Positions 1 to 64,000 of a DNA stretch of 64,000 nt are shown piece after piece; position 1 is the first letter of the stretch; every line of letters begins with the position of its first letter. Source of the stretch: Ornithinimicrobium sediminis (GTDB taxonomy: Bacteria; Actinomycetota; Actinomycetes; Actinomycetales; Dermatophilaceae); assembly GCF_021272345.1 (NCBI RefSeq), contig NZ_JAJSDQ010000002.1:62001-126000 (forward strand), written 5' to 3'. Below the pieces are notes generated by a model. That model was not told the origin of the DNA and searched no databases. It was given only the letters and a program-made list of their open reading frames with translations. The translations under genes were made by a program, and so were the position numbers.

Positions 1-906
1 GCCGTCGCCGTGGGCGCCCTGCCCGCGCTGCTGCCCGGTGGCTACCCGGTCGCCGACGACGCAGCCCGCGCCCACGTGGCCGGCGCCTGGGGTGTCGAGC
101 TCGCCGAGGGGCCGGGCCGTGACACGACCGCGATCCTGCAGGCCGCGGCCCAGGGCGAGATCGGAGCGCTCGTCGTCGGTGGGGTGGACCCGGACGACCT
201 GCCCGACCCCGCGCTGGCACGGGCCGCCCTCGAGCGGGCCTTCGTGGTGTCGCTGGAGATCCGTGAGTCGGCGGTGCACGAGTACGCCGACGTCATCCTC
301 CCCGTCGCTCCGCAGCAGGAGAAGGCCGGCGCCTACGCGGACTGGGAGGGTCGACTGCGCACGTTCGACCGGGCCATCCACACCAGCGCCCTCAGCGACC
401 ACGCGGTGCTCGACCTGCTCGCGGCCGAGATGGGTGTGCACCTGGGCGCTCGCAGCCTCACCGAGCTGCGCCGCGAGATGAGCTCGCTGGGCACCTGGCA
501 GGGCTCCCTGCCGCTGCACGTCGTGCCTCCGGTGGCGCCGCCCGCCCTCGGCGAGGGCGAGGCGCTCCTGGCGACCTGGCACCACCTCCTCGACGCCGGC
601 TCCCTGCAGGACGGCGAGCCCTTCCTCGCGGGCACCGCGCCGCTGCCCGTGGCGCGGGTCTCCGCCGGCACCGCGGCGGCCGTGGGAGTGGCCGAGGGCG
701 AGCACATCGTGGTCTCGCGCGGCGCCGGCAGCATCACGCTGCCGGTCGTGGTGACCGACATGCCCGACCACGTGGTCTGGGTGCCGACCAACTCCACCGG
801 ATCGGCGGTGCGCCCGGCCCTGGGTGTCGGCGCCGGCGCGGTGGTGCAGCTCCGACCGGGTGGCGCGGCTGTCGCCACCGGTGCCACCACAGGAGGTCTC
901 GCGTGA
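1..906 (+). CDS. nuoG: NADH-quinone oxidoreductase subunit G, C-terminal part (5' end outside window)
   Basis: Open from base 1 in frame 1 to a TGA at 904-906, so only the last ~301 codons are present. NuoG is the large iron-sulfur/molybdopterin-fold subunit of the NADH-input arm of complex I. The visible part is the C-terminal molybdopterin-oxidoreductase fold: the stretch [20 protein letters not shown], followed by [12 protein letters not shown], is the typical family segment (about residues 95-130 of the visible part). The rest resembles the dinucleotide-binding-like tail. The stop codon overlaps the GTG start of nuoH, as expected in a translationally coupled nuo operon. The N-terminal Fe-S domains cannot be inspected here. 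Confidence 0.93.
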
Positions 907-2312
907 TCGTGATGGAGGCGACGGCATACCTGCCGTCCGTGGTCTCGGCCGCACCGATCGTGCTGCAGGACGCACCGGCCGCCGACTTCAGCGACACGCC
1001 CTGGTGGTTGTCGCTGATCAAGGCGGTCCTGGTCTTCGTCTACCTGCTGCTGCAGGTGCTCGTGGTCATCTGGTTCGAGCGCCGCGTCATCGGCCGGATG
1101 CAGCAGCGACCAGGACCCAACCGGTTCGGGCCGCTGGGGCTGCTGCAGACCCTGGCCGACGGGCTCAAGCTGATGATGAAGGAGGACGTCACCCCCAAGA
1201 ACGCCGACAAGGTGATGTTCGTCATCGCCCCTCTGCTGGTCGGCTCCCTGGCCTTCGTCTCCTTCGCGATCATCCCCATGGGTGGCACGGTCGAGATGTT
1301 CGGCCACACGACACCCCTGCAGCTCACCGACACCCCCGTCGCCACCCTGCTGGTGCTCGCCGTGGCCGGGGTCGGTGCCTACGGCTTCGTGCTCGCCGGC
1401 TGGTCCTCGGGCTCCACCTACCCGCTGCTGGGCGGTCTGCGCTCCACCGCGCAGGTCATCTCCTACGAGATCGCGATGGGCCTGTCCCTGGTCGCGGTCT
1501 TCCTCTACGCCGGGTCCATGTCGACCAGCCAGATCGTGGCCGCGCAGGAGGGCCTCTGGTACATCATCCCGCTCTTCTTCTCCTTCGTGGTCTACGTGAT
1601 CACGATGGTGGGGGAGACCAACCGGCTGCCCTTCGACCTGGCCGAGGGCGAGGGCGAGCTGGGTGGCGGGTTCCACACCGAGTACTCCTCGATGAAGTTC
1701 GGCATGTTCTTCCTCGGTGAGTACATCAACATGTTCACCGTCTCTGCCCTGGCCACGACGCTCTTCCTCGGCGGACCCGCCGCGCCCCCCGGCATCGCCG
1801 GCCTGTTCGACGGGATGTTCAACGAGGGCTGGTGGGGTCTGCTCTGGTTCACCATCAAGATGTGGATGTTCATCTTCTTCTACGTCTGGCTCCGTGGCTC
1901 GCTGCCGCGCGTGCGGTACGACCAGTTCATGAAGTTCGGCTGGAAGCTCATGATCCCCGCAGCCCTGGCCTGGGTCGTGGCGGTCGCGCTGATCCGCGCT
2001 GCCCAGGTCGGCTACTTCGGTGACAGCCAGTGGGCGACCGTCATCACCGTGGTGGTCATCGCCGCAGTGGTCATCGCCGCGCTGCTGCTGTGGGACCGGC
2101 GCAGCGCAGCCGCCAGGGAGGCCACGCTGGAGGCCCGCACGCCTCCGGCCGAGATCGACCCCTTCGCCGACGGCTACCCGGTGCCGCCGCTTCCCGGCCA
2201 GCGGGTCGTGGAGCCGCGCACCGCGGTGAGCGCTGCCGACCCGGTGTCGGTCAGCGCCGGCGCGACCGACGACGACACGCACGACGACACCCCGGAGGAC
2301 ACCCGTGGCTGA
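903..2312 (+). CDS. nuoH: NADH-quinone oxidoreductase subunit H (complex I membrane subunit, quinone cavity)
   Basis: 469 aa, GTG start overlapping the nuoG stop. NuoH/ND1 anchors the hydrophilic arm to the membrane and forms the quinone entry tunnel. About eight hydrophobic segments are visible. Family signatures are present: [20 protein letters not shown] near residue 55, and the acidic loop [19 protein letters not shown] near residue 240, whose glutamates are retained. The protein is longer than E. coli NuoH (about 325 aa) because of a hydrophilic C-terminal tail of roughly 80 residues after the last membrane helix, common in actinobacterial NuoH. Its 3' end overlaps nuoI by 8 bases. Confidence 0.97.
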
Positions 2313-3027
2313 GGCCGAGGACAGCAAGGAAGTCGCCCGCGGCAAGGACATCGCGCGCGGCGACAAGGCCGACGACCCGGCGCTGCAAGGCCCGGACAGC
2401 ACTCCCCACCCCGACCGGCCCCAAGGGGGCTTCTTCGCCGACCTCTTCGCGCCCGTGGCGGGCTTCGGGGTCTCCTTCTCGACGATGTTCAAGAAGGTCG
2501 CGACGGAGGAGTACCCCGAGAAGCCGCGACCGACCCAGGCACGCTTCCACGGCCGTCACCAGCTGAACCGGCATCCGGACGGTCTGGAGAAGTGCGTGGG
2601 CTGCGAGCTGTGCGCCTGGGCGTGCCCGGCCGACGCGATCTACGTGGAGGGCGCGGACAACACCGACGAGGCGCGCTTCTCCCCGGGGGAGCGCTACGGC
2701 CGCGTCTACCAGATCAACTACCTGCGCTGCATCTTCTGCGGTCTGTGCATCGAGGCGTGCCCGACGCGTGCCCTGACGATGACCAACGAGTACGAGATGG
2801 CGGACAGCGAGCGCGCGCCGCTGATCTACGAGAAGCACCAGCTCCTGGCGCCCCTGCGAGAGGGTATGCTTCCGCCGCCCTTCCCGATGGCGGAGGGCAT
2901 GGAGGAGCGCGACTACTACCGGGGTCAGGTCACGGCGCCGACACAGGTCCAGAAGGACTACGTCGAGCAGCGTGACGCGGCCGCGGACCAGGACCCCCAG
3001 ACGCCGACGCAGGAGGTGTACCGATGA
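2305..3027 (+). CDS. nuoI: NADH-quinone oxidoreductase subunit I (two 4Fe-4S clusters)
   Basis: 240 aa. NuoI carries the two tetranuclear clusters N6a and N6b that wire electrons towards cluster N2. Two CxxCxxCxxxCP motifs are visible: C97-C100-C103-C107 ([12 protein letters not shown]) and C142-C145-C148-C152 ([12 protein letters not shown]). The N-terminal ~45 residues are a charged, low-complexity extension not found in short NuoI proteins. The start overlaps the end of nuoH and the stop overlaps nuoJ (ATGA arrangement), indicating coupled translation. Confidence 0.97.
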
Positions 3028-3845
3028 GTGGAGGCGAAGTCGTCCTCTTCTGGGTCCTGGCCCCCACCGCGGTGCTCGGGGCCCTCGGTCTGTTGTTCGC
3101 CCACAAGGCCGTCCACGCGGCGATGTCGATGGCACTGGTCATGGTGACCCTCGGCGTCTTCTACATCGCACAGTCCGCCGAGTTCGTCGGGATCATCCAG
3201 ATCTTCGTCTACTCCGGTGCCGTGATGATGCTGTTCCTCTTCGTCGTCATGCTCGTCGGGGTGGACTCCTCGGACTCCCTCGTGGAGACCCTGCCCGGAC
3301 AGCGGCTGGGCGCCTACGCCTTCGGTCTGCTCTTCGCCCTGGTGACGATCGGGTCCATCGCCCGCGTGTCCTTCCCGGACGCGGTGGGCCTGGCGGCGGT
3401 GCAGGAGGAGGGCACGGTCACGGCTCTGGCCAGGGAGATCTTCGAGCGTCAGGTCTTCGGGTTCGAGGCCCTGGGCGCCCTGCTGGTCATCGCCGTCATG
3501 GGCGCCATGGTGCTGGCGCACCACGAGCGGCTCACCCCCGCGTTCTCGCAGCGCTCGGCCTCCGAGGCCAAGATCCGCTCCGGCCAGTGGCTGGCCGGCA
3601 AGCCCAACCCCGGGGTCTACGCGCGGCACAACGCCGCGGACACCCCGGCCCTGCTGCCGGACGGCACCCCGACCGAGGTGTCCGTGCCCCGTGTGCTCGT
3701 GGCGCGTGACCAGGTCGCCCGCTACAGCGACTACGCGGCGACCACGGCCGCTGCGGTCGACGCGGTCGAGGCCGAGCCGACCCGGGACGAGCCTGCGGGG
3801 GAGCAGCACGCGCCCGACCAGCTCGGCGAGGGAGAGAAGCGATGA
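3024..3845 (+). CDS. nuoJ: NADH-quinone oxidoreductase subunit J
   Basis: 273 aa, ATG overlapping the nuoI stop. NuoJ/ND6 is a membrane-arm subunit beside NuoK and NuoH. Five hydrophobic segments fill the first ~170 residues, including the conserved segment around [20 protein letters not shown]. The final ~100 residues are hydrophilic and rich in A, D and E. This tail is typical of actinobacterial NuoJ and absent from E. coli NuoJ. The stop overlaps the nuoK start. Confidence 0.96.
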
Positions 3846-4141
3846 GCCTGGTCGCCTACATCTACCTGGCGACGATCCTGTTCACGATCGGCGCGCTGGT
3901 CGTCATGACCCGGCGCAACACCATCATCGTGTTCATGGGCGTCGAGCTGATGCTGAACGCGTGCAACCTGTCGCTCGTCACGTTCGCCCGCATGCACGGC
4001 AGCCTCGACGGCCAGGTCTACGCCCTGTTCGTCATGGTGGTCGCCGCCGCTGAGGTCGTGGTGGGCCTGGCCATCATCATGTCCATCTTCCGCGCCCGTC
4101 GCTCCGCCTCGGTCGACGACGCTAACCTGCTGAAGCTGTAA
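3842..4141 (+). CDS. nuoK: NADH-quinone oxidoreductase subunit K
   Basis: 99 aa, the usual family length, with three membrane helices. The two buried glutamates of the NuoK proton path are recognisable in [13 protein letters not shown] and [14 protein letters not shown] overlaps the nuoJ stop. The next gene, nuoL, starts 13 bp after the stop, one of the few non-overlapping junctions in this operon. Confidence 0.97.
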
Positions 4142-4154
4142 GGAGCGAGCCTTC

Positions 4155-6125
4155 GTGACTGTGCTCGAGACCTCTGCCGGTCTGCACCTCGTGCTCGCCG
4201 ACGCCAGCGCGGTGCGCGCCACCGACGCCGACGGCTTCGCCGCGCTCGGCTGGCTGATGATCGCGTTGCCACTGGCAGGCGCCGCCATCCTGCTGCTCGG
4301 CGGCCGGGCGACGGACCGGTGGGGGCCACTGCTGGCCACCGCCCTGTCCTGGGCCTCCTTCGCCGTGGGTGTGGGCGTGATCCTGCAGCTCCTCGGGCTG
4401 CCCGACGAGGAGCGGTCGCTGTCGGTCCAGCTGTGGGAGTGGGTGGCCGCCGGCGACCTCTCCGTCGACGTCGGGCTGCTGATGGACCCGCTGTCCCTGG
4501 CCTTCGTCATGCTCATCACGTTCGTGGGGTCGCTGATCCACGTCTACTCCCTGGGCTACATGGAGCACGACCCCGACAAGCGCCGCTTCTTCGCCTACCT
4601 CAACCTCTTCATCGCGGCCATGCTGATCCTGGTGCTGGCCGACTCCTACCTGCTGCTGTTCGTCGGCTGGGAGGGCGTCGGCCTGGCCTCCTACCTGCTG
4701 ATCGGCTTCTGGAACACCAACCCGGCCTACGCCACGGCGGCCAACAAGGCGTTCGTGGTCAACCGCATCGGTGACTTCGGCCTGATCACCGCGATGGCCG
4801 TCATCTTCGCGAGCATCGGGGCACTCGACTACGCGACCGTCCACGGCAGCGCCGACGCGATGAGCCAGGGCACGCTGCTCGCGGTCGGCCTCCTGCTGCT
4901 CCTGGGTGCCGCAGGCAAGTCGGCGCAGTTCCCGCTGCAGTCGTGGCTGGGAGACGCCATGGCCGGCCCGACACCGGTCTCGGCGCTCATCCACGCGGCG
5001 ACGATGGTCACCGCGGGTGTCTACCTCATCGCCCGCAGCCAGGCGATCTACGACCTCACGCCCGACGCCCGCCTCGCGGTCGTCGTGGTCGGCACGATCA
5101 CCCTCGTCTACGGGGCGGTCGTCGGCTGCGCCAAGGACGACATCAAGAAGGCGCTGGCTGCCTCGACGATGAGCCAGATCGGCTACATGATGCTCGCCGT
5201 CGGCCTGGGGCCCCTGGGCTACATCTACGCCATCTTCCACCTGCTCACGCACGGCTTCTTCAAGGCGGGCATGTTCCTGGGTGCAGGGTCGGTCATGCAC
5301 GGCATGCACAACGAGGTCGACATGCGCCGCTTCGGCAACCTGTCCTCGGTCATGAAGGTCACCTGGGTGACCTTCGGGCTGGGCTGGCTGGCCATCATCG
5401 GCTTCCCGTTCCTGTCCGGCTGGTGGTCCAAGGACCTCATCATCGAGACGGCCTTCATCGACCAGGGGGACGGCGCCTGGCGGGCCTGGGTCTTCGGTGG
5501 GGCGGCACTGCTGGCCGCCGGCCTGACCGCGTTCTACATGTCCCGTCTGTTCTTCATGACCTTCCACGGCAAGGCGCGGTGGGCGGACGACGTCGACCCG
5601 CACGAGTCGCCGCTGACGATGACGATCCCGATGATGGTGCTCGCCGTCGGCTCGGCCTTCCTCGGTCTGGCGCTCTACCCGACCGGCATCCTCACCGCCT
5701 GGCTCGACCCGGTGTTCGGTCACGCCGAGCACCCGGAGCCGGTGATCCCGGTCCTGGCGATCCAGCTGCTGGTCTTCGCCCTCGTGGTGGTCGGCGTGGC
5801 CCTCGCCTGGATGATGTACGTGCGCGACAGCGTCCCGCAGACGGCCCCGGCCGGCAGCGCCCTCACCCGCGCTGCCCGTCAGGACCTCTACCAGGACGAG
5901 CTCAACGAGACCTTCCTGCGCCGGCCCGGCGCCAGTGTCGTCACGGCGACCGTGGAGGGTGACCGGGACCTCGTCGAGGGCGGTCTGGTGGGCAAGACCA
6001 CCGGCGGCCTGGGTGGCCTGTCCGACCTCCTGCGGCGCACCCAGAACGGGTTCGTCCGCTCCTATGCCATGACGATGCTCGCGGGTGTCGTCGTCATTCT
6101 CGGTGCCGTGTGGGTGATGCAGTGA
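4155..6125 (+). CDS. nuoL: NADH-quinone oxidoreductase subunit L (antiporter-like proton channel)
   Basis: 656 aa, GTG start with AAGGAGCG as a good ribosome-binding site upstream. NuoL/ND5 is the distal antiporter-like proton-pumping subunit. Signature residues are visible: the glutamate in FVGWEGVGLASYLLIGFW, the lysine in AAGKSAQFPLQSWL, GPTPVSALIHAATMV, and the lysine in LTHGFFKAGMFL. A long C-terminal lateral-helix region follows. The stop shares one base with the nuoM ATG. Confidence 0.97.
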   Translation: MTVLETSAGLHLVLADASAVRATDADGFAALGWLMIALPLAGAAILLLGGRATDRWGPLLATALSWASFAVGVGVILQLLGLPDEERSLSVQLWEWVAAGDLSVDVGLLMDPLSLAFVMLITFVGSLIHVYSLGYMEHDPDKRRFFAYLNLFIAAMLILVLADSYLLLFVGWEGVGLASYLLIGFWNTNPAYATAANKAFVVNRIGDFGLITAMAVIFASIGALDYATVHGSADAMSQGTLLAVGLLLLLGAAGKSAQFPLQSWLGDAMAGPTPVSALIHAATMVTAGVYLIARSQAIYDLTPDARLAVVVVGTITLVYGAVVGCAKDDIKKALAASTMSQIGYMMLAVGLGPLGYIYAIFHLLTHGFFKAGMFLGAGSVMHGMHNEVDMRRFGNLSSVMKVTWVTFGLGWLAIIGFPFLSGWWSKDLIIETAFIDQGDGAWRAWVFGGAALLAAGLTAFYMSRLFFMTFHGKARWADDVDPHESPLTMTIPMMVLAVGSAFLGLALYPTGILTAWLDPVFGHAEHPEPVIPVLAIQLLVFALVVVGVALAWMMYVRDSVPQTAPAGSALTRAARQDLYQDELNETFLRRPGASVVTATVEGDRDLVEGGLVGKTTGGLGGLSDLLRRTQNGFVRSYAMTMLAGVVVILGAVWVMQ

Positions 6126-7660
6126 TGACCGACTTCCCCTGGCTGACACTCCTGCTGCTCGTCCCCCTGGCGGGGGCGGCGGTGGTGGCTCTGCTGCCGC
6201 GCGGCTTCGCCCGCGTGCGGGAGGTGGCTCTCGGCTTCTCGCTGCTCACGCTGGTGCTGGGCCTGATGACCGCCCTGCAGTTCCGGCTCGACTCCGGCGA
6301 GCAGTTCCAGCTGACCGAGACCTACTCGTGGATCCCGCAGTTCGGTGTGAGCTACGCCCTGGGGGTCGACGGCATCGCGCTGGCGATGATCCTGCTCGGC
6401 GTGGTGCTGGTGCCGATCTGCCTGGTGGCGGCCTGGGACGACGTGCCGGTCGGCGACGGTCGCAGGCAGCACACCTACTTCGCGCTGATGCTGGCCCTCG
6501 AGGCGATGATGATCGGTGTCTTCGCGGCCACCGACGTCTTCCTCTTCTACGTCTTCTTCGAGGCCATGCTCATCCCGGTGTACTTCCTGATCGGGTCCTT
6601 CGGCGGGCCGCAGCGCGCCAAGGCGGCGACGAGCTTCCTGCTCTACTCGCTCCTCGGCGGGCTCATCATGCTGGTCGCGGTCATCGCGCTCTACCTGCAG
6701 GGCCCCGGTGGCACCGACGGCTTCCTGGTCGAGAGCCTGACCGGCATCCAGATGGACGCCACGACCGAGCGGTTCCTGTTCATCGGGTTCTTCATCGCCT
6801 TCGCCATCAAGGCCCCGATGTGGCCCGTCCACACCTGGCTGCCGCAGACCGCCAGCGAGGCGCGACCGGCGACCTCGGTGCTGCTGGTCGGTGTGCTCGA
6901 CAAGGTCGGCACCTTCGGCATGATCCGCTTCTGCCTCCAGCTCTTCCCGGAGGCGAGCCAGTGGGCCACGCCGGTGGTGATGACGCTCGCGGTCGCCTCG
7001 ATCCTCTTCGGTGCGGTGCTGGCCATCGGCCAGCGCGACATGCTGCGCCTGATCGCCTACACCTCGATCAGCCACTTCGGCTTCATCGTGCTGGGCATCT
7101 TCGCGCTCACCACGGTGAGCCAGACGGGCGCGACGCTCTACATGGTGAACCACGGCTTCACCACGGCCGCGCTGTTCCTCATCGCCGCCATGCTCATCCA
7201 GCGCCGTGGCTCGAGGGACATCGCCGACTTCGGCGGCTGGCAGCGGGTGACCCCGCTCATCGCGGGCTCGCTGCTCGTGGCCGGGCTGTCCGGGCTTGCG
7301 CTGCCGGGCCTCAACTCCTTCGTCTCGGAGTTCATGGTCATCATCGGGACCTTCCAGACCTACCCCGTCTTCGCAGTCATCGGTGCGACCGGGGTCATCC
7401 TCGCGGCGCTCTACATCCTGCTGTGGTACCAGCGCGTCGCGACCGGTCCGGCCGCGCCCGAGCTGGTCACTGCGACACCGGACATGAGCCTGCGCGAGAA
7501 GGTCGTCGTCGCGCCGCTGATGGTCGCGTTCCTCGTGCTCGGGTTCTATCCCAAGCCGGCCCTCGACCTGCTCGAGCCCGCCGTCCAGACCACGCTGCAG
7601 CATGTCGGGGTGAGCGACCCGGTGCCCACGGACGCCGCCGCTGAGGGGAGTGATGAGTGA
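6125..7660 (+). CDS. nuoM: NADH-quinone oxidoreductase subunit M
   Basis: 511 aa. I chose the ATG at 6125, which shares its first base with the nuoL stop (TGATG), over an in-frame GTG 15 bases earlier inside nuoL. NuoM/ND4 is an antiporter-like proton channel with about 14 helices. The channel glutamate is in FYVFFEAMLIPVYFLIGSF. KAPMWPVHTWLPQTASEAR is the family signature around the central lysine. The acidic tail ends at the nuoN start. Confidence 0.97.
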   Translation: MTDFPWLTLLLLVPLAGAAVVALLPRGFARVREVALGFSLLTLVLGLMTALQFRLDSGEQFQLTETYSWIPQFGVSYALGVDGIALAMILLGVVLVPICLVAAWDDVPVGDGRRQHTYFALMLALEAMMIGVFAATDVFLFYVFFEAMLIPVYFLIGSFGGPQRAKAATSFLLYSLLGGLIMLVAVIALYLQGPGGTDGFLVESLTGIQMDATTERFLFIGFFIAFAIKAPMWPVHTWLPQTASEARPATSVLLVGVLDKVGTFGMIRFCLQLFPEASQWATPVVMTLAVASILFGAVLAIGQRDMLRLIAYTSISHFGFIVLGIFALTTVSQTGATLYMVNHGFTTAALFLIAAMLIQRRGSRDIADFGGWQRVTPLIAGSLLVAGLSGLALPGLNSFVSEFMVIIGTFQTYPVFAVIGATGVILAALYILLWYQRVATGPAAPELVTATPDMSLREKVVVAPLMVAFLVLGFYPKPALDLLEPAVQTTLQHVGVSDPVPTDAAAEGSDE

Positions 7661-9192
7661 TGGAGTTCACCGCTCCTGACATCGACTGGGCAGCGCTGCT
7701 GCCCCTGATCATCGTCTTCGTCGGCGGTCTTCTCGGTGTGGCCGTCGAGGGCTTCGCCGGCCGGGCCCACCGCCACATGGTGCAGGTGCCGCTCACGGTG
7801 GCCACCCTGGTGCTGGCCCTCGCGGCAGTGGTCCTCGTCGCTCGGGACAGCCAGGGCATCACGGCCGCCGGAGCGGTGGCCAACGACGGTCCGGCGCTGC
7901 TGCTGCAGGGGCTCATCCTGTCGCTGGCCGTCATCGGGGTGCTCGTCATGAGCGAGCGCTTCGGTGGGCAGAGTGCGGATGCCTTCACCCAGGCGGGCGT
8001 GTCCGTGCCCGGCTCGGCGGAGGAGTCGCTGGCGACCCGGCTCGGGGCCACCACCACGGAGGTCTACCCGCTCACACTGTTCTCCGTCGGCGGCATGATG
8101 CTCTTCGGGATGGCCAACGACCTGATCCTGATGTTCATCGCGCTGGAGATCCTCTCCCTGCCGCTCTACATCCTGACCGGTCTGGCGCGCAGGCGACGGC
8201 TGCTGTCCCAGGAAGCCTCCCTGAAGTACTTCCTGCTGGGGGCCTTCTCCTCGGCGTTCTTCCTCTTCGGGGCCACCCTGATCTACGGCTTCGCCGGCTC
8301 GATGCGCTTCGACGTCATCGCCGAGGCGGTGCGGACCGGGGTCGGCATGGACGGGCTGCTCGTGCCCGGCATCCTGCTGGTCGGGGTCGGCCTGCTGTTC
8401 AAGATCGGCGCGGTGCCGTTCCACGCCTGGACACCGGACGTCTACCAGGGCGCCCCGACGCCGGTCACCGGCTTCATGGCCGCCTGCACCAAGGTCGCCG
8501 CGTTCGGCGCGATCCTGCGGGTGTTCTACGTCGCGGTCGAGCCGGCCCGGCTGGAGTGGCAGCCGATCCTGGCCGTCGTCGCCGCCCTGAGCATGATCGT
8601 GGGCGCGGTGATGTCGGTGCGCCAGAGCGACATCAAGCGCATCCTGGCCTACTCCTCCATCGCGCACGCCGGCTTCATCCTGGTGGGTCTGCTGGCCCTG
8701 GAGTCTGCAGGCATCTCCGGCACGCTGTTCTACCTGGCGGCCTACGGCTTCATGACCATCCCCGCCTTCGCGCTGGTGACGCTGGTCCGCTCCTCCGGCA
8801 GCGAGGCGACGCACGTGTCCCAGTGGTCGGGCCTGGCCCGGCGTGCGCCGTGGGTGGCGGCGGGCTTCAGCTTCCTCATGCTTGCCTTCGCAGGCATCCC
8901 GCTCACCTCCGGCTTCACCGGCAAGTTCGCGGTCTTCTCCGCAGCGGTGGCCGGTGGTGGAGCATGGCTGGTCGTCATCGGCGTGCTGGCCAGCGCCGTG
9001 ACCGCCTACGTCTACTTCCGGGTCATCGTGACGATGTACTTCGGCGAGAGCCACGGCGACACGGTGGTCATCACACCGTCGGCGATGACGACCTTCGCGA
9101 TCGTCACCGGCGTCGTCGTCACCCTCGGCCTGGGGGTCATGCCCTCGCCGCTGCTCGAGCTGACCCAACAGGCCTCGCAGTTCCTGCGCTGA
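7660..9192 (+). CDS. nuoN: NADH-quinone oxidoreductase subunit N
   Basis: 510 aa. ATG at 7660 overlaps the nuoM stop by one base; a GTG one codon upstream is a weaker alternative. NuoN/ND2 is the third antiporter-like channel. Visible signatures are FIALEILSLPLYILTGLARR (channel glutamate), [20 protein letters not shown] and SGFTGKFAVFSAAV. The stop TGA shares a base with the ATG of the polyprenyl synthase, tying quinone supply to the complex I operon. Confidence 0.97.
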   Translation: MEFTAPDIDWAALLPLIIVFVGGLLGVAVEGFAGRAHRHMVQVPLTVATLVLALAAVVLVARDSQGITAAGAVANDGPALLLQGLILSLAVIGVLVMSERFGGQSADAFTQAGVSVPGSAEESLATRLGATTTEVYPLTLFSVGGMMLFGMANDLILMFIALEILSLPLYILTGLARRRRLLSQEASLKYFLLGAFSSAFFLFGATLIYGFAGSMRFDVIAEAVRTGVGMDGLLVPGILLVGVGLLFKIGAVPFHAWTPDVYQGAPTPVTGFMAACTKVAAFGAILRVFYVAVEPARLEWQPILAVVAALSMIVGAVMSVRQSDIKRILAYSSIAHAGFILVGLLALESAGISGTLFYLAAYGFMTIPAFALVTLVRSSGSEATHVSQWSGLARRAPWVAAGFSFLMLAFAGIPLTSGFTGKFAVFSAAVAGGGAWLVVIGVLASAVTAYVYFRVIVTMYFGESHGDTVVITPSAMTTFAIVTGVVVTLGLGVMPSPLLELTQQASQFLR

Positions 9193-10226
9193 TGGGACCT
9201 TCGGCGACCCGAGACACCGGCACCCTTACCACTGCGGTGAGCGTGCCGGTGATCCCGGACATCGACGGTGCGCTGCAGGACCGGCTGGTGGCCGGGATGG
9301 CCGATGTCCAGCGCCGGCTGCAGGAGGTCATCGCGCACGACGACGGCTTCATCGCCGAGGCGGCCGGTCACCTGGCGCAGGCCGGGGGCAAGCGCTTCCG
9401 GCCGTTGCTCACGCTGCTGTGCGCCGAGGTGGGGGAGGGCCGCAACGACCGGGTCGTCGACGCCGCGGTCGGCGTCGAGCTGACCCATCTCGCCTCGCTC
9501 TACCACGACGACGTGATGGACGAGGCCGAGCTGCGCCGCGGTGTGCAGAGCGCCAACCTCCGCTATGGCAACGCCGTGTCGATCCTCATCGGTGACCTGC
9601 TCTTCGGCACCGCCTCGTCCGTGATCGCCGACCTCGGTCCCGAGGCGGTCAAGGTGCAGGCGCGCACCTTCGTGCGGCTGTGCTCGGGCCAGATCCGCGA
9701 CGAGCGGGCACCCGCCGCCGATGCCGACCCGGCCGACTACTACCTGGGAGTCCTGGCCGACAAGACCGGCTCCCTCATCGCGACCGCGGCCTGGTACGGC
9801 GCGACCTTCGGCGGATGCGACGCGCGCACCCGCGACATCCTGACCTCGTATGCCGAGAAGCTCGGCGTGGTCTTCCAGCTGGCTGACGACCTCCTGGACG
9901 TCTCCTCCGAGGCGGCGGACTCCGGCAAGACCCCGGGCACCGACCTGCGTGAGGGAAAGGCGACCCTGCCCGTCCTCTACGCCCGGGGCTCGACGGACCC
10001 GGGGGACTCCAGGCTCCGCGAGCTGCTCGCGGGGCCGATCGGCGACGCGGACGAGGTCGCAGAGGCGGTCGCGCTGCTCCGGGTCCACCCGGCGATGGAG
10101 CAGGCGCGGCAGCATACCCAGCAGGTCGCCGACGAGGCACGAGCACTCCTGGCGGACCTGCCCGACCAGCCACCCGTGCGGGCGCTTCGGGCGCTCGTCG
10201 ACGGTGTGGCCGACAGATCGGCCTGA
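9192..10226 (+). CDS. polyprenyl (probably hepta-/octa-/nonaprenyl) diphosphate synthase
   Basis: 344 aa, start ATG overlapping the nuoN stop. This trans-isoprenyl diphosphate synthase elongates allylic diphosphates with isopentenyl diphosphate. Both aspartate-rich motifs are present: DDVMDE (first, in LYHDDVMDEAELRRG) and DDLLD (second), with GGKRFRP upstream. The gene follows nuoN without a gap, an arrangement common in actinobacteria, where such enzymes (GrcC/HepT type) make the menaquinone side chain. Product chain length cannot be read reliably from the sequence. The menaquinone role is inferred from context. Confidence 0.93.
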   Translation: MGPSATRDTGTLTTAVSVPVIPDIDGALQDRLVAGMADVQRRLQEVIAHDDGFIAEAAGHLAQAGGKRFRPLLTLLCAEVGEGRNDRVVDAAVGVELTHLASLYHDDVMDEAELRRGVQSANLRYGNAVSILIGDLLFGTASSVIADLGPEAVKVQARTFVRLCSGQIRDERAPAADADPADYYLGVLADKTGSLIATAAWYGATFGGCDARTRDILTSYAEKLGVVFQLADDLLDVSSEAADSGKTPGTDLREGKATLPVLYARGSTDPGDSRLRELLAGPIGDADEVAEAVALLRVHPAMEQARQHTQQVADEARALLADLPDQPPVRALRALVDGVADRSA

Positions 10227-10229
10227 ACC

Positions 10230-10895
10230 ATGACGGACGCCACCACCCCGATCAAGGTCTACCTCCTCGACGACCACGAGCTGGTGCGTCGTGGTCTGCA
10301 CGACCTGCTCTCGGCCGAGCCGGACATCGAGATCGTCGGCGAGTCCGGCTCGGCGGTCTCCGCCAGAGCCCAGATCCCTGCGCTCCGTCCCGACGTCGCG
10401 GTGCTGGACGCCCGGCTCCCGGACGGCTCGGGCATCGAGGTGTGCCGTGACGTGCGGGCGATCGACCCCACCATCCGCGCCTTGATCCTCACGTCGTACG
10501 ACGACGAGCAGGCCCTGTTCGCGGCCATCCTCGCGGGAGCCTCCGGCTACGTGCTCAAGCAGATCACCGGCTCCGGTCTGGTGGACGGCATCCGGACCGT
10601 TGCCGGCGGCCAGTCGCTGCTCGACCCCAGCGTGACGACCCAGGTGCTGGAGCGCGTGCGCCGGGGCGACCCGCACCGCCGTGAGCTGGAGCGGCTGACG
10701 CCGCAGGAGCAGCGGATCCTGGCGCTCATCGCCGAGGGGATGACCAACCGAGAGATCGGCGAGCGCCTGCACCTCGCGGAGAAGACGGTCAAGAACTACG
10801 TCTCCTCGATGCTGTCCAAGCTGGGTCTGCAGCGTCGCACCCAGGCGGCGGTGCTGGGGTCGAAGCTCTTCGACGCCGACCACGACCACCACTGA
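10230..10895 (+). CDS. devR: DevR/DosR-like LuxR-family response regulator
   Basis: 221 aa. The receiver domain (1-125) has the acidic pair D14/D15, phospho-acceptor D60, T88 and K110. The C-terminal LuxR helix-turn-helix (about 155-205) has the recognition helix AEKTVKNYVS, identical as I recall it to that of Mycobacterium tuberculosis DevR, including the base-contacting K185, K188 and N189. It starts three bases after the prenyl synthase stop, so it may be co-transcribed with nuo. The partner kinase lies convergently at 11252-12877. A GGGAC-N4-GTCCC palindrome lies directly after the stop. The role as hypoxia/redox regulator is inferred from family and context. Confidence 0.92.
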   Translation: MTDATTPIKVYLLDDHELVRRGLHDLLSAEPDIEIVGESGSAVSARAQIPALRPDVAVLDARLPDGSGIEVCRDVRAIDPTIRALILTSYDDEQALFAAILAGASGYVLKQITGSGLVDGIRTVAGGQSLLDPSVTTQVLERVRRGDPHRRELERLTPQEQRILALIAEGMTNREIGERLHLAEKTVKNYVSSMLSKLGLQRRTQAAVLGSKLFDADHDHH

Positions 10896-10897
10896 CC

Positions 10898-10911
10898 GGG
10901 ACCTAGGTCCC
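10898..10911. promoter_or_regulatory. DevR-box-like palindrome
   Basis: gggacctaggtccc is a perfect palindrome, extended by flanking bases to 18 bp at 10896-10913. It has the same GGGAC-N4-GTCCC geometry as the mycobacterial DevR/DosR box core. It sits two bases after the devR stop. It could be a DevR site or simply a 7-bp-stem hairpin at the end of the devR transcript; no gene start lies close downstream on either strand. Confidence 0.45.
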
Positions 10912-10995
10912 GGCCGGGCCGGGACCGTCGACCCTGTCGACCCGGCGCGGTCTCGAGCACCATGGGACATGGAGGCAGCGCTGGCCTCTGGTCCA

Positions 10996-11028
10996 CCTCT
11001 CGCCCAGAGCAGGGGGCTGGGCGAGAGG
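10996..11028. terminator. hairpin between convergent devR and devS
   Basis: Perfect 12-bp stem (CCTCTCGCCCAG at 10996-11007, CTGGGCGAGAGG at 11017-11028) with a 9-nt loop, about 100 bp after devR. No T-tract follows, as usual in GC-rich actinobacteria. A second hairpin lies nearer devS. Confidence 0.6.
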
Positions 11029-11148
11029 CGCCGTGCAGCTTTCGGGAAGACCTGAGGCCTCGGATCGTGGTGGAAGGCACCGAGGCCCGTGGGCGACGCA
11101 CGGATCCCGTGCCGAGCGCACTGCGGTGTGACGGCCGCACAGGGGACG

Positions 11149-11182
11149 CCGAGGGGCTGGGCCGTACGGTCCGGCCCCTCGG
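11149..11182. terminator. hairpin about 70 bp downstream of devS
   Basis: Nine-bp outer stem (CCGAGGGGC at 11149-11157 with GCCCCTCGG at 11174-11182) around a palindromic CCGTACGG core. It lies just past the devS stop on the minus-strand transcript. With the hairpin at 10996-11028 it accounts for the 356-bp gap 10896-11251, which otherwise has no convincing gene. Confidence 0.55.
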
Positions 11183-11251
11183 TTGCGTGTGCTCGGTTGC
11201 GTGTGCGTGCGCCGACGTCCCGGCGGTGCGGGGCTGTGTGACCCGCTGTGC

Positions 11252-12877
11252 TCAGGCCTGGACCGGGATCTCCCAGTGCAGGACCGTGCCCTGCTTGGCG
11301 TGCGGACCCACCGCGGCCTGACCACCGAGCTCGACGGCACGCTGGCGCACGTTGCGCAGCCCACTCTCGGCCGCTCCGGGCGCGAGGCCCACCCCGTCGT
11401 CGGTCACGGTGAGGGACAGACGGTCCTCGCGGGTCTCGACCTCGACGAGCACCGAGCGTGCCCCGGCGTGCCGCGCCACGTTGGACAGCGCCTCGCGCAG
11501 CACCAGCAGCAGGGCGTCGTGGACGTCGTCGGCCAGCACGCTGTCGATGGGGCCGGTGAACTGGGTCACCGGGGAGAAGCCCAGGGTCGTCGTGTAGCTG
11601 TCGGCCAGGCTGCGCAGCTGGGTGCGCAGCGAGCCCTCGAAGGGCCGGTGCTGCAGCGCGAAGATCGTCGCCCGGATGTCGCGGATCGTGGCGTCGAGCT
11701 CATGGATGGAGCTCTCCAGCCGCTCGACGACGGCAGGCTCCCGGGTGAGCCGGGTGGCGCCCTGCAGGTACAGCCCGGTGGCGAACAGCCGTTGGATGAC
11801 GAGGTCGTGCAGGTCACGAGCGATCCGGTCGCGGTCGGCGAGCTTGGTGAGCATGTCATGGTCACGGGCCGTGTGCGTCCGGTCGAGGACGAGCGCGGCC
11901 TGCACGGCCAGGGCGTCGACCACGTCGCGCATGCCCAGGCTCCCGGTGGCCGGCGCCGAGCGCCAGTGCGCCACCACGAGAGCGGCCCGCTCACCCTGCC
12001 GGGGAGAGACCGGCACCACGCTGGTGTGCCGCGGCCCCTGGTTACTGTCCAGGACGACCCGTCGCTCGTCGAGGGACAGGTGCAACGGCTCCCCGGTGGC
12101 CAGCACCTGCGTGATCTGGTCGTGCAGGTCGGCCACGACCGCGGCGGTGTCGAGCCCGGAGGAGGCCAGCACCCGGGCCGCCTCCCCGGTCGGCCCGGCG
12201 GCGACGACGGCCGCGGCGTCGGCGGCGGTGACGCGCAGCGCCTGGTCGGTGACCATGGGCAGGGTGTCCTCCGGGTCGACCTCGGAGAGCAGGGCGTTGT
12301 TGATCTGCCACACCGAGTCGACGACACTGCTCTGCACCTCGCCGAGCACCCGTCGCTGCATCGCGTCGATGACCGCGCCGGAGACCGACGCGAGCCCCTG
12401 CACCAGCAGCGCGTCGCGCTCGGTGAAGGTCTGGGCGTCGCGTTTCTCGGTGAGGTACAGGTTGCCGAAGGTGCGCCCGCCGATGCGGATGGGCATGCCC
12501 AGGAAGCTGCGCATCGGAGGATGCCCCGGTGGGAAGCCCACGGAGTCGGGCTCCTGGTTCAGGTCCGCCACCCGCACCGGCGTCGGGTGCTGCAGCAGCC
12601 GGCCCAGCAGCCCGCGCCCCTCGGGAGGGTCACCGATGGCCTCCCGCTCCTGCGGCGTGAGGCCGGTGGTGATGAAGTGCGTCATGGCGCCGGTGTCGGA
12701 CTCGTCCACCACCCCCAGTGCGCCGTAGCGGGCTCCCGTCACCTGGCAGGCGAGCTCCACCGTGCGCTGCAGCACGGAGACGAGGTCCTGGGCGCCGCCC
12801 AGCTCCTGGATCGTCTCCAGCAGCATCCGCATCTGCGCGGCGACATCACCCGGGGGCGCAAGATCGGTGTCCGTCAC
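11252..12877 (-). CDS. devS: DevS/DosS-like GAF-GAF sensor histidine kinase
   Basis: 541 aa, GTG start. Two GAF domains (about 25-175 and 185-335), a HisKA_3 dimerisation domain with H357 in DRIARDLHDLVIQRLF, and a C-terminal HATPase domain (NVARH; DDGVGLAPG; SGLRNVRQRA). GAF-A contains SVGFPPGHPPMRSFLG. H119 aligns with the heme-ligating H149 of M. tuberculosis DevS, and Y141 in GNLYLTEKR aligns with distal Y171. A heme-based oxygen/NO/CO or redox sensor is therefore likely. There is no membrane segment, so it is cytosolic. It is convergent with devR rather than co-transcribed. Heme binding is inferred from conserved residues. Confidence 0.9.
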   Translation of the reverse strand: MTDTDLAPPGDVAAQMRMLLETIQELGGAQDLVSVLQRTVELACQVTGARYGALGVVDESDTGAMTHFITTGLTPQEREAIGDPPEGRGLLGRLLQHPTPVRVADLNQEPDSVGFPPGHPPMRSFLGMPIRIGGRTFGNLYLTEKRDAQTFTERDALLVQGLASVSGAVIDAMQRRVLGEVQSSVVDSVWQINNALLSEVDPEDTLPMVTDQALRVTAADAAAVVAAGPTGEAARVLASSGLDTAAVVADLHDQITQVLATGEPLHLSLDERRVVLDSNQGPRHTSVVPVSPRQGERAALVVAHWRSAPATGSLGMRDVVDALAVQAALVLDRTHTARDHDMLTKLADRDRIARDLHDLVIQRLFATGLYLQGATRLTREPAVVERLESSIHELDATIRDIRATIFALQHRPFEGSLRTQLRSLADSYTTTLGFSPVTQFTGPIDSVLADDVHDALLLVLREALSNVARHAGARSVLVEVETREDRLSLTVTDDGVGLAPGAAESGLRNVRQRAVELGGQAAVGPHAKQGTVLHWEIPVQA

Positions 12878-12964
12878 CCGCTCACCGTATCGGCCTGCAG
12901 GGACAGCAGGCCACTGGCGGTCGGGGACATCCGTGAGCCGCCGCGCCGGGCCTACGCTGGCGAC

Positions 12965-13975
12965 GTGTCGTCACCACGCTCCCGCCGCCTGCTCGCAGGC
13001 CTCCTGGCCATCGCCCCGCTCGCCGTGCTCCTCGCGCTGGCACCGGTGCTTCCGCCTCCCGGCGCGGTGCCCGCCCGCTGGGGGGTCGGCGGTGACGTCG
13101 ACAGGGTCATGTCCGGGACGGCCCTGTTGGGGACCACCCTGACGCTGACCGTCATCAGCGCCCTCACCGCGGGGCTCGTCGCCGGGCTGTCCCGGCTGGT
13201 GACGCCCCGGTGGTCCCGGGTGGTGCTGGCAGGGTGCGCCGCCGTCGGGGCGGGCGCGGCCGCGGTCTACGTGCTCACGGTGCTCGGGGTGCGGGTCGGT
13301 GGCGGCGCCGACGCGGTGACCGCGTGGTGGGCCCTCGCCGCGTTCCCGGTGGCCGCGGGCTGGAGCTGGCTCACGTATGCCGTCCACGGCGAGCACCGAC
13401 CTCCCCTGGCCGAGGTGCTCGACACCGTGCCGGAGCTGGACCGTGTCGTGCCGGTCACCGGGGCGGTGCCCGGCGTGCCCTGGCGCTCCGACACGACCTC
13501 CCCGTCGCTGCGCTGGGTCGGGGTCTTCGTTGCGGCGGTCGCCGTGGTCGTGGTGGTGCTGCTGGTCGGCAGCGGCGACGGCTGGGTGCCGGCGCTGCTG
13601 CTGGGGGCCCCCGGCCTGGCGCTCGCCCTGGTCGTGCACTCGCTCGCGCAGGTGCGCGCCGAGGTCGACGCCGAGGGGCTGCGGCTGCGCCCCCTCCGCC
13701 TGCCCGTGACGGTGCTGAGGGTGCGGGCAGAGGACGTCGTGGGGGTGGGGGTCGCCGACCTCGACCCGCTGGCCTGGGGCGGGTGGGGCCTGCGCTGGCT
13801 GCCCGACCGCAGCGCCTACATCGCCTCCGGCGGACCGGGCCTGGTGGTGCACCGGCGCAGTGGGCGCAGGCTGGCCGTCGAGCTCACCGAGGGTGCCCTG
13901 GCGGCGGCGGCCGGGAGACAGGCCCTGCGCGCGGTCGCGGGTCAGGCCCTCACGGGGGAGTCCACGACCTCCTGA
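12965..13975 (+). CDS. DUF1648-domain membrane protein of unknown function
   Basis: 336 aa from a GTG at 12965; a TACGCT -10-like hexamer ends 6 nt before it, suggesting a leaderless mRNA. The N-terminal part (about 10-60) resembles DUF1648: a membrane helix followed by PARWGVGGDVDRVMSG. About four or five further hydrophobic segments follow. A pair of helices at about 180-220 precedes a globular, bacterial-PH-like C-terminal half (VDAEGLRLRPLRLPVTVLRV). Function unknown. The last 34 bases overlap the end of the convergent MMPL gene. Confidence 0.75.
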   Translation: MSSPRSRRLLAGLLAIAPLAVLLALAPVLPPPGAVPARWGVGGDVDRVMSGTALLGTTLTLTVISALTAGLVAGLSRLVTPRWSRVVLAGCAAVGAGAAAVYVLTVLGVRVGGGADAVTAWWALAAFPVAAGWSWLTYAVHGEHRPPLAEVLDTVPELDRVVPVTGAVPGVPWRSDTTSPSLRWVGVFVAAVAVVVVVLLVGSGDGWVPALLLGAPGLALALVVHSLAQVRAEVDAEGLRLRPLRLPVTVLRVRAEDVVGVGVADLDPLAWGGWGLRWLPDRSAYIASGGPGLVVHRRSGRRLAVELTEGALAAAAGRQALRAVAGQALTGESTTS

Positions 13976-16605
13976 GGTCGGCTGCCGACGCCCACGGACC
14001 GCTCGAGGGCGGTGCCCTCGACGTCCACGTCGGGCAGGACCCGGTCGAGCCAGCGAGGCAGGTACCACGCCTTCTCACCGAGCAGGGCCATCACGGCGGG
14101 GGTGAGGGTCATCCGCACGACGAAGGCGTCGATGAGCACCCCCACCGCCAGGCCGAGCCCCACCGGGCGGATCATGGCCAGCTCGGCGAAGACGAACCCG
14201 CCGAACACCGAGACCATGATGACGGCGGCGGCGACGACCACCCGGGAGCTGTGGTTGAAGCCGGTGACGATCGCCTGCCGGGCGGGCTCTCCGTGCACGT
14301 GGGACTCCCGCATCGCTGACACCAGGAAGACCTGGTAGTCCATCGCGAGGCCGAAGAGCACCCCGATGAGCAGGATCGGCAGGAAGCTCAGGATCGGCCC
14401 GGGCTCGTTGACCCCGAAGACGACGTCGAGCACACCCCACTGGTAGGTCGCCACCACGGCACCGAAGGCTGCGCCCAGGGAGAGCAGGAAGCCCAGTGTC
14501 GCCAGCAGCGGGATGACCACGGAGCGGAAGACCAGGAGCAGCAGCAGCAGGGACAGGCCGACGACGACGGCCAGGTAGACCGGCAGCGCGTCGGACAGCT
14601 GGTTGCTGATGTCGATGTTGGCCACGGTCTGCCCGGTGAAGCCGAGGGTGGCGCCGTTGTCGGCGCCGATCTGCTCGCCCTCCGCCTCCAGGGTGCCGAC
14701 GAGCTCCACGGTCGACTCCTCCGAGGGGCCGTCCTGCGGCACCATCTGGAAGGCCAGGGTCTGCCGGTCCTCGCTCACCCCGAAGGGCACGACGTAGACG
14801 ACCCCCTCGATCGCTGCCAGGTCCTCACCGAGGTCGGCCTGGGCGGACGCCAGGGCGCTCTCGCCCTCGGCCAGCGGCTCGTCGAGCTCGGCGACCGCGA
14901 TGACCGGGCCGTTGACGCCGGCCCCGAAGTTGCTGCGCACCGCGTCGTAGGTCTGGTATGCCGTGGAGTCGGCGCTCTCCGCACTGCCGTCGGGCAGGCC
15001 CAGGCGCAGGTCGGCGACCGGGAAGGACATCACCCCGACCAGAGCCAGGACGCCCAGGATGGTGAGCACCGGGCGGCGGATGACGGCGGCGGCCCAGCCG
15101 CGCTCGGTGTCGTCGTAGTGGCGGGGTCCGCCCGGACGGGCGCCGTCGGCCCCGGCTCGCTGCCTCTTCGGCAGCACCCGCTCGCCGACCAGCGACAGGA
15201 GCGCGGGGGTCAGCGTGAGGGCCACCAGCACGGCCACGAGCACCGTGGCGGCGGCGACCAGACCCATGACCGCGAGGAACGGGACGCCGGTGACGGTCAA
15301 CGCGGCCAGCGCGATGATGACGGTCATCCCCGCGAAGGCCACCGCGTTGCCCGAGGTCCCGGTCGCCAGCGCGATGGAGTCGCGCTGGGCCATGCCCTGG
15401 CGCAGCTGTGTCCGGTGCCGGTTGATGAGGAACAGGGAGTAGTCGATGCCCACCGCGAGGCCGAGCATGAGGGCCAGGGCAGGGGTGGTGTCGTTCATCT
15501 GCACGGCGCCGGAGAACGACAGCGCCCCCAGGACACCGACGGCCACGCCGACGAGGGCCATGAGCAGGGGGAGTCCGGCCGCCACGAGTGACCCCAGCAC
15601 GACGAGCAGCACGACGGCCGCCACGACCAGACCCAGGATCTCCCCGGGCCCCACGACCTCGCTGAGGTCCTGCACGATCTCCTGGCTGTAGTCGACCTCG
15701 ACGCCGCTGCCCTCCAGCTGCTCGCCGATCTCCTGGACGCGCTCGGTGAGCGCGGGGTCGAGGCTGTTGACGTCGTCGACGAAACGGACCTGGGCCAGGG
15801 CCACGGTGCCGTCCTCGGAGACGAACCGCAGCCCTTCGCTCAGCCCGGCGAGGCGCTCGCCGACCGCCAGTTGCTCGCGTCCGGCGTCGAGCTCCGCCTG
15901 ACCTGCCTCGAGCTCGGCCCGACCCTCCTCGAGCTCCTCCCGGCCGGCGTCGACCTCGGCCTGGCCGGCGTCCAGCTCCTCGCGCGCCTGGTCGATCTCG
16001 GCCTGCCCGGCCTCGAGCTGCTGCTCCGCGGCCGCGACCTGCTCTGCCGGGAGCTGGTCCCGGCCGGCCTCGAGCTGGGCTCGCCCGGCGTCCAGCTCCT
16101 CCTGTGCCGCGTCCAGCTCGGCCTGGCCGGCGTCGACCTCATCCTGGCCGGCGTCCAGCTCGGCCTCGGCCTCGGCGACCCGCTCGCGGCCTGCGTCGAC
16201 CTCGGCCTGGCCGTCGGCGAGCTCCTGCTCCGCCGTGGCGAGCTCCTCGTCGCCGGTGTCGAGCTGTTCCTGGGTGGCGAAGGGGTCGACCACCTCGGCG
16301 ACACCGTCGAGCTCACGCCACCCCTGCAGGACCTCCTCGACGGCCGTCCGGTCGTCGGCGTCGAACCCGTCCTCACCGGTGAAGACCACGGTCCCGGTGG
16401 CCCCGGCGGCGACCGGGATCTCCTGCCGGAGCTCCTCCAGGACGACCTCGAAGCGGCTGCCCGGGATGGAGAACTCCGTGGTGAGCGGCTTGCTGAAGAC
16501 CGCGGCGCTGCCGCCGACGAGCACGAGGACCGCCACCCATGCGGCGATGGTCGTCCAGTGGTGGTCGGCGCACCATCGGCCGAGGCGGTGCAGGAGGGAA
16601 GCCAC
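13942..16605 (-). CDS. MMPL-family (RND) exporter with long coiled-coil insertion
   Basis: 887 aa from GTG at 16605, preceded by AGGAG in GAAAGGAGCCCCCT; a longer in-frame start at 16662 lacks this site. Two RND/MMPL halves are visible, each one helix, a large extracytoplasmic domain and a group of helices; GIDYSLFLINRHR and AMDYQVFLVSAMR are the paired family motifs with their Asp-Tyr. Residues ~113-250, in the first extracytoplasmic domain, are an almost perfect heptad repeat (variants of AELDAGQ). This predicts a long coiled-coil hairpin. The neighbouring TetR gene at 16675-17328 points the same way and probably controls it. The substrate (lipid, drug or siderophore) is unknown. Confidence 0.9.
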   Translation of the reverse strand: MASLLHRLGRWCADHHWTTIAAWVAVLVLVGGSAAVFSKPLTTEFSIPGSRFEVVLEELRQEIPVAAGATGTVVFTGEDGFDADDRTAVEEVLQGWRELDGVAEVVDPFATQEQLDTGDEELATAEQELADGQAEVDAGRERVAEAEAELDAGQDEVDAGQAELDAAQEELDAGRAQLEAGRDQLPAEQVAAAEQQLEAGQAEIDQAREELDAGQAEVDAGREELEEGRAELEAGQAELDAGREQLAVGERLAGLSEGLRFVSEDGTVALAQVRFVDDVNSLDPALTERVQEIGEQLEGSGVEVDYSQEIVQDLSEVVGPGEILGLVVAAVVLLVVLGSLVAAGLPLLMALVGVAVGVLGALSFSGAVQMNDTTPALALMLGLAVGIDYSLFLINRHRTQLRQGMAQRDSIALATGTSGNAVAFAGMTVIIALAALTVTGVPFLAVMGLVAAATVLVAVLVALTLTPALLSLVGERVLPKRQRAGADGARPGGPRHYDDTERGWAAAVIRRPVLTILGVLALVGVMSFPVADLRLGLPDGSAESADSTAYQTYDAVRSNFGAGVNGPVIAVAELDEPLAEGESALASAQADLGEDLAAIEGVVYVVPFGVSEDRQTLAFQMVPQDGPSEESTVELVGTLEAEGEQIGADNGATLGFTGQTVANIDISNQLSDALPVYLAVVVGLSLLLLLLVFRSVVIPLLATLGFLLSLGAAFGAVVATYQWGVLDVVFGVNEPGPILSFLPILLIGVLFGLAMDYQVFLVSAMRESHVHGEPARQAIVTGFNHSSRVVVAAAVIMVSVFGGFVFAELAMIRPVGLGLAVGVLIDAFVVRMTLTPAVMALLGEKAWYLPRWLDRVLPDVDVEGTALERSVGVGSRPQEVVDSPVRA

Positions 16606-16674
16606 AGGGGGCTCCTTTCGCGTCGTGGGACGAGGTCGGGGAGGGACAGGGCAGGGGCGCACCCGTGCCGGGTG

Positions 16675-17328
16675 CTAGCGCCGGTCGGCTGTCGTGCGGG
16701 CGGAGAGGGGAGGGGCGCGCCAGCCGTCGCGGGCGTGCTGCAGGGCTGAGCACACGTCGTGGGAGAGGTCCTCCAGCGAGGCCTCGTCGAGACGACCCCC
16801 GGTGCGTGTCAGCCAGGTCGCCTGTGCCGCGGCGAAGACGGACATGACCGCACCTGCCAGCCCGGCGACATACAGCGGGTCGACCGACGCCGCGCCCAGC
16901 CGGTCCTGCAGGACGCCACGGAGCCAGGCCGTGTGCAGCTGCCACATGCGGGCGTAGACCTCGGTGCCCTGCGTGCTCTCCCGGCACAGCGCCACCGACC
17001 AGCGGGCCAGCTCGACGGGCGCGGGACCCTCCAGGGCCGCGACCATGGCGGCCAGCGGGTCCTCCTCCGCAGGACGCTGCAGGAAGCGCTCGGCGACCGC
17101 GTGCATGGGCTCGAGGGTGGCCTCGACCAGCACGGCGTCGAGGCCGGCGTAGTAGTTGAAGAAGGTGCGCCGGGAGATGCCGGCGTGCTCGGCGATCTCC
17201 TCGGCCGTCACGGTCCCGATGTCGCGCTCGAGCGCCAGGTCGAGGACGGCCGACTTGATGGCCTGACGGGTGCGCGCCTTGTTGCGCTCACGGCGGGAGG
17301 ATGCATCGCCGCTGGTCATGACGATCAT
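16675..17328 (-). CDS. TetR-family regulator, probably of the MMPL exporter
   Basis: 217 aa from ATG at 17328; the ATG at 17319 and a TTG at 17355 are alternatives, none with a clear ribosome-binding site. The N-terminal helix-turn-helix is evident: AEEIAEHAGISRRTFFNYYA (about residues 40-60). The C-terminal ligand domain is variable. The gene is 69 bp upstream of the MMPL start in the same direction, so the two may form one transcript. The repeats at 17341-17370, just upstream of the start, are a likely autoregulatory operator. Confidence 0.88.
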   Translation of the reverse strand: MIVMTSGDASSRRERNKARTRQAIKSAVLDLALERDIGTVTAEEIAEHAGISRRTFFNYYAGLDAVLVEATLEPMHAVAERFLQRPAEEDPLAAMVAALEGPAPVELARWSVALCRESTQGTEVYARMWQLHTAWLRGVLQDRLGAASVDPLYVAGLAGAVMSVFAAAQATWLTRTGGRLDEASLEDLSHDVCSALQHARDGWRAPPLSARTTADRR

Positions 17329-17340
17329 GGTAAGCAGTGG

Positions 17341-17370
17341 TGCACGCGAGTGCAAAAATGCACGAGTGTG
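17341..17370. promoter_or_regulatory. candidate TetR operator upstream of the tetR-MMPL pair
   Basis: Overlapping inverted repeats: TGCAC-gcga-GTGCA (17341-17354) and GTGCA-aaaa-TGCAC (17350-17363), followed by a degenerate third copy ending GAGTGTG. The site lies 13-42 bp upstream of the chosen TetR start. It is AT-richer than its surroundings, as expected for a promoter with operator. Confidence 0.5.
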
Positions 17371-17419
17371 AAGTGTCCCACCTCGTCGGGAACGCCCTCA
17401 CCCCAGTGGAGGCGGCACG

Positions 17420-18700
17420 TCAGCGCAGGTGGTGCAGCGCCCGCACCGCGGTGCCCACGCCGTCCTCGCTCCCGGTGAGGGCCGCCAGCCGGCGCGCCTC
17501 CCGCGACAGGAGGCCGGCCTGCGGTCCTGTGGTCACCGCACGCAGTGCGGCGGCGAGCGTCCCGGCGCGCAGCCCGCTCCTGCGCAGCGGCGGGGTGGCA
17601 GCTCCGCACCGGTGGACCTGGCCGGCCCAGAAGGGCTGGTCACCCATGTGGGCCACGACGACCTGGGGCACCCCCGAGTGCACGGCGGCACCCGTGGTGC
17701 CCGCCCCGCCGTGGTGGACGACCACGTCGCAGCGGGGGAAGAGCCAGCCGTGCGGCACGTGGTCGACCACCGTGACGTCCGCACGACCGGTGAGGTGGCG
17801 GTCCAGCCCCGACCACCCCGCGTGCACCACAGGATGCACCCCGGCGAGGGTGGCCGCGTCGGTCAGCAGTGCCGCCGTGCCGGCGGGGTCACCGGTGGTC
17901 ATGCTCCCGAAGCCCAGGTAGGCCACGGGCCGGCCGCGGCGGCGGGCCCGTGCCAGGTCGTGCTCGATCCGCGCCGCGTCCGACGGTGCGCCGGCGTCGT
18001 CCCACGCCGGCCAGTAGCCGGTCACCTGCACCTGCGGCTGGTCCGGGGGTGGCGGCACGACGTGACGGCTGACCCCGAGCAGGGTCGGAGTACGGGTGAG
18101 CTCGCGACGGAACCACCGCGGCCCCGTGTGCCGGTGCCCCAGCCGGCGCCGGACCTGCGCCCCGGGCACCTGCAGGAGCCGGTAGGAGGACGTGAGCACC
18201 GCCTCCCCTGCCCACCTGTTCAGCGCTGTGTCCTGGCCCCGCAGGGGTGCTGCTGCCGAGCTCGGGCCATGGCGGCTCGGCAGCAGGGGCGCCAGCAGGG
18301 CCAGGGCGTGGTCCTGGCCGCGGGCGTCCGCCAGGCTCAGACAGGCGTCGACCGTCAGCAGCCCGCTGACGAGCAGGTCGGCCTCGCCCGTCCGCTCCCA
18401 CAGCCCTTCGACCAGGGGGGCGGCGAAGCGGTCCAGGACCCGCTGCAGCGCCCGCCCCTCCCCGAAGAGGGTGCGGTGCCCACCCAGCCAGGAGCGGCCC
18501 TCCGGGGAGTCCGCCGTGGTCCGCACGTCGATGTCGAAGGGCACGAAGTCGAGCCCCGCGCCCGTGACCAGGCCCTCGAAGTCCCGGGCGGCCATCACCG
18601 CGACGCTGTCGCCGGCGGCCAGCAGGCCCCGCCCGAGCGAGACGAGCGGAGCGACGTCACCCCGCGAGCCCCAGCAGACGAGCTGCACCCTGCGGCTCAT
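17420..18700 (-). CDS. family-1 (MGT/UGT-like) glycosyltransferase
   Basis: 426 aa, GT-B fold. The N-terminal Rossmann start is VQLVCWGSRGDVAPLVSLGR. The C-terminal nucleotide-sugar site is HHGGAGTTGAAVHSGVPQVV, followed by HMGDQPFWAGQV, very like sterol/macrolide/flavonoid glucosyltransferases. It should transfer a sugar from a UDP- or TDP-sugar to a small hydrophobic acceptor; neither substrate can be read from the sequence. It is followed after 9 bp by rarD's end on the same strand, so it could be the last gene of a kor-rarD transcript, or expressed alone. Confidence 0.88.
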   Translation of the reverse strand: MSRRVQLVCWGSRGDVAPLVSLGRGLLAAGDSVAVMAARDFEGLVTGAGLDFVPFDIDVRTTADSPEGRSWLGGHRTLFGEGRALQRVLDRFAAPLVEGLWERTGEADLLVSGLLTVDACLSLADARGQDHALALLAPLLPSRHGPSSAAAPLRGQDTALNRWAGEAVLTSSYRLLQVPGAQVRRRLGHRHTGPRWFRRELTRTPTLLGVSRHVVPPPPDQPQVQVTGYWPAWDDAGAPSDAARIEHDLARARRRGRPVAYLGFGSMTTGDPAGTAALLTDAATLAGVHPVVHAGWSGLDRHLTGRADVTVVDHVPHGWLFPRCDVVVHHGGAGTTGAAVHSGVPQVVVAHMGDQPFWAGQVHRCGAATPPLRRSGLRAGTLAAALRAVTTGPQAGLLSREARRLAALTGSEDGVGTAVRALHHLR

Positions 18701-18709
18701 GGCACAGGC

Positions 18710-19678
18710 CTAGGCCGCAGCCCCGCGAGCGGCGCGGGCCAGGCGCCGGGACCGGCCGACCGCCACCATGGAGTCGGCGGTCAGGATGGCCAGCGCGACC
18801 CAGACCATGCCGAAGCCGACCCAGCGGGAGGCGGGCATCGACTCGCCGAGCAGCAGCACCGCCGACAGCAGCTGCAGCACCGGGGTGAGGAACTGCAGCA
18901 GCCCGATGGTCGTGAGGGGCACCCGCCGTGCGGCCGAGGCGAAGAACAGCAGCGGCACCATGGTGGCCAGGCCTGCACTGACCAGCAGGACCGTGTGGGT
19001 GGGCCCCTCGGTGGTGAAGGTCTGTTGGCCGGTCACGGCGAGGAAGACCACGATCGACAGCGCGAACGGCACGATCACCAGCGTCTCTGCGGTCAGCGAC
19101 TGGATCGCGGACAGCGAGATGCCGACCCGGTTCTTGACCAGGCCGTAGGCGGCGAAGCTGAACGCGAGGCTCAGCGAGATCCAGGGTGGGCTGCCGTAGT
19201 CGACGGTCAGGTAGATGCCGGCGGCGGCGCCGATGCCCACGGCCACCCACTGCAGCGGGCGCAGCGGCTCGCGCAGGAGCAGCACGCCCAGGGCCACCGT
19301 CACCAGCGGGTTGAGGAAGTAGCCCAGGGACGCCTCGGTGACGTGGCCGCTGAGCACGGCGAAGGTGTAGACCGTCCAGTTGGCGGCGATGAGGGCGCCG
19401 GCCAGACCGACCGCGGCCAGCATGCGGGGGCGGCGCAGCAGCTGCCGGAGCCACCCGAGGCGACGCATCAGCGCCAGCACCACCAGGCAGATCAGCAGCG
19501 ACCAGATGACCCGGTGGGCCAGCACCTCGACGGGCCCGGCCGGCCGGAGCGTCGCGAAGTAGACGGGGAACAGGCCCCACAGCCCGTACGCAGCCAGCCC
19601 GTATGCGGTCCCGCGGGACCGCTCCCTCGCCGCGGCCTCCGTCTCACGCGTGGCGCGGGTGGGTGCGGGCGCGCTCAA
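18710..19678 (-). CDS. rarD: RarD-type EamA/DMT permease
   Basis: 322 aa with about ten membrane helices. RarD hallmarks are AYGLWGLFPVYFATLRP, EVLAHRVIWSLL, and NWTVYTFAVLSGHVTEASLG followed by YFLNPLV. The apparent start is a TTG at 19678 that overlaps the korB stop (TTGA); an internal start before the first helix is possible. The family exports metabolites or confers chloramphenicol tolerance; the real substrate is not predictable. Confidence 0.9.
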   Translation of the reverse strand: MSAPAPTRATRETEAAARERSRGTAYGLAAYGLWGLFPVYFATLRPAGPVEVLAHRVIWSLLICLVVLALMRRLGWLRQLLRRPRMLAAVGLAGALIAANWTVYTFAVLSGHVTEASLGYFLNPLVTVALGVLLLREPLRPLQWVAVGIGAAAGIYLTVDYGSPPWISLSLAFSFAAYGLVKNRVGISLSAIQSLTAETLVIVPFALSIVVFLAVTGQQTFTTEGPTHTVLLVSAGLATMVPLLFFASAARRVPLTTIGLLQFLTPVLQLLSAVLLLGESMPASRWVGFGMVWVALAILTADSMVAVGRSRRLARAARGAAA

Positions 19679-20754
19679 CCGGTCACGGTCCAGGTGTCCT
19701 TGCCGAGCAGCAGGGCCTGCAGGTCGTCGTCACCAGCGGGTCCGCCGGCCGCGGCGCGGGCACCGTCGACCTGGGCCCGGACCTGGTCGTCGTAGGTGGG
19801 ACGGTCGACCTGGCGGAAGATGCCCATGGGCACGTGCGACATCGTGCCGTCGTCGAGGCGGGAGAGCGCGAAGGCCTGGGTGGGCTCGGGTGCAGCAGCG
19901 TCGTGCACGACGACGTCGGACGGGTCGGCCGTCGCCTCGGGCACGACCCGCAGGGCGGACCCGTCGCGCACGACCACGTGGTCCTCGCCGACCCGCACCG
20001 GCTCGCCGTCCACGAGGTGGGCCAGCCGGGCGCGGCCCTCGTCACGGTCCTTGATGAGCTGGAAGGCGCCGTCGTTGAAGATCGGGCAGTTCTGGTAGAT
20101 CTCGACCAGGGCCGTGCCGCGGTGTGCGGCGGCCGCCTTGAGCACCTGCGTCAGGTGCGCGCGGTCGGAGTCCATGGTGCGCGCCACGAAGGTCGCCTCG
20201 GCGCCGAGGGCGAGAGACACCGGGTTGAACGGGTGGTCGACCGACCCGACCGGGGTCGACTTGGTGACCGTGCCGACGTCCGAGGTGGGGGAGTACTGCC
20301 CCTTGGTGAGCCCGTAGATCTTGTTGTTGAACAGCAGGATGGTCATGTTGACGTTGCGTCGCAGCGCGTGGATCAGGTGGTTGCCCCCGATCGACAGCGC
20401 GTCGCCGTCACCGGTCACCACCCAGACCGACAGGTCCTCGCGGGTGGTGGCCAGGCCGGTGGCGATCGCCGGTGCCCTGCCGTGGATGGAGTGCATCCCG
20501 TAGGTGTCCAGGTAGTAGGGGAAGCGCGAGGAGCAGCCGATGCCGCTGACGAAGACGATGTTCTCCCGGCGCAGGCCGAGGTCGGGCAGGAAGCCCTGCA
20601 CGGCGGCGAGCACGGCGTAGTCGCCGCAGCCCGGGCACCAGCGCACCTCCTGGTCGGAGGTGAAGTCCTTCTTGGTCTGTGCGGGCGCCTCGGGGTCGAG
20701 CCGGGGCACCCCCTGGGTGCCGAGCGAGGGCATACCGAGGTCGGTGCTGGTCAT
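19675..20754 (-). CDS. korB: 2-oxoglutarate (2-oxoacid):ferredoxin oxidoreductase beta subunit
   Basis: 359 aa; ATG overlaps the korA stop (ATGA). The beta subunit binds thiamine diphosphate and a 4Fe-4S cluster. Cysteines C40 and C43 (CPGCGDYA), C74 (GIGCSSR) and C223 (YQNCPIF) are all present. The ThDP motif runs from G115-D116-G117 to N143-N144. With KorA it oxidatively decarboxylates 2-oxoglutarate to succinyl-CoA and reduces ferredoxin. In actinobacteria this enzyme can complement or replace 2-oxoglutarate dehydrogenase. It lies between the two complex I operons, which suggests a ferredoxin link. Confidence 0.95.
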   Translation of the reverse strand: MTSTDLGMPSLGTQGVPRLDPEAPAQTKKDFTSDQEVRWCPGCGDYAVLAAVQGFLPDLGLRRENIVFVSGIGCSSRFPYYLDTYGMHSIHGRAPAIATGLATTREDLSVWVVTGDGDALSIGGNHLIHALRRNVNMTILLFNNKIYGLTKGQYSPTSDVGTVTKSTPVGSVDHPFNPVSLALGAEATFVARTMDSDRAHLTQVLKAAAAHRGTALVEIYQNCPIFNDGAFQLIKDRDEGRARLAHLVDGEPVRVGEDHVVVRDGSALRVVPEATADPSDVVVHDAAAPEPTQAFALSRLDDGTMSHVPMGIFRQVDRPTYDDQVRAQVDGARAAAGGPAGDDDLQALLLGKDTWTVTG

Positions 20755-22631
20755 GAAGGGACCTCCTGCAGGTCCAGCGCCTGCGCGTGCAGCACCTCGG
20801 CCAGCTCGGCGGAGGTGAAGGGCAGGCCGCGGACGGCGGTGTGGGAGCGGACGTCGACGAGGTAGCGGGCACGCAGCAGCATGGCCAGCTGTCCCAGGTT
20901 CATCTCCGGCACGATGACACGCTCGTAGCGTCGGAGGACGTCGCCGAGGTTGCGGGGGAAGGGGTTGAGGTGGCGCAGGTGGGCCCGGGCGACAGGGGTG
21001 CCGGCGGCCCGGGCGAGCCGGGTGGCCGCCGAGATCGGGCCGTAGGTCGAGCCCCAGCCGAGTACGAGCACCTTCGCCTCGCCCGACGGGTCCTCGACCT
21101 CCAGCGGCGGGACCGTGTCGGCGATCCGGTCGATCTTGGCCTGCCGCAGCCGCACCATGCGGTCGTGGTTGTCGGGGTCGTAGGAGATGTGGCCGGTGAC
21201 GTCGGCCTTCTCGATGCCGCCGATCCGGTGCTCGAGGCCGGCGGTCCCGGGGATCGCCCACGCCCTCGCCAGGGTGGCCTCGTCGCGGGCGTAGGGGTGG
21301 AAGACCGGCTCGCCCTTGTCGTCGACACCGTTGGGCCGGGTCGCGAACTCGACCTCGAGGTCGGGCAGGTCGGCGACCTCCGGCACCGGCCACGGCTCGG
21401 AGCCGTTGGCCAGGTAGCCGTCGGAGAGCAGGATGACCGGGGTGCGGTAGGTCGTGGCGATGCGCACGGCCTCCAGTGCGGCGTCGAAGCAGTCGGTCGG
21501 TGACTGGGCGGCGATGACCGCGAGAGGTGACTCCCCGTTGCGGCCGTGCATTGCCTGCAGCAGGTCGGACTGCTCGGTCTTGGTGGGCAGGCCGGTGGAG
21601 GGCCCGCCGCGCTGCACGTCGATGACGATCAGCGGCAGCTCGGTCGCGACGGCCAGGCCGATGGTCTCGCTCTTGAGGGCCAGGCCGGGTCCGGAGGTGG
21701 TGGTCACGCCCAGGCCGCCACCGAAGGACACCCCCAGGGCCATCCCGACCGCGGCGATCTCGTCCTCGGCCTGCAGCGTCGTGATGCCGTAGCGCTTCAT
21801 CGTGGACAAGGCGTGCAGCACGTCGGAGGCCGGGGTGATCGGGTAGGACCCCAGCACCAGGGGCAGCCCGCTGCGGTGCGACGCCGAGACCAGCCCGAGG
21901 GCCATCGCCTGGTTGCCGGTGAGCGTGCGGTAGGTGCCTGCGTGCATCGGTGCCGGGGCCACCTCGAAGCGCACCGCGAAGTCCTCGGTGGTCTCGCCGT
22001 AGGCGTGCCCGGCCCGCAGGGCCGTGAGGTTGGCCTCGAGCACCTCGGGGGCCCTGGCGAACTTGGCGCGCAGGAAGGCCTCCGTGCCCTCCAGGGGGCG
22101 GGAGTAGAGCCACGACAGCAGGCCGAGGGCCAGCATGTTCTTGGCCCGCTCCTTCTCCTTGCGGGTCAGCCCGTAGTCGGCCAGCGCCTCGACCGTCATG
22201 GTCGTCAGCGGCAGCGAGTGCACGTGCCACGAGGCGAGGCTCTCGTCGTCGACCGGGCTCACGGCATACCCCACCTTGGCGAGGTTGCGCTTGGTGAACT
22301 CGTCGGTGTTGATGATGAGGGTGGAGCCGCGCGGCACGTCGGCGAGGTTGGCCTTGAGCGCTGCCGGGTTCATCGCCACGAGGACGTCCGGGGCGTCGCC
22401 GGGGGTCATCACGTCGTGGTCGGCGAAGTGCAGCTGGAAGCTGGAGACGCCGGGCAGCGTGCCCTGCGGAGCGCGGATCTCGGCCGGGAAGTTGGGCAGG
22501 GTCGAGATGTCGTTGCCGAGGGCGGCGGTGTCGGAGGTGAACCGGTCTCCGGTGAGTTGCATGCCGTCACCGGAGTCACCGGCGAAACGGATCACGACAC
22601 GGTCCAACCGGCGTGTGGGCTTGCTGCTCAT
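20751..22631 (-). CDS. korA: 2-oxoglutarate (2-oxoacid):ferredoxin oxidoreductase alpha subunit (gamma-alpha fusion)
   Basis: 626 aa. The N-terminal gamma-type domain (about 1-190; VIRFAGDSGDGMQLTG) is fused to the alpha pyrimidine-binding domain (about 200-400: GSYPITPASDVLHALS, QAEDEIAAVGMALGVSFGG, VIDVQRGGPSTGLPTKTEQSD in two adjoining pieces). A transketolase-C-like tail follows (PFPRNLGDVLRRYE). This is the standard Kor/Vor fusion of actinobacteria. ATG at 22631, preceded by a divergent 100-bp control region shared with the ATP-grasp gene. Confidence 0.95.
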   Translation of the reverse strand: MSSKPTRRLDRVVIRFAGDSGDGMQLTGDRFTSDTAALGNDISTLPNFPAEIRAPQGTLPGVSSFQLHFADHDVMTPGDAPDVLVAMNPAALKANLADVPRGSTLIINTDEFTKRNLAKVGYAVSPVDDESLASWHVHSLPLTTMTVEALADYGLTRKEKERAKNMLALGLLSWLYSRPLEGTEAFLRAKFARAPEVLEANLTALRAGHAYGETTEDFAVRFEVAPAPMHAGTYRTLTGNQAMALGLVSASHRSGLPLVLGSYPITPASDVLHALSTMKRYGITTLQAEDEIAAVGMALGVSFGGGLGVTTTSGPGLALKSETIGLAVATELPLIVIDVQRGGPSTGLPTKTEQSDLLQAMHGRNGESPLAVIAAQSPTDCFDAALEAVRIATTYRTPVILLSDGYLANGSEPWPVPEVADLPDLEVEFATRPNGVDDKGEPVFHPYARDEATLARAWAIPGTAGLEHRIGGIEKADVTGHISYDPDNHDRMVRLRQAKIDRIADTVPPLEVEDPSGEAKVLVLGWGSTYGPISAATRLARAAGTPVARAHLRHLNPFPRNLGDVLRRYERVIVPEMNLGQLAMLLRARYLVDVRSHTAVRGLPFTSAELAEVLHAQALDLQEVPS

Positions 22632-22704
22632 AACAGACCCAATGCTACGGGACCGTAGGTTGTTCCACCGCACAGACGTCACGGGACCGACTCTGGTGGT
22701 GAAA

Positions 22705-22723
22705 GTGGTCACACCGTGACCAC
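22705..22723. promoter_or_regulatory. perfect 19-bp inverted repeat in the korA / ATP-grasp divergent region
   Basis: GTGGTCAC-acc-GTGACCAC: two perfect 8-bp arms with a 3-nt spacer, ending 8 bp before the ATP-grasp ATG and about 75 bp upstream of korA. It has typical dimeric-repressor operator geometry. The cognate regulator is unknown. Confidence 0.45.
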
Positions 22724-22731
22724 AATGGCGG

Positions 22732-23511
22732 ATGGCTGCGCACGTCACCTGTCTGTGGGGGAAGCCCCCGGCCCCGGACTCCCTGCCTGCACGGCTCGAG
22801 GAGCTGCTCGTCGAGCGCGGGTGCGAGGTCCGGCGGCGGCTGCCGCACGATGAGCCGGTCGACCCCGACGCGGTGCGCGCCGACCTCGTCGTCCACCGCG
22901 GGCTCGGGGCCCGCGACGAGCCGGTGCTCGCGGCCCTGCACGGACGCGGGGTCCCGCTGTGCAACCCCTGGGCCGGGACGCATGCTCTCCTCGACCGCCG
23001 GCGCTGGAGCCCGCTCCTGCACGACGCAGACCTGCCGGCGCCCGCCCTCACCGCGTTCGACACGTGGGCCGAGCTGCTGCTGGCCGTGGACACCGAGGTC
23101 GTCGTCAAGGCGGCGTCGGGGACGGGGCATGGTGCGACGGTGCTCAGCGGGGACGCCGCCTCCCTGCCCGACGACGCGCCGTTCGAGGGGCCGTTCCTGG
23201 TGGAGCCCTTGCTGCGGCACGACGGCACCGACCGCAAGCTGTATGTCGCAGGGTCGAGCGTGCGCGCGCTGCGCAAGCCCTCGACGCTCGCCGCCGGTCA
23301 TGTGACCACAGGTGAGCCCTTCGACCCGGAGGAGGACCTCCGCGACCTGGCCCTGCGCGTGGGTGGCGCTCTCGGGGTGCATCTCTACGGCGTCGACGTG
23401 GTGCTGACCGACGCGGGGCCCGTCGTGGTCGACGTCAACGCCTTTCCCGGCTTCCGCGGTGTGGACGGCGCGGACGTGCTGGTTGCCGACCACGTCCTGA
23501 CGCATCTCTGA
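22732..23511 (+). CDS. RimK-type ATP-grasp protein
   Basis: 259 aa. The C-terminal half has ATP-grasp features: VVVKAASGTGHGATVL (phosphate loop), FLVEPLLRHDGTDRKLYVAG and GVDVVLTDAGPVVVDVNAFP, with the metal-binding Asp and Asn. The N-terminal ~100 residues form a short pre-ATP-grasp domain (HVTCLWGKPPAPDSLPARL). Such proteins ligate an amine to a carboxylate, or are inositol-kinase-like. The substrate is unknown and neighbours give no clue. The start lies next to the 19-bp inverted repeat. Confidence 0.8.
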   Translation: MAAHVTCLWGKPPAPDSLPARLEELLVERGCEVRRRLPHDEPVDPDAVRADLVVHRGLGARDEPVLAALHGRGVPLCNPWAGTHALLDRRRWSPLLHDADLPAPALTAFDTWAELLLAVDTEVVVKAASGTGHGATVLSGDAASLPDDAPFEGPFLVEPLLRHDGTDRKLYVAGSSVRALRKPSTLAAGHVTTGEPFDPEEDLRDLALRVGGALGVHLYGVDVVLTDAGPVVVDVNAFPGFRGVDGADVLVADHVLTHL

Positions 23512-23556
23512 CTCCACCCCGCCCGGAGCGTCCCGGCCGCCGGCTCCGGGATGGCG

Positions 23557-23596
23557 GGTCTGCACGTCCATGGGTCTGCAGATGTGGCCACGGGTG
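23557..23596. repeat. GGTCTGCA/GTGGCCAC repeat, left flank of the DUF559 gene
   Basis: GGTCTGCA occurs at 23557 and again at 23573 (16-bp spacing). The second copy continues as GGTCTGCAGA-t-GTGGCCAC-g-GGTG to 23595. This matches 24638-24660 on the other side of the gene with two mismatches in 23 bases. Confidence 0.7.
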
Positions 23597-23641
23597 ACCA
23601 CGACGGCACACCCCTCCTGGCGAGGATCGCCGTCCAGGGCA

Positions 23642-24577
23642 TCACGATCCCCAGCCGCGCGCCCGCAAGGTTGCTCCCACCTGGTCCAGGAAGGCGTCGG
23701 GAGCCACCCTCAGGCCCAGGACCGGGATCCGCAGTGTCACCCCTCCGTCGATGGCGACCGCGTTCTGCCGGAGCGCGTCGGACATCGGGGCGAGTCCCCA
23801 GGTGTGCTGGACCCCGTCGATCTCGACGTGCACTCCGAAGGCGTCCCACCAGACGTCGAGATAGGCGCGCCCACCCTGCCCGTGCACCACGACCTGGCGG
23901 CTGGGCTCGGGAAGCCCACGCTGCCGACAGAGCGCCGCGAAGTCCAGCTCCGACAGTGAGTGAGCACCGTCGCAGACGTCTCGGATGACCTGGTCGACCA
24001 GCTGTCGCCGCGTGCTCCGTCGCACCGTGGTCCAGTGCGCCAGCAACCGGTCAGCCGACACCAGCCGCTGCTGCACCGTCATCGCGATCAGGGTGGCGGC
24101 CTGTCGGTCGCTGCTCGCCCAGTGCGCCGCCCGGACCAGGGCCACAGGCACGGGGACGCGTGGCAGTCCTGCAGTGCACGGTGGGTGCCAGGGCCGGGGG
24201 CGGTGCAGCACCACCCCCGGCAGGGCGTGCACGCGGCGGCCGTGCGGCACGCTGACGTGGACGGCGCGTTCGGTCCAGCCCGTGAGCCCTGCGGCGATCA
24301 GGGCGCTCACCCCGTCCAGCGCCGCTCCTGACCCGGACTCCCACACCGCCCACCACAGACGCGCAGCCGGGTCGACGGCACCGACCGGCTCCTGTGTCGA
24401 CACGGCGATGGTGTGCCGACCGAGGCGCGTCCACCGTCCGGCACGGACCTCGCTGCGGATCTCGTCGCTGGTGATGCCTTCGGCAAGGAGCTGCCGGCGC
24501 AGGGCGACGCCGCCGTGCGGGGCTGCCGCCGCGACAGCCAACCGCGCCCGCGACTGCCGCCGGCTCGCCCTGGTCAT
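23642..24577 (-). CDS. DUF559/Vsr-like nuclease-fold protein with AbiEi-like N-terminal winged helix
   Basis: 311 aa. The N-terminal ~60 residues (GGVALRRQLLAEGITSDEIR, then VRAGRWTRLGRHTIAV) look like the winged-helix of AbiEi-type antitoxins. The C-terminal part (about 225-305) resembles a DUF559/very-short-patch endonuclease core: YLDVWWDAFGVHVEIDGVQH with acidic residues at the expected active-site strand, then LRIPVLGLRVAPDAFLDQV. Such genes are abundant, solitary and scattered in actinobacterial genomes, and their function is unknown. No partner toxin is adjacent. The gene is bracketed by GGTCTGCA...GTGGCCAC repeats. Confidence 0.78.
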   Translation of the reverse strand: MTRASRRQSRARLAVAAAAPHGGVALRRQLLAEGITSDEIRSEVRAGRWTRLGRHTIAVSTQEPVGAVDPAARLWWAVWESGSGAALDGVSALIAAGLTGWTERAVHVSVPHGRRVHALPGVVLHRPRPWHPPCTAGLPRVPVPVALVRAAHWASSDRQAATLIAMTVQQRLVSADRLLAHWTTVRRSTRRQLVDQVIRDVCDGAHSLSELDFAALCRQRGLPEPSRQVVVHGQGGRAYLDVWWDAFGVHVEIDGVQHTWGLAPMSDALRQNAVAIDGGVTLRIPVLGLRVAPDAFLDQVGATLRARGWGS

Positions 24578-24634
24578 GCGGCCGACTCTGGCTCATCTCC
24601 CACGCACGGTGTGACCGGCCTGTGGACACAGAGC

Positions 24635-24680
24635 AGCGGTCTGCAGAAGTGGCCACCGGTGGCACCGTCTGCAGACCGCT
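24635..24680. repeat. 46-bp near-perfect palindrome between DUF559 and the phosphatase gene
   Basis: Arms AGCGGTCTGCAGA (24635-24647) and TCTGCAGACCGCT (24668-24680) are perfect 13-bp inverted repeats. The 20-bp centre is itself palindromic apart from three mismatched pairs. It lies in the 162-bp divergent intergenic region, about 58-60 bp from each start codon, so it could be an operator, a mobile-element end or a hairpin. Its left half is repeated at 23573-23595. Confidence 0.75.
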
Positions 24681-24739
24681 CCCACCTGGCCGGTCGGGGG
24701 TGCGGCAGCGACGAGAAGCCCAACTGGCAGGCTGGGCGC

Positions 24740-25210
24740 ATGCGCATCTGCTTCGTCTGCCTGGGCAACATCTGCCGGTCCCCGGCCGCGGAGGCGGTCT
24801 TCCTGCACCTGGCCGATCAGGCGGGGCTCGACGTCGAGGTGGAGTCGGCGGGCACCGGGCCGTGGCACGTCGGGGAGCCACCGCACGAGGGGACGCTCAC
24901 CGAGGCCGCGCGCCGGGGGATCCCGGTCGACCACGTCGGCCGGCAGTTCGGCCCGGACGACTTCGCCCGCTTCGAACTGGTCGTGGCGATGGACTCGGGC
25001 AACGTCGCCGAGCTGCAGGAGATGGCGCCCGACGAGGAGTCCGCCGCCAGGGTGGTGCGCCTGGGGGAGTTCGCGCCCGACGTCGGGACCACCGGCGTGC
25101 GTGACGTGCCCGACCCCTACGGACGGCCACAGGCCGAGTTCGTGACGATGTTCGACCAGGTGGAGACCGCGTGCCGGGGCCTGGTGGAGCACCTCAGCGG
25201 CGACCGGTGA
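24740..25210 (+). CDS. low-molecular-weight protein-tyrosine phosphatase
   Basis: 156 aa, the usual family length. The P-loop is at the N-terminus: C7-LGNIC-R13-S (CX5R), with N10 conserved. The general acid Asp is in DVPDPYGR near residue 120. It hydrolyses phosphotyrosine on proteins or arsenate-like substrates; PtpA and Wzb are relatives. ATG at 24740. The last bases (GTGA) overlap the start of the fructosamine kinase. Confidence 0.94.
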   Translation: MRICFVCLGNICRSPAAEAVFLHLADQAGLDVEVESAGTGPWHVGEPPHEGTLTEAARRGIPVDHVGRQFGPDDFARFELVVAMDSGNVAELQEMAPDEESAARVVRLGEFAPDVGTTGVRDVPDPYGRPQAEFVTMFDQVETACRGLVEHLSGDR

Positions 25211-26058
25211 GCGCGTCGCTGCAGGCCCTCGTAGGGCATCTCGACGCCCGGCAGGTGACGCCGGTCGCGGGCGGCGACATCGCCGGTGCCTACCGGGTGG
25301 AGACCCCCGAGGGTCCCGTCTTCGTCAAGCACCTGCCCGAGGCCCCGGCGGGGCTGTTCGAGCGCGAGGCGGCAGGGCTGCGGGTCCTGCGGGCCGCCGG
25401 AGCACTGTCCGTGCCGGAGGTCCTGCACGTCGACGACAGCGGCCTGGTGCTCGAGTGGGTCGATGCGGCCCCCCGCGGCGTCGGTGACGACGCTGCCTTC
25501 GGGCGCGCGCTGGCCATGCTGCACGCCACCCACGGGCCGCACTTCGGGGCCGTCGACGACCAGACACGCGGCTTTCTCGGCACCGTCGAGGTCGACCTGA
25601 CCCCTGCGTCCACGTGGGCGGAGAGCTACCTCGTCCGCCGGGTGCTGCCCCTGGTGCAGCGCTGCGTGGAGATGCGGCGGCTGGACCCCCGCGAGCTCGG
25701 CGCGGTCGAGCGTCTGGTCGCCCGGGGTGAGGACCTCTGCGGCCCGCCCGAGCCGCCCTCCCTCGTGCACGGCGACCTCTGGGCGGGCAACCGGATGGTC
25801 GACACGGCGGGGCGGCACTGGCTCATCGACCCCGCCGTCAGCTGGTCGCACCGGGAGCTGGACCTGTCGATGATGCGTCTCTTCGGCGGGTTCGGCGAGG
25901 CGGCCTTCACGGCATACCAGGAGGTCACCCCCCTGCAGCCGGGGTGGCGCGACCGCGACGGCCTGCACCGCCTGCTGCCCCTGCTGGTCCACGTGATCCT
26001 CTTCGGGGAGCCGTATGCCGTGCAGGTCGTCCGTGCCCTGGACCGCCTCGATCGTTAG
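25207..26058 (+). CDS. fructosamine/ketosamine-3-kinase family protein
   Basis: 283 aa from GTG at 25207, overlapping the phosphatase stop. It has the aminoglycoside-phosphotransferase fold: catalytic loop LVHGDLWAGNRMV, metal-binding IDPAVSWSHRELDLSMMRLF, and an N-terminal FVKHLPEAPAGLFEREAAGL with the ATP-contacting Lys. FN3K-type enzymes phosphorylate glycated amines so that they decompose, a protein-repair role. Pairing with a LMW phosphatase is frequent in many bacteria. nuoA of the second complex I set starts 10 bp after its stop. Confidence 0.9.
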   Translation: MSASLQALVGHLDARQVTPVAGGDIAGAYRVETPEGPVFVKHLPEAPAGLFEREAAGLRVLRAAGALSVPEVLHVDDSGLVLEWVDAAPRGVGDDAAFGRALAMLHATHGPHFGAVDDQTRGFLGTVEVDLTPASTWAESYLVRRVLPLVQRCVEMRRLDPRELGAVERLVARGEDLCGPPEPPSLVHGDLWAGNRMVDTAGRHWLIDPAVSWSHRELDLSMMRLFGGFGEAAFTAYQEVTPLQPGWRDRDGLHRLLPLLVHVILFGEPYAVQVVRALDRLDR

Positions 26059-26068
26059 GCTGCCGGAC

Positions 26069-26425
26069 ATGGGCGACTACGCGGTGGTGCTGGCGGTCGT
26101 GCTGGCCGGTGTGCTGCTCGTCGTTGCCGGCTACGGCGCCCGGCGCCTGCTCGCGCCCAGCGACCCGACCACCGCCAAGCAGACGACCTACGAGTCGGGC
26201 GTGGACCCCATCGGCGAGGGCTGGATGCAGGGCAGCGTGCGCTACCTGGTCTTCGCCTTCCTCTACGTGGTCTTCGCCGTGGACGCGGTCTACCTGTTCC
26301 CCTGGGCGCTGGTGCTCCGCACCGAGCTCGGGCCCGCCTCGCTGGTCGAGATGGCGATCTTCATCGGGGTGCTCGTGATCGGCCTGGGGCACGCCTGGCG
26401 TCGAGGACTGCTGCGGTGGTGGTGA
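26069..26425 (+). CDS. nuoA: second-copy NADH-quinone oxidoreductase subunit A
   Basis: 118 aa with three membrane helices; [20 protein letters not shown] is the NuoA loop signature with its glutamate and acidic residues. First gene of the reduced complex I operon. TAGGCT ends 7 nt before the ATG, a -10-like element compatible with a leaderless start, so the operon may have its own promoter although the upstream gene is only 10 bp away. Confidence 0.94.
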
Positions 26426-26429
26426 GCCC

Positions 26430-27008
26430 GTGACGACCGACCTGCCGATGCCGCGTGTCGGGCCCGCCGCCGACCGGGCCCCCACCGCGGTGCGCATCGT
26501 GCTCAACTGGGGGCGGCGCTACTCCCTGTGGGTGTTCAACTTCGGCCTGGCCTGCTGCGCCATCGAGTTCATCGCCGCCTCGATGGCCCGGCACGACTTC
26601 ATGCGGCTGGGCGTCATCCCGTTCGCCCCCGGGCCGCGCCAGGCCGACCTCATGGTCGTCTCGGGCACGGTCACCGACAAGATGGCCCCCGCGATCCGCC
26701 GCCTCTACGACCAGATGCCCGAGCCCAAGTACGTCATCTCCTTCGGCGCCTGCTCCAACTCCGGGGGGCCCTACTGGGACTCCTACTGCGTCACCAAGGG
26801 TGTCGACCAGCTCATCCCGGTCGACGTCTACGTCCCCGGATGCCCACCGCGCCCCGAGGCCCTGCTCAACGGCATCATCACGCTCCAGGAGCAGATCAAG
26901 GCCGAGCACCCGGGCCGCGCCCGCGGGCACCGTCCGTATGCCGCGGGCCCGGTGACGGCGGGGGAGGTCACCCGTCCGCTGGTGGCTCCCCCGGAGGAGG
27001 CGCCATGA
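26430..27008 (+). CDS. nuoB: second-copy NADH-quinone oxidoreductase subunit B (cluster N2)
   Basis: 192 aa, GTG start 4 nt after nuoA. NuoB carries terminal cluster N2. All four cysteine ligands are visible: LACCAIEF (two adjacent), [14 protein letters not shown] and [13 protein letters not shown]. The electron-transfer end of this second complex is therefore intact, even though NuoD and the NADH module are not encoded here. The stop overlaps nuoC by 4 bases. Confidence 0.95.
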
Positions 27009-27562
27009 CCACGGCCGACATCACCCGCGACGTCGAGCTGCTCGAGTGGCGCGCCGCGGTGCGCGCGGCCCGGGAGGAGGGCTTCACCTTCTTCGACTGG
27101 CTCTCGGCGGTCGACCAGACCGACGACGCCGAGTCGCCGGGCTTCGACGTGGTCTGCCACCTCGTCCGCACCGGGCCCTGGGCGCGGGTGCTGCTGCGCA
27201 CCCGCGTGCCCGACGGCATCTCCCTGGAGAGCATCACCGGCGTCTTCGGTGGTGCGGCCTGGCACGAGCGCGAGACCTACGAGATGTTCGGCGTGGAGTT
27301 CAGCGGCTTCGACGACGGCAGCGGTCTGGGCCTGCGTCCCCTGCTGCTCCCGGAGGGCTTCGAGGGCACGCCGCTGCGCAAGTCGTTCGTCCTGGCGTCC
27401 CGGGCGTCCAAGGCGTGGCCGGGGGCCAAGGAGCCGGGGGAGTCCGAGGCCACGCCGGCCCGGGCCTCCCGCCGCCGGAGGCTGCTGCCGCCGGGCGTGC
27501 CGGACGCGTCCTGGGGGCCCCGGCACACGCAGGCCGCAGCACCGGCCGGGGAGGAGCGCTGA
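27005..27562 (+). CDS. nuoC: second-copy NADH-quinone oxidoreductase subunit C
   Basis: 185 aa. The NuoC (30-kDa) core is present: [20 protein letters not shown], then [18 protein letters not shown]. The last ~60 residues are basic and proline/alanine-rich and have no NuoD similarity, so this is not a NuoCD fusion. The stop shares one base with nuoH, leaving no room for nuoD, which normally lies between nuoC and nuoH (with E, F and G). Confidence 0.92.
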
Positions 27563-28524
27563 TGGACCTCGCCTTCGCGCTCGAGATCGTGCTCAAGACC
27601 GCGGCCGTCATGGCGGCCTTCCTCAGCCTGCCGCTGCTCGTCGGCCAGACCGAGCACAAGGTGATGGCCCACATGCAGGGCAGGCTGGGCCCCATGGAGG
27701 CCGGGTTCCACGGCATCGGGCAGCTCGTCGCCGACGGCATCAAGTTCGTGCAGAAGGAGGACATCACCCCGGCGGGGGCCGACAGGCACGTCTTCCGGCT
27801 CGCCCCGGCGGTCGCCCTGGTCCCCTACCTGGTGGCGCTGGCGGTCATCCCCCTGTCGGCCTCGTGGGTGGCAGCGGACGTGCCCGCCTCCCTGCTCTTC
27901 GTGCTCGCGGTGACCTCGGTCGGGGTGATCGGCACGCTGATGGCAGGCTGGGGCAGCGGCAACAAGTACTCCCTCATCGGTGGGCTGCGTGCCGGCGCCC
28001 AGCTGGTGTCCTACGAGCTGCCCATCGTGCTGGCGGCGGCCTCGGTGGCGATGGCCGCCGGCACGCTGTCGCTCACCGGGATCGTGGGGGCCTGGAGCCC
28101 GTGGTGGCTGCTGTGGCAGCTGCCCGGTGCCTTCGTCTTCCTCACCGCCGCGGTGGCCGAGCTGCAACGGACGCCGTTCGACGCACCGATCGCCGACGCC
28201 GAGATCGTGTTCGGCCCGCTCACGGAGTACTCCGGTCTCCGGTTCGCCTTCTTCCTGCTCTCGGAGTATGCGGGGATCGTCGTGATGTCGCTGCTGTTCG
28301 CCGTGCTCTACCTGGGCGGGTGGGGCGGCCCCTGGTCGGACACGCTGGGCCCGGTGTGGACCCTGCTCAAGGGCCTCGCGGTGGCCGTGCTCATCATCTG
28401 GCTGCGGGTGGCCTGGCCCCGGGTCCGCGAGGACCAGCTGCAGCGCTTCGCGTGGACGGTGCTCCTGCCGCTCGCGCTCGGACAGCTCGCGCTCACCGGC
28501 GCAGGGGTGGTGATCTGGGGATGA
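27562..28524 (+). CDS. nuoH: second-copy NADH-quinone oxidoreductase subunit H (divergent quinone loop)
   Basis: 320 aa, eight helices, without the C-terminal tail of the first copy (469 aa). The N-terminal motif [20 protein letters not shown] is recognisable but diverged from [17 protein letters not shown]. The acidic loop reads [20 protein letters not shown] (about 204-223). Compared with AEGEGEL in the first copy, two of the three glutamates are I210 and D212, with only E214 kept. This may change quinone coupling or partner contacts. Confidence 0.93.
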
Positions 28525-28991
28525 AGGGTCTCTTCTCGGGCCTGCGGACGACCGCACGCACGCTGGGCACCAGGGCCCACACGCGGCAGTACCCGCACGT
28601 CGAGCCCGACCTTCCCGACCGCTCCCGCGGGGTGATCGCCCTGCTGGCGGAGAACTGCACGTCCTGCATGCTGTGCGCCCGCGAGTGCCCGGACTGGTGC
28701 ATCTACATCGACAGCCACAAGGAGACCGTCGAGCCGGGGCCCGAGGGCGGCCGGGCCCGACAGCACAACGTGCTCGACCGCTTCGACATCGACTTCTCGC
28801 TGTGCATGTACTGCGGGATCTGCATCGAGGTCTGCCCCTTCGACGCCCTCTTCTGGGCCCCCGACTTCGCCTACGCGGAAGGCGACATCCGCAACCTGCT
28901 GCACGACAAGGACCGCCTCGGCGGGTGGATGGCCGACGTGCCGCCCTCCTCCCTGCCGCAGCCGCCCGAGCAGCAGGGGGACGCCGAGTGA
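28521..28991 (+). CDS. nuoI: second-copy NADH-quinone oxidoreductase subunit I (two 4Fe-4S clusters)
   Basis: 156 aa, shorter than the first copy (240 aa) because it lacks the N-terminal charged extension. Two complete cluster motifs are present: [12 protein letters not shown] and [12 protein letters not shown]. In a complex without NuoEFG this subunit would be the likely docking point for ferredoxin, as proposed for ferredoxin-linked complex I relatives. The start overlaps the nuoH stop (ATGA). Confidence 0.95.
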
Positions 28992-29515
28992 GCGGACTGG
29001 ACCTGCTCTTCCTGGCGGTGGGCCTGCTGACGGCGGCCTCTGCCGTCCTGGCCGTCACCTCCCGGGTCGTGCTGCACGCCGCCCTGTGGCTCGTGGTCGC
29101 GCTGGGGGGCCTGGCCGGGTGCTACCTGGTGCTGGGTGCCGAGCTCGTCGCTCTCGTGCAGCTGCTCATCTACGTGGGCGGCGTCGTCGTGCTGGTGCTC
29201 TTCGCGCTCATGCTGACCCGGCACGGCAACGCCCCGGTGCAGGCCTCGGCCGGGCACCGGGTGCTGGCGGGGGTCGTGGCCGCCGGGCTGACGGTCCTGC
29301 TGGGGGTGACGCTGACCGCCGTGGTCGGCTGGACCCGGGTGCCGGTCACCGGACCGGACAGCACCGACATCGGCACGGCGATCTTCGGCACCTGGGTCTG
29401 GCCGTTCGAGCTGCTCTCCCTGCTGCTCCTGCTGGCCCTGGTGGCCGCCGTCGCCGTGGCGCGGGGGGCCGGTTCGGTCGAGGACGTGGGAGCTGCCACC
29501 GAGGAGGAGCCGTGA
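28988..29515 (+). CDS. nuoJ: second-copy NADH-quinone oxidoreductase subunit J
   Basis: 175 aa, GTG overlapping the nuoI stop. Five helices; the conserved region is [20 protein letters not shown]. It lacks the ~100-residue hydrophilic tail of the first copy. The short glutamate-rich end overlaps the GTG of nuoK. Confidence 0.93.
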
Positions 29516-29817
29516 TCACCCCCGCCCTGCCCATGCTGCTCGCTGCCGTCCTCGCCGGTGCCGGGGTCTACGGCGTGCTCGCCCGACGGCACGCCGTGCT
29601 GATGCTCGTCGGTGTCGAGCTGATCCTGGCCGCTGCCGGGCTCGTCCTGGTGACCACCGGCCAGGTGACGCCCGACCCGTTGGCCTCCGGTGCCGTGCTC
29701 ACCCTCTTCGTCATCACGATCGCGGCCGCCGAGATCGTCGTGGCGCTCGCGGTGGTCATGGCGCTCTACCGCGCCCGCGGCCATGTCGACCTGCAGCACG
29801 AGCGGAGTGAGTCGTGA
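29512..29817 (+). CDS. nuoK: second-copy NADH-quinone oxidoreductase subunit K
   Basis: 101 aa, GTG start overlapping the nuoJ stop. Three helices with the two membrane glutamates in LVGVELILAAAGLVL and IAAAEIVVALAVVMALYRAR. The stop overlaps the GTG start of nuoL by four bases. Confidence 0.94.
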   Translation: MITPALPMLLAAVLAGAGVYGVLARRHAVLMLVGVELILAAAGLVLVTTGQVTPDPLASGAVLTLFVITIAAAEIVVALAVVMALYRARGHVDLQHERSES

Positions 29818-31790
29818 CCTCCCTGCAGTGGCCGGACCTGCCCGACCTGCCCGCGTTGCCTCCGCTGCCCGACTTCCCGGGAGCGGCGGCGCAGTATGTC
29901 GTGGCGATCCCGCTGCTTGCCGCGCTGCTCGCCTTCCTGCTGGGGCGCACCTCGTCGCGCACTGCGGCGTGGACGGTGGTCACCGGTGCCGTCCTCACGC
30001 TGGGGGCGGCCACCTGGCAGCTCTACACCATCAGCGTCGGCGTGGTGCCGCGGGTGTCCGAGACGGTCGGCCCGCTGGCCCTGGGCGAGCTCACCGTGCC
30101 GCTCACCCTCTCGGCCAGCCCGCTGACCGCGATCACCGCGGTGGCCGTCGCCCTCGTGGCGCTGGTCGTGCAGGTCTACGCGCGCTGGTACCTCTGGTAC
30201 GACCCCCGCTACCGGCAGTTCGCCGCGACGGTCTCCCTCTTCAGCGGCGCGATGCTCCTGGTGGTGCTGTCGGGGGACGTCGTGCTGACGCTGGTGGGCT
30301 GGGAGGTGATGGGCTGGTGCTCCTACCTGCTCGTCGGGCACATCTCCGCGAAGGCCTCGGCCCGCCGCGCCGCTGCGAAGGCCCTGCTCGTGACGCGCTT
30401 CGCCGACCTGGGCTTCGTGCTCGGCCTGGTCGCCCTGACCGCCGGGCCGGGGAGCACGGCCATCGCGGACATCGTCGACCACTGGCGCGCCGAGCCCGGC
30501 ACGGCACTCACCGTGGCCATGCTGCTGGTCATCATGGGTGTGGCCGGCAAGTCGGCCCTGGTGCCCTTCCAGGACTGGCTGCCCGACGCCATGGAGGGCC
30601 CGACCCCGGCCTCGGCCCTCATCCACGCAGCGACGATGGTCGCGGCCGGCACGGTCGTGCTCGCCCAGCTCTTCCCGCTGCTGCAGGCCAGTGACCCGGC
30701 GCGGACGACGCTCGCGGTGCTGGCCTCGGCCACCACACTGCTCGCCGCGCTGCTGGCCTTCGCGCAGCCTGACCTCAAGCGCCTGCTCGCCTGGTCCACC
30801 GTCAGCCAGGTCGCCCTCATGCTCGCCGCGCTGACGGCCATCCCGGTGGGGGAGGGGCCGGACACGGCGGTGCTCCACCTGGTCTCGCACGCGCTCTTCA
30901 AGGCCCTGCTCTTCCTCGCGCTCGGGTGGCTCGCCGTGCTGGCCGGAGGCACGCTTGTGTCCTACGCCGTCTCCGGGGTGCGCCGCTACGGCTCCGTCCG
31001 GCGCCCCCTCGGCATCGGGCTGCTCGCCCTGGCGGGGGTGCCACCGCTGGTGGGCTTCGTCTCCAAGGAGCTCATCCTCGGCTCCGCGGAGGCGGGTGTG
31101 CAGGCCGCGACGCCGGGGCCGGCGCTCATCGTGCTCGCGGCCGTCGGCGCCGGTGCGCCGCTGACGGCGGCCTACTGCATGCGGGCCTGGCTCATCCTGA
31201 GCCGACCCGTCCTGGTCCGCGGCAACGGCCGCACGGGCGAGCAGCTGGACGACTTCTTCGCCGAGCCGGAGGTCATGGTGGAGGCGGTCGGTGTCGAGGA
31301 GGCCGAGGCCGCGATCTCCTCCCCGGCGCGGGCCGGCATCACCACCCTCTCGCTGCTGACCGTCGTCGGCGGCGTGCTGCCCCTCACCCCCTTCTTCGAC
31401 GTGGAGCTCCATCTCAACGTGCCCCTGCTGGTCGCCTCCCTGCTGCTCATGGCCGCTGCCGCGCTCTTCGTGCTGGCCGCCTCCCGCGGGGTGCGCACCC
31501 GGGACGCCGCGGCCCGCCTGCCCGCCGTGCTCAACCTGGCCGCCGAGCGCGGGCTCGGCGCCGACACGGCATACCTGACGCTGGTCGCCCGGCCGACCAT
31601 GGCGCTGGCGCGCGGGGTCACCTGGCTGGACCGGGAGGTCCTCGACGGCTACGTGCGTGCGGCCGGCCGGGCCGCACGTCTGCTCGGGCGCGGCGGGGAG
31701 CGCTGGAGCCCGGTGCAGCCGGCCCCCTCCCTGGTGCTGGTGCTCGCCGGCGTGCTGGTGCTCGCCGTCATCGGGGTGGTGCTGCGGTGA
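29814..31790 (+). CDS. nuoL: second-copy NADH-quinone oxidoreductase subunit L
   Basis: 658 aa, GTG start. Antiporter-like proton channel with intact key residues: glutamate in LVGWEVMGWCSYLLVGH, lysine in VAGKSALVPFQDWLPDAM, EGPTPASALIHAATMVAAGT, and lysine in VSHALFKALLFL. Its first ~20 residues (DLPDLPALPPLPDFPG) are an unusual proline-rich lead-in. The C-terminal lateral-helix region is present, so it should span the other antiporter subunits. Confidence 0.95.
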   Translation: MTSLQWPDLPDLPALPPLPDFPGAAAQYVVAIPLLAALLAFLLGRTSSRTAAWTVVTGAVLTLGAATWQLYTISVGVVPRVSETVGPLALGELTVPLTLSASPLTAITAVAVALVALVVQVYARWYLWYDPRYRQFAATVSLFSGAMLLVVLSGDVVLTLVGWEVMGWCSYLLVGHISAKASARRAAAKALLVTRFADLGFVLGLVALTAGPGSTAIADIVDHWRAEPGTALTVAMLLVIMGVAGKSALVPFQDWLPDAMEGPTPASALIHAATMVAAGTVVLAQLFPLLQASDPARTTLAVLASATTLLAALLAFAQPDLKRLLAWSTVSQVALMLAALTAIPVGEGPDTAVLHLVSHALFKALLFLALGWLAVLAGGTLVSYAVSGVRRYGSVRRPLGIGLLALAGVPPLVGFVSKELILGSAEAGVQAATPGPALIVLAAVGAGAPLTAAYCMRAWLILSRPVLVRGNGRTGEQLDDFFAEPEVMVEAVGVEEAEAAISSPARAGITTLSLLTVVGGVLPLTPFFDVELHLNVPLLVASLLLMAAAALFVLAASRGVRTRDAAARLPAVLNLAAERGLGADTAYLTLVARPTMALARGVTWLDREVLDGYVRAAGRAARLLGRGGERWSPVQPAPSLVLVLAGVLVLAVIGVVLR

Positions 31791-33334
31791 ACGACCTCCT
31801 GTGGCCCGCGCTGGCCCTGCTGCCCCTGCTGGTGACCACCCTTGCCCTCGCCGTGGCCGACCGCACCTCCTCGCCGCCGTCCGAGCCGCTCGTGCGCGGG
31901 CTGTCCGTGGGCTCCGCACTGCTGTCCGCGGTGGGTGTCGTGGGCACCGTGCTCACCGGCACCGGGGTGGACGTGGTGTGGATCCCTGCCCTGGGGGTCG
32001 ACCTCGACCTGCGTGCCGACGGCATCAGCACCCCGCTGGTGCTGCTCACCGCCGGTGTCGGCATCGTCGCGACCGCCCTGCGGCACACCCGGCCTCCCGT
32101 CGACCGCACCGAGGAGGACCGCACCGCGCCCCTCGTCGGCCAGCACGGGGTCCCCGGGCTCGCGGCCTACCACGCGTGCCTGCAGCTGGTGCTGCTCGGC
32201 GCCCTGGTCACGTTCCTCAGCCGCGACGCGATCGTCTTCTTCGTCGGCTTCGAGCTGGTGCTGCTGCCGATGTGGCTGCTCGTCGCGCGTCACGGCGACG
32301 CGCACGAGGCGGCCCGGCGGGACGGGGCGGCGCTGCGTTTCGTGCTGGTCACCGCCACCGGCTCGACGCTGATGCTGCTGGGCATCCTGGCCCTCAGCAC
32401 CCTCACCGGCACCACCGACGTCGACCGGTGGGCCGAGCTCGCCGGTGCCTCGCTCAGCGGCCGGGAGCAGCTTCTCGTCGCGGTGCTGCTGCTGGTGGGC
32501 CTCGGGCTCAAGGTGCCCGTGTGGCCGCTGCACACCTGGCTGCCGTGGGTGCACTCGACCGCCCCCACCGCCGGCTCGGTGCTGCTGGCCGCGGTGCTGC
32601 TGAAGATGGGCACCTACGGCATCGTGCGGCTCGTCGTGCCGGTCGTCCCGGAAGGGTTCGCCACCGCGTCGCCGGTGCTCGCGGGACTGGCCGTGACCGG
32701 GATCGTGTGGGCGGGTCTGGCCTGCCTGGTCGAGCGGGACCTCAAGCGGCTCATCGCGTGGTCCTCCATCGCCCACCTGGGGTTCGTCGTGCTGGCCCTG
32801 GCCACCGGCACCGAGACCGGGCTGCAGGCGGCACTCTTCGGCAACGTCGCCCACGGTGTGATCGCGGCCCTGCTCTTCGTCGTCGTCGGCGCGCTGAAGG
32901 AGCGCTGGGGGTCCGCCGACCTCACCGTCGCCCGGGCGGCGCTGCGTGAGGTCACGCCCCGTCTCGGTTTCGCCCTGGTGGTAGGCATGGCGGCGTCGAT
33001 GGGCCTGCCCGGCCTGGCGGGCTTCTGGGGCGAGCTCGGTGCGGTCTACGCAGCGTGGGCCCCGGCCGAGGACCGCACCGAGGGCTGGTTCCGGCTCTTC
33101 GCCGTCGTGGCCGCCGTCGGTGCCGTGATCGCCGCCGCGTATGCCGTGCGGGTCCTGCGTGAGGTGTGGGCCGGCGACCGGCTGCTGCCGGCGATCCCGG
33201 ACTCCCACCGTGTCGAGGGAGTGCTCATCGGGGTGCTCGTCGTGGCGGTGCTCGTGCTGGGCGTCTACCCGTCCCTGCTGCTGGACGTCACCGCGGCCGA
33301 TGCTGCGGCCCTGCTCACCGGGGGTGTCCGATGA
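31787..33334 (+). CDS. nuoM: second-copy NADH-quinone oxidoreductase subunit M
   Basis: 515 aa from GTG at 31787, overlapping the nuoL stop. Channel glutamate in FFVGFELVLLPMWLLVARH; the central signature KVPVWPLHTWLPWVHSTAP is intact; WSSIAHLGFVVLALATG contains the conserved loop. About 14 helices. Proton translocation by this subunit looks possible. Confidence 0.95.
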   Translation: MNDLLWPALALLPLLVTTLALAVADRTSSPPSEPLVRGLSVGSALLSAVGVVGTVLTGTGVDVVWIPALGVDLDLRADGISTPLVLLTAGVGIVATALRHTRPPVDRTEEDRTAPLVGQHGVPGLAAYHACLQLVLLGALVTFLSRDAIVFFVGFELVLLPMWLLVARHGDAHEAARRDGAALRFVLVTATGSTLMLLGILALSTLTGTTDVDRWAELAGASLSGREQLLVAVLLLVGLGLKVPVWPLHTWLPWVHSTAPTAGSVLLAAVLLKMGTYGIVRLVVPVVPEGFATASPVLAGLAVTGIVWAGLACLVERDLKRLIAWSSIAHLGFVVLALATGTETGLQAALFGNVAHGVIAALLFVVVGALKERWGSADLTVARAALREVTPRLGFALVVGMAASMGLPGLAGFWGELGAVYAAWAPAEDRTEGWFRLFAVVAAVGAVIAAAYAVRVLREVWAGDRLLPAIPDSHRVEGVLIGVLVVAVLVLGVYPSLLLDVTAADAAALLTGGVR

Positions 33335-34812
33335 GCCTGGACCTCAACCTCGTGGCACTGCTGCCGGTGCTGGCACCCGCTGTCGCCGCCGTCCTCGTGC
33401 TGGTGCTCGACATCGCCTGGCCCCCGGCCCGCGCGACTCATCTCGTCGTCGTGGGTCTGGGACTGCTCGGTGGTGCCGTGGCGACGGTGCCGGGCCTGCT
33501 CCAGGGGCGGGGGGAGCGGGTCGCCGCGCTGTGCCTGCCCGACGGCACCTGCCTCTACCAGGCGAGCTCGCTCACCTCCGGCCTGCAGCTGCTGGCCCTG
33601 CTCAGCGGTGTCGTGGTGCTGGTGCTCGCGTGGGACGACTGGTCGCACGGCGAGGGCGGTCGCACCGCGGTCATCGCCGCGCTGGTGCTGGGTGCCACCG
33701 CCGGGGTCGTGGCCGTCCCTGCGGCCGGTGACCTGGGGACCCTGCTGGTGGCCCTGGAGCTGGCGACCCTGCCGACCGCCGCCCTGGTGGCGCTGGAGCG
33801 CAGGGCCTCCCGCCAGCCCGCTGCCGTCGACGGTGCGGTCGCGCTGCTGACGACCTCGCTGGTCTCGTTCGCCCTCCTGGCGCTCGGAGCGGCGCTGTGG
33901 GTGGTCGCGACCGGCACCGCCGTGCTCAGCGGCGACGCGGTCGCGGTCGCCGCGGCCGACCCGGCACGGCTCTCGCTGCTCACGCTGGCGGCGGTCCTCG
34001 CGCTGGCCGGCATGGCCTTCAAGGTCTCGGCGGTGCCCTTCCACGCCTGGACCCCGCTCACCTACCACGGAGCACCCCTGCCGGTCACGACCTACCTGGC
34101 CACCGTGTCCAAGGTGGCGGCGCTCGGGGGAGTCGTCGTCATCGTCACCGCCCTGTCGGGTGCGAGCGGCACCAGCCTGCTCGCGGTCGCGGTGATGGCG
34201 GCGCTCAGCATGACGGTCGGCAACGCCGTCGCACTGGTGCAGACCGACACGGTCCGGCTGCTGGCCTGGTCGACGGTGGCGCAGGGCGGGTGGGTGCTGC
34301 TGCCGCTGGCCGACCTCTCCTCGCGGGGCACCCGTGCGGCGGGGGGCTACCTCGCGGTGTATGCCGTCGCGACCCTGCTCGCCTTCGTGGTGGTGGTCGC
34401 CGTCGGCGCGCGCCGGGGTGTCCTGCTCACCGACCACCGGGGGCTGCTGCGGGACAGCCCCCTGCTCGGCCTGCCGCTGGCCTTCGCGCTGCTGGCCCTG
34501 GCCGGGCTGCCCCCGGCGGTCGTGGGTCTGGTGGCCAAGGTGGTGGCGCTGCGCCCGGTCGCCGGCGACGGCACCTGGTGGCTGGCCGTGGTGGCCGCCC
34601 TCAACGTGGCCCTCGGCATCGCGGTCTACCTCAGATGGCTGCGGGTGCTGGCCCAGCATCCCGAGCCGGTCGACGCCCTCGCCGCGGCGGAGGCCGAGGC
34701 ACAGACCCGGTCCACCGCGCACACCGCGGTGCCCGCCCGGCACACGGCGCTCATCGCGGTGCTCACCACCCTGCTCGTCGCCGGCAGCGTCGCTCCCGTC
34801 GGCATCTTCTGA
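33331..34812 (+). CDS. nuoN: second-copy NADH-quinone oxidoreductase subunit N
   Basis: 493 aa, ATG overlapping the nuoM stop. The NuoN core is visible: [20 protein letters not shown] (channel glutamate), [20 protein letters not shown], and ASKVAALGG-like spacing in [18 protein letters not shown]. It ends the reduced operon. The 41 bp to htpX contain no obvious hairpin, so read-through into htpX is possible. Confidence 0.93.
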
Positions 34813-34853
34813 CCTGCCGGAACACCCGGCCCGACCCCGACGTTCGGACAGAC

Positions 34854-35723
34854 ATGAACAGGCACTACAACGGGCTCAAGACGGCGCTGCTCTTCGGGGC
34901 GATCTGGGCCGTCCTGCTGGGCATGGGTGCGCTCATCGGTGGGGGCAACTACATCTGGCTCTTCGCCCTCATCGGTGTCGTCACCACCTTCTACGGCTAC
35001 TGGAACTCCGACAAGCTGGCGATCAAGGCCATGCGGGCCTACCCGGTCACCGAGCAGCAGCAGCCGGCGATGTACCGCATCGTCCGCGAGCTCTCCGACC
35101 GCGCCGGCCAGCCGATGCCGCGCCTCTACGTGAGCCCGACGGCGGCCCCCAACGCGTTCGCCACCGGACGCAACCCGCAGAACGCGGCCGTGTGCTGCAC
35201 CGAGGGCATCCTGCACCTGCTCGACGAGCGGGAGCTGCGCGGGGTGCTCGGCCACGAGCTCATGCACGTCTACAACCGCGACATCCTGACCTCCTCGGTC
35301 GCCGCCGCCGTCGCCGGTGTCATCACCTCGGTGGCGCAGATGGCGATGTTCGCCAACATCTTCGGGGGCAACCGGGGCGGCGGCGGCAACCCCCTCGCCC
35401 TGCTGGCCATGGCCCTGCTGGCCCCGATCGCCGCCAGCGTGATCCAGCTGGCGATCAGCCGCACCCGGGAGTACGACGCGGACGAGGACGGCGCGGCGCT
35501 CACCGGTGACCCGCTGGCCCTGGCCTCGGCACTGCGCAAGCTCGAGCGCGGGGTGCAGGCGGCCCCGCTGGCCCCCGAGCCGCAGCTGCAGAACGCCGCG
35601 CACATGATGATCGCCAACCCGTTCCGCGCGGCCGACGTGAAGAGCCTCTTCGCGACCCACCCGCCGATGGCCCAGCGCATCGAGCGCCTGGAGGGCATGG
35701 CCGGCGGTCCGCAGCGCTACTGA
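34854..35723 (+). CDS. htpX: HtpX-family membrane zinc metalloprotease (M48)
   Basis: 289 aa. Two N-terminal helices (about 10-48), then the zinc motif H134-E-L-M-H138 in [13 protein letters not shown], a second hydrophobic hairpin, and the downstream glutamate ligand in [16 protein letters not shown]. HtpX degrades misfolded membrane proteins under envelope stress. Two cysteines (AAVCCTEG) precede the active site, as in many actinobacterial homologs. The last 7 bases overlap the convergent FolP-like gene. Confidence 0.95.
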
Positions 35724-36649
35724 GCCGGCTCGCCCCGCACGGTGAGCAGCGGGGCCCGGTCGCCCCGGATGCCGGCGACCATGTCGACCACCCGCCGGGT
35801 GGCCCGCACGTCGTGCGCCCGGAAGACCGTGGTCCCGAGCCAGGCGGCGACGGCGGTCGCCGCCAGGGTGCCCTCCAGACGCTCGTCCACCGACAGGTCG
35901 AGGGTCTCGCCGACGAAGTCCTTGCGCGACAGCGCCTGCAGCACGGGGTAGCCCAGGGCGGCGACGTCGGCGGTGTGGCGCAGGGTGACCAGGCTGTGCC
36001 GGGTGGTCTTGCCGAAGTCCAGCGTCGGGTCGACGAGGATGCGCTCGCGGGGGATGCCGGCCTCGCGGGCGCGGCGTGCGCCTGTGCGCAGCGTGCGCAG
36101 CACGTCGCGGACGACGGCGAGCTCGTCGTCGCCGTGCTCGTCGGCATACCGCATCCCGACGGGGTCGGTGCGCGGGGGCAGGCCACCGGTGTGCGAGCAG
36201 ACCACGCCGGCGCCCACCTGGGCCGCGACGTGCACGAGGTCGGGGTCGTGACCGGCCCAGGTGTCGTTGACCAGGTCCAGGCCCACGGGTGCGGCGGCCA
36301 GGGCCACCTCGGAGCGCCAGGTGTCGAGGCTCAGCACGAGGCTCGGGTATGCCGCGCGAGCGGCCTCGAGGAAGGGCACGACCCGCGAGATCTCCTCGGT
36401 GGCACCGACGTGCTCGCCCTCCGCACCGGCGCGCACCCCTCCCACGTCGACGATGTCGGCCCCCTGCTCGACCGCGGCGTGCAGGGCGGCCACGGCGTCC
36501 TCGACGGCGGCCAGCCGGTTGCCGGCCCAGAAGGAGTCCCTGGTGCGGTTGATGACGGCCATGACCGCGGGACGGGAGGCATCGAAGACCTGCCCACGCA
36601 GCCGGAGCGCAGCAGGTCGGGGCAGGTCGACGGGGGTGGGCAGGGTCAC
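35717..36649 (-). CDS. dihydropteroate synthase-like protein (FolP2 type)
   Basis: 310 aa from a GTG at 36649. The TIM-barrel DHPS signatures are present but altered. The first loop reads [15 protein letters not shown] where true DHPS has N-x-T-P-D-S-F. [60 protein letters not shown] and [13 protein letters not shown] follow. FolP2-type paralogs in mycobacteria are reported not to make dihydropteroate efficiently, so the function is uncertain. The neighbours (HtpX, DUF368) are not folate genes, which supports a non-canonical role. Confidence 0.85.
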
Positions 36650-36690
36650 GAGCGCATTGTGGCAGCACGTCCTGGGCGGTGGCCGGACCG

Positions 36691-37590
36691 TCAGGCGTCG
36701 ACCGGCTCCGTCGTCCTGCGGCGGGTCGCCCGGATGAACGTCGTGACGACGGCGAACCCGACGAGGGCCAACAGCAGGGCCTGCAGCACGCCTGCGGCGT
36801 CGGGCGGCAGCAGCAGCGACCGGTCGTCCTCCTGCCAGGGCCACAGCGCTCTCAGCGCTCCCATCATGAGGCCCAGCAGGACGGCCATGGTGACGTCGTG
36901 GCGGTGCTGCAGGAGGTGCTCGAGCAGGCGCGCCATCAGGGCCAGCCCCAGGGCGCACCCGAGGACGAACACTGCGATGTAGGGGAGGTTGCGCTGGTCG
37001 AGAGCCGTGAGCGTCGGGGTGTACATCCCCAGCGCCAGCAGCAGGAACGAGCCGGAGACCCCCGGCAGGATCATGGCGCTGATGGCGACCATCGCGGCCA
37101 GCAGCACGATGAGGTAGCCCGGGTCCGTGACCTCGGCCGGTGGCAGCCCGGTGAGCACGAAGGCCAGCACCAGCGCTCCGGCGAGGGCCAGCCCGCGCAG
37201 CGGGGTCCACCGGCCGATCAGACCGAGCGGCACCGCCAGCGAGGCGAGGATGAGGCCGGCGAACAGCGACCGGCTCTGCTCCGGGTAGGCCTCCAGCAGC
37301 GGGGGGATGAAGCGCGCGCCGGTCAGCAGCGCCGTGACGATGCCCAGGCCCAGGGGCACGAGCAGCGTCCAGTCGACCCGGCCCAGCGCCTGCCGGGCGC
37401 CGGAGAGGTCCGCCTTGACCAGGGCGGTCGGCACCTCGACCGCCGTCCTGATGGCGTGGATGAGCCGCTCGTAGATGCCGACCATGAGAGCCACCGTGCC
37501 GCCGGAGACCCCCGGCACGACGTCGAAGGCACCCATGAGCAGCCCGCGCAGGTAGTGCGGGAGGGCATGGCGAAGAGCGGTCCGGTCCAC
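36691..37590 (-). CDS. DUF368 membrane protein (undecaprenyl-phosphate translocase family)
   Basis: 299 aa, about eight to nine helices. Two internally repeated signatures mark the family: DVVPGVSGGTVALMVGIYER near the N-terminus and MILPGVSGSFLLLALGMY in the second half. DUF368 proteins (PopT) have been reported to recycle undecaprenyl phosphate across the membrane for cell-wall synthesis. GTG start at 37590, with TAGGCT ending 6 nt upstream on the minus strand: a probable leaderless promoter. Confidence 0.92.
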   Translation of the reverse strand: MDRTALRHALPHYLRGLLMGAFDVVPGVSGGTVALMVGIYERLIHAIRTAVEVPTALVKADLSGARQALGRVDWTLLVPLGLGIVTALLTGARFIPPLLEAYPEQSRSLFAGLILASLAVPLGLIGRWTPLRGLALAGALVLAFVLTGLPPAEVTDPGYLIVLLAAMVAISAMILPGVSGSFLLLALGMYTPTLTALDQRNLPYIAVFVLGCALGLALMARLLEHLLQHRHDVTMAVLLGLMMGALRALWPWQEDDRSLLLPPDAAGVLQALLLALVGFAVVTTFIRATRRRTTEPVDA

Positions 37591-37677
37591 CGGTGCAGCC
37601 TACGTCCTCGGGCCTATGACCGACGGGTGCAGCACCCAGGCGCGGCTCGCCCCCGGGCCTGCCGCGTCTGCCCGGTC

Positions 37678-38175
37678 TCAGCGGTAGTTGGTGAACTGCA
37701 GCGCCACGTCGAGGTCGGCCTCCTTGAGCATCCGCTGCACCGCCTGCAGGTCGTCGCGCGACTTCGACGACACCCGCAGCTCGTCACCCTGGATCTGCGC
37801 CTTGACCGACCTGGGCCCCTCGTCGCGGACCATCTTGGCGATCTTCTTGGCGTCCTCGGAGGAGATGCCCTCCTTCAGTCCCGCGTCCAGGCGGTACTCC
37901 TTGCCGGACGCGCGGGGCTCGCCGTCGTTGGACAGGTCCAGGGTCTTGAGGGAGACGCCACGCCTGACCAGCTTGGTCTGCAGCACGTCCAGCACGGCCC
38001 GGCAGCGCTCCTCGCTGTTGGCCTTCATGGTGATGGACTCACCCGACAGCTCCACGGACGCGCCCACGTTCTTGAAGTCGTAGCGCTGGCTTATCTCCTT
38101 GGCCGCCTGGTTGACGGCGTTGGCCACCTCCTGCTTGTCGACCTTGCTGACGACGTCGAACGACGAGTCCGCCAT
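37678..38175 (-). CDS. YajQ family nucleotide-binding protein
   Basis: 165 aa, full family length. [20 protein letters not shown] at the start and [14 protein letters not shown] in the middle are diagnostic. YajQ proteins fold as two small ferredoxin-like domains. Some bind cyclic-di-GMP and act with regulators, others bind tRNA/GTP. A GGGAGGGA ribosome-binding site precedes the ATG. The upstream region faces the tRNA-Tyr promoter. Confidence 0.95.
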
Positions 38176-38199
38176 GACGATCCCTCCCGGTTCTCTTGG

Positions 38200-38231
38200 T
38201 TGGCACGAGGCCCGTGTGTGGCTGTTATCCT
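38200..38231 (+). promoter_or_regulatory. candidate promoter of tRNA-Tyr
   Basis: TTGGCA (38200-38205) and TATCCT (38226-38231) separated by 20 nt. The -10 element is good and the spacing is long. It ends 16 nt before the mature tRNA. Confidence 0.4.
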
Positions 38232-38247
38232 TTCACCCGCACAGCGC

Positions 38248-38333
38248 GGCAGGTTGTCCGAGCGGCCAATGGAAGCGGACTGTAAATCCGTCGGCGTATG
38301 CCTACGCAGGTTCGAATCCTGCACCTGCCACCA
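38248..38333 (+). tRNA. tRNA-Tyr (GTA)
   Basis: Acceptor stem GGCAGGT/ACCTGCC closes perfectly. The anticodon GTA is at 38282-38284 within ACTGTAAATCC. A long variable arm (class II, as expected for bacterial tRNA-Tyr) precedes the T-arm GGTTCGAATCC. The discriminator A and the 3' CCA (to 38333) are encoded. Confidence 0.97.
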
Positions 38334-38343
38334 GCGTGCACCG

Positions 38344-38375
38344 CGAGGGCCTCGTCGTAACCGGCGAGGCCCTCG
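38344..38375 (+). terminator. hairpin after tRNA-Tyr
   Basis: Perfect 11-bp stem CGAGGGCCTCG (38344-38354) / CGAGGCCCTCG (38365-38375) with a 10-nt loop, starting 11 bp after the tRNA. No T-tract. Confidence 0.6.
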
Positions 38376-38414
38376 GCGGGTCCTGGGGGACCGTGCCCCG
38401 CCTACGATGGTGGG

Positions 38415-39749
38415 ATGCCCGTGACCTCGACGCCCGTCGAAGAGCTGCCCACCCGGCCCGAGCGCCTCGGGCGGCTGCCGTACACCCGCAAGCACACCAA
38501 GCTGCTCATCGGCTCCGGCACGGGGTGGGCGCTGGACGCGATGGACGTCGGGCTCATCTCGTTCGTCGGTGCCGCGCTCGCCGTGGAGTGGTCGTTGACC
38601 CGCACCGAGCAGTCGTGGCTGCTCTCCATCGGCTTCATCGGGATGGCGCTCGGCGCGACGCTGGGCGGGAGGCTGGCCGACCGCTACGGCCGGCGCACGG
38701 TCTTCGCGGCCACGATGGTGCTCTACGGCCTGGCCACCGGTGCCTCCGCCTTCGTCACCGGGCTGGCGGTGCTGCTGCTGCTGCGCTTCGTGGTCGGCCT
38801 GGGCCTGGGTGCGGAGCTGCCGGTCGCCTCGACGCTGGTCAGTGAGCTGTCACCGACGAAGATCCGGGGCCGGATGGTCGTCATCCTGGAGGCCTTCTGG
38901 GCGGTCGGGTGGATCCTCGCGGCGCTGCTGGGCTACTTCGTGGTGCAGGAGTACGACAACGGCTGGCGCTACGCCTTCCTCGTCGGGCTCGTGCCGGCGC
39001 TCTACGCCATCGTCGTGCGGATCGGGCTGCCGGAGTCGCCCCTGTTCCTCGAGCGGCGGGGCCGGGTCGCCGAGGCCGAGCAGGTCGTGCGGGACTTCGA
39101 GGAGTCCGCCGGCGTCGCGTCCGAGGCCTCGCGTGACCTGCCGGAGGCCAAGGTGCCCGCGCCCACGCAGCTGTGGAGCCCGGCATACCGGGTGCGCACC
39201 GGTGCCATCTGGGCGGTGTGGTTCTGCGTCAACTTCTCCTACTACGGAGCCTTCATCTGGCTGCCGACCCTGCTGGTCGACCGCGGCTTCGACCTCGTCC
39301 GCTCGTTCGAGTACGTCCTCATCATCACGCTTGCGCAGCTGCCGGGCTACGCCCTGGCCGCCGTCCTCATCGAGAAGTGGGGCCGGCGTCCCACCCTGGC
39401 CACCATGCTGGTCGGCTCCGCGCTCGCCGCAGGAGCGTTCGGGCTGGCCGACTCCGTGCCGCAGATCCTGGCCGCGGGGATGGCGATGTCGTTCTTCAAC
39501 CTGGGTGCGTGGGGGGCGTTGTACGCCGTCACGCCGGAGATCTACCCGACGGCCCTGCGCGGCACCGGCGCCGGCTCCGCAGCCGGGTTCGGACGCATCG
39601 CCTCGATCGTCGCGCCGCTGTCGGTGCCCGTCCTCCTGGCGACGATCGGCAGTCTCGGCCTCTTCCTCGTCTTCGCCGCCGCCTTCGCGCTCGGGGCAGC
39701 CGCGGCGTTCCTGCTGCCGGAGCAGCGCGGGGAGCGGCTGGCGGCCTGA
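38415..39749 (+). CDS. MFS transporter, NiaP (niacin/aromatic acid) type
   Basis: 444 aa, 12 helices. Segments closely follow Bacillus subtilis NiaP: GTGWALDAMDVGLISFVGAA, GGRLADRYGRRTVFAA (MFS loop 2-3), ELPVASTLVSELSPTKIRGR, EAFWAVGWILAALLGYFV, and SFEYVLIITLAQLPGY. The substrate is probably nicotinate or a related small acid/base, an inference from similarity. TACGAT ends 6 nt before the ATG (leaderless-type promoter). No NAD-biosynthesis gene is adjacent. Confidence 0.85.
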   Translation: MPVTSTPVEELPTRPERLGRLPYTRKHTKLLIGSGTGWALDAMDVGLISFVGAALAVEWSLTRTEQSWLLSIGFIGMALGATLGGRLADRYGRRTVFAATMVLYGLATGASAFVTGLAVLLLLRFVVGLGLGAELPVASTLVSELSPTKIRGRMVVILEAFWAVGWILAALLGYFVVQEYDNGWRYAFLVGLVPALYAIVVRIGLPESPLFLERRGRVAEAEQVVRDFEESAGVASEASRDLPEAKVPAPTQLWSPAYRVRTGAIWAVWFCVNFSYYGAFIWLPTLLVDRGFDLVRSFEYVLIITLAQLPGYALAAVLIEKWGRRPTLATMLVGSALAAGAFGLADSVPQILAAGMAMSFFNLGAWGALYAVTPEIYPTALRGTGAGSAAGFGRIASIVAPLSVPVLLATIGSLGLFLVFAAAFALGAAAAFLLPEQRGERLAA

Positions 39750-39770
39750 CCTGGCACGTCCCCGCACACT

Positions 39771-39796
39771 GCATACTCATGCTGTATGCTGCATAC
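39771..39796. promoter_or_regulatory. GCATAC/GTATGC inverted-repeat cluster upstream of rocD
   Basis: GCATAC (39771), GTATGC (39784) and GCATAC (39791): the first pair is a perfect inverted repeat with a 7-nt spacer, the second with a 1-nt spacer. It lies 33-58 bp before the rocD start in an AT-rich patch. It is a plausible operator or promoter region, but the same hexamer is common in coding DNA of this window. Confidence 0.45.
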
Positions 39797-39828
39797 GATC
39801 AGCCGCCACGCACCGACAAGGAACCACC

Positions 39829-41103
39829 GTGACCGCATCCACCATGCCCGCGGGCCTCTACGCTGAGTCCATGACAGAGACCGCGCTCACCACCAACCAG
39901 TCCTTCATCGACCTGGAGGACCAGGTCGCTGCGCACAACTACAGCCCGCTGCCGGTCGTCGTGACCGAGGCCGAGGGCATCTGGGTGACCGACGTCGAGG
40001 GCAACCGCTACCTGGACGCCCTCTCCGGCTACTCGGCGCTCAACTTCGGCCATCGCCACCCCGACCTGGTCGCCGCCGCGAAGGCGCAGCTCGACCGGTC
40101 CACGCTGACGAGCCGGGCGTTCCACAACGACCAGCTCGGGCCCTTCTGCCGTGACCTGGCCGCCCTGGTCGGCAAGGAGTCGGTCCTGCCGATGAACACC
40201 GGCGCCGAGGCGGTCGAGACCGCGCTGAAGATCGCCCGCAAGTGGGGCTACCTGGTCAAGGGCGTGCCGGCCGACACCGCCGAGGTCGTCGTCATGAGCG
40301 GCAACTTCCACGGTCGCACCACCACGATCATCAGCTTCTCCGACGACCCGGAGGCCCACGACCACTACGGGCCCTACACCCCCGGCTTCGTCACCGTGCC
40401 CTACGGCGACCTCGCCGCGATCGAGGCCGCGATCACCGACCACACCGTGGCCGTGCTCGTCGAGCCGATCCAGGGTGAGCAGGGCGTGCAGATCCCCAAG
40501 GAGGGCTTCCTGCCAGGCCTGCGCGAGCTGTGCACGGAGCGCAACGTGCTCATGGTCGCCGACGAGATCCAGTCGGGCCTCGGCCGCACCGGCACCACGC
40601 TCGCCTGTGGGTACGAGGGGGTCGAGGCCGACATGTACACCCTCGGCAAGGCCCTCGGGGGCGGCATCATCCCGGTCTCGGCCGTGGCCGCCGACCGGAA
40701 GGTCATGGACGTCATCACCCCGGGCACGCACGGCTCCACCTTCGGCGGCAACCCGCTGGCGGCGGCGGTGGGCCACGCGGTCGTCAAGCTGCTGGCCACC
40801 GGTGAGCACCAGGCGCATGCCGCCGAGCTCGAGCCCTACTTCCGGGAGCAGCTCGAGGCGCTCATCGGCAAGGGCGTCGTCGCCGTCCGGGTGCGCGGCC
40901 TGTGGGCCGGCGTCGACATCGACCCCGACGTCATGACCGGCAAGGCCGCGTGCAAGGCGCTCGCCAAGAAGGGGGTCCTGGCCAAGGACACCCACGGGTC
41001 GACCATCCGTCTGGCGCCGCCGCTGACCATCACCAAGGACGAGCTCACGGTGGTGACCGACACCCTCGCCGAGGTCGTCGCCGAGGCGGCCGCCGCGCGC
41101 TGA
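39829..41103 (+). CDS. rocD: ornithine--oxo-acid (delta) aminotransferase
   Basis: 424 aa from GTG at 39829 (AAGGA 8 nt upstream); ATGs at 39844 and 39871 are alternatives. PLP-dependent class III aminotransferase. RocD features are NTGAEAVETALKIARKWGY, VADEIQSGLGRTG with D245, the PLP lysine K274 in TLGKALGGGIIPVSA, and GSTFGGNPLAAAVG. It converts ornithine plus 2-oxoglutarate to glutamate semialdehyde and glutamate, linking arginine catabolism to proline/glutamate. No other roc gene is adjacent. A strong terminator follows. Confidence 0.95.
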   Translation: MTASTMPAGLYAESMTETALTTNQSFIDLEDQVAAHNYSPLPVVVTEAEGIWVTDVEGNRYLDALSGYSALNFGHRHPDLVAAAKAQLDRSTLTSRAFHNDQLGPFCRDLAALVGKESVLPMNTGAEAVETALKIARKWGYLVKGVPADTAEVVVMSGNFHGRTTTIISFSDDPEAHDHYGPYTPGFVTVPYGDLAAIEAAITDHTVAVLVEPIQGEQGVQIPKEGFLPGLRELCTERNVLMVADEIQSGLGRTGTTLACGYEGVEADMYTLGKALGGGIIPVSAVAADRKVMDVITPGTHGSTFGGNPLAAAVGHAVVKLLATGEHQAHAAELEPYFREQLEALIGKGVVAVRVRGLWAGVDIDPDVMTGKAACKALAKKGVLAKDTHGSTIRLAPPLTITKDELTVVTDTLAEVVAEAAAAR

Positions 41104-41123
41104 GCCCACGGCATACCTGGACC

Positions 41124-41153
41124 GAGGCCGGGACCCCACGGGGTCCCGGCCTC
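41124..41153 (+). terminator. rocD terminator
   Basis: GAGGCCGGGACCCC (41124-41137) and GGGGTCCCGGCCTC (41140-41153) form a perfect 14-bp stem with a 2-nt turn, 20 bp after the rocD stop. The rest of the gap to 41252 shows nothing else. Confidence 0.75.
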
Positions 41154-41252
41154 CGCCGTGCCCACGTGGCCTCTCGGCCTCGTCGCGCATCCCCCACCTC
41201 CGCTCTGTGCGGGTGGAGTGGCCGGGGAGCGTCAGGTCAGCCGGCGGTCACC

Positions 41253-43241
41253 TCAGCTCGTCCACTGCGGCTCGACCAGCATCGAGCTGCCCAGCCACTC
41301 CACCGGGAAGCCCATGCCCTCGACCAGGGCCATCGCGTCCGGGCGCAGCTGCCGGCACAGCTCGTTGATCTGGGCCGTGACCGCCTTGGAGCGGGCCGCC
41401 GACATCCGGTTGTGCTCCTGGAACCAGGCCGAGTCGGCCTCCAGGCTCGACAGCGCGTAGAGGTCGCAGAGCCGCTCGAGCCGGTCCCTGGCGACCGGGT
41501 CGGTGCACACGTCGATGCCCGCGACGAAGGCCTCCAGGACGACCCGGTCCATGTGGGTCCGTGCTGCCAGCAGCACGTGGTCCTGCGAGGCGTTGAAGGC
41601 CTCGAACGAGTCGGTGGCCTTGCTCACCGCGCGCAGCCGTCCGGCCAGGGTCTCCAGCACGTGGCGCTCGCGGTCCTCGAACATCGCCAGGTGCCAGCCG
41701 CGGTCGAGCAGCGTCTCGTCTTCCGAGCGCCGTCCGGCAGCGGCCACCAGCCGGTCGACGAGCGGCCGGGCAGCGGTGTGCTCGATCACCGCGCCGCCGA
41801 ACGAGCGGGCGGCGAACTGCACCATCCCCTTCATGTCGAGGTCGCCGAACATCTCCTTGTAGTTGGTCAGCAGCCCCTTGGCCACGAGCTGCAGCAGCAC
41901 CGTGTTGTCGCCCTCGAAGGTCGCGAACACGTCGGCGTCCTGGCGGGCCAGGGTCAGCCCGTTCTCCGCCATGTAGCCGGCGCCGCCGCACGCCTCCCGG
42001 CACATCTGCAGGGTGTCGTTGCCGAAGCGGGTGGCCACGGCCTTCATCCCGGCGGCGCGGGTCTCGAGCTCCCGCTGGGCGCGCTGGTCCTTCTCAGGGG
42101 CCGCGTGCAGGTCCTGCACCCGCTCGCTCAGCTCGTTCTGCGCGAACTGCAGCGCGTATGCCGTGGCAATGGCCGGGAAGAGCTTGCGCTGGTGGGCGAG
42201 GTAGTCGACGAGCAGCACCTCGCCCTCGTGGCCCGGCGCGCTGAACTGGCGCCTGGCCAGCGCGTAGCGTGTCGCGATCGACAGGCCCTTGCGGCCGGCG
42301 ACCGCGCCGCCCGCCGCGATGCTGATCCGACCGCGTACGAGGGTGCCGAGCATGGTGAAGAAGCGGCGTCCGGGGTTGTCGATGGCGCTCTCGTAGACGC
42401 CCTCCTCGGTGACGCCGCCGTACCTGTTGAGCAGCATCTCCCGGGGCACCCGCACGTGGTCGAACACCAGGGTCCCGTTGTCGACCCCGGCCAGGCCGCC
42501 CTTGGCGCCGTGGTCCCCGGCGGTGACGCCCGGAAGAGTCTGCCCGGACTCGTCGCGGATCGGGACCAGGGTGGCGTGCACGCCGTGGCAGTCCTCGCCG
42601 ACCCAGAGCTGGCCGTAGACGACGGCCATGCGGGCGTCGACGGCGGCCCCGCCGATGTAGGCCTTCATCGACGACGGGGTGGGGGAGTGGACCACGATCT
42701 CGTCGGTCTCGGCGTCGTAGGTCAGCGTCGTCTGCAAGGACGCGACGTCGCTGCCGTGACCGATCTCGGTCATGGCGTAGCAGCCCAGCAACCTCATCGA
42801 GGCGATGTCGGCCAGGTAGCGGTCGTGGTGCCACTGCGTGCCCAGGCCGGCCACCGCACCGCCGAAGAGCCCGAACTGCACACCCGACTTCACGGCGACG
42901 GACAGGTCGCCGTGTGCGGTCATCTCGAAGTCGACGCTGCCCTCGCCCACGTCGTCGCGGCCGCCGTACTGCTCCGGGTAGCCGTTGCAGACGAACCCCG
43001 CCTCGGTCAGCCGGACCAGGGACTCACGGGTCCAGTCGCGCGCCTCGTCCAGGGACATCCCCGGGTCGCGCACCATGACGTCGGCCGACAGGGTCTGGCG
43101 GGCGCGGTCGCGGACGTGCAGGTAGCGGCCGCCGGTGGCCACGCGCAGGGCACGCCCCAGCGGGCTGATGTCGTCGCGAGGCGCAGCAGCGGTGGCCTCG
43201 GCCCCCGTCACGTGGGCGGGCCGGTCATGGGTGGTGGTCAT
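41253..43241 (-). CDS. acyl-CoA dehydrogenase/oxidase (FadE5-like)
   Basis: 662 aa. FAD-dependent acyl-CoA dehydrogenase fold: CYAMTEIGHGSDVASLQTT near residue 150, then GRISIAAGGAVAGRKGLSIA, and the acyl-CoA-oxidase-like CREACGGAGYMAENGL, DADVFATFEGDNTVLLQLVA. Length and motifs match the long FadE5/ACOX group. It introduces the C2-C3 double bond into acyl-CoA. Gene order with thiolase, two-domain FabG and MaoC is that of the mycobacterial fadE5-fadA2-fabG4-htdX neighbourhood. Its start lies inside the end of the TetR gene (17-bp overlap), so the two are co-transcribed. Confidence 0.9.
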   Translation of the reverse strand: MTTTHDRPAHVTGAEATAAAPRDDISPLGRALRVATGGRYLHVRDRARQTLSADVMVRDPGMSLDEARDWTRESLVRLTEAGFVCNGYPEQYGGRDDVGEGSVDFEMTAHGDLSVAVKSGVQFGLFGGAVAGLGTQWHHDRYLADIASMRLLGCYAMTEIGHGSDVASLQTTLTYDAETDEIVVHSPTPSSMKAYIGGAAVDARMAVVYGQLWVGEDCHGVHATLVPIRDESGQTLPGVTAGDHGAKGGLAGVDNGTLVFDHVRVPREMLLNRYGGVTEEGVYESAIDNPGRRFFTMLGTLVRGRISIAAGGAVAGRKGLSIATRYALARRQFSAPGHEGEVLLVDYLAHQRKLFPAIATAYALQFAQNELSERVQDLHAAPEKDQRAQRELETRAAGMKAVATRFGNDTLQMCREACGGAGYMAENGLTLARQDADVFATFEGDNTVLLQLVAKGLLTNYKEMFGDLDMKGMVQFAARSFGGAVIEHTAARPLVDRLVAAAGRRSEDETLLDRGWHLAMFEDRERHVLETLAGRLRAVSKATDSFEAFNASQDHVLLAARTHMDRVVLEAFVAGIDVCTDPVARDRLERLCDLYALSSLEADSAWFQEHNRMSAARSKAVTAQINELCRQLRPDAMALVEGMGFPVEWLGSSMLVEPQWTS

Positions 43242-43959
43242 GCGTCCTCCAGGGGGCGTCGGTGCGGGTGGGGTCAGGGGTGGGCCCGTGCAGGGCGGGC
43301 CGCAGCATGGCGACGACGAAGGCCGTCACGTCCGCGGCGGTGGTGTCGGTGGGGGCCTCGCTCACCCAGTGGTCGGCCGCCGCGCGCACGAAGCCGACGA
43401 TGCCGTGGGCCCAGGTGACGGCGGGTCGGCTGTCGCGACCGGCCCGCTCCAGGTGCGCGGTGAGGATGGCGGCGAGCTGGTCGCCGATGCGACCGGTCAG
43501 GGTGAGCACGGGGTCCGGCACGTCGGTGTCCTGGTCGAGCAGCGGCCGGGTCACGACGAACCGGTAGATGTCGGGGTCGCGTTCGACGAGGTGCAGGTAG
43601 GCCTGCACCATCGCCGTGATCACCTCGGTCACGTCGGCGGGTGTGCCGTCAGGGGCGTGGCCGGACTGGTCGGCGACCGCGCCGAGATCGGTCAGCACCA
43701 GCTCGTCGACGGCCTCGGCCACCGCGAGGTAGATGCCGGTCCGGTCGCCGAAGTGGCGGTAGAGCACGGTCTTGCTGGTGCCGGCCTCGGCGGCGATGTC
43801 ATCCATGCCGACGCCGGGCCCGTGCCGCCGGATGGCCCGCAGGGTGTCCTCGACGAGCTCACGCCGTCGCCGCAGGCGGTGGGCCTCCCAGCGGGCGTCG
43901 CGTCCGTCGCGCGCGGTGACCACCGGGGTCTGTGGCGCGGGGGCGTTCGTCGATGTCAT
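43225..43959 (-). CDS. TetR-family regulator of the fatty-acid module
   Basis: 244 aa. N-terminal helix-turn-helix MDDIAAEAGTSKTVLYRHFG (about 51-70) followed by an all-helical ligand domain. Divergent from the thiolase operon and overlapping the acyl-CoA dehydrogenase start, it sits where a local fatty-acyl-CoA-responsive repressor would be expected. A 15-bp palindrome immediately upstream is a likely binding site. Confidence 0.9.
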   Translation of the reverse strand: MTSTNAPAPQTPVVTARDGRDARWEAHRLRRRRELVEDTLRAIRRHGPGVGMDDIAAEAGTSKTVLYRHFGDRTGIYLAVAEAVDELVLTDLGAVADQSGHAPDGTPADVTEVITAMVQAYLHLVERDPDIYRFVVTRPLLDQDTDVPDPVLTLTGRIGDQLAAILTAHLERAGRDSRPAVTWAHGIVGFVRAAADHWVSEAPTDTTAADVTAFVVAMLRPALHGPTPDPTRTDAPWRTHDHHP

Positions 43960-43966
43960 GCACTCA

Positions 43967-43981
43967 GAGTACCTAGTACTC
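43967..43981. promoter_or_regulatory. palindromic operator between tetR and thiolase
   Basis: GAGTAC-cta-GTACTC, perfect 6-bp arms, 8 bp upstream of the TetR start and ~86 bp upstream of the thiolase start. A looser GTAC pair follows (43985; 44000). Likely site of the adjacent TetR protein controlling both directions. Confidence 0.55.
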
Positions 43982-44067
43982 CACGTACCTGCTACGGTCG
44001 GTACCGGCTAGTCGTCCCATCGTCGTCCGCGCGCGTCGCCGGACCGCCCCTTTCCCAGGAGCCGCTC

Positions 44068-45354
44068 ATGACCTCGATCCCCCGCACCGCCGTGATCGTC
44101 GGTGGCAACCGGATCCCCTTCGGCAAGGCCGGAGGCGCGTATGCCGCCGCCTCCAACCAGGACATGCTCACCGCTGCTCTCGACGGGCTGGTCGCACGCT
44201 TCGGCCTGTCCGGACAGCGCCTCGGTGAGGTGGCGGCCGGTGCCGTGCTCAAGCACAGCCGTGACTTCAACCTCACCCGCGAGGCCGTCCTGGGCTCCGC
44301 GCTCGACCCGCACACCCCGGCATACGACCTGCAGCAGGCCTGCGGCACCGGTCTCGAGACCGTCATCCAGGTCTCCAACAAGATCACCCTGGGCCAGATC
44401 GACAGCGGTGTCGCGGGCGGGGTCGACAGCGCCAGCGACGCGCCGATCGCCGTGAGCGAGGGGCTGCGCAAGGCGCTCATCAAGGCTGGTGCAGCCCGCA
44501 CCACGGCCCAGCGGCTCAAGGCCCTGGGCGCGATCCGCCCCGGAGACCTCACGCCGGAGACCCCGCGGAACGCCGAGGCGCGCACCGGCCTGTCCATGGG
44601 TGAGCACCAGGCCCGCACCGCGAAGGAGTGGGGCATCACCCGCGAGGCGCAGGACGAGCTGGCCGCCGCGAGCCACCACCGCCTCGCCGCGGCCTGGGAC
44701 GCGGGCTTCTTCGACGACCTCGCCACGCCCTTCCTGCGGCTGACCCGGGACCAGGGGCTGCGCCCCGACACCTCCGTGGAGAAGCTCGCGAAGCTCTCGC
44801 CGGTGTTCGGCAAGGGCGAGGGGGCCACACTGACAGCCGGCAACTCCACTCCGCTGTCCGACGGCGCGGCTCTGGTGCTGCTGGCCGAGCAGGAGTGGGC
44901 CAGGGCCCGCAACCTGCCGGTGCTCGCCCGCATCGTGGACGCCGAGGTCGCCGCCGTCGACTACGTCGGTGGAGGGGAGGGGCTGCTCATGGCACCCGCG
45001 TATGCGGTGCCCCGGCTGCTCGCCCGCCAGGGGCTGAGCCTGCAGGACTTCGACCTCTACGAGATCCACGAGGCCTTCGCCTCGACCGTCCTGGCCACCC
45101 TGGCGGCCTGGGAGTCGCCGGAGTTCACCCGGGACCGGCTGGGCCTCGAGGCGCCGCTGGGTGCCGTCGACCGCGCCAGGCTCAACGTGCACGGCTCGTC
45201 GCTGGCGGCGGGCCACCCGTTCGCTGCCACCGGCGGCCGCATCGTCGCCGGCCTGGCGAAGATGCTGTCCGAGAAGGGACCGGGCTCGCGCGGCCTGGTC
45301 TCGATCTGCGCTGCCGGCGGCCAAGGTGTCGTCGCGATCCTGGAGGCTGTGTGA
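44068..45354 (+). CDS. acetyl-CoA acyltransferase / thiolase (FadA2/FadI-like)
   Basis: 428 aa. Nucleophile C92 in QQACGTGLETVIQ; EIHEAFASTVLATLAAWES; the catalytic His in SSLAAGHPFAATGGRIV; and the second Cys in SICAAGGQG. It performs the thiolytic step of beta-oxidation or the reverse condensation. ATG at 44068 with AGGAG upstream. The stop overlaps the FabG start (TGATG). Confidence 0.94.
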   Translation: MTSIPRTAVIVGGNRIPFGKAGGAYAAASNQDMLTAALDGLVARFGLSGQRLGEVAAGAVLKHSRDFNLTREAVLGSALDPHTPAYDLQQACGTGLETVIQVSNKITLGQIDSGVAGGVDSASDAPIAVSEGLRKALIKAGAARTTAQRLKALGAIRPGDLTPETPRNAEARTGLSMGEHQARTAKEWGITREAQDELAAASHHRLAAAWDAGFFDDLATPFLRLTRDQGLRPDTSVEKLAKLSPVFGKGEGATLTAGNSTPLSDGAALVLLAEQEWARARNLPVLARIVDAEVAAVDYVGGGEGLLMAPAYAVPRLLARQGLSLQDFDLYEIHEAFASTVLATLAAWESPEFTRDRLGLEAPLGAVDRARLNVHGSSLAAGHPFAATGGRIVAGLAKMLSEKGPGSRGLVSICAAGGQGVVAILEAV

Positions 45355-46742
45355 TGGCTGACTTCTACTCGACCCTGACCCGCAGCCCGCTGGGCAAGAC
45401 CGTGACCGGCAGCCTCGGCCTGCCGCAGCCTGCCTCCCTGCGCCGGGGCCGCACGCTGCCGGAGCGGCCGGTGGCCCTCGGGGCGATCGGCGCCGCAGGC
45501 CTGGCCGCCCAGACCCTCGCCCTGCTGGGGGTCGACGCGGTCGACGCGCTCCTGGACACCCCCGAGACCCGCACCACGGACGACGAGGGCAAGGCGCGGC
45601 CCCCGGCATACGAGCAGCGTCTGGGCGGGCTCGTGCTCGACGCGACCGCTGCCCGCACGATCGCCGACCTGGAGACCGTGCGCGCCCTGCTGCGCCCGGC
45701 ACTGAGGTCCATGGGGTCCTCCGGCCGTGTCGTCGTCCTCGGAGTGCAGCCCGAGGCGGTCGACGGAGTCGAGGCGACAGCCGTCGCGCAGGCGCTCGAG
45801 GGCATCGTGCGCAGCGTGGGCAAGGAGATGCGCAGCGGTGGCACCGCCAACCTGGTCCAGGTCGCCGGCACGTCTGCCCAGGAGCTCGCCTCGACCCTCC
45901 TCTTCCTGCTCGAGGGGCGCTCGGCCTACGTGTCCGGCCAGCCGGTGCGCATCGGGACCGTCGGCCAGGTGCCTGCGCCGGAGGCGCGCCCGTTCGAGGG
46001 CCAGATCGTGGTCGTCACCGGCGCAGCGCGTGGCATCGGCGCCGGCATCGCCCGGGTGTTCGCCCGCGACGGCGCCACCGTCGTGGCCGTCGACGTGCCG
46101 GCAGCGGGACAGCCGCTGGCCGCCGTGGCCAACGAGATGGGTGGCACGGCGCTGCAGCTCGACATCACGGCCCCCGACGCCGGCCGGCGCATCGCCGCGC
46201 ACGTGGCGGGTCGCTACGGCGACGGGTCGCGCATCCACGCCGTCGTGCACAACGCCGGCATCACCCGGGACAAGCTGCTCGTCAACACCGACGAGGAGCG
46301 CTGGCAGAGCGTGCTCGAGGTGAACCTCGCCGCCCAGCTGCGGATCAACGACGTGCTCCTGGACCCGGAGCTGCCCGGAGGGCTCTCCGACGGCGGCCGC
46401 ATCGTCGGTGTGGCGTCCACCAGCGGCATCGCCGGCAACCGTGGGCAGTCCAACTACGCGGCGAGCAAGGCCGGTGTCATCGGCGCGGTGCACGCCCTGG
46501 CCCCGCTGGTCGCCCATCGCGGCATCACGGTCAACGCCGTCGCCCCAGGGTTCATCGAGACCGAGATGACCGGGAAGGTGCCGTTCGCCACGCGCGAGTT
46601 CGCCCGCCGGTTCAACAGCGTGCAGCAGGGCGGGAGGCCGGTCGACGTGGCGGAGGCCATCGCCTGGTTCGCCGACCCTGCCAGCGCCGCCGTCACCGGC
46701 CAGGTGCTCCGTGTGTGCGGCCAGTCCCAGATCGGAGCCTGA
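45354..46742 (+). CDS. two-domain 3-oxoacyl-[ACP/CoA] reductase (FabG4/HMwFabG-like)
   Basis: 462 aa. The C-terminal ~245 residues are a complete short-chain dehydrogenase: VVVTGAARGIGAGIARVFAR (nucleotide binding), VVHNAGITRDKLL, and the active site SNYAASKAGVIG. The N-terminal ~200 residues are a degenerate Rossmann/flavodoxin-like domain, as in mycobacterial high-molecular-weight FabG4. It interconverts 3-oxoacyl and 3-hydroxyacyl thioesters with NAD(P)H. It lies between the thiolase and the MaoC dehydratase. Confidence 0.93.
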   Translation: MADFYSTLTRSPLGKTVTGSLGLPQPASLRRGRTLPERPVALGAIGAAGLAAQTLALLGVDAVDALLDTPETRTTDDEGKARPPAYEQRLGGLVLDATAARTIADLETVRALLRPALRSMGSSGRVVVLGVQPEAVDGVEATAVAQALEGIVRSVGKEMRSGGTANLVQVAGTSAQELASTLLFLLEGRSAYVSGQPVRIGTVGQVPAPEARPFEGQIVVVTGAARGIGAGIARVFARDGATVVAVDVPAAGQPLAAVANEMGGTALQLDITAPDAGRRIAAHVAGRYGDGSRIHAVVHNAGITRDKLLVNTDEERWQSVLEVNLAAQLRINDVLLDPELPGGLSDGGRIVGVASTSGIAGNRGQSNYAASKAGVIGAVHALAPLVAHRGITVNAVAPGFIETEMTGKVPFATREFARRFNSVQQGGRPVDVAEAIAWFADPASAAVTGQVLRVCGQSQIGA

Positions 46743-46744
46743 GC

Positions 46745-47635
46745 ATGAGCGTCCCCGACACCGAGGTCGAGCTCCTCGAGCAGAGCCCGTCGATGGCCCG
46801 GCTGGTGGCCCGGGCCCTGGCGACCGGGGCCGGGCGCCCCGGTGCTGCCGGTGACCTGCCGACCCGGCGGGTCGTGCGCACGGGGGTCGGCGTCGACGTC
46901 GCCGAGCTCGCCGACTACGCCCGGGTGTGCGGCATGACGCTGCGCAACGAGGTGCCGGCGACCTACCTGCACGTCCTCACCTTCCCGCTGCAGGTCCACC
47001 TCATGGCCGCCGCAGACTTCCCGTTCGCGATGGCGGGCATGGTCCACGTGGGCAACGAGATGACCCTGCACCGGCCGGTCGACCTCGGCGAGCGGCTCAC
47101 CCTGTCGACCCACGCCGACAGCCTGCGCCCGCACCGGCGTGGTCTCACCGTCGACCTGGTCGGCAGCGCCCAGGCGGGCGATGAGACCGTGTGGCAGGGT
47201 CGCAGCACCTACCTGGTCCGTGGTGCCCCGGCCGAGGGCGTCGTCGTCGAGCCCGAGGACGACCTGGTCGACGTGGTCGACCTGCCGTGGCGGGCGCAGT
47301 GGCGGCTCCCGGCGTCCCTGGGCCGGCGCTACGCCGCGGTGGCCGGTGACGTGAACCCGATCCACCTCAGCCCGCTCGCGGCCAAAGCCTTCGGGTTCCC
47401 GCGGGCCATCGCCCACGGGATGTGGACCCACGCCCGCGTCCTCGCCGCGCTGGAGGGCAGGCTGCCCGCACGCCATACGGTGCGGGTGCAGTTCCGCAAG
47501 CCCGTCCTGCTGCCCTCGACGGTCGAGCTGCGTGCCGGGCGCGCAGAGACGGGCTGGGACTTCGCCGTGACCGGCAGGGACGGGGCCCGCGAGCACCTCC
47601 TGGGCACGGTCCGTGAGCCCGACCAGACGGGCTGA
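46745..47635 (+). CDS. MaoC-family (R)-3-hydroxyacyl dehydratase (HtdX-like)
   Basis: 296 aa. Double-hotdog: an N-terminal degenerate hotdog (about 1-150) and a C-terminal hotdog with the hydratase-2 motif VAGDVNPIHLSPLAAKAFGF, followed by AIAHGMWTHARVL. It dehydrates 3-hydroxyacyl thioesters to enoyl thioesters, completing the reductase/dehydratase pair with the preceding gene. The start lies 2 nt after the FabG stop. Confidence 0.9.
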   Translation: MSVPDTEVELLEQSPSMARLVARALATGAGRPGAAGDLPTRRVVRTGVGVDVAELADYARVCGMTLRNEVPATYLHVLTFPLQVHLMAAADFPFAMAGMVHVGNEMTLHRPVDLGERLTLSTHADSLRPHRRGLTVDLVGSAQAGDETVWQGRSTYLVRGAPAEGVVVEPEDDLVDVVDLPWRAQWRLPASLGRRYAAVAGDVNPIHLSPLAAKAFGFPRAIAHGMWTHARVLAALEGRLPARHTVRVQFRKPVLLPSTVELRAGRAETGWDFAVTGRDGAREHLLGTVREPDQTG

Positions 47636-47665
47636 GGAAGGCCACGGCACCGGCACCCCGCCCGA

Positions 47666-47696
47666 TTTCACGCAGCGGCCCCCGGTTGTGTAGCCT
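47666..47696 (+). promoter_or_regulatory. candidate promoter of the tRNA-Thr/tRNA-Met cluster
   Basis: TTTCAC (47666-47671) and TAGCCT (47691-47696) with a 19-nt spacer, ~45 bp before tRNA-Thr. The -10 is convincing, the -35 weak. Confidence 0.4.
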
Positions 47697-47741
47697 TGCA
47701 CAGCGCCGCGAGCCACCGGGATCTCCCATGGCCGCGAGCCG

Positions 47742-47814
47742 GCCCCTATAGCTCAGTCGGTAGAGCGTCTCCATGGTAAGGAGAAGGTCAACGGTTCGAT
47801 TCCGTTTGGGGGCT
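47742..47814 (+). tRNA. tRNA-Thr (GGT)
   Basis: Acceptor GCCCCTA/TGGGGGC with one T-G pair, D-arm AGCTCAGTCGGTAGAGC, anticodon GGT at 47775-47777 in CTCCATGGTAAGGAG, and T-arm GGTTCGATTCC. The CCA end is not encoded (CTCTGG follows). First of two tRNAs ahead of rpmG. Confidence 0.97.
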
Positions 47815-47850
47815 CTGGTAGGCCGAGGGCGACGTCCACGGCCTTCCCGA

Positions 47851-47924
47851 GGCGGGATAGCTCAGCTGGTTAGAGCGCACGACTCATAATCGTGAGGTCG
47901 CGGGATCGAGCCCCGCTCCCGCTA
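47851..47924 (+). tRNA. tRNA-Met (CAT), elongator
   Basis: Acceptor GGCGGGA/TCCCGCT with a terminal G-T pair, D-arm AGCTCAGCTGGTTAGAGC, anticodon CAT at 47885-47887 in CGACTCATAATCG, and T-arm GGATCGAGCCC. It lacks the three G-C anticodon-stem pairs of the initiator. tRNA-Ile(CAT) cannot be formally excluded, but the context (tRNA-Thr, tRNA-Met, rpmG) matches elongator tRNA-Met in other actinobacteria. No CCA encoded. Confidence 0.9.
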
Positions 47925-47974
47925 CAGATTCACCCCGCACCACCCCACACCGAGTTCCGAGAGCAGGTTGCCCC

Positions 47975-48142
47975 GTGGCAAAGAGCACCGACGTCCGCCC
48001 GAAGATCACGCTGGCGTGCACGGAGTGCAAGGAGCGCAACTACATCACCAAGAAGAACCGCCGCAACAACCCCGACCGGTTGGAGCTCGCGAAGTTCTGC
48101 TGGCGCTGCCGCGCTCACACTCCGCACCGCGAGACCCGCTGA
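47975..48142 (+). CDS. rpmG: 50S ribosomal protein L33 (zinc-ribbon type)
   Basis: 55 aa from GTG at 47975, too short for usual ORF cut-offs. The sequence begins [20 protein letters not shown] and carries two CxxC pairs, C15/C18 and C42/C45, so this is the zinc-binding (C+) form. Basic residues (KKNRRNN) fit rRNA binding. It lies 50 bp after tRNA-Met and ends before a hairpin. This position (tRNA-Thr, tRNA-Met, rpmG, hadA) is conserved in mycobacteria. Confidence 0.95.
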
Positions 48143-48160
48143 CCCCAGCGCACCGCGCAC

Positions 48161-48198
48161 ACGAGGGCCGTCACCCGCACCGGGTGGCGGCCCTTCGT
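48161..48198 (+). terminator. terminator after rpmG
   Basis: ACGAGGGCCGtCACCCG (48161-48177) pairs with CGGGTGgCGGCCCTTCGT (48181-48198), with one mismatch and one bulge, 18 bp after the rpmG stop. It separates rpmG from the hadA promoter. Confidence 0.6.
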
Positions 48199-48227
48199 CG
48201 TCCCCGCCCACGGCTAGGGTGAGATCC

Positions 48228-48674
48228 ATGGCTGTCAACGCAGAGTTCGAAGGGCGCAGCTATCCGCCCACCGACCCGTATGCCGTCCCCGCCGAGCGCA
48301 TCTCGGCGTTCGCGACAGCGGTGGGTGCCGACGACCCGGTGCACCACGACGAGAGTGCCGCCCGGTCCGCGGGCCATGCCGGCGTCGTGGCACCGCCGAC
48401 CTTCGCCGTCGTGGTCGCCCAGCAGTGCGACGCGCAGCTGGTCTCCGACCCGGAGGCGGGCGTCGACTTCACGCGCGTCGTCCACGGCGAGCAGACCTTC
48501 ACCCACCACCGCCCGATCGTGGCCGGTGACGAGATCGTCGGGGTGCTGCACGTCGACAAGGTCCGGCAGGCCGGCGGCCATGCGATGGTCACGACCCGCA
48601 GCGAGCTGTCCACCGCGAGCGGCGACCCCGTGTGCACCGCCAGCTCCACGATCGTCGTCCGGGGTGAGCAGTGA
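48228..48674 (+). CDS. hadA: MaoC-like dehydratase subunit HadA type
   Basis: 148 aa from ATG at 48228; TAGGGT ends 7 nt upstream (leaderless-type start). Hotdog-fold, FAS1-like N-terminal dehydratase: YPPTDPYAVPAERISAFATA, DDPVHHDESAARSAGHAGVV, APPTFAVVVA. As in mycobacterial HadA, the subunit lacks the catalytic Asp-His motif and would supply substrate binding to HadB. Together they act as the (3R)-hydroxyacyl-ACP dehydratase of type II fatty-acid synthesis. Confidence 0.9.
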   Translation: MAVNAEFEGRSYPPTDPYAVPAERISAFATAVGADDPVHHDESAARSAGHAGVVAPPTFAVVVAQQCDAQLVSDPEAGVDFTRVVHGEQTFTHHRPIVAGDEIVGVLHVDKVRQAGGHAMVTTRSELSTASGDPVCTASSTIVVRGEQ

Positions 48675-49108
48675 TGGCCCTCGACCTGCTGCACGTGCGG
48701 CCGGGGCTGGAGCTGCCCCGCCGCACCGTCCACGTCGACTGGGAGCGCCTCGTCGCGTACGCCGAGGCCAGCGGCGACCACAACCCGATCCACCAGGACG
48801 AGGAGTTCGCGCACTCGGTCGGTCTGCCCGACGTCATCGCGCACGGCATGTGGACCATGGGTGCTGCGGTGGTGCTCGTGGCCGACTGGGCGGGTGACCC
48901 CACGGCCGTGGTCTCCTACGGCACCCGCTTCGTCAACCCCGTCGTCGTGCCGGCCACGGGCGGAGCCGACGTCGAGGTCTCCGGCGTGGTCACGAAGGTC
49001 GACGAGGAGACCGGCCGCGTCACGGTCGAGCTGTCGGTCACCTGCGACGGCACCAAGGTGCTGGGTCGCGCGGTCGCCGTCGTGCAGGCCCCGGTGCCCG
49101 TTCCGTGA
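48674..49108 (+). CDS. hadB: MaoC-like dehydratase catalytic subunit HadB type
   Basis: 144 aa; ATG at 48674 shares a base with the hadA stop. The hydratase-2 motif AEASGDHNPIHQDEEFA with the catalytic Asp and His is present, followed by VIAHGMWTMGAAV. It forms the active subunit with HadA. No FabZ-like gene is seen nearby, so this pair is probably the housekeeping FAS-II dehydratase (inference). The stop overlaps murB by four bases. Confidence 0.92.
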   Translation: MALDLLHVRPGLELPRRTVHVDWERLVAYAEASGDHNPIHQDEEFAHSVGLPDVIAHGMWTMGAAVVLVADWAGDPTAVVSYGTRFVNPVVVPATGGADVEVSGVVTKVDEETGRVTVELSVTCDGTKVLGRAVAVVQAPVPVP

Positions 49109-50196
49109 CCCGGTCGCTGGCCGAGCTGACCACCATGCGTGTCGGCGGTCCGCCGCGCGCGCTCGTCGAGGCTGCCGACGCCGACGCCCTCGTCGACGCC
49201 GTGCGTGCCGTCGACGCGGCGGGGGAGCCGCTGCTCGTCGTCGGGGGTGGGTCCAACCTCGTCGTGGCCGACGAGGGCTTCCCCGGCACGGTCGTGCAGG
49301 TCACCTCGCGGGGTGTGCGGGTGGAGTCCGACGACCTGTGCGGCGGCGTCGTCATCCGGGTGGCCGCGGGCGAGCCCTGGGACGACCTCGTCGACCTGGC
49401 CGTCGCGGAGTCGTGGTCCGGGGTCGAGGCACTGTCCGGCATCCCGGGCAGCACCGGCGCGACGCCGGTGCAGAACGTCGGGGCCTACGGCCAGGAGGTC
49501 TCGCAGACGATCTGGCAGGTGCGGGTCTACGACCGCCACGAGCAGCGGGTGCGATCGCTCGCCAACACCGACTGCGACTTCTCCTACCGGCACAGCCTCC
49601 TCAAGGAGTCGATGCGCACCGCAGGCGGCGACGGCGTCACCCCCCGCTACGTCGTGCTCGAGGTCGCGTTCCAGCTGCGCCCCACGGAGATGTCCCAGCC
49701 CATCGCGTATGCCGACCTGGCCCGCGGTCTCGGCGTGCAGCCCGGGCAGCGGGTCCCGCTGACGGTGGCGCGCGAGGCCGTGCTGGAGCAGCGCCGCCGG
49801 CGCGGCATGGTGCTGGACCCGCACGACCACGACACCTGGTCGTGCGGGTCGTTCTTCACCAACCCGATCCTGTCGGCCGAGGACATGGCACTCCTGCGCG
49901 AGCGGGCCGTGCACAGGCTGGGCCCGGGCGGTCCGCTGCCTCCGGAGTTCCCGTCCGAGGACGGCACCGTGAAGACCTCGGCCGCCTGGCTCATCGACAA
50001 GGCGGGGTTCGCCAAGGGGCACGGGCTGCCGGGGCGGGCAGCGCTGTCCACGAAGCACACACTCGCCGTGACCAACCGCGGGGGCGCGAAGGCGGCCGAC
50101 GTGCTGGCCCTGGCGCGCGAGCTGCGCGACGGGGTCCGTGACGCGTTCGGGGTCGCCCTCGTCAACGAGCCCGTGCTGGTCGGTCTCGAGCTGTAG
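49105..50196 (+). CDS. murB: UDP-N-acetylenolpyruvoylglucosamine reductase
   Basis: 363 aa, GTG start overlapping hadB. FAD-binding domain LVVGGGSNLVVADEGFPGTV; GIPGSTGATPVQNVGAYGQE with the catalytic Tyr/Arg region; SCGSFFTNPILS with the catalytic Ser; and LINKAG-like AAWLIDKAGFAKGHGL. The second committed step of peptidoglycan precursor synthesis, in the cytosol. Start context and the loop pattern fit type I MurB. It ends 2 bp from the convergent small secreted gene. Confidence 0.96.
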   Translation: MTRSLAELTTMRVGGPPRALVEAADADALVDAVRAVDAAGEPLLVVGGGSNLVVADEGFPGTVVQVTSRGVRVESDDLCGGVVIRVAAGEPWDDLVDLAVAESWSGVEALSGIPGSTGATPVQNVGAYGQEVSQTIWQVRVYDRHEQRVRSLANTDCDFSYRHSLLKESMRTAGGDGVTPRYVVLEVAFQLRPTEMSQPIAYADLARGLGVQPGQRVPLTVAREAVLEQRRRRGMVLDPHDHDTWSCGSFFTNPILSAEDMALLRERAVHRLGPGGPLPPEFPSEDGTVKTSAAWLIDKAGFAKGHGLPGRAALSTKHTLAVTNRGGAKAADVLALARELRDGVRDAFGVALVNEPVLVGLEL

Positions 50197-50198
50197 CG

Positions 50199-50456
50199 TC
50201 AGTGGCCGCCGTGCGGGCGGGTCGGGCAGCCGTGTGAGCCACCCCCCGTGCCGTCCCCCTTCCAGGTCCCCCAGCCCGACATGCCCTGATGCTTGCCAGG
50301 GTTGTGGTCACCGGAGAACCCGCCCCGGGCCTGGGCGACGCAGCTGACGTGGGCGCCGAAGGTGTCCTGTGGCTGCACGGCTGCTGCGGTGCCTCCGGAC
50401 GCTGCCAGCAGTGCCGCCGCGAGGGCGGTGGCCACGAGTGGTCGATGGGTGCGCAT
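50199..50456 (-). CDS. small secreted protein of unknown function
   Basis: 85 aa with a clear Sec signal (RPLVATALAAALLAASGG, cleavage near TAAA-V). The mature ~57 residues are glycine/histidine-rich, with FGAHVSCVAQARGGFSGDHN followed by PGKHQGMSGW. This resembles a short conserved motif in small exported actinobacterial proteins, as far as I recall, but no function is known to me. Two cysteines (HVSC; HGCP) could form a disulfide. A DevR-box-like palindrome lies ~100 bp upstream, so it may be a hypoxia-induced gene. Confidence 0.7.
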   Translation of the reverse strand: MRTHRPLVATALAAALLAASGGTAAAVQPQDTFGAHVSCVAQARGGFSGDHNPGKHQGMSGWGTWKGDGTGGGSHGCPTRPHGGH

Positions 50457-50556
50457 GGTGCTTCCTCCCTGGGTCGCCGGTCACAGGGCCGCCTCCGGCT
50501 GGTGACGGTCCGCTGACCGACGTCTCCAGCATCCACCCGGATGGGCCTGCGGGACA

Positions 50557-50570
50557 GGGACCTAGGTCCT
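50557..50570. promoter_or_regulatory. second DevR-box-like site, upstream of the small secreted gene
   Basis: gggacctaggtcct keeps 13 of 14 positions of the perfect palindrome found after devR. The core GGACCTAGGTCC is perfectly palindromic. It is 101-114 bp upstream of the secreted-protein start and abuts the stop of the upstream epimerase gene, a usual position for activator binding. Confidence 0.5.
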
Positions 50571-51520
50571 CAACCTCGGCGAGGAGGGTCGGCAGGTCCG
50601 CCCGTGCTCCGCGCTGCAGCGACCACCCGGCCCAGCGTCACCTCCCAGTCCTCCGGCGCCCATCCGAAGTGGGCTCGCGTGGCGGCGTCGTCGACGACGA
50701 AGGGGGCGGTGAGCTGGTAGGCGGTGCCCGACAGCTCGCGCATCATGGGTGAGGCCACACCGGCCAGGCGCAGCAGACGTGGGCCGACCACGCGCACGGT
50801 GGGTGACGGCACACCGGCTACCTCCGCCAGGTCCCCGAGGGCCTCGCGCTGGGTGCGGGGAGGCGCGCTCGGCACGAGCCAGGGCCGTCCGTGGCTGGAG
50901 GCGTCCGCCGCCGCGTCGACGAGCAGCCGGGCGGTGTCCCGGGTGCTGGTCCACGAGTGCGGCTGGTCGGCCGAGCCCAGCACCCACGCCGTCCTGCCGG
51001 CCAGCACGACCGGCGCGTTGCGGGCAAGGTGGGAGGCCTGACCGGCGTCGGCGTAGTCGCTGGCCCGGACCTCGACGGCGCGCACGCGACCGCTCTCGTG
51101 CGCGGCCAGGGCATCGGTCCACATGCGTGCCCGGACCTCCCCCTTGTGCTCCGCGGGGGAGAGGGGGGTGGCCGGACCGATCGGGCCGCCCACCCGACCG
51201 TAGCCGTAGAGGTTGCTGACCGTGGCCAGCACGGCACCGCTGCGCTCTGCCGCAGAGAGCAGGGAGGCAGCGACCGGTGGCCAGTCGGTGTCCCAGCGCG
51301 TGTACGCGGGGTTGGCGCAGTTGTAGACGGCGCTCGCTCCTGAGGCGAGCGCCTGCATACGGGTGGCGTCCCCGGCGTCAACGGCGACGCGCTCGACGAG
51401 TGGGTGGTCCGGCCCGGAGCCGGAGCGGGTCACGACGCGCACGTGGCTGCCGGCCTCCGCCAGCAGCAGGGCGACGCGGGAGCCGACCGGGCCGGCGCCG
51501 ACGACGAGATGGTGGGTCAC
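50570..51520 (-). CDS. NAD(P)-dependent epimerase/dehydratase-like protein
   Basis: 316 aa from GTG at 51520, chosen because GGAGGAA precedes it at the right distance; an upstream in-frame start would add 25 residues lacking this. Extended SDR: HLVVGAGPVGSRVALLLAEA with the glycine-rich loop at the extreme N-terminus, SNLYGYGRVGGPIG with the YxxxG/SxxxY region, and HSWTSTRDTARLLVDAA. The usual catalytic YxxxK is not clearly present. Probably an atypical SDR acting on an unknown substrate. Divergent from a TetR gene across a repeated operator. Confidence 0.82.
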   Translation of the reverse strand: MTHHLVVGAGPVGSRVALLLAEAGSHVRVVTRSGSGPDHPLVERVAVDAGDATRMQALASGASAVYNCANPAYTRWDTDWPPVAASLLSAAERSGAVLATVSNLYGYGRVGGPIGPATPLSPAEHKGEVRARMWTDALAAHESGRVRAVEVRASDYADAGQASHLARNAPVVLAGRTAWVLGSADQPHSWTSTRDTARLLVDAAADASSHGRPWLVPSAPPRTQREALGDLAEVAGVPSPTVRVVGPRLLRLAGVASPMMRELSGTAYQLTAPFVVDDAATRAHFGWAPEDWEVTLGRVVAAARSTGGPADPPRRG

Positions 51521-51536
51521 GGTTCCTCCGTTGTGT

Positions 51537-51602
51537 GAGCGGTGCTCTCTGATGTGATCAGTGAACACCTCGACTGCCGGCGCTGTCAAGAGCACTGCTC
51601 TC
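51537..51602. promoter_or_regulatory. paired operator copies between epimerase and tetR
   Basis: GAGCGGTGCTCTC (51537-51549) and GAGCACTGCTCTC (51590-51602) are 53-bp-spaced direct copies of an imperfect palindrome (GAGCA-c-TGCTC in the second). They lie between the divergent starts at 51520 and 51643. Likely binding sites of the adjacent TetR regulator. Confidence 0.5.
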
Positions 51603-51642
51603 GTCGTGGTGCAACGCTCACTGATGTGCTTGACTGCTGCGT

Positions 51643-52350
51643 ATGCCGAACGCCGGACGAGCCCAGGGAGTGCGGGAGCGGGCCCGGGCCCAGATGCGCA
51701 CCGAGATCCTCGACGCCGCGCGCGAGCAGCTCGCCGAGCAGGGGGCGGGAGGCCTGTCGCTGCGCGCAGTGGCGCGCGAGGTGGGTCTGGTGTCCTCGGC
51801 GGTCTACCGCTACTTCGACAGCCGAGACGCGCTGCTCACCGCGCTGATCGTCGACGCCTACGACGCGCTGGGCCGGACGGTCGAGGCGGCCGAGGCCCAG
51901 GTGCCGCGTGCAGACCTGCTCGGCCGGTGGCGCGCGACCGCGTGGGCGGTCCGCAGCTGGGCGCTGGAGCAGCCGCACCTCTACGCCCTGGTGTACGGCT
52001 CACCGGTCCCCGGCTACGCGGCGCCGCAGGACACCATCGGCCCTGCCACCCGCGTGACCCGGCTGCTCGTGGCGCTCCTGCACGACATCCTGGACGCCGG
52101 GCCGCCCCAGGTCGCGGACGTGCCGGTGACGGGGCCGGCCGCGGAGGGTCTGGCGCCCCTCGTCGAGTTCATGGGACCCGACGTGCCGCCCGACTGGGCC
52201 CTGCGCGGCCTCATGGCCTGGACGTACGTCTTCGGTGCGGTCTCGCTGGAGCTCTTCGGCCAGCGTGTCGGTGCGGTCGTGCCCGAGCTGCGGGGGGAGG
52301 TCTACCGGTGGGAGACCGACCGCGTGGCGGCGTGGCTGGGGCTCGTCTGA
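51643..52350 (+). CDS. TetR-family regulator (WHG-domain type)
   Basis: 235 aa. Helix-turn-helix LSLRAVAREVGLVSSAVYRY (about 38-57). The C-terminal domain is of the TetR WHG type (VRSWALEQPHLYALVYGSPV, then PGYAAP). Divergently transcribed from the epimerase gene with two operator-like repeats between them, so it likely represses that gene and itself. Confidence 0.9.
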   Translation: MPNAGRAQGVRERARAQMRTEILDAAREQLAEQGAGGLSLRAVAREVGLVSSAVYRYFDSRDALLTALIVDAYDALGRTVEAAEAQVPRADLLGRWRATAWAVRSWALEQPHLYALVYGSPVPGYAAPQDTIGPATRVTRLLVALLHDILDAGPPQVADVPVTGPAAEGLAPLVEFMGPDVPPDWALRGLMAWTYVFGAVSLELFGQRVGAVVPELRGEVYRWETDRVAAWLGLV

Positions 52351-52456
52351 CCGGGCCGGCCGGGTCCCGGAACCCTGCTCTGCTCAGGAGCGTCCCACCC
52401 CCAGCACATCCCACCCCGCTCAGCCGCAGCAGCGCGCCGACCACCGAGGAGAGCCC

Positions 52457-53350
52457 ATGGGACAGCAGCCGGCCACGTGGCACCGCCGAGGCCTTGCGGC
52501 GGGAGGAGCGCTGGCCGCGGCCGTGGCCCTGGGCGCCTGTGGCAGCCAGGTAGACGGGCCGGCCGATGACGCGGGTGGGACGTCGGAGGACCCCGCGGGC
52601 GTCTACACCGGCCAGGGCATGGCCATCGAGACGGCCGACGGCGGCGGGCCGCAGCTCTGTCTGGGTCCGGTGGCCGAGTCCTTCCCACCGCAGTGCGAAG
52701 GGGTGGCGCTGGTCGGCCTCGACTGGGACGACGTGCCGGGCACGCAGAGCGCCTCCGGTGTGACCTGGGGCCAGGTCGAGGTCGTCGGCCGCTACGACGG
52801 GCAGTCCTTCACGCTGACCGAGGAGCCGGCCGAGCCCACCCTGCCGGTCGAGCCCGACGGCGGTGCCGGCGGCCCGGAGCTCGAGCAGCTCTGCGACAAC
52901 CCCTACGACGGTGGTGAGGAGGGGTTCGTGCCGCAGACCGAGGACGAGATGCTGGCCATGGACCGGTTCGGGCTGCTGCTCGAGGGGTACGACGGGTATG
53001 TGGGCTCCTGGGTGAGCGACGGGTTCTCGGTGTTCAACGTGCTCGTCACCGGTGACCCTGAGCCCGCCCGCGAGGCCTTCCGCGAGGAGTGGCCGGGTGG
53101 TCTCTGTGTGGAGCAGCGCGAGGACGCCGCCACGGCCGCCGAGCTACGTGAGGCGCAGGACGCGCTCGGCGCCGCGGGCATCGACGGGCTGCAGAGCTCC
53201 GGGGCGGGTCCGACCGGAGTGCTGGACGTCGCGGTGGTGGTGGCCGACGAGCGCACGACCCAGGCCGTGCTCGAGGCCGTGTCGCCCTGGCTGACGCCCG
53301 AGCAGGTGGACCTCCAGGGGGCCCTGACCCCCGTGTCGTCGGCCGGGTGA
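52457..53350 (+). CDS. putative lipoprotein of unknown function
   Basis: 297 aa. N-terminal signal with an RR pair (HRRGLAAGGALAAAVALGAC) and a lipobox LGAC; the cysteine would be lipidated and the mature protein anchored on the outer face of the membrane. The mature part is acidic, with DWDDVPGTQSASGVTWGQVE and DEMLAMDRFGLLLEGYDGYV; no known domain recognised. Neighbours (TetR, adenosine deaminase) do not suggest a pathway. GAGGAGAG provides a good ribosome-binding site. Confidence 0.8.
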   Translation: MGQQPATWHRRGLAAGGALAAAVALGACGSQVDGPADDAGGTSEDPAGVYTGQGMAIETADGGGPQLCLGPVAESFPPQCEGVALVGLDWDDVPGTQSASGVTWGQVEVVGRYDGQSFTLTEEPAEPTLPVEPDGGAGGPELEQLCDNPYDGGEEGFVPQTEDEMLAMDRFGLLLEGYDGYVGSWVSDGFSVFNVLVTGDPEPAREAFREEWPGGLCVEQREDAATAAELREAQDALGAAGIDGLQSSGAGPTGVLDVAVVVADERTTQAVLEAVSPWLTPEQVDLQGALTPVSSAG

Positions 53351-53376
53351 GCGGGCCCCGGGGGAGGGCTGCCGTG

Positions 53377-54423
53377 TCAGCGCAGGGCCGGCGGTCCCGG
53401 CTCCGCGGCCAGCCAGGCGTCGATGTCCCGCAGGATCGAGGCCTTGACCGTCGACGGTGCTCGGGAGCCCTGCACCGAGGACCTGGCCAGGTCCGCCAGG
53501 GCGGTGTCGTCCAGCCCGTGGTCCAGACGGGCCGACTGGTACTGGTCGGCCAGCCGCGAACCGAAGAGCAGGGGGTCGTCGGCGCCGAGGGCCACCTGCG
53601 CCCCGGCCTCCAGCAGGGTGGTCAGCGGCACCGCGCCCAGCCGGGGGTAGACCCCGAGCGCGACGTTGGAGGCCGGGCACAGCTCGAAGGTCACTCCGGC
53701 CGCGACGAGCCGGTGCAGCAGCGGCGGGTCCTCGACGGTCCGCACCCCGTGGCCCAGACGGTCCGGTGCGAGGTGGTCGGCCGCGACCGCCACGTGGTCG
53801 GCACCGAGGAGCTCACCGGCGTGCGGCACGGAGGCCAGGCCGGCGCGGCGTGCGATGTCGAACGCCCGCGCGAACTCCGAGGTGCGGCCCCGGCGCTCGT
53901 CGTTGGACAGCCCGAACCCGACGACCGCCCCGGCGCCGTCACCGGCGTGCCGGGCCGCCAGCCGGGCCAGCGTCCGGGCGTCCAGAGGGTGCCGCATCCG
54001 GCTCGCGGCGACGACCACCGCGACCTGGGTCCCGGTGGCGGCGCCGGCGAGCCGGGCCTCGTCGAGCACGATCTCCACCGCGGGGGTGATCCCGCCCACG
54101 AACGGCGCGTAGGACGTCGGGTCGACCTGGATCTCCAGCCACCGGGAGCCCTCGCGGGCGTCGTCCTCGGCGGCCTCCCGCACGATCCGGCGCATGTCCG
54201 ACTCGTCCCGCACGCAGGCGCGAGCTGCGTCATACAGCCGCTGGAACCGGAACCACCCCCGCTCGTCCTGGGCGTCCAGCTGCGGCGGCCACTGCGTGGT
54301 CAGCGCCGGGGGAAGCCGGAGGTCGTGCTTGGCGGCCAGGTCGCGCAGCGTCTCGATGCGCATCGACCCGGTGAAGTGCAGATGCAGGTGCGCCTTGGGC
54401 AGCGCGAGCACCGATCGGGTCAT
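53377..54423 (-). CDS. add: adenosine deaminase family protein
   Basis: 348 aa. Metal-dependent amidohydrolase barrel: LPKAHLHLHFTGSMRIETL with H12/H14 as first zinc ligands, SVPHAGELLGADHV (His and catalytic Glu), RLGHGVRTVED, ELCPASNVALGVY, and ALGADDPLLFG with the paired aspartates. It deaminates adenosine (or a related aminopurine) to inosine in purine salvage. Here the usual E-G-S/T after the HxHxH is F-T-G-S, typical of ADA-like enzymes, so substrate preference is not certain. Confidence 0.9.
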   Translation of the reverse strand: MTRSVLALPKAHLHLHFTGSMRIETLRDLAAKHDLRLPPALTTQWPPQLDAQDERGWFRFQRLYDAARACVRDESDMRRIVREAAEDDAREGSRWLEIQVDPTSYAPFVGGITPAVEIVLDEARLAGAATGTQVAVVVAASRMRHPLDARTLARLAARHAGDGAGAVVGFGLSNDERRGRTSEFARAFDIARRAGLASVPHAGELLGADHVAVAADHLAPDRLGHGVRTVEDPPLLHRLVAAGVTFELCPASNVALGVYPRLGAVPLTTLLEAGAQVALGADDPLLFGSRLADQYQSARLDHGLDDTALADLARSSVQGSRAPSTVKASILRDIDAWLAAEPGPPALR

Positions 54424-54479
54424 GCGCCCTGTCTATCGCACGGCGTGGACCGTCCGCGCGGGTGGCTACAGTGACGCCC

Positions 54480-55418
54480 ATGCCGGTGATCGAGACGTGG
54501 GGGCTCACCAAGCGCTACGGCCCCGTGACAGCCCTCACCTCCCTCGACGTCCAGGTGTCGGAGGGCATCACCGGGCTGGTCGGGGCCAACGGCGCAGGCA
54601 AGTCGACCCTGATCAAGATCCTCCTGGGGCTGCTCGCGCCGACGGAGGGCCGGGCCGACGTGCTGGGGCACGACATCCGCACCGACGGTGCCGCCATCCG
54701 TGCCCAGGTCGGCTACATGCCCGAGCACGAGTGCCTGCCGCCGGACGTGCGGGCCATCGACTTCGTCGTGCACATGGGCCGGATGTCGGGCCTGCCGCCG
54801 ACCGCGGCACGCGAGCGGGCCGCTGACGTGCTGCGCCACGTGGGGCTGGCGGAGGAGCGCTACCGGCTGATGGGGGGCTACTCGACCGGTATGAAGCAGC
54901 GGGCCAAGCTCGCGCAGGCCCTCGTCCACGACCCTCGGCTCGTGCTGCTCGACGAGCCCACCAACGGCCTGGACCCGGCGTCGCGGGAGGACATGCTCCA
55001 CCTGGTGAGCCGGATCGGGCACGACTTCGGCATCCCCGTGCTCGTCACCTCACACCTCCTCGGTGAGCTGGAGCGGGTCAGCGACCACGTCATCGTGCTC
55101 GACTCCGGCGCCCTGCTGCGCTCACAGGCCACCGGGGAGTTCACCGGCACGACCGGTGTGCTGCTCGTGGAGGTGCTCGGCGACGCGCAGGCGCAGCACC
55201 GCATGGGGGAGGCCCTGGCCGCGGCCGGCCTGGCCTGCCGACCGCGTGGTGGGCTCATCGAGGTCGACACGCGGCACCACCGCCCGGAACAGCGCGTCCA
55301 CGACACCGTCCGCGACACAGCCGTGTCCCTCGACGTGGGTCTCGTGCGGGTGCAGGCGGAGCACGGCCGCATCGAGGACGTCTTCCGCCAGGAGGTGAGC
55401 CATGTCCAGCAGTCCTGA
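54480..55418 (+). CDS. ABC-2 type exporter ATP-binding protein (first)
   Basis: 312 aa. Walker A GANGAGKST, signature YSTGMKQRAKLAQAL, Walker B LVLLDEPTNGLDPASRE, and switch His in LVTSHLLGE. TACAGT ends 7 nt before the ATG (leaderless-type promoter). The last 17 bases overlap the permease gene. First gene of a four-gene operon with two ATPase/permease pairs. Confidence 0.93.
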   Translation: MPVIETWGLTKRYGPVTALTSLDVQVSEGITGLVGANGAGKSTLIKILLGLLAPTEGRADVLGHDIRTDGAAIRAQVGYMPEHECLPPDVRAIDFVVHMGRMSGLPPTAARERAADVLRHVGLAEERYRLMGGYSTGMKQRAKLAQALVHDPRLVLLDEPTNGLDPASREDMLHLVSRIGHDFGIPVLVTSHLLGELERVSDHVIVLDSGALLRSQATGEFTGTTGVLLVEVLGDAQAQHRMGEALAAAGLACRPRGGLIEVDTRHHRPEQRVHDTVRDTAVSLDVGLVRVQAEHGRIEDVFRQEVSHVQQS

Positions 55419-56288
55419 ACGGCGGGCCGTCATCCACGACATCGGCTACCGCACCTACGACGGCCCACGGCTGGGCACCGGCTCGGTCGCGACGTCGCTG
55501 TTCACGACCGGCCTGCTCAACGCCTACGGCTTCGGCCGGTCGGCCAAGGCCAAGGTGCTGCCCCTCGTCGTGCTGGCGATCATGCTCGTGCCGGCGGTCA
55601 TCCTGGTGGCGATCATGGTCGTGGTCGGTCTGGGCGAGGGGTTCATCGACTACAGCACCTACGCGACCAGCCTGTTCCTCATCATCTCGATCTTCGTCGC
55701 GGCCCAGGCTCCGGTGCTCTTCTCGCGCGACCTGCGCTCCGGGGCCATCGTGCTCTACCTCGCCCGGCCGCTGAGCGCCGCCGGCTTCGCCCTCGTGCGC
55801 TGGGCCTCGCTGGCCGTGGCGATCCTCATGTTCGTCATGCTGCCGGTCCTGGTGCTCTACGCGGGCGCGCTTGCGGCAGAGGCCGACGTGAGCGAGCAGA
55901 CCGGCGACCTGCTCGTCGCGACGGCCGGCATCGCCCTGCTGTCAGCCGTGCTGGCCACCCTGGCCGGGCTGGTGAGCGCACTCACCCTGCGGCGCGGCCT
56001 GGCCGTCGGTGCCGTTGTCATCGCACTGCTGGTGAGCACCGGCTTCGTCGCTGCAGTGCAGTCCATCGCCGTCGTCGAGGGCAACGAGGCGGTCGCGGTG
56101 TGGGCCGGGCTGCTCTCACCGTTCACGCTGGTCGACGGGGTGCAGAGCGGACTGCTCGGCGGCACGTCGTCCTATCCCGCCGCCCCCGAGACAGGGGTGA
56201 TGGCTGCGGTCTACCTGCTCACCGCGCTGGCCGTCATCGGGACGGGCCTGGCCCTGCTCGTCCGGCACTACCACCGTCAGGGGAAGCG

Positions 56289-56292
<4 letters not shown>
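55402..56292 (+). CDS. ABC-2 type exporter permease (first)
   Basis: 296 aa, six predicted helices. VIHDIGYRTYDGPRLGTGS at the N-terminus and LFSRDLRSGAIVLYLARPLS in the first loop are typical of the ABC-2 permease group with an N-terminal RYxxYxG-like motif. Substrate unknown. The stop overlaps the second ATPase start (ATGA). Confidence 0.88.
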
Positions 56293-57199
<907 letters not shown>

Positions 57200-57203
<4 letters not shown>

Positions 57204-57916
57204 ACGCGACCATCACACGCCTGGCCGCGCGCTCGCTCTTCGGCAGACGCCGCGGCGTCCTCCTGGTCGTCCTGCCCTTCCTGCTCGTGGCGCTGTCGAT
57301 GGCGGTGGCGCTGCTGACCGAGGCGACGTCCGCGGTCGACCCGGTCACGGCCGTCTTCGGTCTCGGGCTGGTCCTGCCGCTCGTCGCGCTGCTCGTCTCG
57401 ACCGGCGTGATCGGCCCGGAGATCGAGGACGGCTCGATCGTCTACCTGCTCGCCACCCCGGTCTCACGGCTGTCGGTGGCGGTGAGCAAGCAGGTCGTCG
57501 CCTCCGTGGTCACCGTGGTGCTCGGTGCCGGTGCGGTCCTCACCTCCGCCCTGGTCCTCGCCCCCGGGTCGCCGGGCCAGGCGCTGGCACTCGGCCTCGG
57601 GGCCGTGGTGGCCGGGCTCGCCTACTGCGGGCTCTTCGTCGCGCTCTCGGCGCTGCTGCGTCATGGCACGGTCGCCGGGCTGATCTACGTGCTGGTCTTC
57701 GAGGGCCTGCTCGCGTCGTGGCTCTCCGGGCTGCGCTACCTGTCCGTGGGCTCCTTCGGGCGCCGTGTCGCCGGCGCGCTGACCGACGACCTCGACCTCG
57801 TGGTGCGCGACATGAGCCTGGTGTACGGCGTGGTCGCGGCCCTGGTGTTCACCGTCGGCGGGGCGTTGGTCACGGCTCACCGGCTGCGCTCGTTCGAGCT
57901 CCGCGGCGACGACTGA
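57200..57916 (+). CDS. ABC-2 type exporter permease (second)
   Basis: 238 aa from GTG at 57200, six helices. VIGPEIEDGSIVYLLATPVS is the ABC-2 permease loop motif. Its stop at 57914-57916 is immediately followed by the 32-bp repeat array, which lies between this gene and the convergent aminotransferase. Confidence 0.87.
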
Positions 57917-57918
57917 CT

Positions 57919-58061
57919 GCCAGGGAGTCTGCACCCCCCCGTCGCGCCTTGCTAGAGAGTCTGCATGCCCTCGTCGCGCCTTGCTAGGGAGTCTGCATGC
58001 CCTCGTCGCGCCTTGCTAGGGAGTCTGCATGCTCATCTCGTCCGTTGCCAGGGAGTCTGCA
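57919..58061 (+). repeat. direct half of a 32-bp-period repeat array (5 copies)
   Basis: GAGTCTGCA occurs at 57925, 57957, 57989, 58021 and 58053, exactly 32 bp apart. Each copy is preceded by TTGCTAGG or TTGCCAGG (GCCAGG in the first, TTGCTAGA in the second), giving a ~17-bp conserved core TTGCYAGGGAGTCTGCA. Cores are separated by 15 bp that is similar in copies 1-3 (TGCCCTCGTCGCGCC type) and diverged after copy 4. It starts 2 bp after the ABC permease stop. Confidence 0.95.
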
Positions 58062-58084
58062 CGGATCGCCAAAGACGCTCAGCC

Positions 58085-58202
58085 TGCAGTCTCCCTGGCA
58101 AGACGGTCAGCGGGGGTGCAGTCTCCCTGGCAAGACGGTCAGCGGGGGTGCAGTCTCCCTGGCAAGACGGTCAGCGGGGGTGCAGACTCCCTGGCAACGC
58201 GG
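58085..58202 (-). repeat. inverted half of the 32-bp-period repeat array (4 copies)
   Basis: TGCAGTCTCCCTGGCAA (the reverse complement of the left core with one A/T change) occurs at 58085, 58117 and 58149, and TGCAGACTCCCTGGCAA (exact reverse complement) at 58181, again 32 bp apart. The intervening GACGGTCAGCGGGGG is identical in the first three copies. Its GGTCAGCGGG matches the last bases of the aminotransferase gene (58201-58210), including its stop codon. The two halves are separated by 23 bp (58062-58084). Confidence 0.95.
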
Positions 58203-59423
58203 TCAGCGGGCCTCGCCGAGAAGCTGCTGGATGCGGCCCACACCCTCGGCGAGGTCGTTGTCGCCGAGCGCGTAGGACAGCCGCAGGTAGCCACTGGGGC
58301 CGAAGGCCTCACCCGGCACGACCGCGACCTCCACCTCGTCGAGGATCAGGGCCGCGAGCTCGGCCGAGGTCTGCGGGGTGCGGCCGCGGATGGTGCGGCC
58401 CAGCAGTCCCTCCACGCTGGGGTAGGCGTAGAAGGCACCCTGCGGTGTCGGACAGTGCAGGCCGTCGATCTCGTTGAGCATCGACACCATTGTGCGACGT
58501 CGCCGGTCGAAGGCCACCCGCATCTCGTCGACGGCCTCCAGGGACCCCTGGAGGGCCGCGACCGCAGCACGCTGGGAGACGTTGGCGACGTTGGAGGTGG
58601 CGTGCGACTGCAGGTTGGTGGCCGCCTTGACGACGTCCTTCGGGCCGATCATCCAGCCGACCCGCCAACCGGTCATGGCGTAGGTCTTGGCGACGCCGTT
58701 CAGCACGACGCAGGTGTCCGCCAGCTCGGGCACCACGACAGGCATGGACGGCGCCTGCGCTCCGTCGTAGAGCAGGTGCTCGTAGATCTCGTCGGTGACG
58801 ACCCAGATCCCGTGCTCCAGCGCCCAGCGGCCGATGGCCTCGACCTGCTCGGGGGGGTAGACCGCCCCGGTGGGGTTGGACGGGCTGCAGAACAGCAGGA
58901 CCTTGGTGCGGGCGGTGCGGGCCGCCTCCAGCTGGTCGACGGTCACCAGGTAGCCCTGGTCGGCGCCCGCGAACACCTCGACGGGGACGCCGCCGGCGAG
59001 CCGGATCGCCTCCGGGTAGGTCGTCCAGTAGGGGGTCGGCAGGACGACCTCGTCGCCGGGGTCGAGCAGCGCCGCGAAGGTGTTGTAGACCGCCTGCTTG
59101 CCGCCGTTGGTGATGAGCACGTTCGCGGGCTCCACGGCATACCCCGAGTCGCGCAGCGTCTTGTCCACGACGGCCTGCTTGAGCGCAGGGAGGCCCCCCG
59201 CGGGTGAGTACCGGTGGTTCACCGGGTCCTGGCACGCGGCGACCGCGGCCGCCACGACGTAGTCGGGCGTGGGGAAGTCCGGCTCGCCGGCGCCGAAGCC
59301 GATGACCGGACGGCCCTCCGCCTTGAGGGCCTTGGCCCTGGCGTCGACGGCGAGGGTGGCAGACTCGGCGATCGAGCCGATCCGGGCGGAGATGCGGGAC
59401 GGGTGCTGGGTGCTCTGGCTCAC
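58203..59423 (-). CDS. aspC: pyridoxal-phosphate aminotransferase, aspartate type (class I)
   Basis: 406 aa, GTG start. Fold-type I class Ib aminotransferase: [51 protein letters not shown] with the PLP-binding Asn, and the Schiff-base lysine in [19 protein letters not shown], followed by RLSYALGD with the substrate-carboxylate Arg. It most likely transfers amino groups between aspartate and 2-oxoglutarate. Convergent with the ABC operon; its 3' end is the apparent source of part of the repeat unit. Confidence 0.94.
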
Positions 59424-59530
59424 AGGCCCATCCTGTCATCAGGGCCGTTTCGCCATCACCCCCGATGTCACGTAGACTTCCGCGTCGGGTGTTGAGTCAC
59501 TCACACTGGCGTCTGCCCACCGGGCGCCGG

Positions 59531-59603
59531 AGGGCACTAGCTCAATTGGTAGAGCACTGGTCTCCAAAACCAGCGGTTGGGGGTTCGAGTCCCTCGTGCC
59601 CTG
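59531..59603 (+). tRNA. tRNA-Trp (CCA)
   Basis: Acceptor AGGGCAC/GTGCCCT perfect, D-arm AGCTCAATTGGTAGAGC, anticodon CCA at 59574-59576 in GGTCTCCAAAACC, T-arm GGTTCGAGTCC, discriminator G. No CCA end encoded. Its position directly upstream of secE is conserved in actinobacteria. A TAGACT hexamer at 59473-59478 may be the promoter -10. Confidence 0.97.
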
Positions 59604-59664
59604 CGCGATCGGTCACCCGACCGAAAGAGCAGCACAACAGGCAACCCAGCAGAGAGGCGCCGAC

Positions 59665-59910
59665 GTGGCCAACAGCAGCGCGCACGACACCCAGGGTGTC
59701 GACCGCTCCGGCGGCTCCGGCCTCCCCGCGCGACCGGGCTCGTACATGGCCCAGGTGATGGCCGAGCTGCGCAAGGTCGTCCGTCCGACCCAGCGCGAGC
59801 TGATCACCTACACGATCGTCGTGATGGTCTTCGTCAGCGTGATCATGGCCTACGTGTTCGGGCTGGACCAGGTCTTCACCCGCCTGGTGGGTTTCGTCTT
59901 CGGCGGGTGA
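59665..59910 (+). CDS. secE: preprotein translocase subunit SecE
   Basis: 81 aa from GTG at 59665 with AGAGAGG upstream. Ser/Gly-rich N-terminus, then the SecE amphipathic and membrane helix: MAQVMAELRKVVRPTQRELI, followed by TYTIVVMVFVSVIMAYVFG. It clamps the SecY channel halves. Precedes nusG by 96 bp. Confidence 0.95.
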   Translation: MANSSAHDTQGVDRSGGSGLPARPGSYMAQVMAELRKVVRPTQRELITYTIVVMVFVSVIMAYVFGLDQVFTRLVGFVFGG

Positions 59911-60006
59911 GCCTGCCGTCGGTCCGACCGACACCGCGCCGGGTCGCCCGGTCGTCCTGACCGCCCTCGTGCGGTCACCGCTAGTCAGAAGTGAGGAAGT
60001 TAGGTC

Positions 60007-60807
60007 ATGTCGCAGGAGTGGACCCCCGAGAACGACGAGGACACCACGCCGCAGGACGTCGCGTCCGAGGACACCGACGCGACGCCGACCGTCGACCTCG
60101 CGGAGACCGACGACGTGACCGGTGGTGACGGCGAGGCCGACGCCGCCGAGGACGCGGCGGACGACGCCGCCGCGGCTGAGGCGGAGGACGAGGTGGACCC
60201 GGTCGAGGAGTTCAAGGCCACGCTGCGCTCGCAGTACGGCGACTGGTACGTCATCCACTCCTACGCCGGCTACGAGAACCGTGTGAAGCACAACCTGGAG
60301 ACCCGGATCACCTCCCTCAACATGGAGGACTACATCTTCGCCGTCGAGGTGCCGATGGAGGAGGTCACGGAGATCAAGGGCGGCGTGCGCAAGCAGGTGC
60401 GCCGCGTGCGGATGCCGGGGTACGTCCTGGTCCGTATGGAGCTCACGGACGAGTCCTGGGGTGCCGTGCGGCATACCCCCGGTGTGACCGGCTTCGTGGG
60501 CAACGCCCACCAGCCCGTGCCGCTGAGCCTCGACGAGGTCTTCACCATGCTCGCCCCGGTCTTCGAGCAGCCGGCAGCAGCCAAGACGCCCGCGGCGGCC
60601 TCCGGTGGCGGGCTCTCCCCGCAGACCCAGCCCGAGGTCGACTTCGAGATCGGTGAGTCCGTCACCGTCATGGAGGGTCCCTTCGAGACCCTGCCTGCCA
60701 CCATCTCCGAGATCATCCCCGAGTCGCACAAGCTCAAGGTGCTGGTCTCGATCTTCGGCCGGGAGACCCCGGTCGAGCTGTCGTTCAACCAGGTCGCCAA
60801 GATCTGA
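60007..60807 (+). CDS. nusG: transcription termination/antitermination factor NusG
   Basis: 266 aa. An acidic, disordered N-terminal extension (~75 residues, rich in D, E and A) precedes the NGN domain ([20 protein letters not shown], then [12 protein letters not shown] and [10 protein letters not shown]) and the C-terminal KOW domain ([26 protein letters not shown]-like [12 protein letters not shown]). The extension is usual in actinobacteria. GAAGTGAGGAAG lies upstream of the ATG. Confidence 0.97.
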
Positions 60808-60898
60808 GCGGACGACGGACCTCGCTTCCGCGAGGACACTGCAACCGGGTCATCGCCCATGGCGTCGGCCCAACACCCCAACACGAAGGACCCGACAC

Positions 60899-61333
60899 AT
60901 GCCCCCCAAGAGCAAGAAGGTCTCCGGCTTCATCAAGCTGCAGATCCAGGCCGCACAGGCCACGCCCGCCCCGCCCGTCGGCCCGGCCCTCGGCCAGCAC
61001 GGCGTCAACATCATGGAGTTCGTCAAGGCCTACAACGCCGCGACGGAGAGCCAGCGCGGCAACGTGATCCCGGTGGAGATCACGGTCTACGAGGACCGTT
61101 CCTTCACCTTCGTCACCAAGACCCCGCCGGCCGCCGAGCTCATCAAGAAGGCTGCTGGAGTCGCCAAGGGCTCCGGCGAGCCGCACAAGACCAAGGTCGC
61201 CAAGCTCACCCAGGCCCAGGTCCGGGAGATCGCCGAGCAGAAGATGACCGACCTCAACGCCAACGACCTCGACCAGGCCGCCAAGATCATTGCCGGCACT
61301 GCACGGTCGATGGGCATCACCGTCGAGGGCTGA
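60899..61333 (+). CDS. rplK: 50S ribosomal protein L11
   Basis: 144 aa. [40 protein letters not shown] and [17 protein letters not shown] are the universally conserved regions that bind 23S rRNA at the GTPase centre. GAAGGA lies 10 bp upstream of the ATG. It forms the L11 operon with rplA. Confidence 0.98.
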
Positions 61334-61433
61334 CGCTCCCGACGAGACGGTCGGCGGCCGCAGGCCGCCCCGTCGTGGCAGGACCAGCGCTGGTCCGTTC
61401 ACCACACCTCCACCCTCTCCACAAGGAGCACTC

Positions 61434-62147
61434 ATGAAGCGCAGCAAGGCATACCGCGCCGCCGCCGAGAAGATCGGCGCCGACGCCCTGTACGGGCCTG
61501 TCGAGGCCATCCGCCTCGCCAAGGAGACGTCCAACACGAAGTACGACGCGACCGTCGAGGTCGCCCTGCGTCTGGGCGTCGACCCGCGCAAGGCGGACCA
61601 GCTGGTCCGTGGCACCGTCAACCTGCCCAACGGCACCGGCAAGACCGCCCGGGTCCTGGTCTTCGCCAACGGTGACCGCGCCGAGGCGGCCCGCACGGCA
61701 GGTGCCGACCACGTCGGCTCCGACGAGCTCATCGAGAAGGTCGCCGGCGGCTGGCTCGACTTCGACGCCGTCGTCGCGACCCCCGACCTGATGGGCAAGG
61801 TCGGTCGGCTGGGCAAGGTCCTGGGCCCGCGTGGTCTGATGCCGAACCCGAAGACCGGCACCGTCACGATGGACACCGCCAAGGCGGTCACCGACATCAA
61901 GGGCGGCAAGATCGAGTTCCGCGTCGACAAGCACGGCAACCTGCACTTCATCATCGGCAAGACCTCGTTCGACGAGAAGGCCCTGGCGGAGAACTACAGC
62001 GCCGCGATGGACGAGATCCTGCGGCTGAAGCCGGCTGCAGCCAAGGGTCGCTACATCACCAAGGCGACCATGGCGACGACGATGGGCCCGGGCATCCCGC
62101 TGGACACGTCGCGCACCAGCAACCTGGTGGACTCCGCCGCGGAGTGA
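61434..62147 (+). CDS. rplA: 50S ribosomal protein L1
   Basis: 237 aa. Two-domain L1: [39 protein letters not shown], and [20 protein letters not shown]. The 100-bp gap from rplK contains small hairpins (GGCGGCC-gca-GGCCGCC; GGACCAGCGCTGGTCC at 61381-61396) and a strong AAGGAG. L1 often represses its own operon by binding an rRNA-like mRNA structure, but I cannot assign one confidently here. Confidence 0.98.
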
Positions 62148-62170
62148 GCTGACCTCATACGCATCACCCC

Positions 62171-62203
62171 GAGGCCCCCTGAGCAGCACGCCCAGGGGGC
62201 CTC
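62171..62203 (+). terminator. terminator of the rplK-rplA operon
   Basis: GAGGCCCCCTG (62171-62181) and CAGGGGGCCTC (62193-62203), perfect 11-bp stem, 11-nt loop, 24 bp after rplA. Confidence 0.75.
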
Positions 62204-62220
62204 GTGCTGCCCGGCCCCCG

Positions 62221-62280
62221 GTGACCGATGTGCGCGCCGGTGTCCCTCTCGAAGCCGACACCGGCGCGCGGACCGGTCAC
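62221..62280. repeat. long inverted repeat between rplA terminator and L10 promoter
   Basis: Inner arms GCGCGCCGGTGTC (62232-62244) and GACACCGGCGCGC (62257-62269) are perfect 13-bp complements with a 12-nt loop. Outer arms GTGACCG (62221-62227) and CGGTCAC (62274-62280) continue the stem. It lies between the terminator and the -35 of the L10 promoter: a second terminator, or a structured regulator site. Confidence 0.7.
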
Positions 62281-62317
62281 GGGTGCGGGCGCGGTGGGGG
62301 AGGACCACGGAGGGGAT

Positions 62318-62347
62318 TTGGGTCGAGGGGCGGGGTGCGGATAGTCT
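62318..62347 (+). promoter_or_regulatory. probable promoter of the rplJ-rplL operon
   Basis: TTGGGT (62318-62323) and TAGTCT (62342-62347) with an 18-nt spacer, a good sigma-70-type match. The predicted start (~62354) leaves a ~195-nt leader before rplJ. Confidence 0.6.
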
Positions 62348-62353
62348 GTGCCT

Positions 62354-62549
62354 ACCAATGACCGCCGGTCATCGGTGTGCCCTGCTCGCAAGAGCGAGGG
62401 GCACACCGATCGAAGGCCCCGCATCGACGGGCGACCAGCGCAGGTGAACGAGTGTCAGTCAGCATCCTCTGCTGCCCGAGCCCCGTGCGCCTGCGCCGGG
62501 GCTCCCGTCATGTCCGGGCCGTCCGGCACCACGTGACGAAGGAGGCCCC
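62354..62549 (+). ncRNA. L10 (rplJ) leader, autoregulatory mRNA element
   Basis: The first hairpin has a 12-bp arm ATCGGTGTGCCC (62371-62382) pairing with GGGCACACCGAT (62399-62410), enclosing GCTC-gcaa-GAGC and a small GA bulge, as in the kinked L10-L7/L12 binding stem. A second hairpin, GAGCCCCG (62478-62485) with CGGGGCTC (62497-62504), precedes the start codon. Excess L10-(L12) would bind and lower expression of the operon. The family assignment is by position and fold only. Confidence 0.7.
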
Positions 62550-63158
62550 ATGGCGACACCTGAGAAGGCTGCAGCCATTGCCGAGCTGACGGAGAAGTTC
62601 CGCGGCTCGGGTGCGGCCGTGCTCACCGAGTACCGCGGTCTGACCGTGGCCCAGCTCTCGCAGCTGCGGACCTCGATGCGTGAGCACGCGACCTACGCCG
62701 TGGTGAAGAACACGCTCACCAAGCGTGCTGCTGCAGAAGCCGGCATCACCGGCTTCGACGAGCACCTGCAGGGCCCGACGGCCATCGCCTTCGTCACCGG
62801 TGACCCGGTCGAGGCTGCCAAGGGACTGCGTGACTTCGCCAAGGCCAACCCCGCACTGGTGATCAAGGCCGGCCTGCTCGACGGTAAGCCGTTGACGGCC
62901 GAGGAGATCACCAAGCTCGCCGACCTGGAGTCCCGCGAGACGCTGCTGGCCAAGCTGGCCGGCGCGATGAACGCCTCGCTGAGCCAGGCCGTCTACCTGT
63001 TCGCCGCGCCGCTGTCGCAGACCGCCCGGGTCGTCGACGCGCTGCGAGCCAAGGTCGAGGAGGAGGGTGAAAGCGCAACCGCCGACGCCCCCGCCGAGGC
63101 CACCACCGACGTCGCCGAGGGTGGCGACACGGACCCCAGCACCGCTGGGGACAGCTGA
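62550..63158 (+). CDS. rplJ: 50S ribosomal protein L10
   Basis: 202 aa. [34 protein letters not shown] and [16 protein letters not shown] form the conserved RNA-binding N-domain. The C-terminal helix region that binds L12 dimers is followed by a ~30-residue acidic tail typical of actinobacteria. AAGGAGG lies 8 nt before the ATG. Confidence 0.98.
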
Positions 63159-63227
63159 GCCGGCTCGCCCGGACCAGCATCATCCACACCACGCCACTCA
63201 CGGCACCAGTAGGAAGGAACGCCCACC

Positions 63228-63617
63228 ATGGCGAAGCTGAGCACCGCAGAGCTCCTTGACGCGTTCAAGGAGATGACCCTGATCGAGCTGTCCGAGTTCG
63301 TGAAGGAGTTCGAGGACACCTTCAACGTCACCGCCGCGGCCCCCGTCGCCGTTGCCGGTGCCGCCCCCGCCGCCGGTGGCGGCGAGGCCGCCGAGGCCGA
63401 GGAGCAGGACGAGTTCGACGTCGTCCTCGAGGCCGCGGGCGACAAGAAGATCCAGGTCATCAAGGAGGTCCGCGCGCTGACCTCCCTCGGCCTCAAGGAG
63501 GCCAAGGACCTCGTGGACGGCGCCCCCAAGCCCGTCCTGGAGAAGGTCGACAAGGAGGCCGCCGAGAAGGCCAAGGAGGCCCTCGAGGGCGCCGGCGCCA
63601 CCGTCACCCTCAAGTGA
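63228..63617 (+). CDS. rplL: 50S ribosomal protein L7/L12
   Basis: 129 aa. N-terminal dimerisation helices ([20 protein letters not shown]), an alanine/glycine hinge, and the C-terminal domain [20 protein letters not shown], then [28 protein letters not shown] lies upstream of the ATG at 63228. Two strong hairpins follow. Confidence 0.98.
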
Positions 63618-63621
63618 CACC

Positions 63622-63642
63622 GTCCCGGGCCAGGCCCGGGAC
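63622..63642 (+). terminator. first hairpin after rplL
   Basis: GTCCCGGGCC-a-GGCCCGGGAC: perfect 10-bp arms, four bases after the rplL stop. Confidence 0.65.
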
Positions 63643-63656
63643 ACCCCAGCACGTAT

Positions 63657-63691
63657 GACGGGCGGGACCACCCACGGTGGTCCCGCCCGTC
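63657..63691 (+). terminator. second, very stable hairpin after rplL
   Basis: GACGGGCGGGACCACC (63657-63672) and GGTGGTCCCGCCCGTC (63676-63691): a perfect 16-bp stem with a 3-nt loop. Main terminator of the L10-L12 operon or an attenuator before the next gene. Confidence 0.75.
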
Positions 63692-63853
63692 CGCGTCGTG
63701 GCACCTCCCGGGGAGGTGCGGCACTCCCAGGACTTGACGTGGCCCCCGGGAGAGAGGACGATCGTCGCGTCCGCAGGCGACGACCAGGTCGCGGCTCCGT
63801 CGAGGAGACCCCCTGGAGGCCCGCGCAGAGGTCCGTCCGACCTCGGGGGAGGA

Positions 63854-63883
63854 TTGGACGGAGTGTGCCCAGATGTGTATGGT
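63854..63883 (+). promoter_or_regulatory. candidate promoter of the gene beyond the window (probably rpoB)
   Basis: TTGGAC (63854-63859) and TATGGT (63878-63883), 18-nt spacer, in the otherwise gene-free stretch 63692-64000. rplL is normally followed by rpoB in actinobacteria, usually with a long leader; no rpoB start is visible before the window ends. Confidence 0.5.
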
Positions 63884-64000
63884 TGTGCTTTGCGCTGCCC
63901 TCCTCCAGCCCCACCTCTCCGGCCGGCCGACGACCGACCGCCTGTCACGCCCATCACGGTGTGCCGGCGTCCGTCCCGGGCTCACCCGTCGAGGACCGGG

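Follow-up and report, generated by a model that had tools for sequence, protein, structure and literature searches.

A genus-specific family of polar 32-bp repeat arrays at gene ends in Ornithinimicrobium

The prevailing view is that bacterial gene ends are determined chiefly by hairpins or by Rho. REPs fold as imperfect palindromes and are often accompanied by a RAYT transposase; in Neisseria, opposed pairs of DUS at gene 3′ ends are considered to act in termination; and on ribosomal DNA, TTF-I bound to arrays of boxes brings about roadblock termination. Yeast Reb1 is likewise described as a roadblock terminator (PMC10310618). In H. influenzae and A. pleuropneumoniae, opposed uptake words at the 3′ ends of genes are thought to act in termination (PMC5217627). 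The TAACTGA direct repeats of Beggiatoaceae, Cyanobacteria and Bacteroidetes are heptamers that, in the genome described, lie mostly just 5′ of start codons, and a role in translation has been proposed for them (PMC4679880).

The array considered here was detected in the window, which is the whole stretch of 64,000 nucleotides of Ornithinimicrobium sediminis DNA that was analysed (G+C 72%). The original prediction set it apart from CRISPR, and rightly so: the core is short and degenerate, the spacers are often alike and the copies stand in opposed orientation. A kinship with REP/BIME elements spread by RAYT had also been suggested and finds no support, as the unit is not foldable and the RAYT domain (Y1_Tnp, PF01797) is absent from all 31 congeners, in a search that was positive in 5 of 14 control genomes. 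RAYT-driven mobility is ruled out on the same count.

The window array and its relatives in the genome

The array and the two genes that flank it comprise the following features.

57200 to 57916, plus strand: ABC-2 type permease gene (open reading frame; Pfam PF12679/PF12730), its stop directly before the forward array
57917 to 57933, plus strand: forward core 1, with the lowest matrix score, 10.1
57949 to 57965, plus strand: forward core 2 (core match and matrix)
57981 to 57997, plus strand: forward core 3 (core match and matrix)
58013 to 58029, plus strand: forward core 4 (core match and matrix)
58045 to 58061, plus strand: forward core 5 (core match and matrix)
58062 to 58084, no strand: 23-bp centre between the opposed runs
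58085 to 58101, minus strand: reverse core 4, the innermost (core match and matrix)
58117 to 58133, minus strand: reverse core 3 (core match and matrix)
58149 to 58165, minus strand: reverse core 2 (core match and matrix)
58181 to 58197, minus strand: reverse core 1, with the top matrix score, 31.3, 6 bp from the aminotransferase stop
58203 to 59423, minus strand: class I/II aminotransferase gene (aspartate aminotransferase-like; open reading frame; PF00155, E 2.5e-74), owner of the reverse run

The 286-bp gap between these convergent genes, bounded by the permease stop (57914-57916) and the minus-strand aminotransferase stop (58203-58205), is wholly occupied by the array, as had been claimed. 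The reanalysis also recovers the nine 17-bp cores, each within one mismatch of TTGCYAGGGAGWCTGCA, their division into five forward and four reverse copies with every step inside either half equal to 32 bp, and the 23-bp centre at 58062-58084. The borders of the halves are in part different: the forward half covers 57917-58061 instead of 57925-58053, and the reverse half does start at 58085 but extends to 58197. The description of the spacers as near-identical within a half fits the reverse side, where all three are identical, but not the forward side, where spacers 1 and 4 are unlike the middle two. At up to three mismatches, 10 sites in the window match the core; shuffled sequences contain 0.45 on average, and none of 100 shuffles reaches 10. 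The tenth site is a stray with three mismatches at 8693. Tandem Repeats Finder reports a period of 32 in both array halves. At a distance from the array, a long minus-strand open reading frame (13942-16536) contains, at 15881-16226, tandem repeats with periods of 21, 42 and 63, probably a coding repeat.

Absence of the core elsewhere had been named as a sign of a one-off event. The core in fact recurs across the genome, and one-off slippage is thereby ruled out. Over the 3.53 Mb of the genome it has 67 occurrences at up to three mismatches, whereas its reversal has 14; two cores 32 bp apart (at most one mismatch) match 49 times and their reversal never. In 200 kb of fetched regions, which were picked around known matches, scanning with a weight matrix of the unit identifies 135 cores, and a single one on the reversed sequence. 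In these regions the cores fall into 25 clusters of at least two, with 5 lone cores besides; both orientations are present in 15 of the clusters and 10 are one-sided. Runs of two to five cores occupy at least 26 gaps of this genome: seven runs have two cores, 15 have three, 11 have four and five have five, alongside seven single-core runs. A profile search of the genome with model R1 adds at least one place, C10:311714, among the best 150 of 2710 candidates. In a 257-Gb collection of named genomes, which may leave out this one, at least 109 stretches contain a core pair. Among the matches listed nearly all are a single pair, read as chance, and two stretches (L094 and L162) have two matches each.

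Core switching and shared gene ends in congeners

None of 30 congeners has the exact core pair, and model R1, judged on the best 150 candidates per genome, has matches only in this genome among the 31. The aminotransferase gene ends of G006 and G023 carry 32-bp units built on a different core. The pattern of this sister core (at most two mismatches) has 72 matches in G006, 77 in G010, 44 in G015, 28 in G018 and 110 in G023; it has 6 in G008, 3 in this genome, 1 in G019 and none in the 23 others. Model R2, run with the stricter filters of Infernal over 186 genomes of the family (53 genera), matches in nine, all of this genus and this genome not among them: between 6 and 40 times in G006, G008, G010, G015, G018, G019 and G023 and once each in G013 and G024. 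The cores of this genome and of the sisters can be aligned by hand on G-G-T-T-T, TTNNNNGNGGTTTNG, and one run of this genome, at C7:490626, reads TTGCTAGGGGTTTCG, which includes the sister word TAGGGGTTTCG. Five sister species have many copies of a diverged, alignable core, and two more have fewer, with a third variant at one gene.

The places occupied appear to be more stable than the core. Of 14 sampled sister orthologues of array-owning genes, 6 have an array; the corresponding figure for all fetched genes is 46 of 934. The six represent four genes, two of which share one gap. One case of a kept place is a glgP-like gene (PF11897, PF00343), matched in 18 of the 31 congeners, whose end carries an array in seven of the eight species of the array-bearing group. 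At this end the present genome has three copies of its own core, the sister core is found in three copies in G006, G010 and G018 and in two in G015, and a third related core occurs in three copies in G008, where a hairpin follows the array, and in two in G019. G023 has a degenerate pair and a hairpin. Among nine of the other ten congeners matched, there are hairpins at this end in G013, G014 and G001, G016 has an apparent second-class pair (see below) that can also fold, and the gap is no longer than 12 bp in G003, G022, G024 and G027 and measures 54 bp in G005. Arrays recur at orthologous gene ends, so that the core has switched across the genome at places that were kept. In a tree of the aminotransferase from 29 congeners, six sister-core genomes group together (84/97) and this genome falls with the array-poor G013 (85/87), where 200 kb contain no array and R2 matches once in the whole genome. 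This grouping requires either one loss or two gains of the arrays. Among plasmids, the aminotransferase has its best matches in Nonomuraea and Streptomyces, which agrees with an actinobacterial origin.

A second class of arrays is built from a different 32-bp unit, CCCACCGAGCGC..., and obeys the rules of the first as far as these were checked. Of the 31 congeners, 18 have its pattern: the highest counts are 232 matches in G023 and 178 in G010, two of the 18 have a single match, and this genome has none. Across 396 genomes of the order, 40 have any match, with one or two each outside this genus. In regions of G028 and G012 picked around known matches, 95 of 100 steps measure 32 bp. The runs of these two genomes lie 3′ of a gene in sense in 21 of 29 cases, 5′ in antisense in seven and inside a gene in antisense in one, and opposed neighbours are oriented >..< six times and <..> twice. 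G010 has the first and the second class in one genome, where the second-class matrix also caught 12 lone cores. Second-class arrays are located in G010 at L218:13066-13305, L215:1935-2063, L251:18389-18453 and L257:7802-7899, and in G028 and G012 at L292-L311.

Several other repeats were encountered in the congeners. The second-class matrix also picked up thirteen 33-bp repeats at L213:4993-5389 of G010, probably a coding repeat of 11 residues. A convergent gap of G015 (L263:9134) contains a possible third 32-bp unit, CAACTGCGTGTGGCGCGGTCCGAACCTTGC. Tandem repeats of about 22 bp stand 3′ of the aminotransferase in G026 (L081) and G015 (L070), where other species have 32-bp arrays or hairpins. 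A dispersed element with GGCCAGGAGCTCGCAAGCTCGCGAGTTCCTGGC and a GGTTTCCCGG-like motif is shared by ++ gaps of G006 (L207:14172), G010 (L217:10025) and G015 (L227:5414), and a dispersed long palindrome, reading TGCGTGGGGTT...AACCCCACGCA or nearly so, is present in gene-end gaps of G018 (L067) and G015 (L230:19589).

Polarity, spacing and structure of the arrays

With genes called by a simple in-house codon-usage script rather than a standard annotator, 31 of the 38 runs of at least two cores in this genome follow a stop codon in the sense direction, the first core beginning between −6 and +33 bp from that stop. The other seven comprise six that are antisense to the gene behind, several of these calls being short and doubtful, and one in sense inside a called gene. 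The 65 runs of three sister species (G006, G010 and G015) divide into 46 in sense at the 3′ side, 12 antisense at the 5′ side, six antisense inside a gene and one in sense inside a gene. Taken over this genome and the sisters, 24 of the 26 runs that are not 3′ and in sense are antisense to the gene that they abut or that encloses them, and two are in sense inside a called gene. Read by eye, several of the 5′ cases in sisters directly precede a likely ribosome-binding site and start codon, and some sister runs fall in apparent linker or tail coding sequence. In 5′ and 3′ cases alike, it is one and the same end of the unit that faces the gene. Since sister units read in sense carry TAG triplets, their absence from coding sense may only reflect translation. 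Opposed neighbours are oriented >..< in 15 of 15 cases in this genome and in five of five in the sisters; one <..> pair in G010 was called by an early, badly trained matrix. Similar open reading frames of G006, G010 and G015 enclose two-unit arrays at an apparently matching place (L204:19507, L214:17633 and L224:5957); these arrays lie antisense to the gene, in a frame that stays open.

A preference for convergent gaps is also apparent. In three 200-kb sister stretches around the aminotransferase locus, arrays occur in 4 of 56 convergent 3′ flanks of at least 60 bp, against 1 of 170 co-directional ones; in the window, which was chosen for its array, 2 of 10 convergent 3′ flanks and none of 12 co-directional ones have an array. 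A model-free measure, self-similarity at lag 32, gives 10.7, 21.5 and 17.0 per thousand in the 3′ flanks of three array species, 0.6, 3.8 and 2.4 per thousand in their 5′ flanks and 0.0 and 0.2 per thousand in the non-array G013. Lesser peaks of self-similarity are seen at lag 36 in G006, at 24 and 35 in G010 and at 25 in G013. The repeats are a genus-specific family of polar gene-end arrays.

The spacing is strict. Same-strand steps in this genome measure 32 bp in 54 cases, 31 bp in 34, 30 bp in one and 62 bp in one, so that 88 of 90 equal 31 or 32; in three sister species 98 of 103 equal 32 bp, with two of 31, two of 33 and one of 35. Neighbouring spacers are no more than 50% identical in 45 of 88 comparisons here and in 52 of 100 in the sisters; the mean identity of random spacer pairs is 37% and 43%, respectively. 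Because about half of the adjacent spacers have diverged, the spacing cannot stem solely from recent duplication. The earlier idea of an expanding satellite survives to the extent that, in this genome, units next to each other have higher similarity (0.53 for the spacer and 0.81 for the core) than units paired at random (0.37 and 0.68), but it does not account for spacing that is kept where spacers have diverged. Three turns of B-DNA measure about 31.5 bp, and a unit of about 32 bp would therefore display the repeated core on one face of the DNA. A clear 10.5-bp A/T period was not found inside the unit: the best fits, 9.5 and 12.75 bp, disfavour a simple phased-bend reading.

The composition of the core suggests the level at which it is read. 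At unit position 11 in this genome, A (0.46) and T (0.47) are interchangeable, with C at 0.03 and G at 0.05 (99 cores). In the sisters, a 4-bp tract by the core is pure A/T in 142 of 167 units (TTTT 116, AAAA 13, ATTT 12, TTTA 1) and includes a TpA step in one of the 142. Such a wholesale exchange of T blocks for A blocks would suit a protein that contacts the minor groove of DNA and would be difficult to reconcile with one that reads RNA. From these A/T positions of either polarity we infer recognition at the level of DNA; a co-evolving protein and an action as terminator or roadblock are likewise putative.

RNA structure is an unlikely carrier of the function. The original prediction envisaged a long hairpin, and the gap as a whole does fold strongly, owing to the complementarity of its halves (z about −11 for either strand). 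Single runs, however, are unstructured and 10 of the 25 clusters are one-sided, so that the hairpin is taken as a by-product of two opposed arrays and is ruled out as the active form. Median z is 0.12 for the 38 single runs of this genome, with none below −3, and −0.03 for the 65 of the sisters, with one below −3. Covariation and mutual information over 126 and 167 distinct units disclose no stem inside the unit. The strongest covarying pairs are mostly adjacent or close positions or lie inside the core of the next unit, the latter covarying because steps may be 31 or 32 bp and because not every unit is followed by another; pairing is raised in a few covarying pairs, such as 28-33 in the sisters (0.71, compared with 0.52). 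Rfam returns nothing above the gathering score at 57500-58700, where three microRNA matches score far below it, and no GC-rich stem-loop with a T tract of the intrinsic-terminator kind is present at 57700-58500. The base content of single runs is C 0.37 and G 0.31 here and C 0.27 and G 0.29 in the sisters.

Hairpins are scarcer where arrays stand. In fetched regions of four array genomes (G000, G006, G010 and G015), with second-class arrays counted as no array, strong hairpins, counted over the whole gap, are present in 3 of 41 array-bearing convergent flanks and in 50 of 131 array-free ones (Fisher p 8.5e-5); for co-directional flanks the corresponding counts are 1 of 23 and 63 of 318 (p 0.09). 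Tails of at least 40 nt beyond the array contain a hairpin in 3 of 37 cases. When only the first 150 nt are considered the figures are 1 of 64 array and 50 of 131 non-array flanks, the array itself occupying room there, and the scarcity may in part be an effect of space. Some non-array relatives have hairpins at the same gene end (partly judged by eye).

Possible modes of action and comparison with known systems

The best reading, held tentatively, is that these are phased, polar protein-binding arrays that stop RNA polymerase as it leaves a gene. A putative sequence-specific protein would bind the cores cooperatively along the phased row, and the bound row would halt RNA polymerase moving the way the units point. 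Behind a stop codon, a run would thereby end the gene's own transcript; just 5′ of a gene or antisense inside it, a run would block antisense transcription; and a convergent gap could hold one run from each side. The proposal of a DNA-binding row draws together the phasing, the polarity, the position, the interchangeable A and T, the lack of RNA structure, the scarcity of hairpins and the switching of cores; the role of bidirectional terminator that had been listed for the window array gains support as a possibility. The closeness of the first core to the stop codon imposes a constraint: were polymerase fully blocked at the first copy, the mRNA would end short of the stop codon, so that only the later copies, or an incomplete block, could work. 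Several observations weigh against this reading. As many as 18 of 65 sister runs lie 5′ of genes or antisense inside them, which speaks against a plain 3′-end terminator; array flanks with hairpins exist, and an array takes up space that a hairpin would use; the place of array-poor G013 in the tree calls for a loss or two gains; the unit has no 10.5-bp A/T period; and <..> pairs occur, one in G010 (from the poor early matrix) and two in the second class. The wider proposition is more doubtful: a class of bacterial transcription terminator in which the binding sites of a dedicated protein, helically phased and all pointing one way, stand in for an RNA hairpin. In such a class, specificity and genome-wide sites would change together between sisters, and more than one family of sites would coexist in some genomes.

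Other accounts have to be weighed against a protein-bound row that stops polymerase. The repeat could be read in RNA, as a 3′-UTR motif through which an RNA-binding protein or Rho ends, trims or stabilises the transcript. This is unlikely, even though 31 of 38 runs begin just after the stop in sense, where a 3′-UTR element would be, and the spacers are C-rich in this genome: interchange of A and T at key positions would be odd for RNA, stem-like covariation is missing from the unit and single runs are unstructured, nothing about unstructured RNA would obviously demand a strict 31/32 spacing, and the excess of C over G that Rho sites would call for is slight here and absent in the sisters. An account in terms of supercoiling takes gyrase sites in BIMEs as its model. 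The arrays would be sites for a nucleoid protein or a topoisomerase that relieve or bound supercoiling between convergent genes, with the transcripts not ended. The preference for convergent gaps in the three 200-kb sister stretches, the three-turn phasing and the A-tract-like positions agree with this account, which is nonetheless quite improbable, given that strict polarity and a core that changes between close species are unfit for a conserved enzyme such as gyrase and that array gaps, being poor in hairpins, suggest a role like that of a terminator.

It is also rather improbable that the arrays are selfish or neutral satellites whose units spread, homogenise within a lineage and survive only where genes are left unbroken. 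Such an origin would explain why adjacent units resemble each other more than random ones, why tandem repeats of other periods are also present in gaps of G006 and G010 and why some runs sit in apparent linkers or tails of open reading frames. It is at odds with the absence of RAYT from all 31 congeners, with spacing and core being kept while spacers diverge, with the use of the same gene ends across species (the orthologue and glgP-like counts above) and, again, with the scarcity of hairpins.

If phased rows of bound protein do stop polymerase, a dispersed, polar, sequence-specific site array would be a third way to end bacterial genes, similar in principle to the terminators of eukaryotic ribosomal DNA and standing where some relatives have hairpins. 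Since the core has changed genome-wide between close species at places that were kept, the system also lends itself as a natural experiment on the joint change of a putative DNA-binding protein and its dozens of sites.

A search of the full-text literature, in which subscription papers are mostly absent, found no described family with this layout. The arrays resemble REP/BIME elements as short extragenic repeats that often lie 3′ of genes or in convergent gaps, with opposed orientations possible, but they are tandem direct repeats with fixed spacing, their single runs are unfolded and the 31 congeners have no Y1_Tnp. With the USS/DUS pair terminators they share a short word repeated in opposed copies at gene 3′ ends; whereas an inverted USS/DUS pair makes one hairpin, the arrays have up to five direct copies per side and no hairpin on either side, and 10 of the 25 clusters are one-sided. 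Unlike the TAACTGA heptamers, their units measure 32 bp and are located mostly 3′ of genes. Intrinsic terminators occupy the same gene ends, as hairpins, in some relatives, but single runs have no stem-loop and the window gap has no T-tailed one. The likeness to roadblock termination, should the proposed mechanism hold, would lie in a sequence-specific DNA-bound protein that halts RNA polymerase at gene ends; the arrays differ from the Reb1 and TTF-I roadblocks in being bacterial, in serving many genes, in a core that switches between sister species and in a protein that is here only putative. The nearest kinds thus all differ in tested features or in layout and, judged from architecture, the arrays would constitute a new category.
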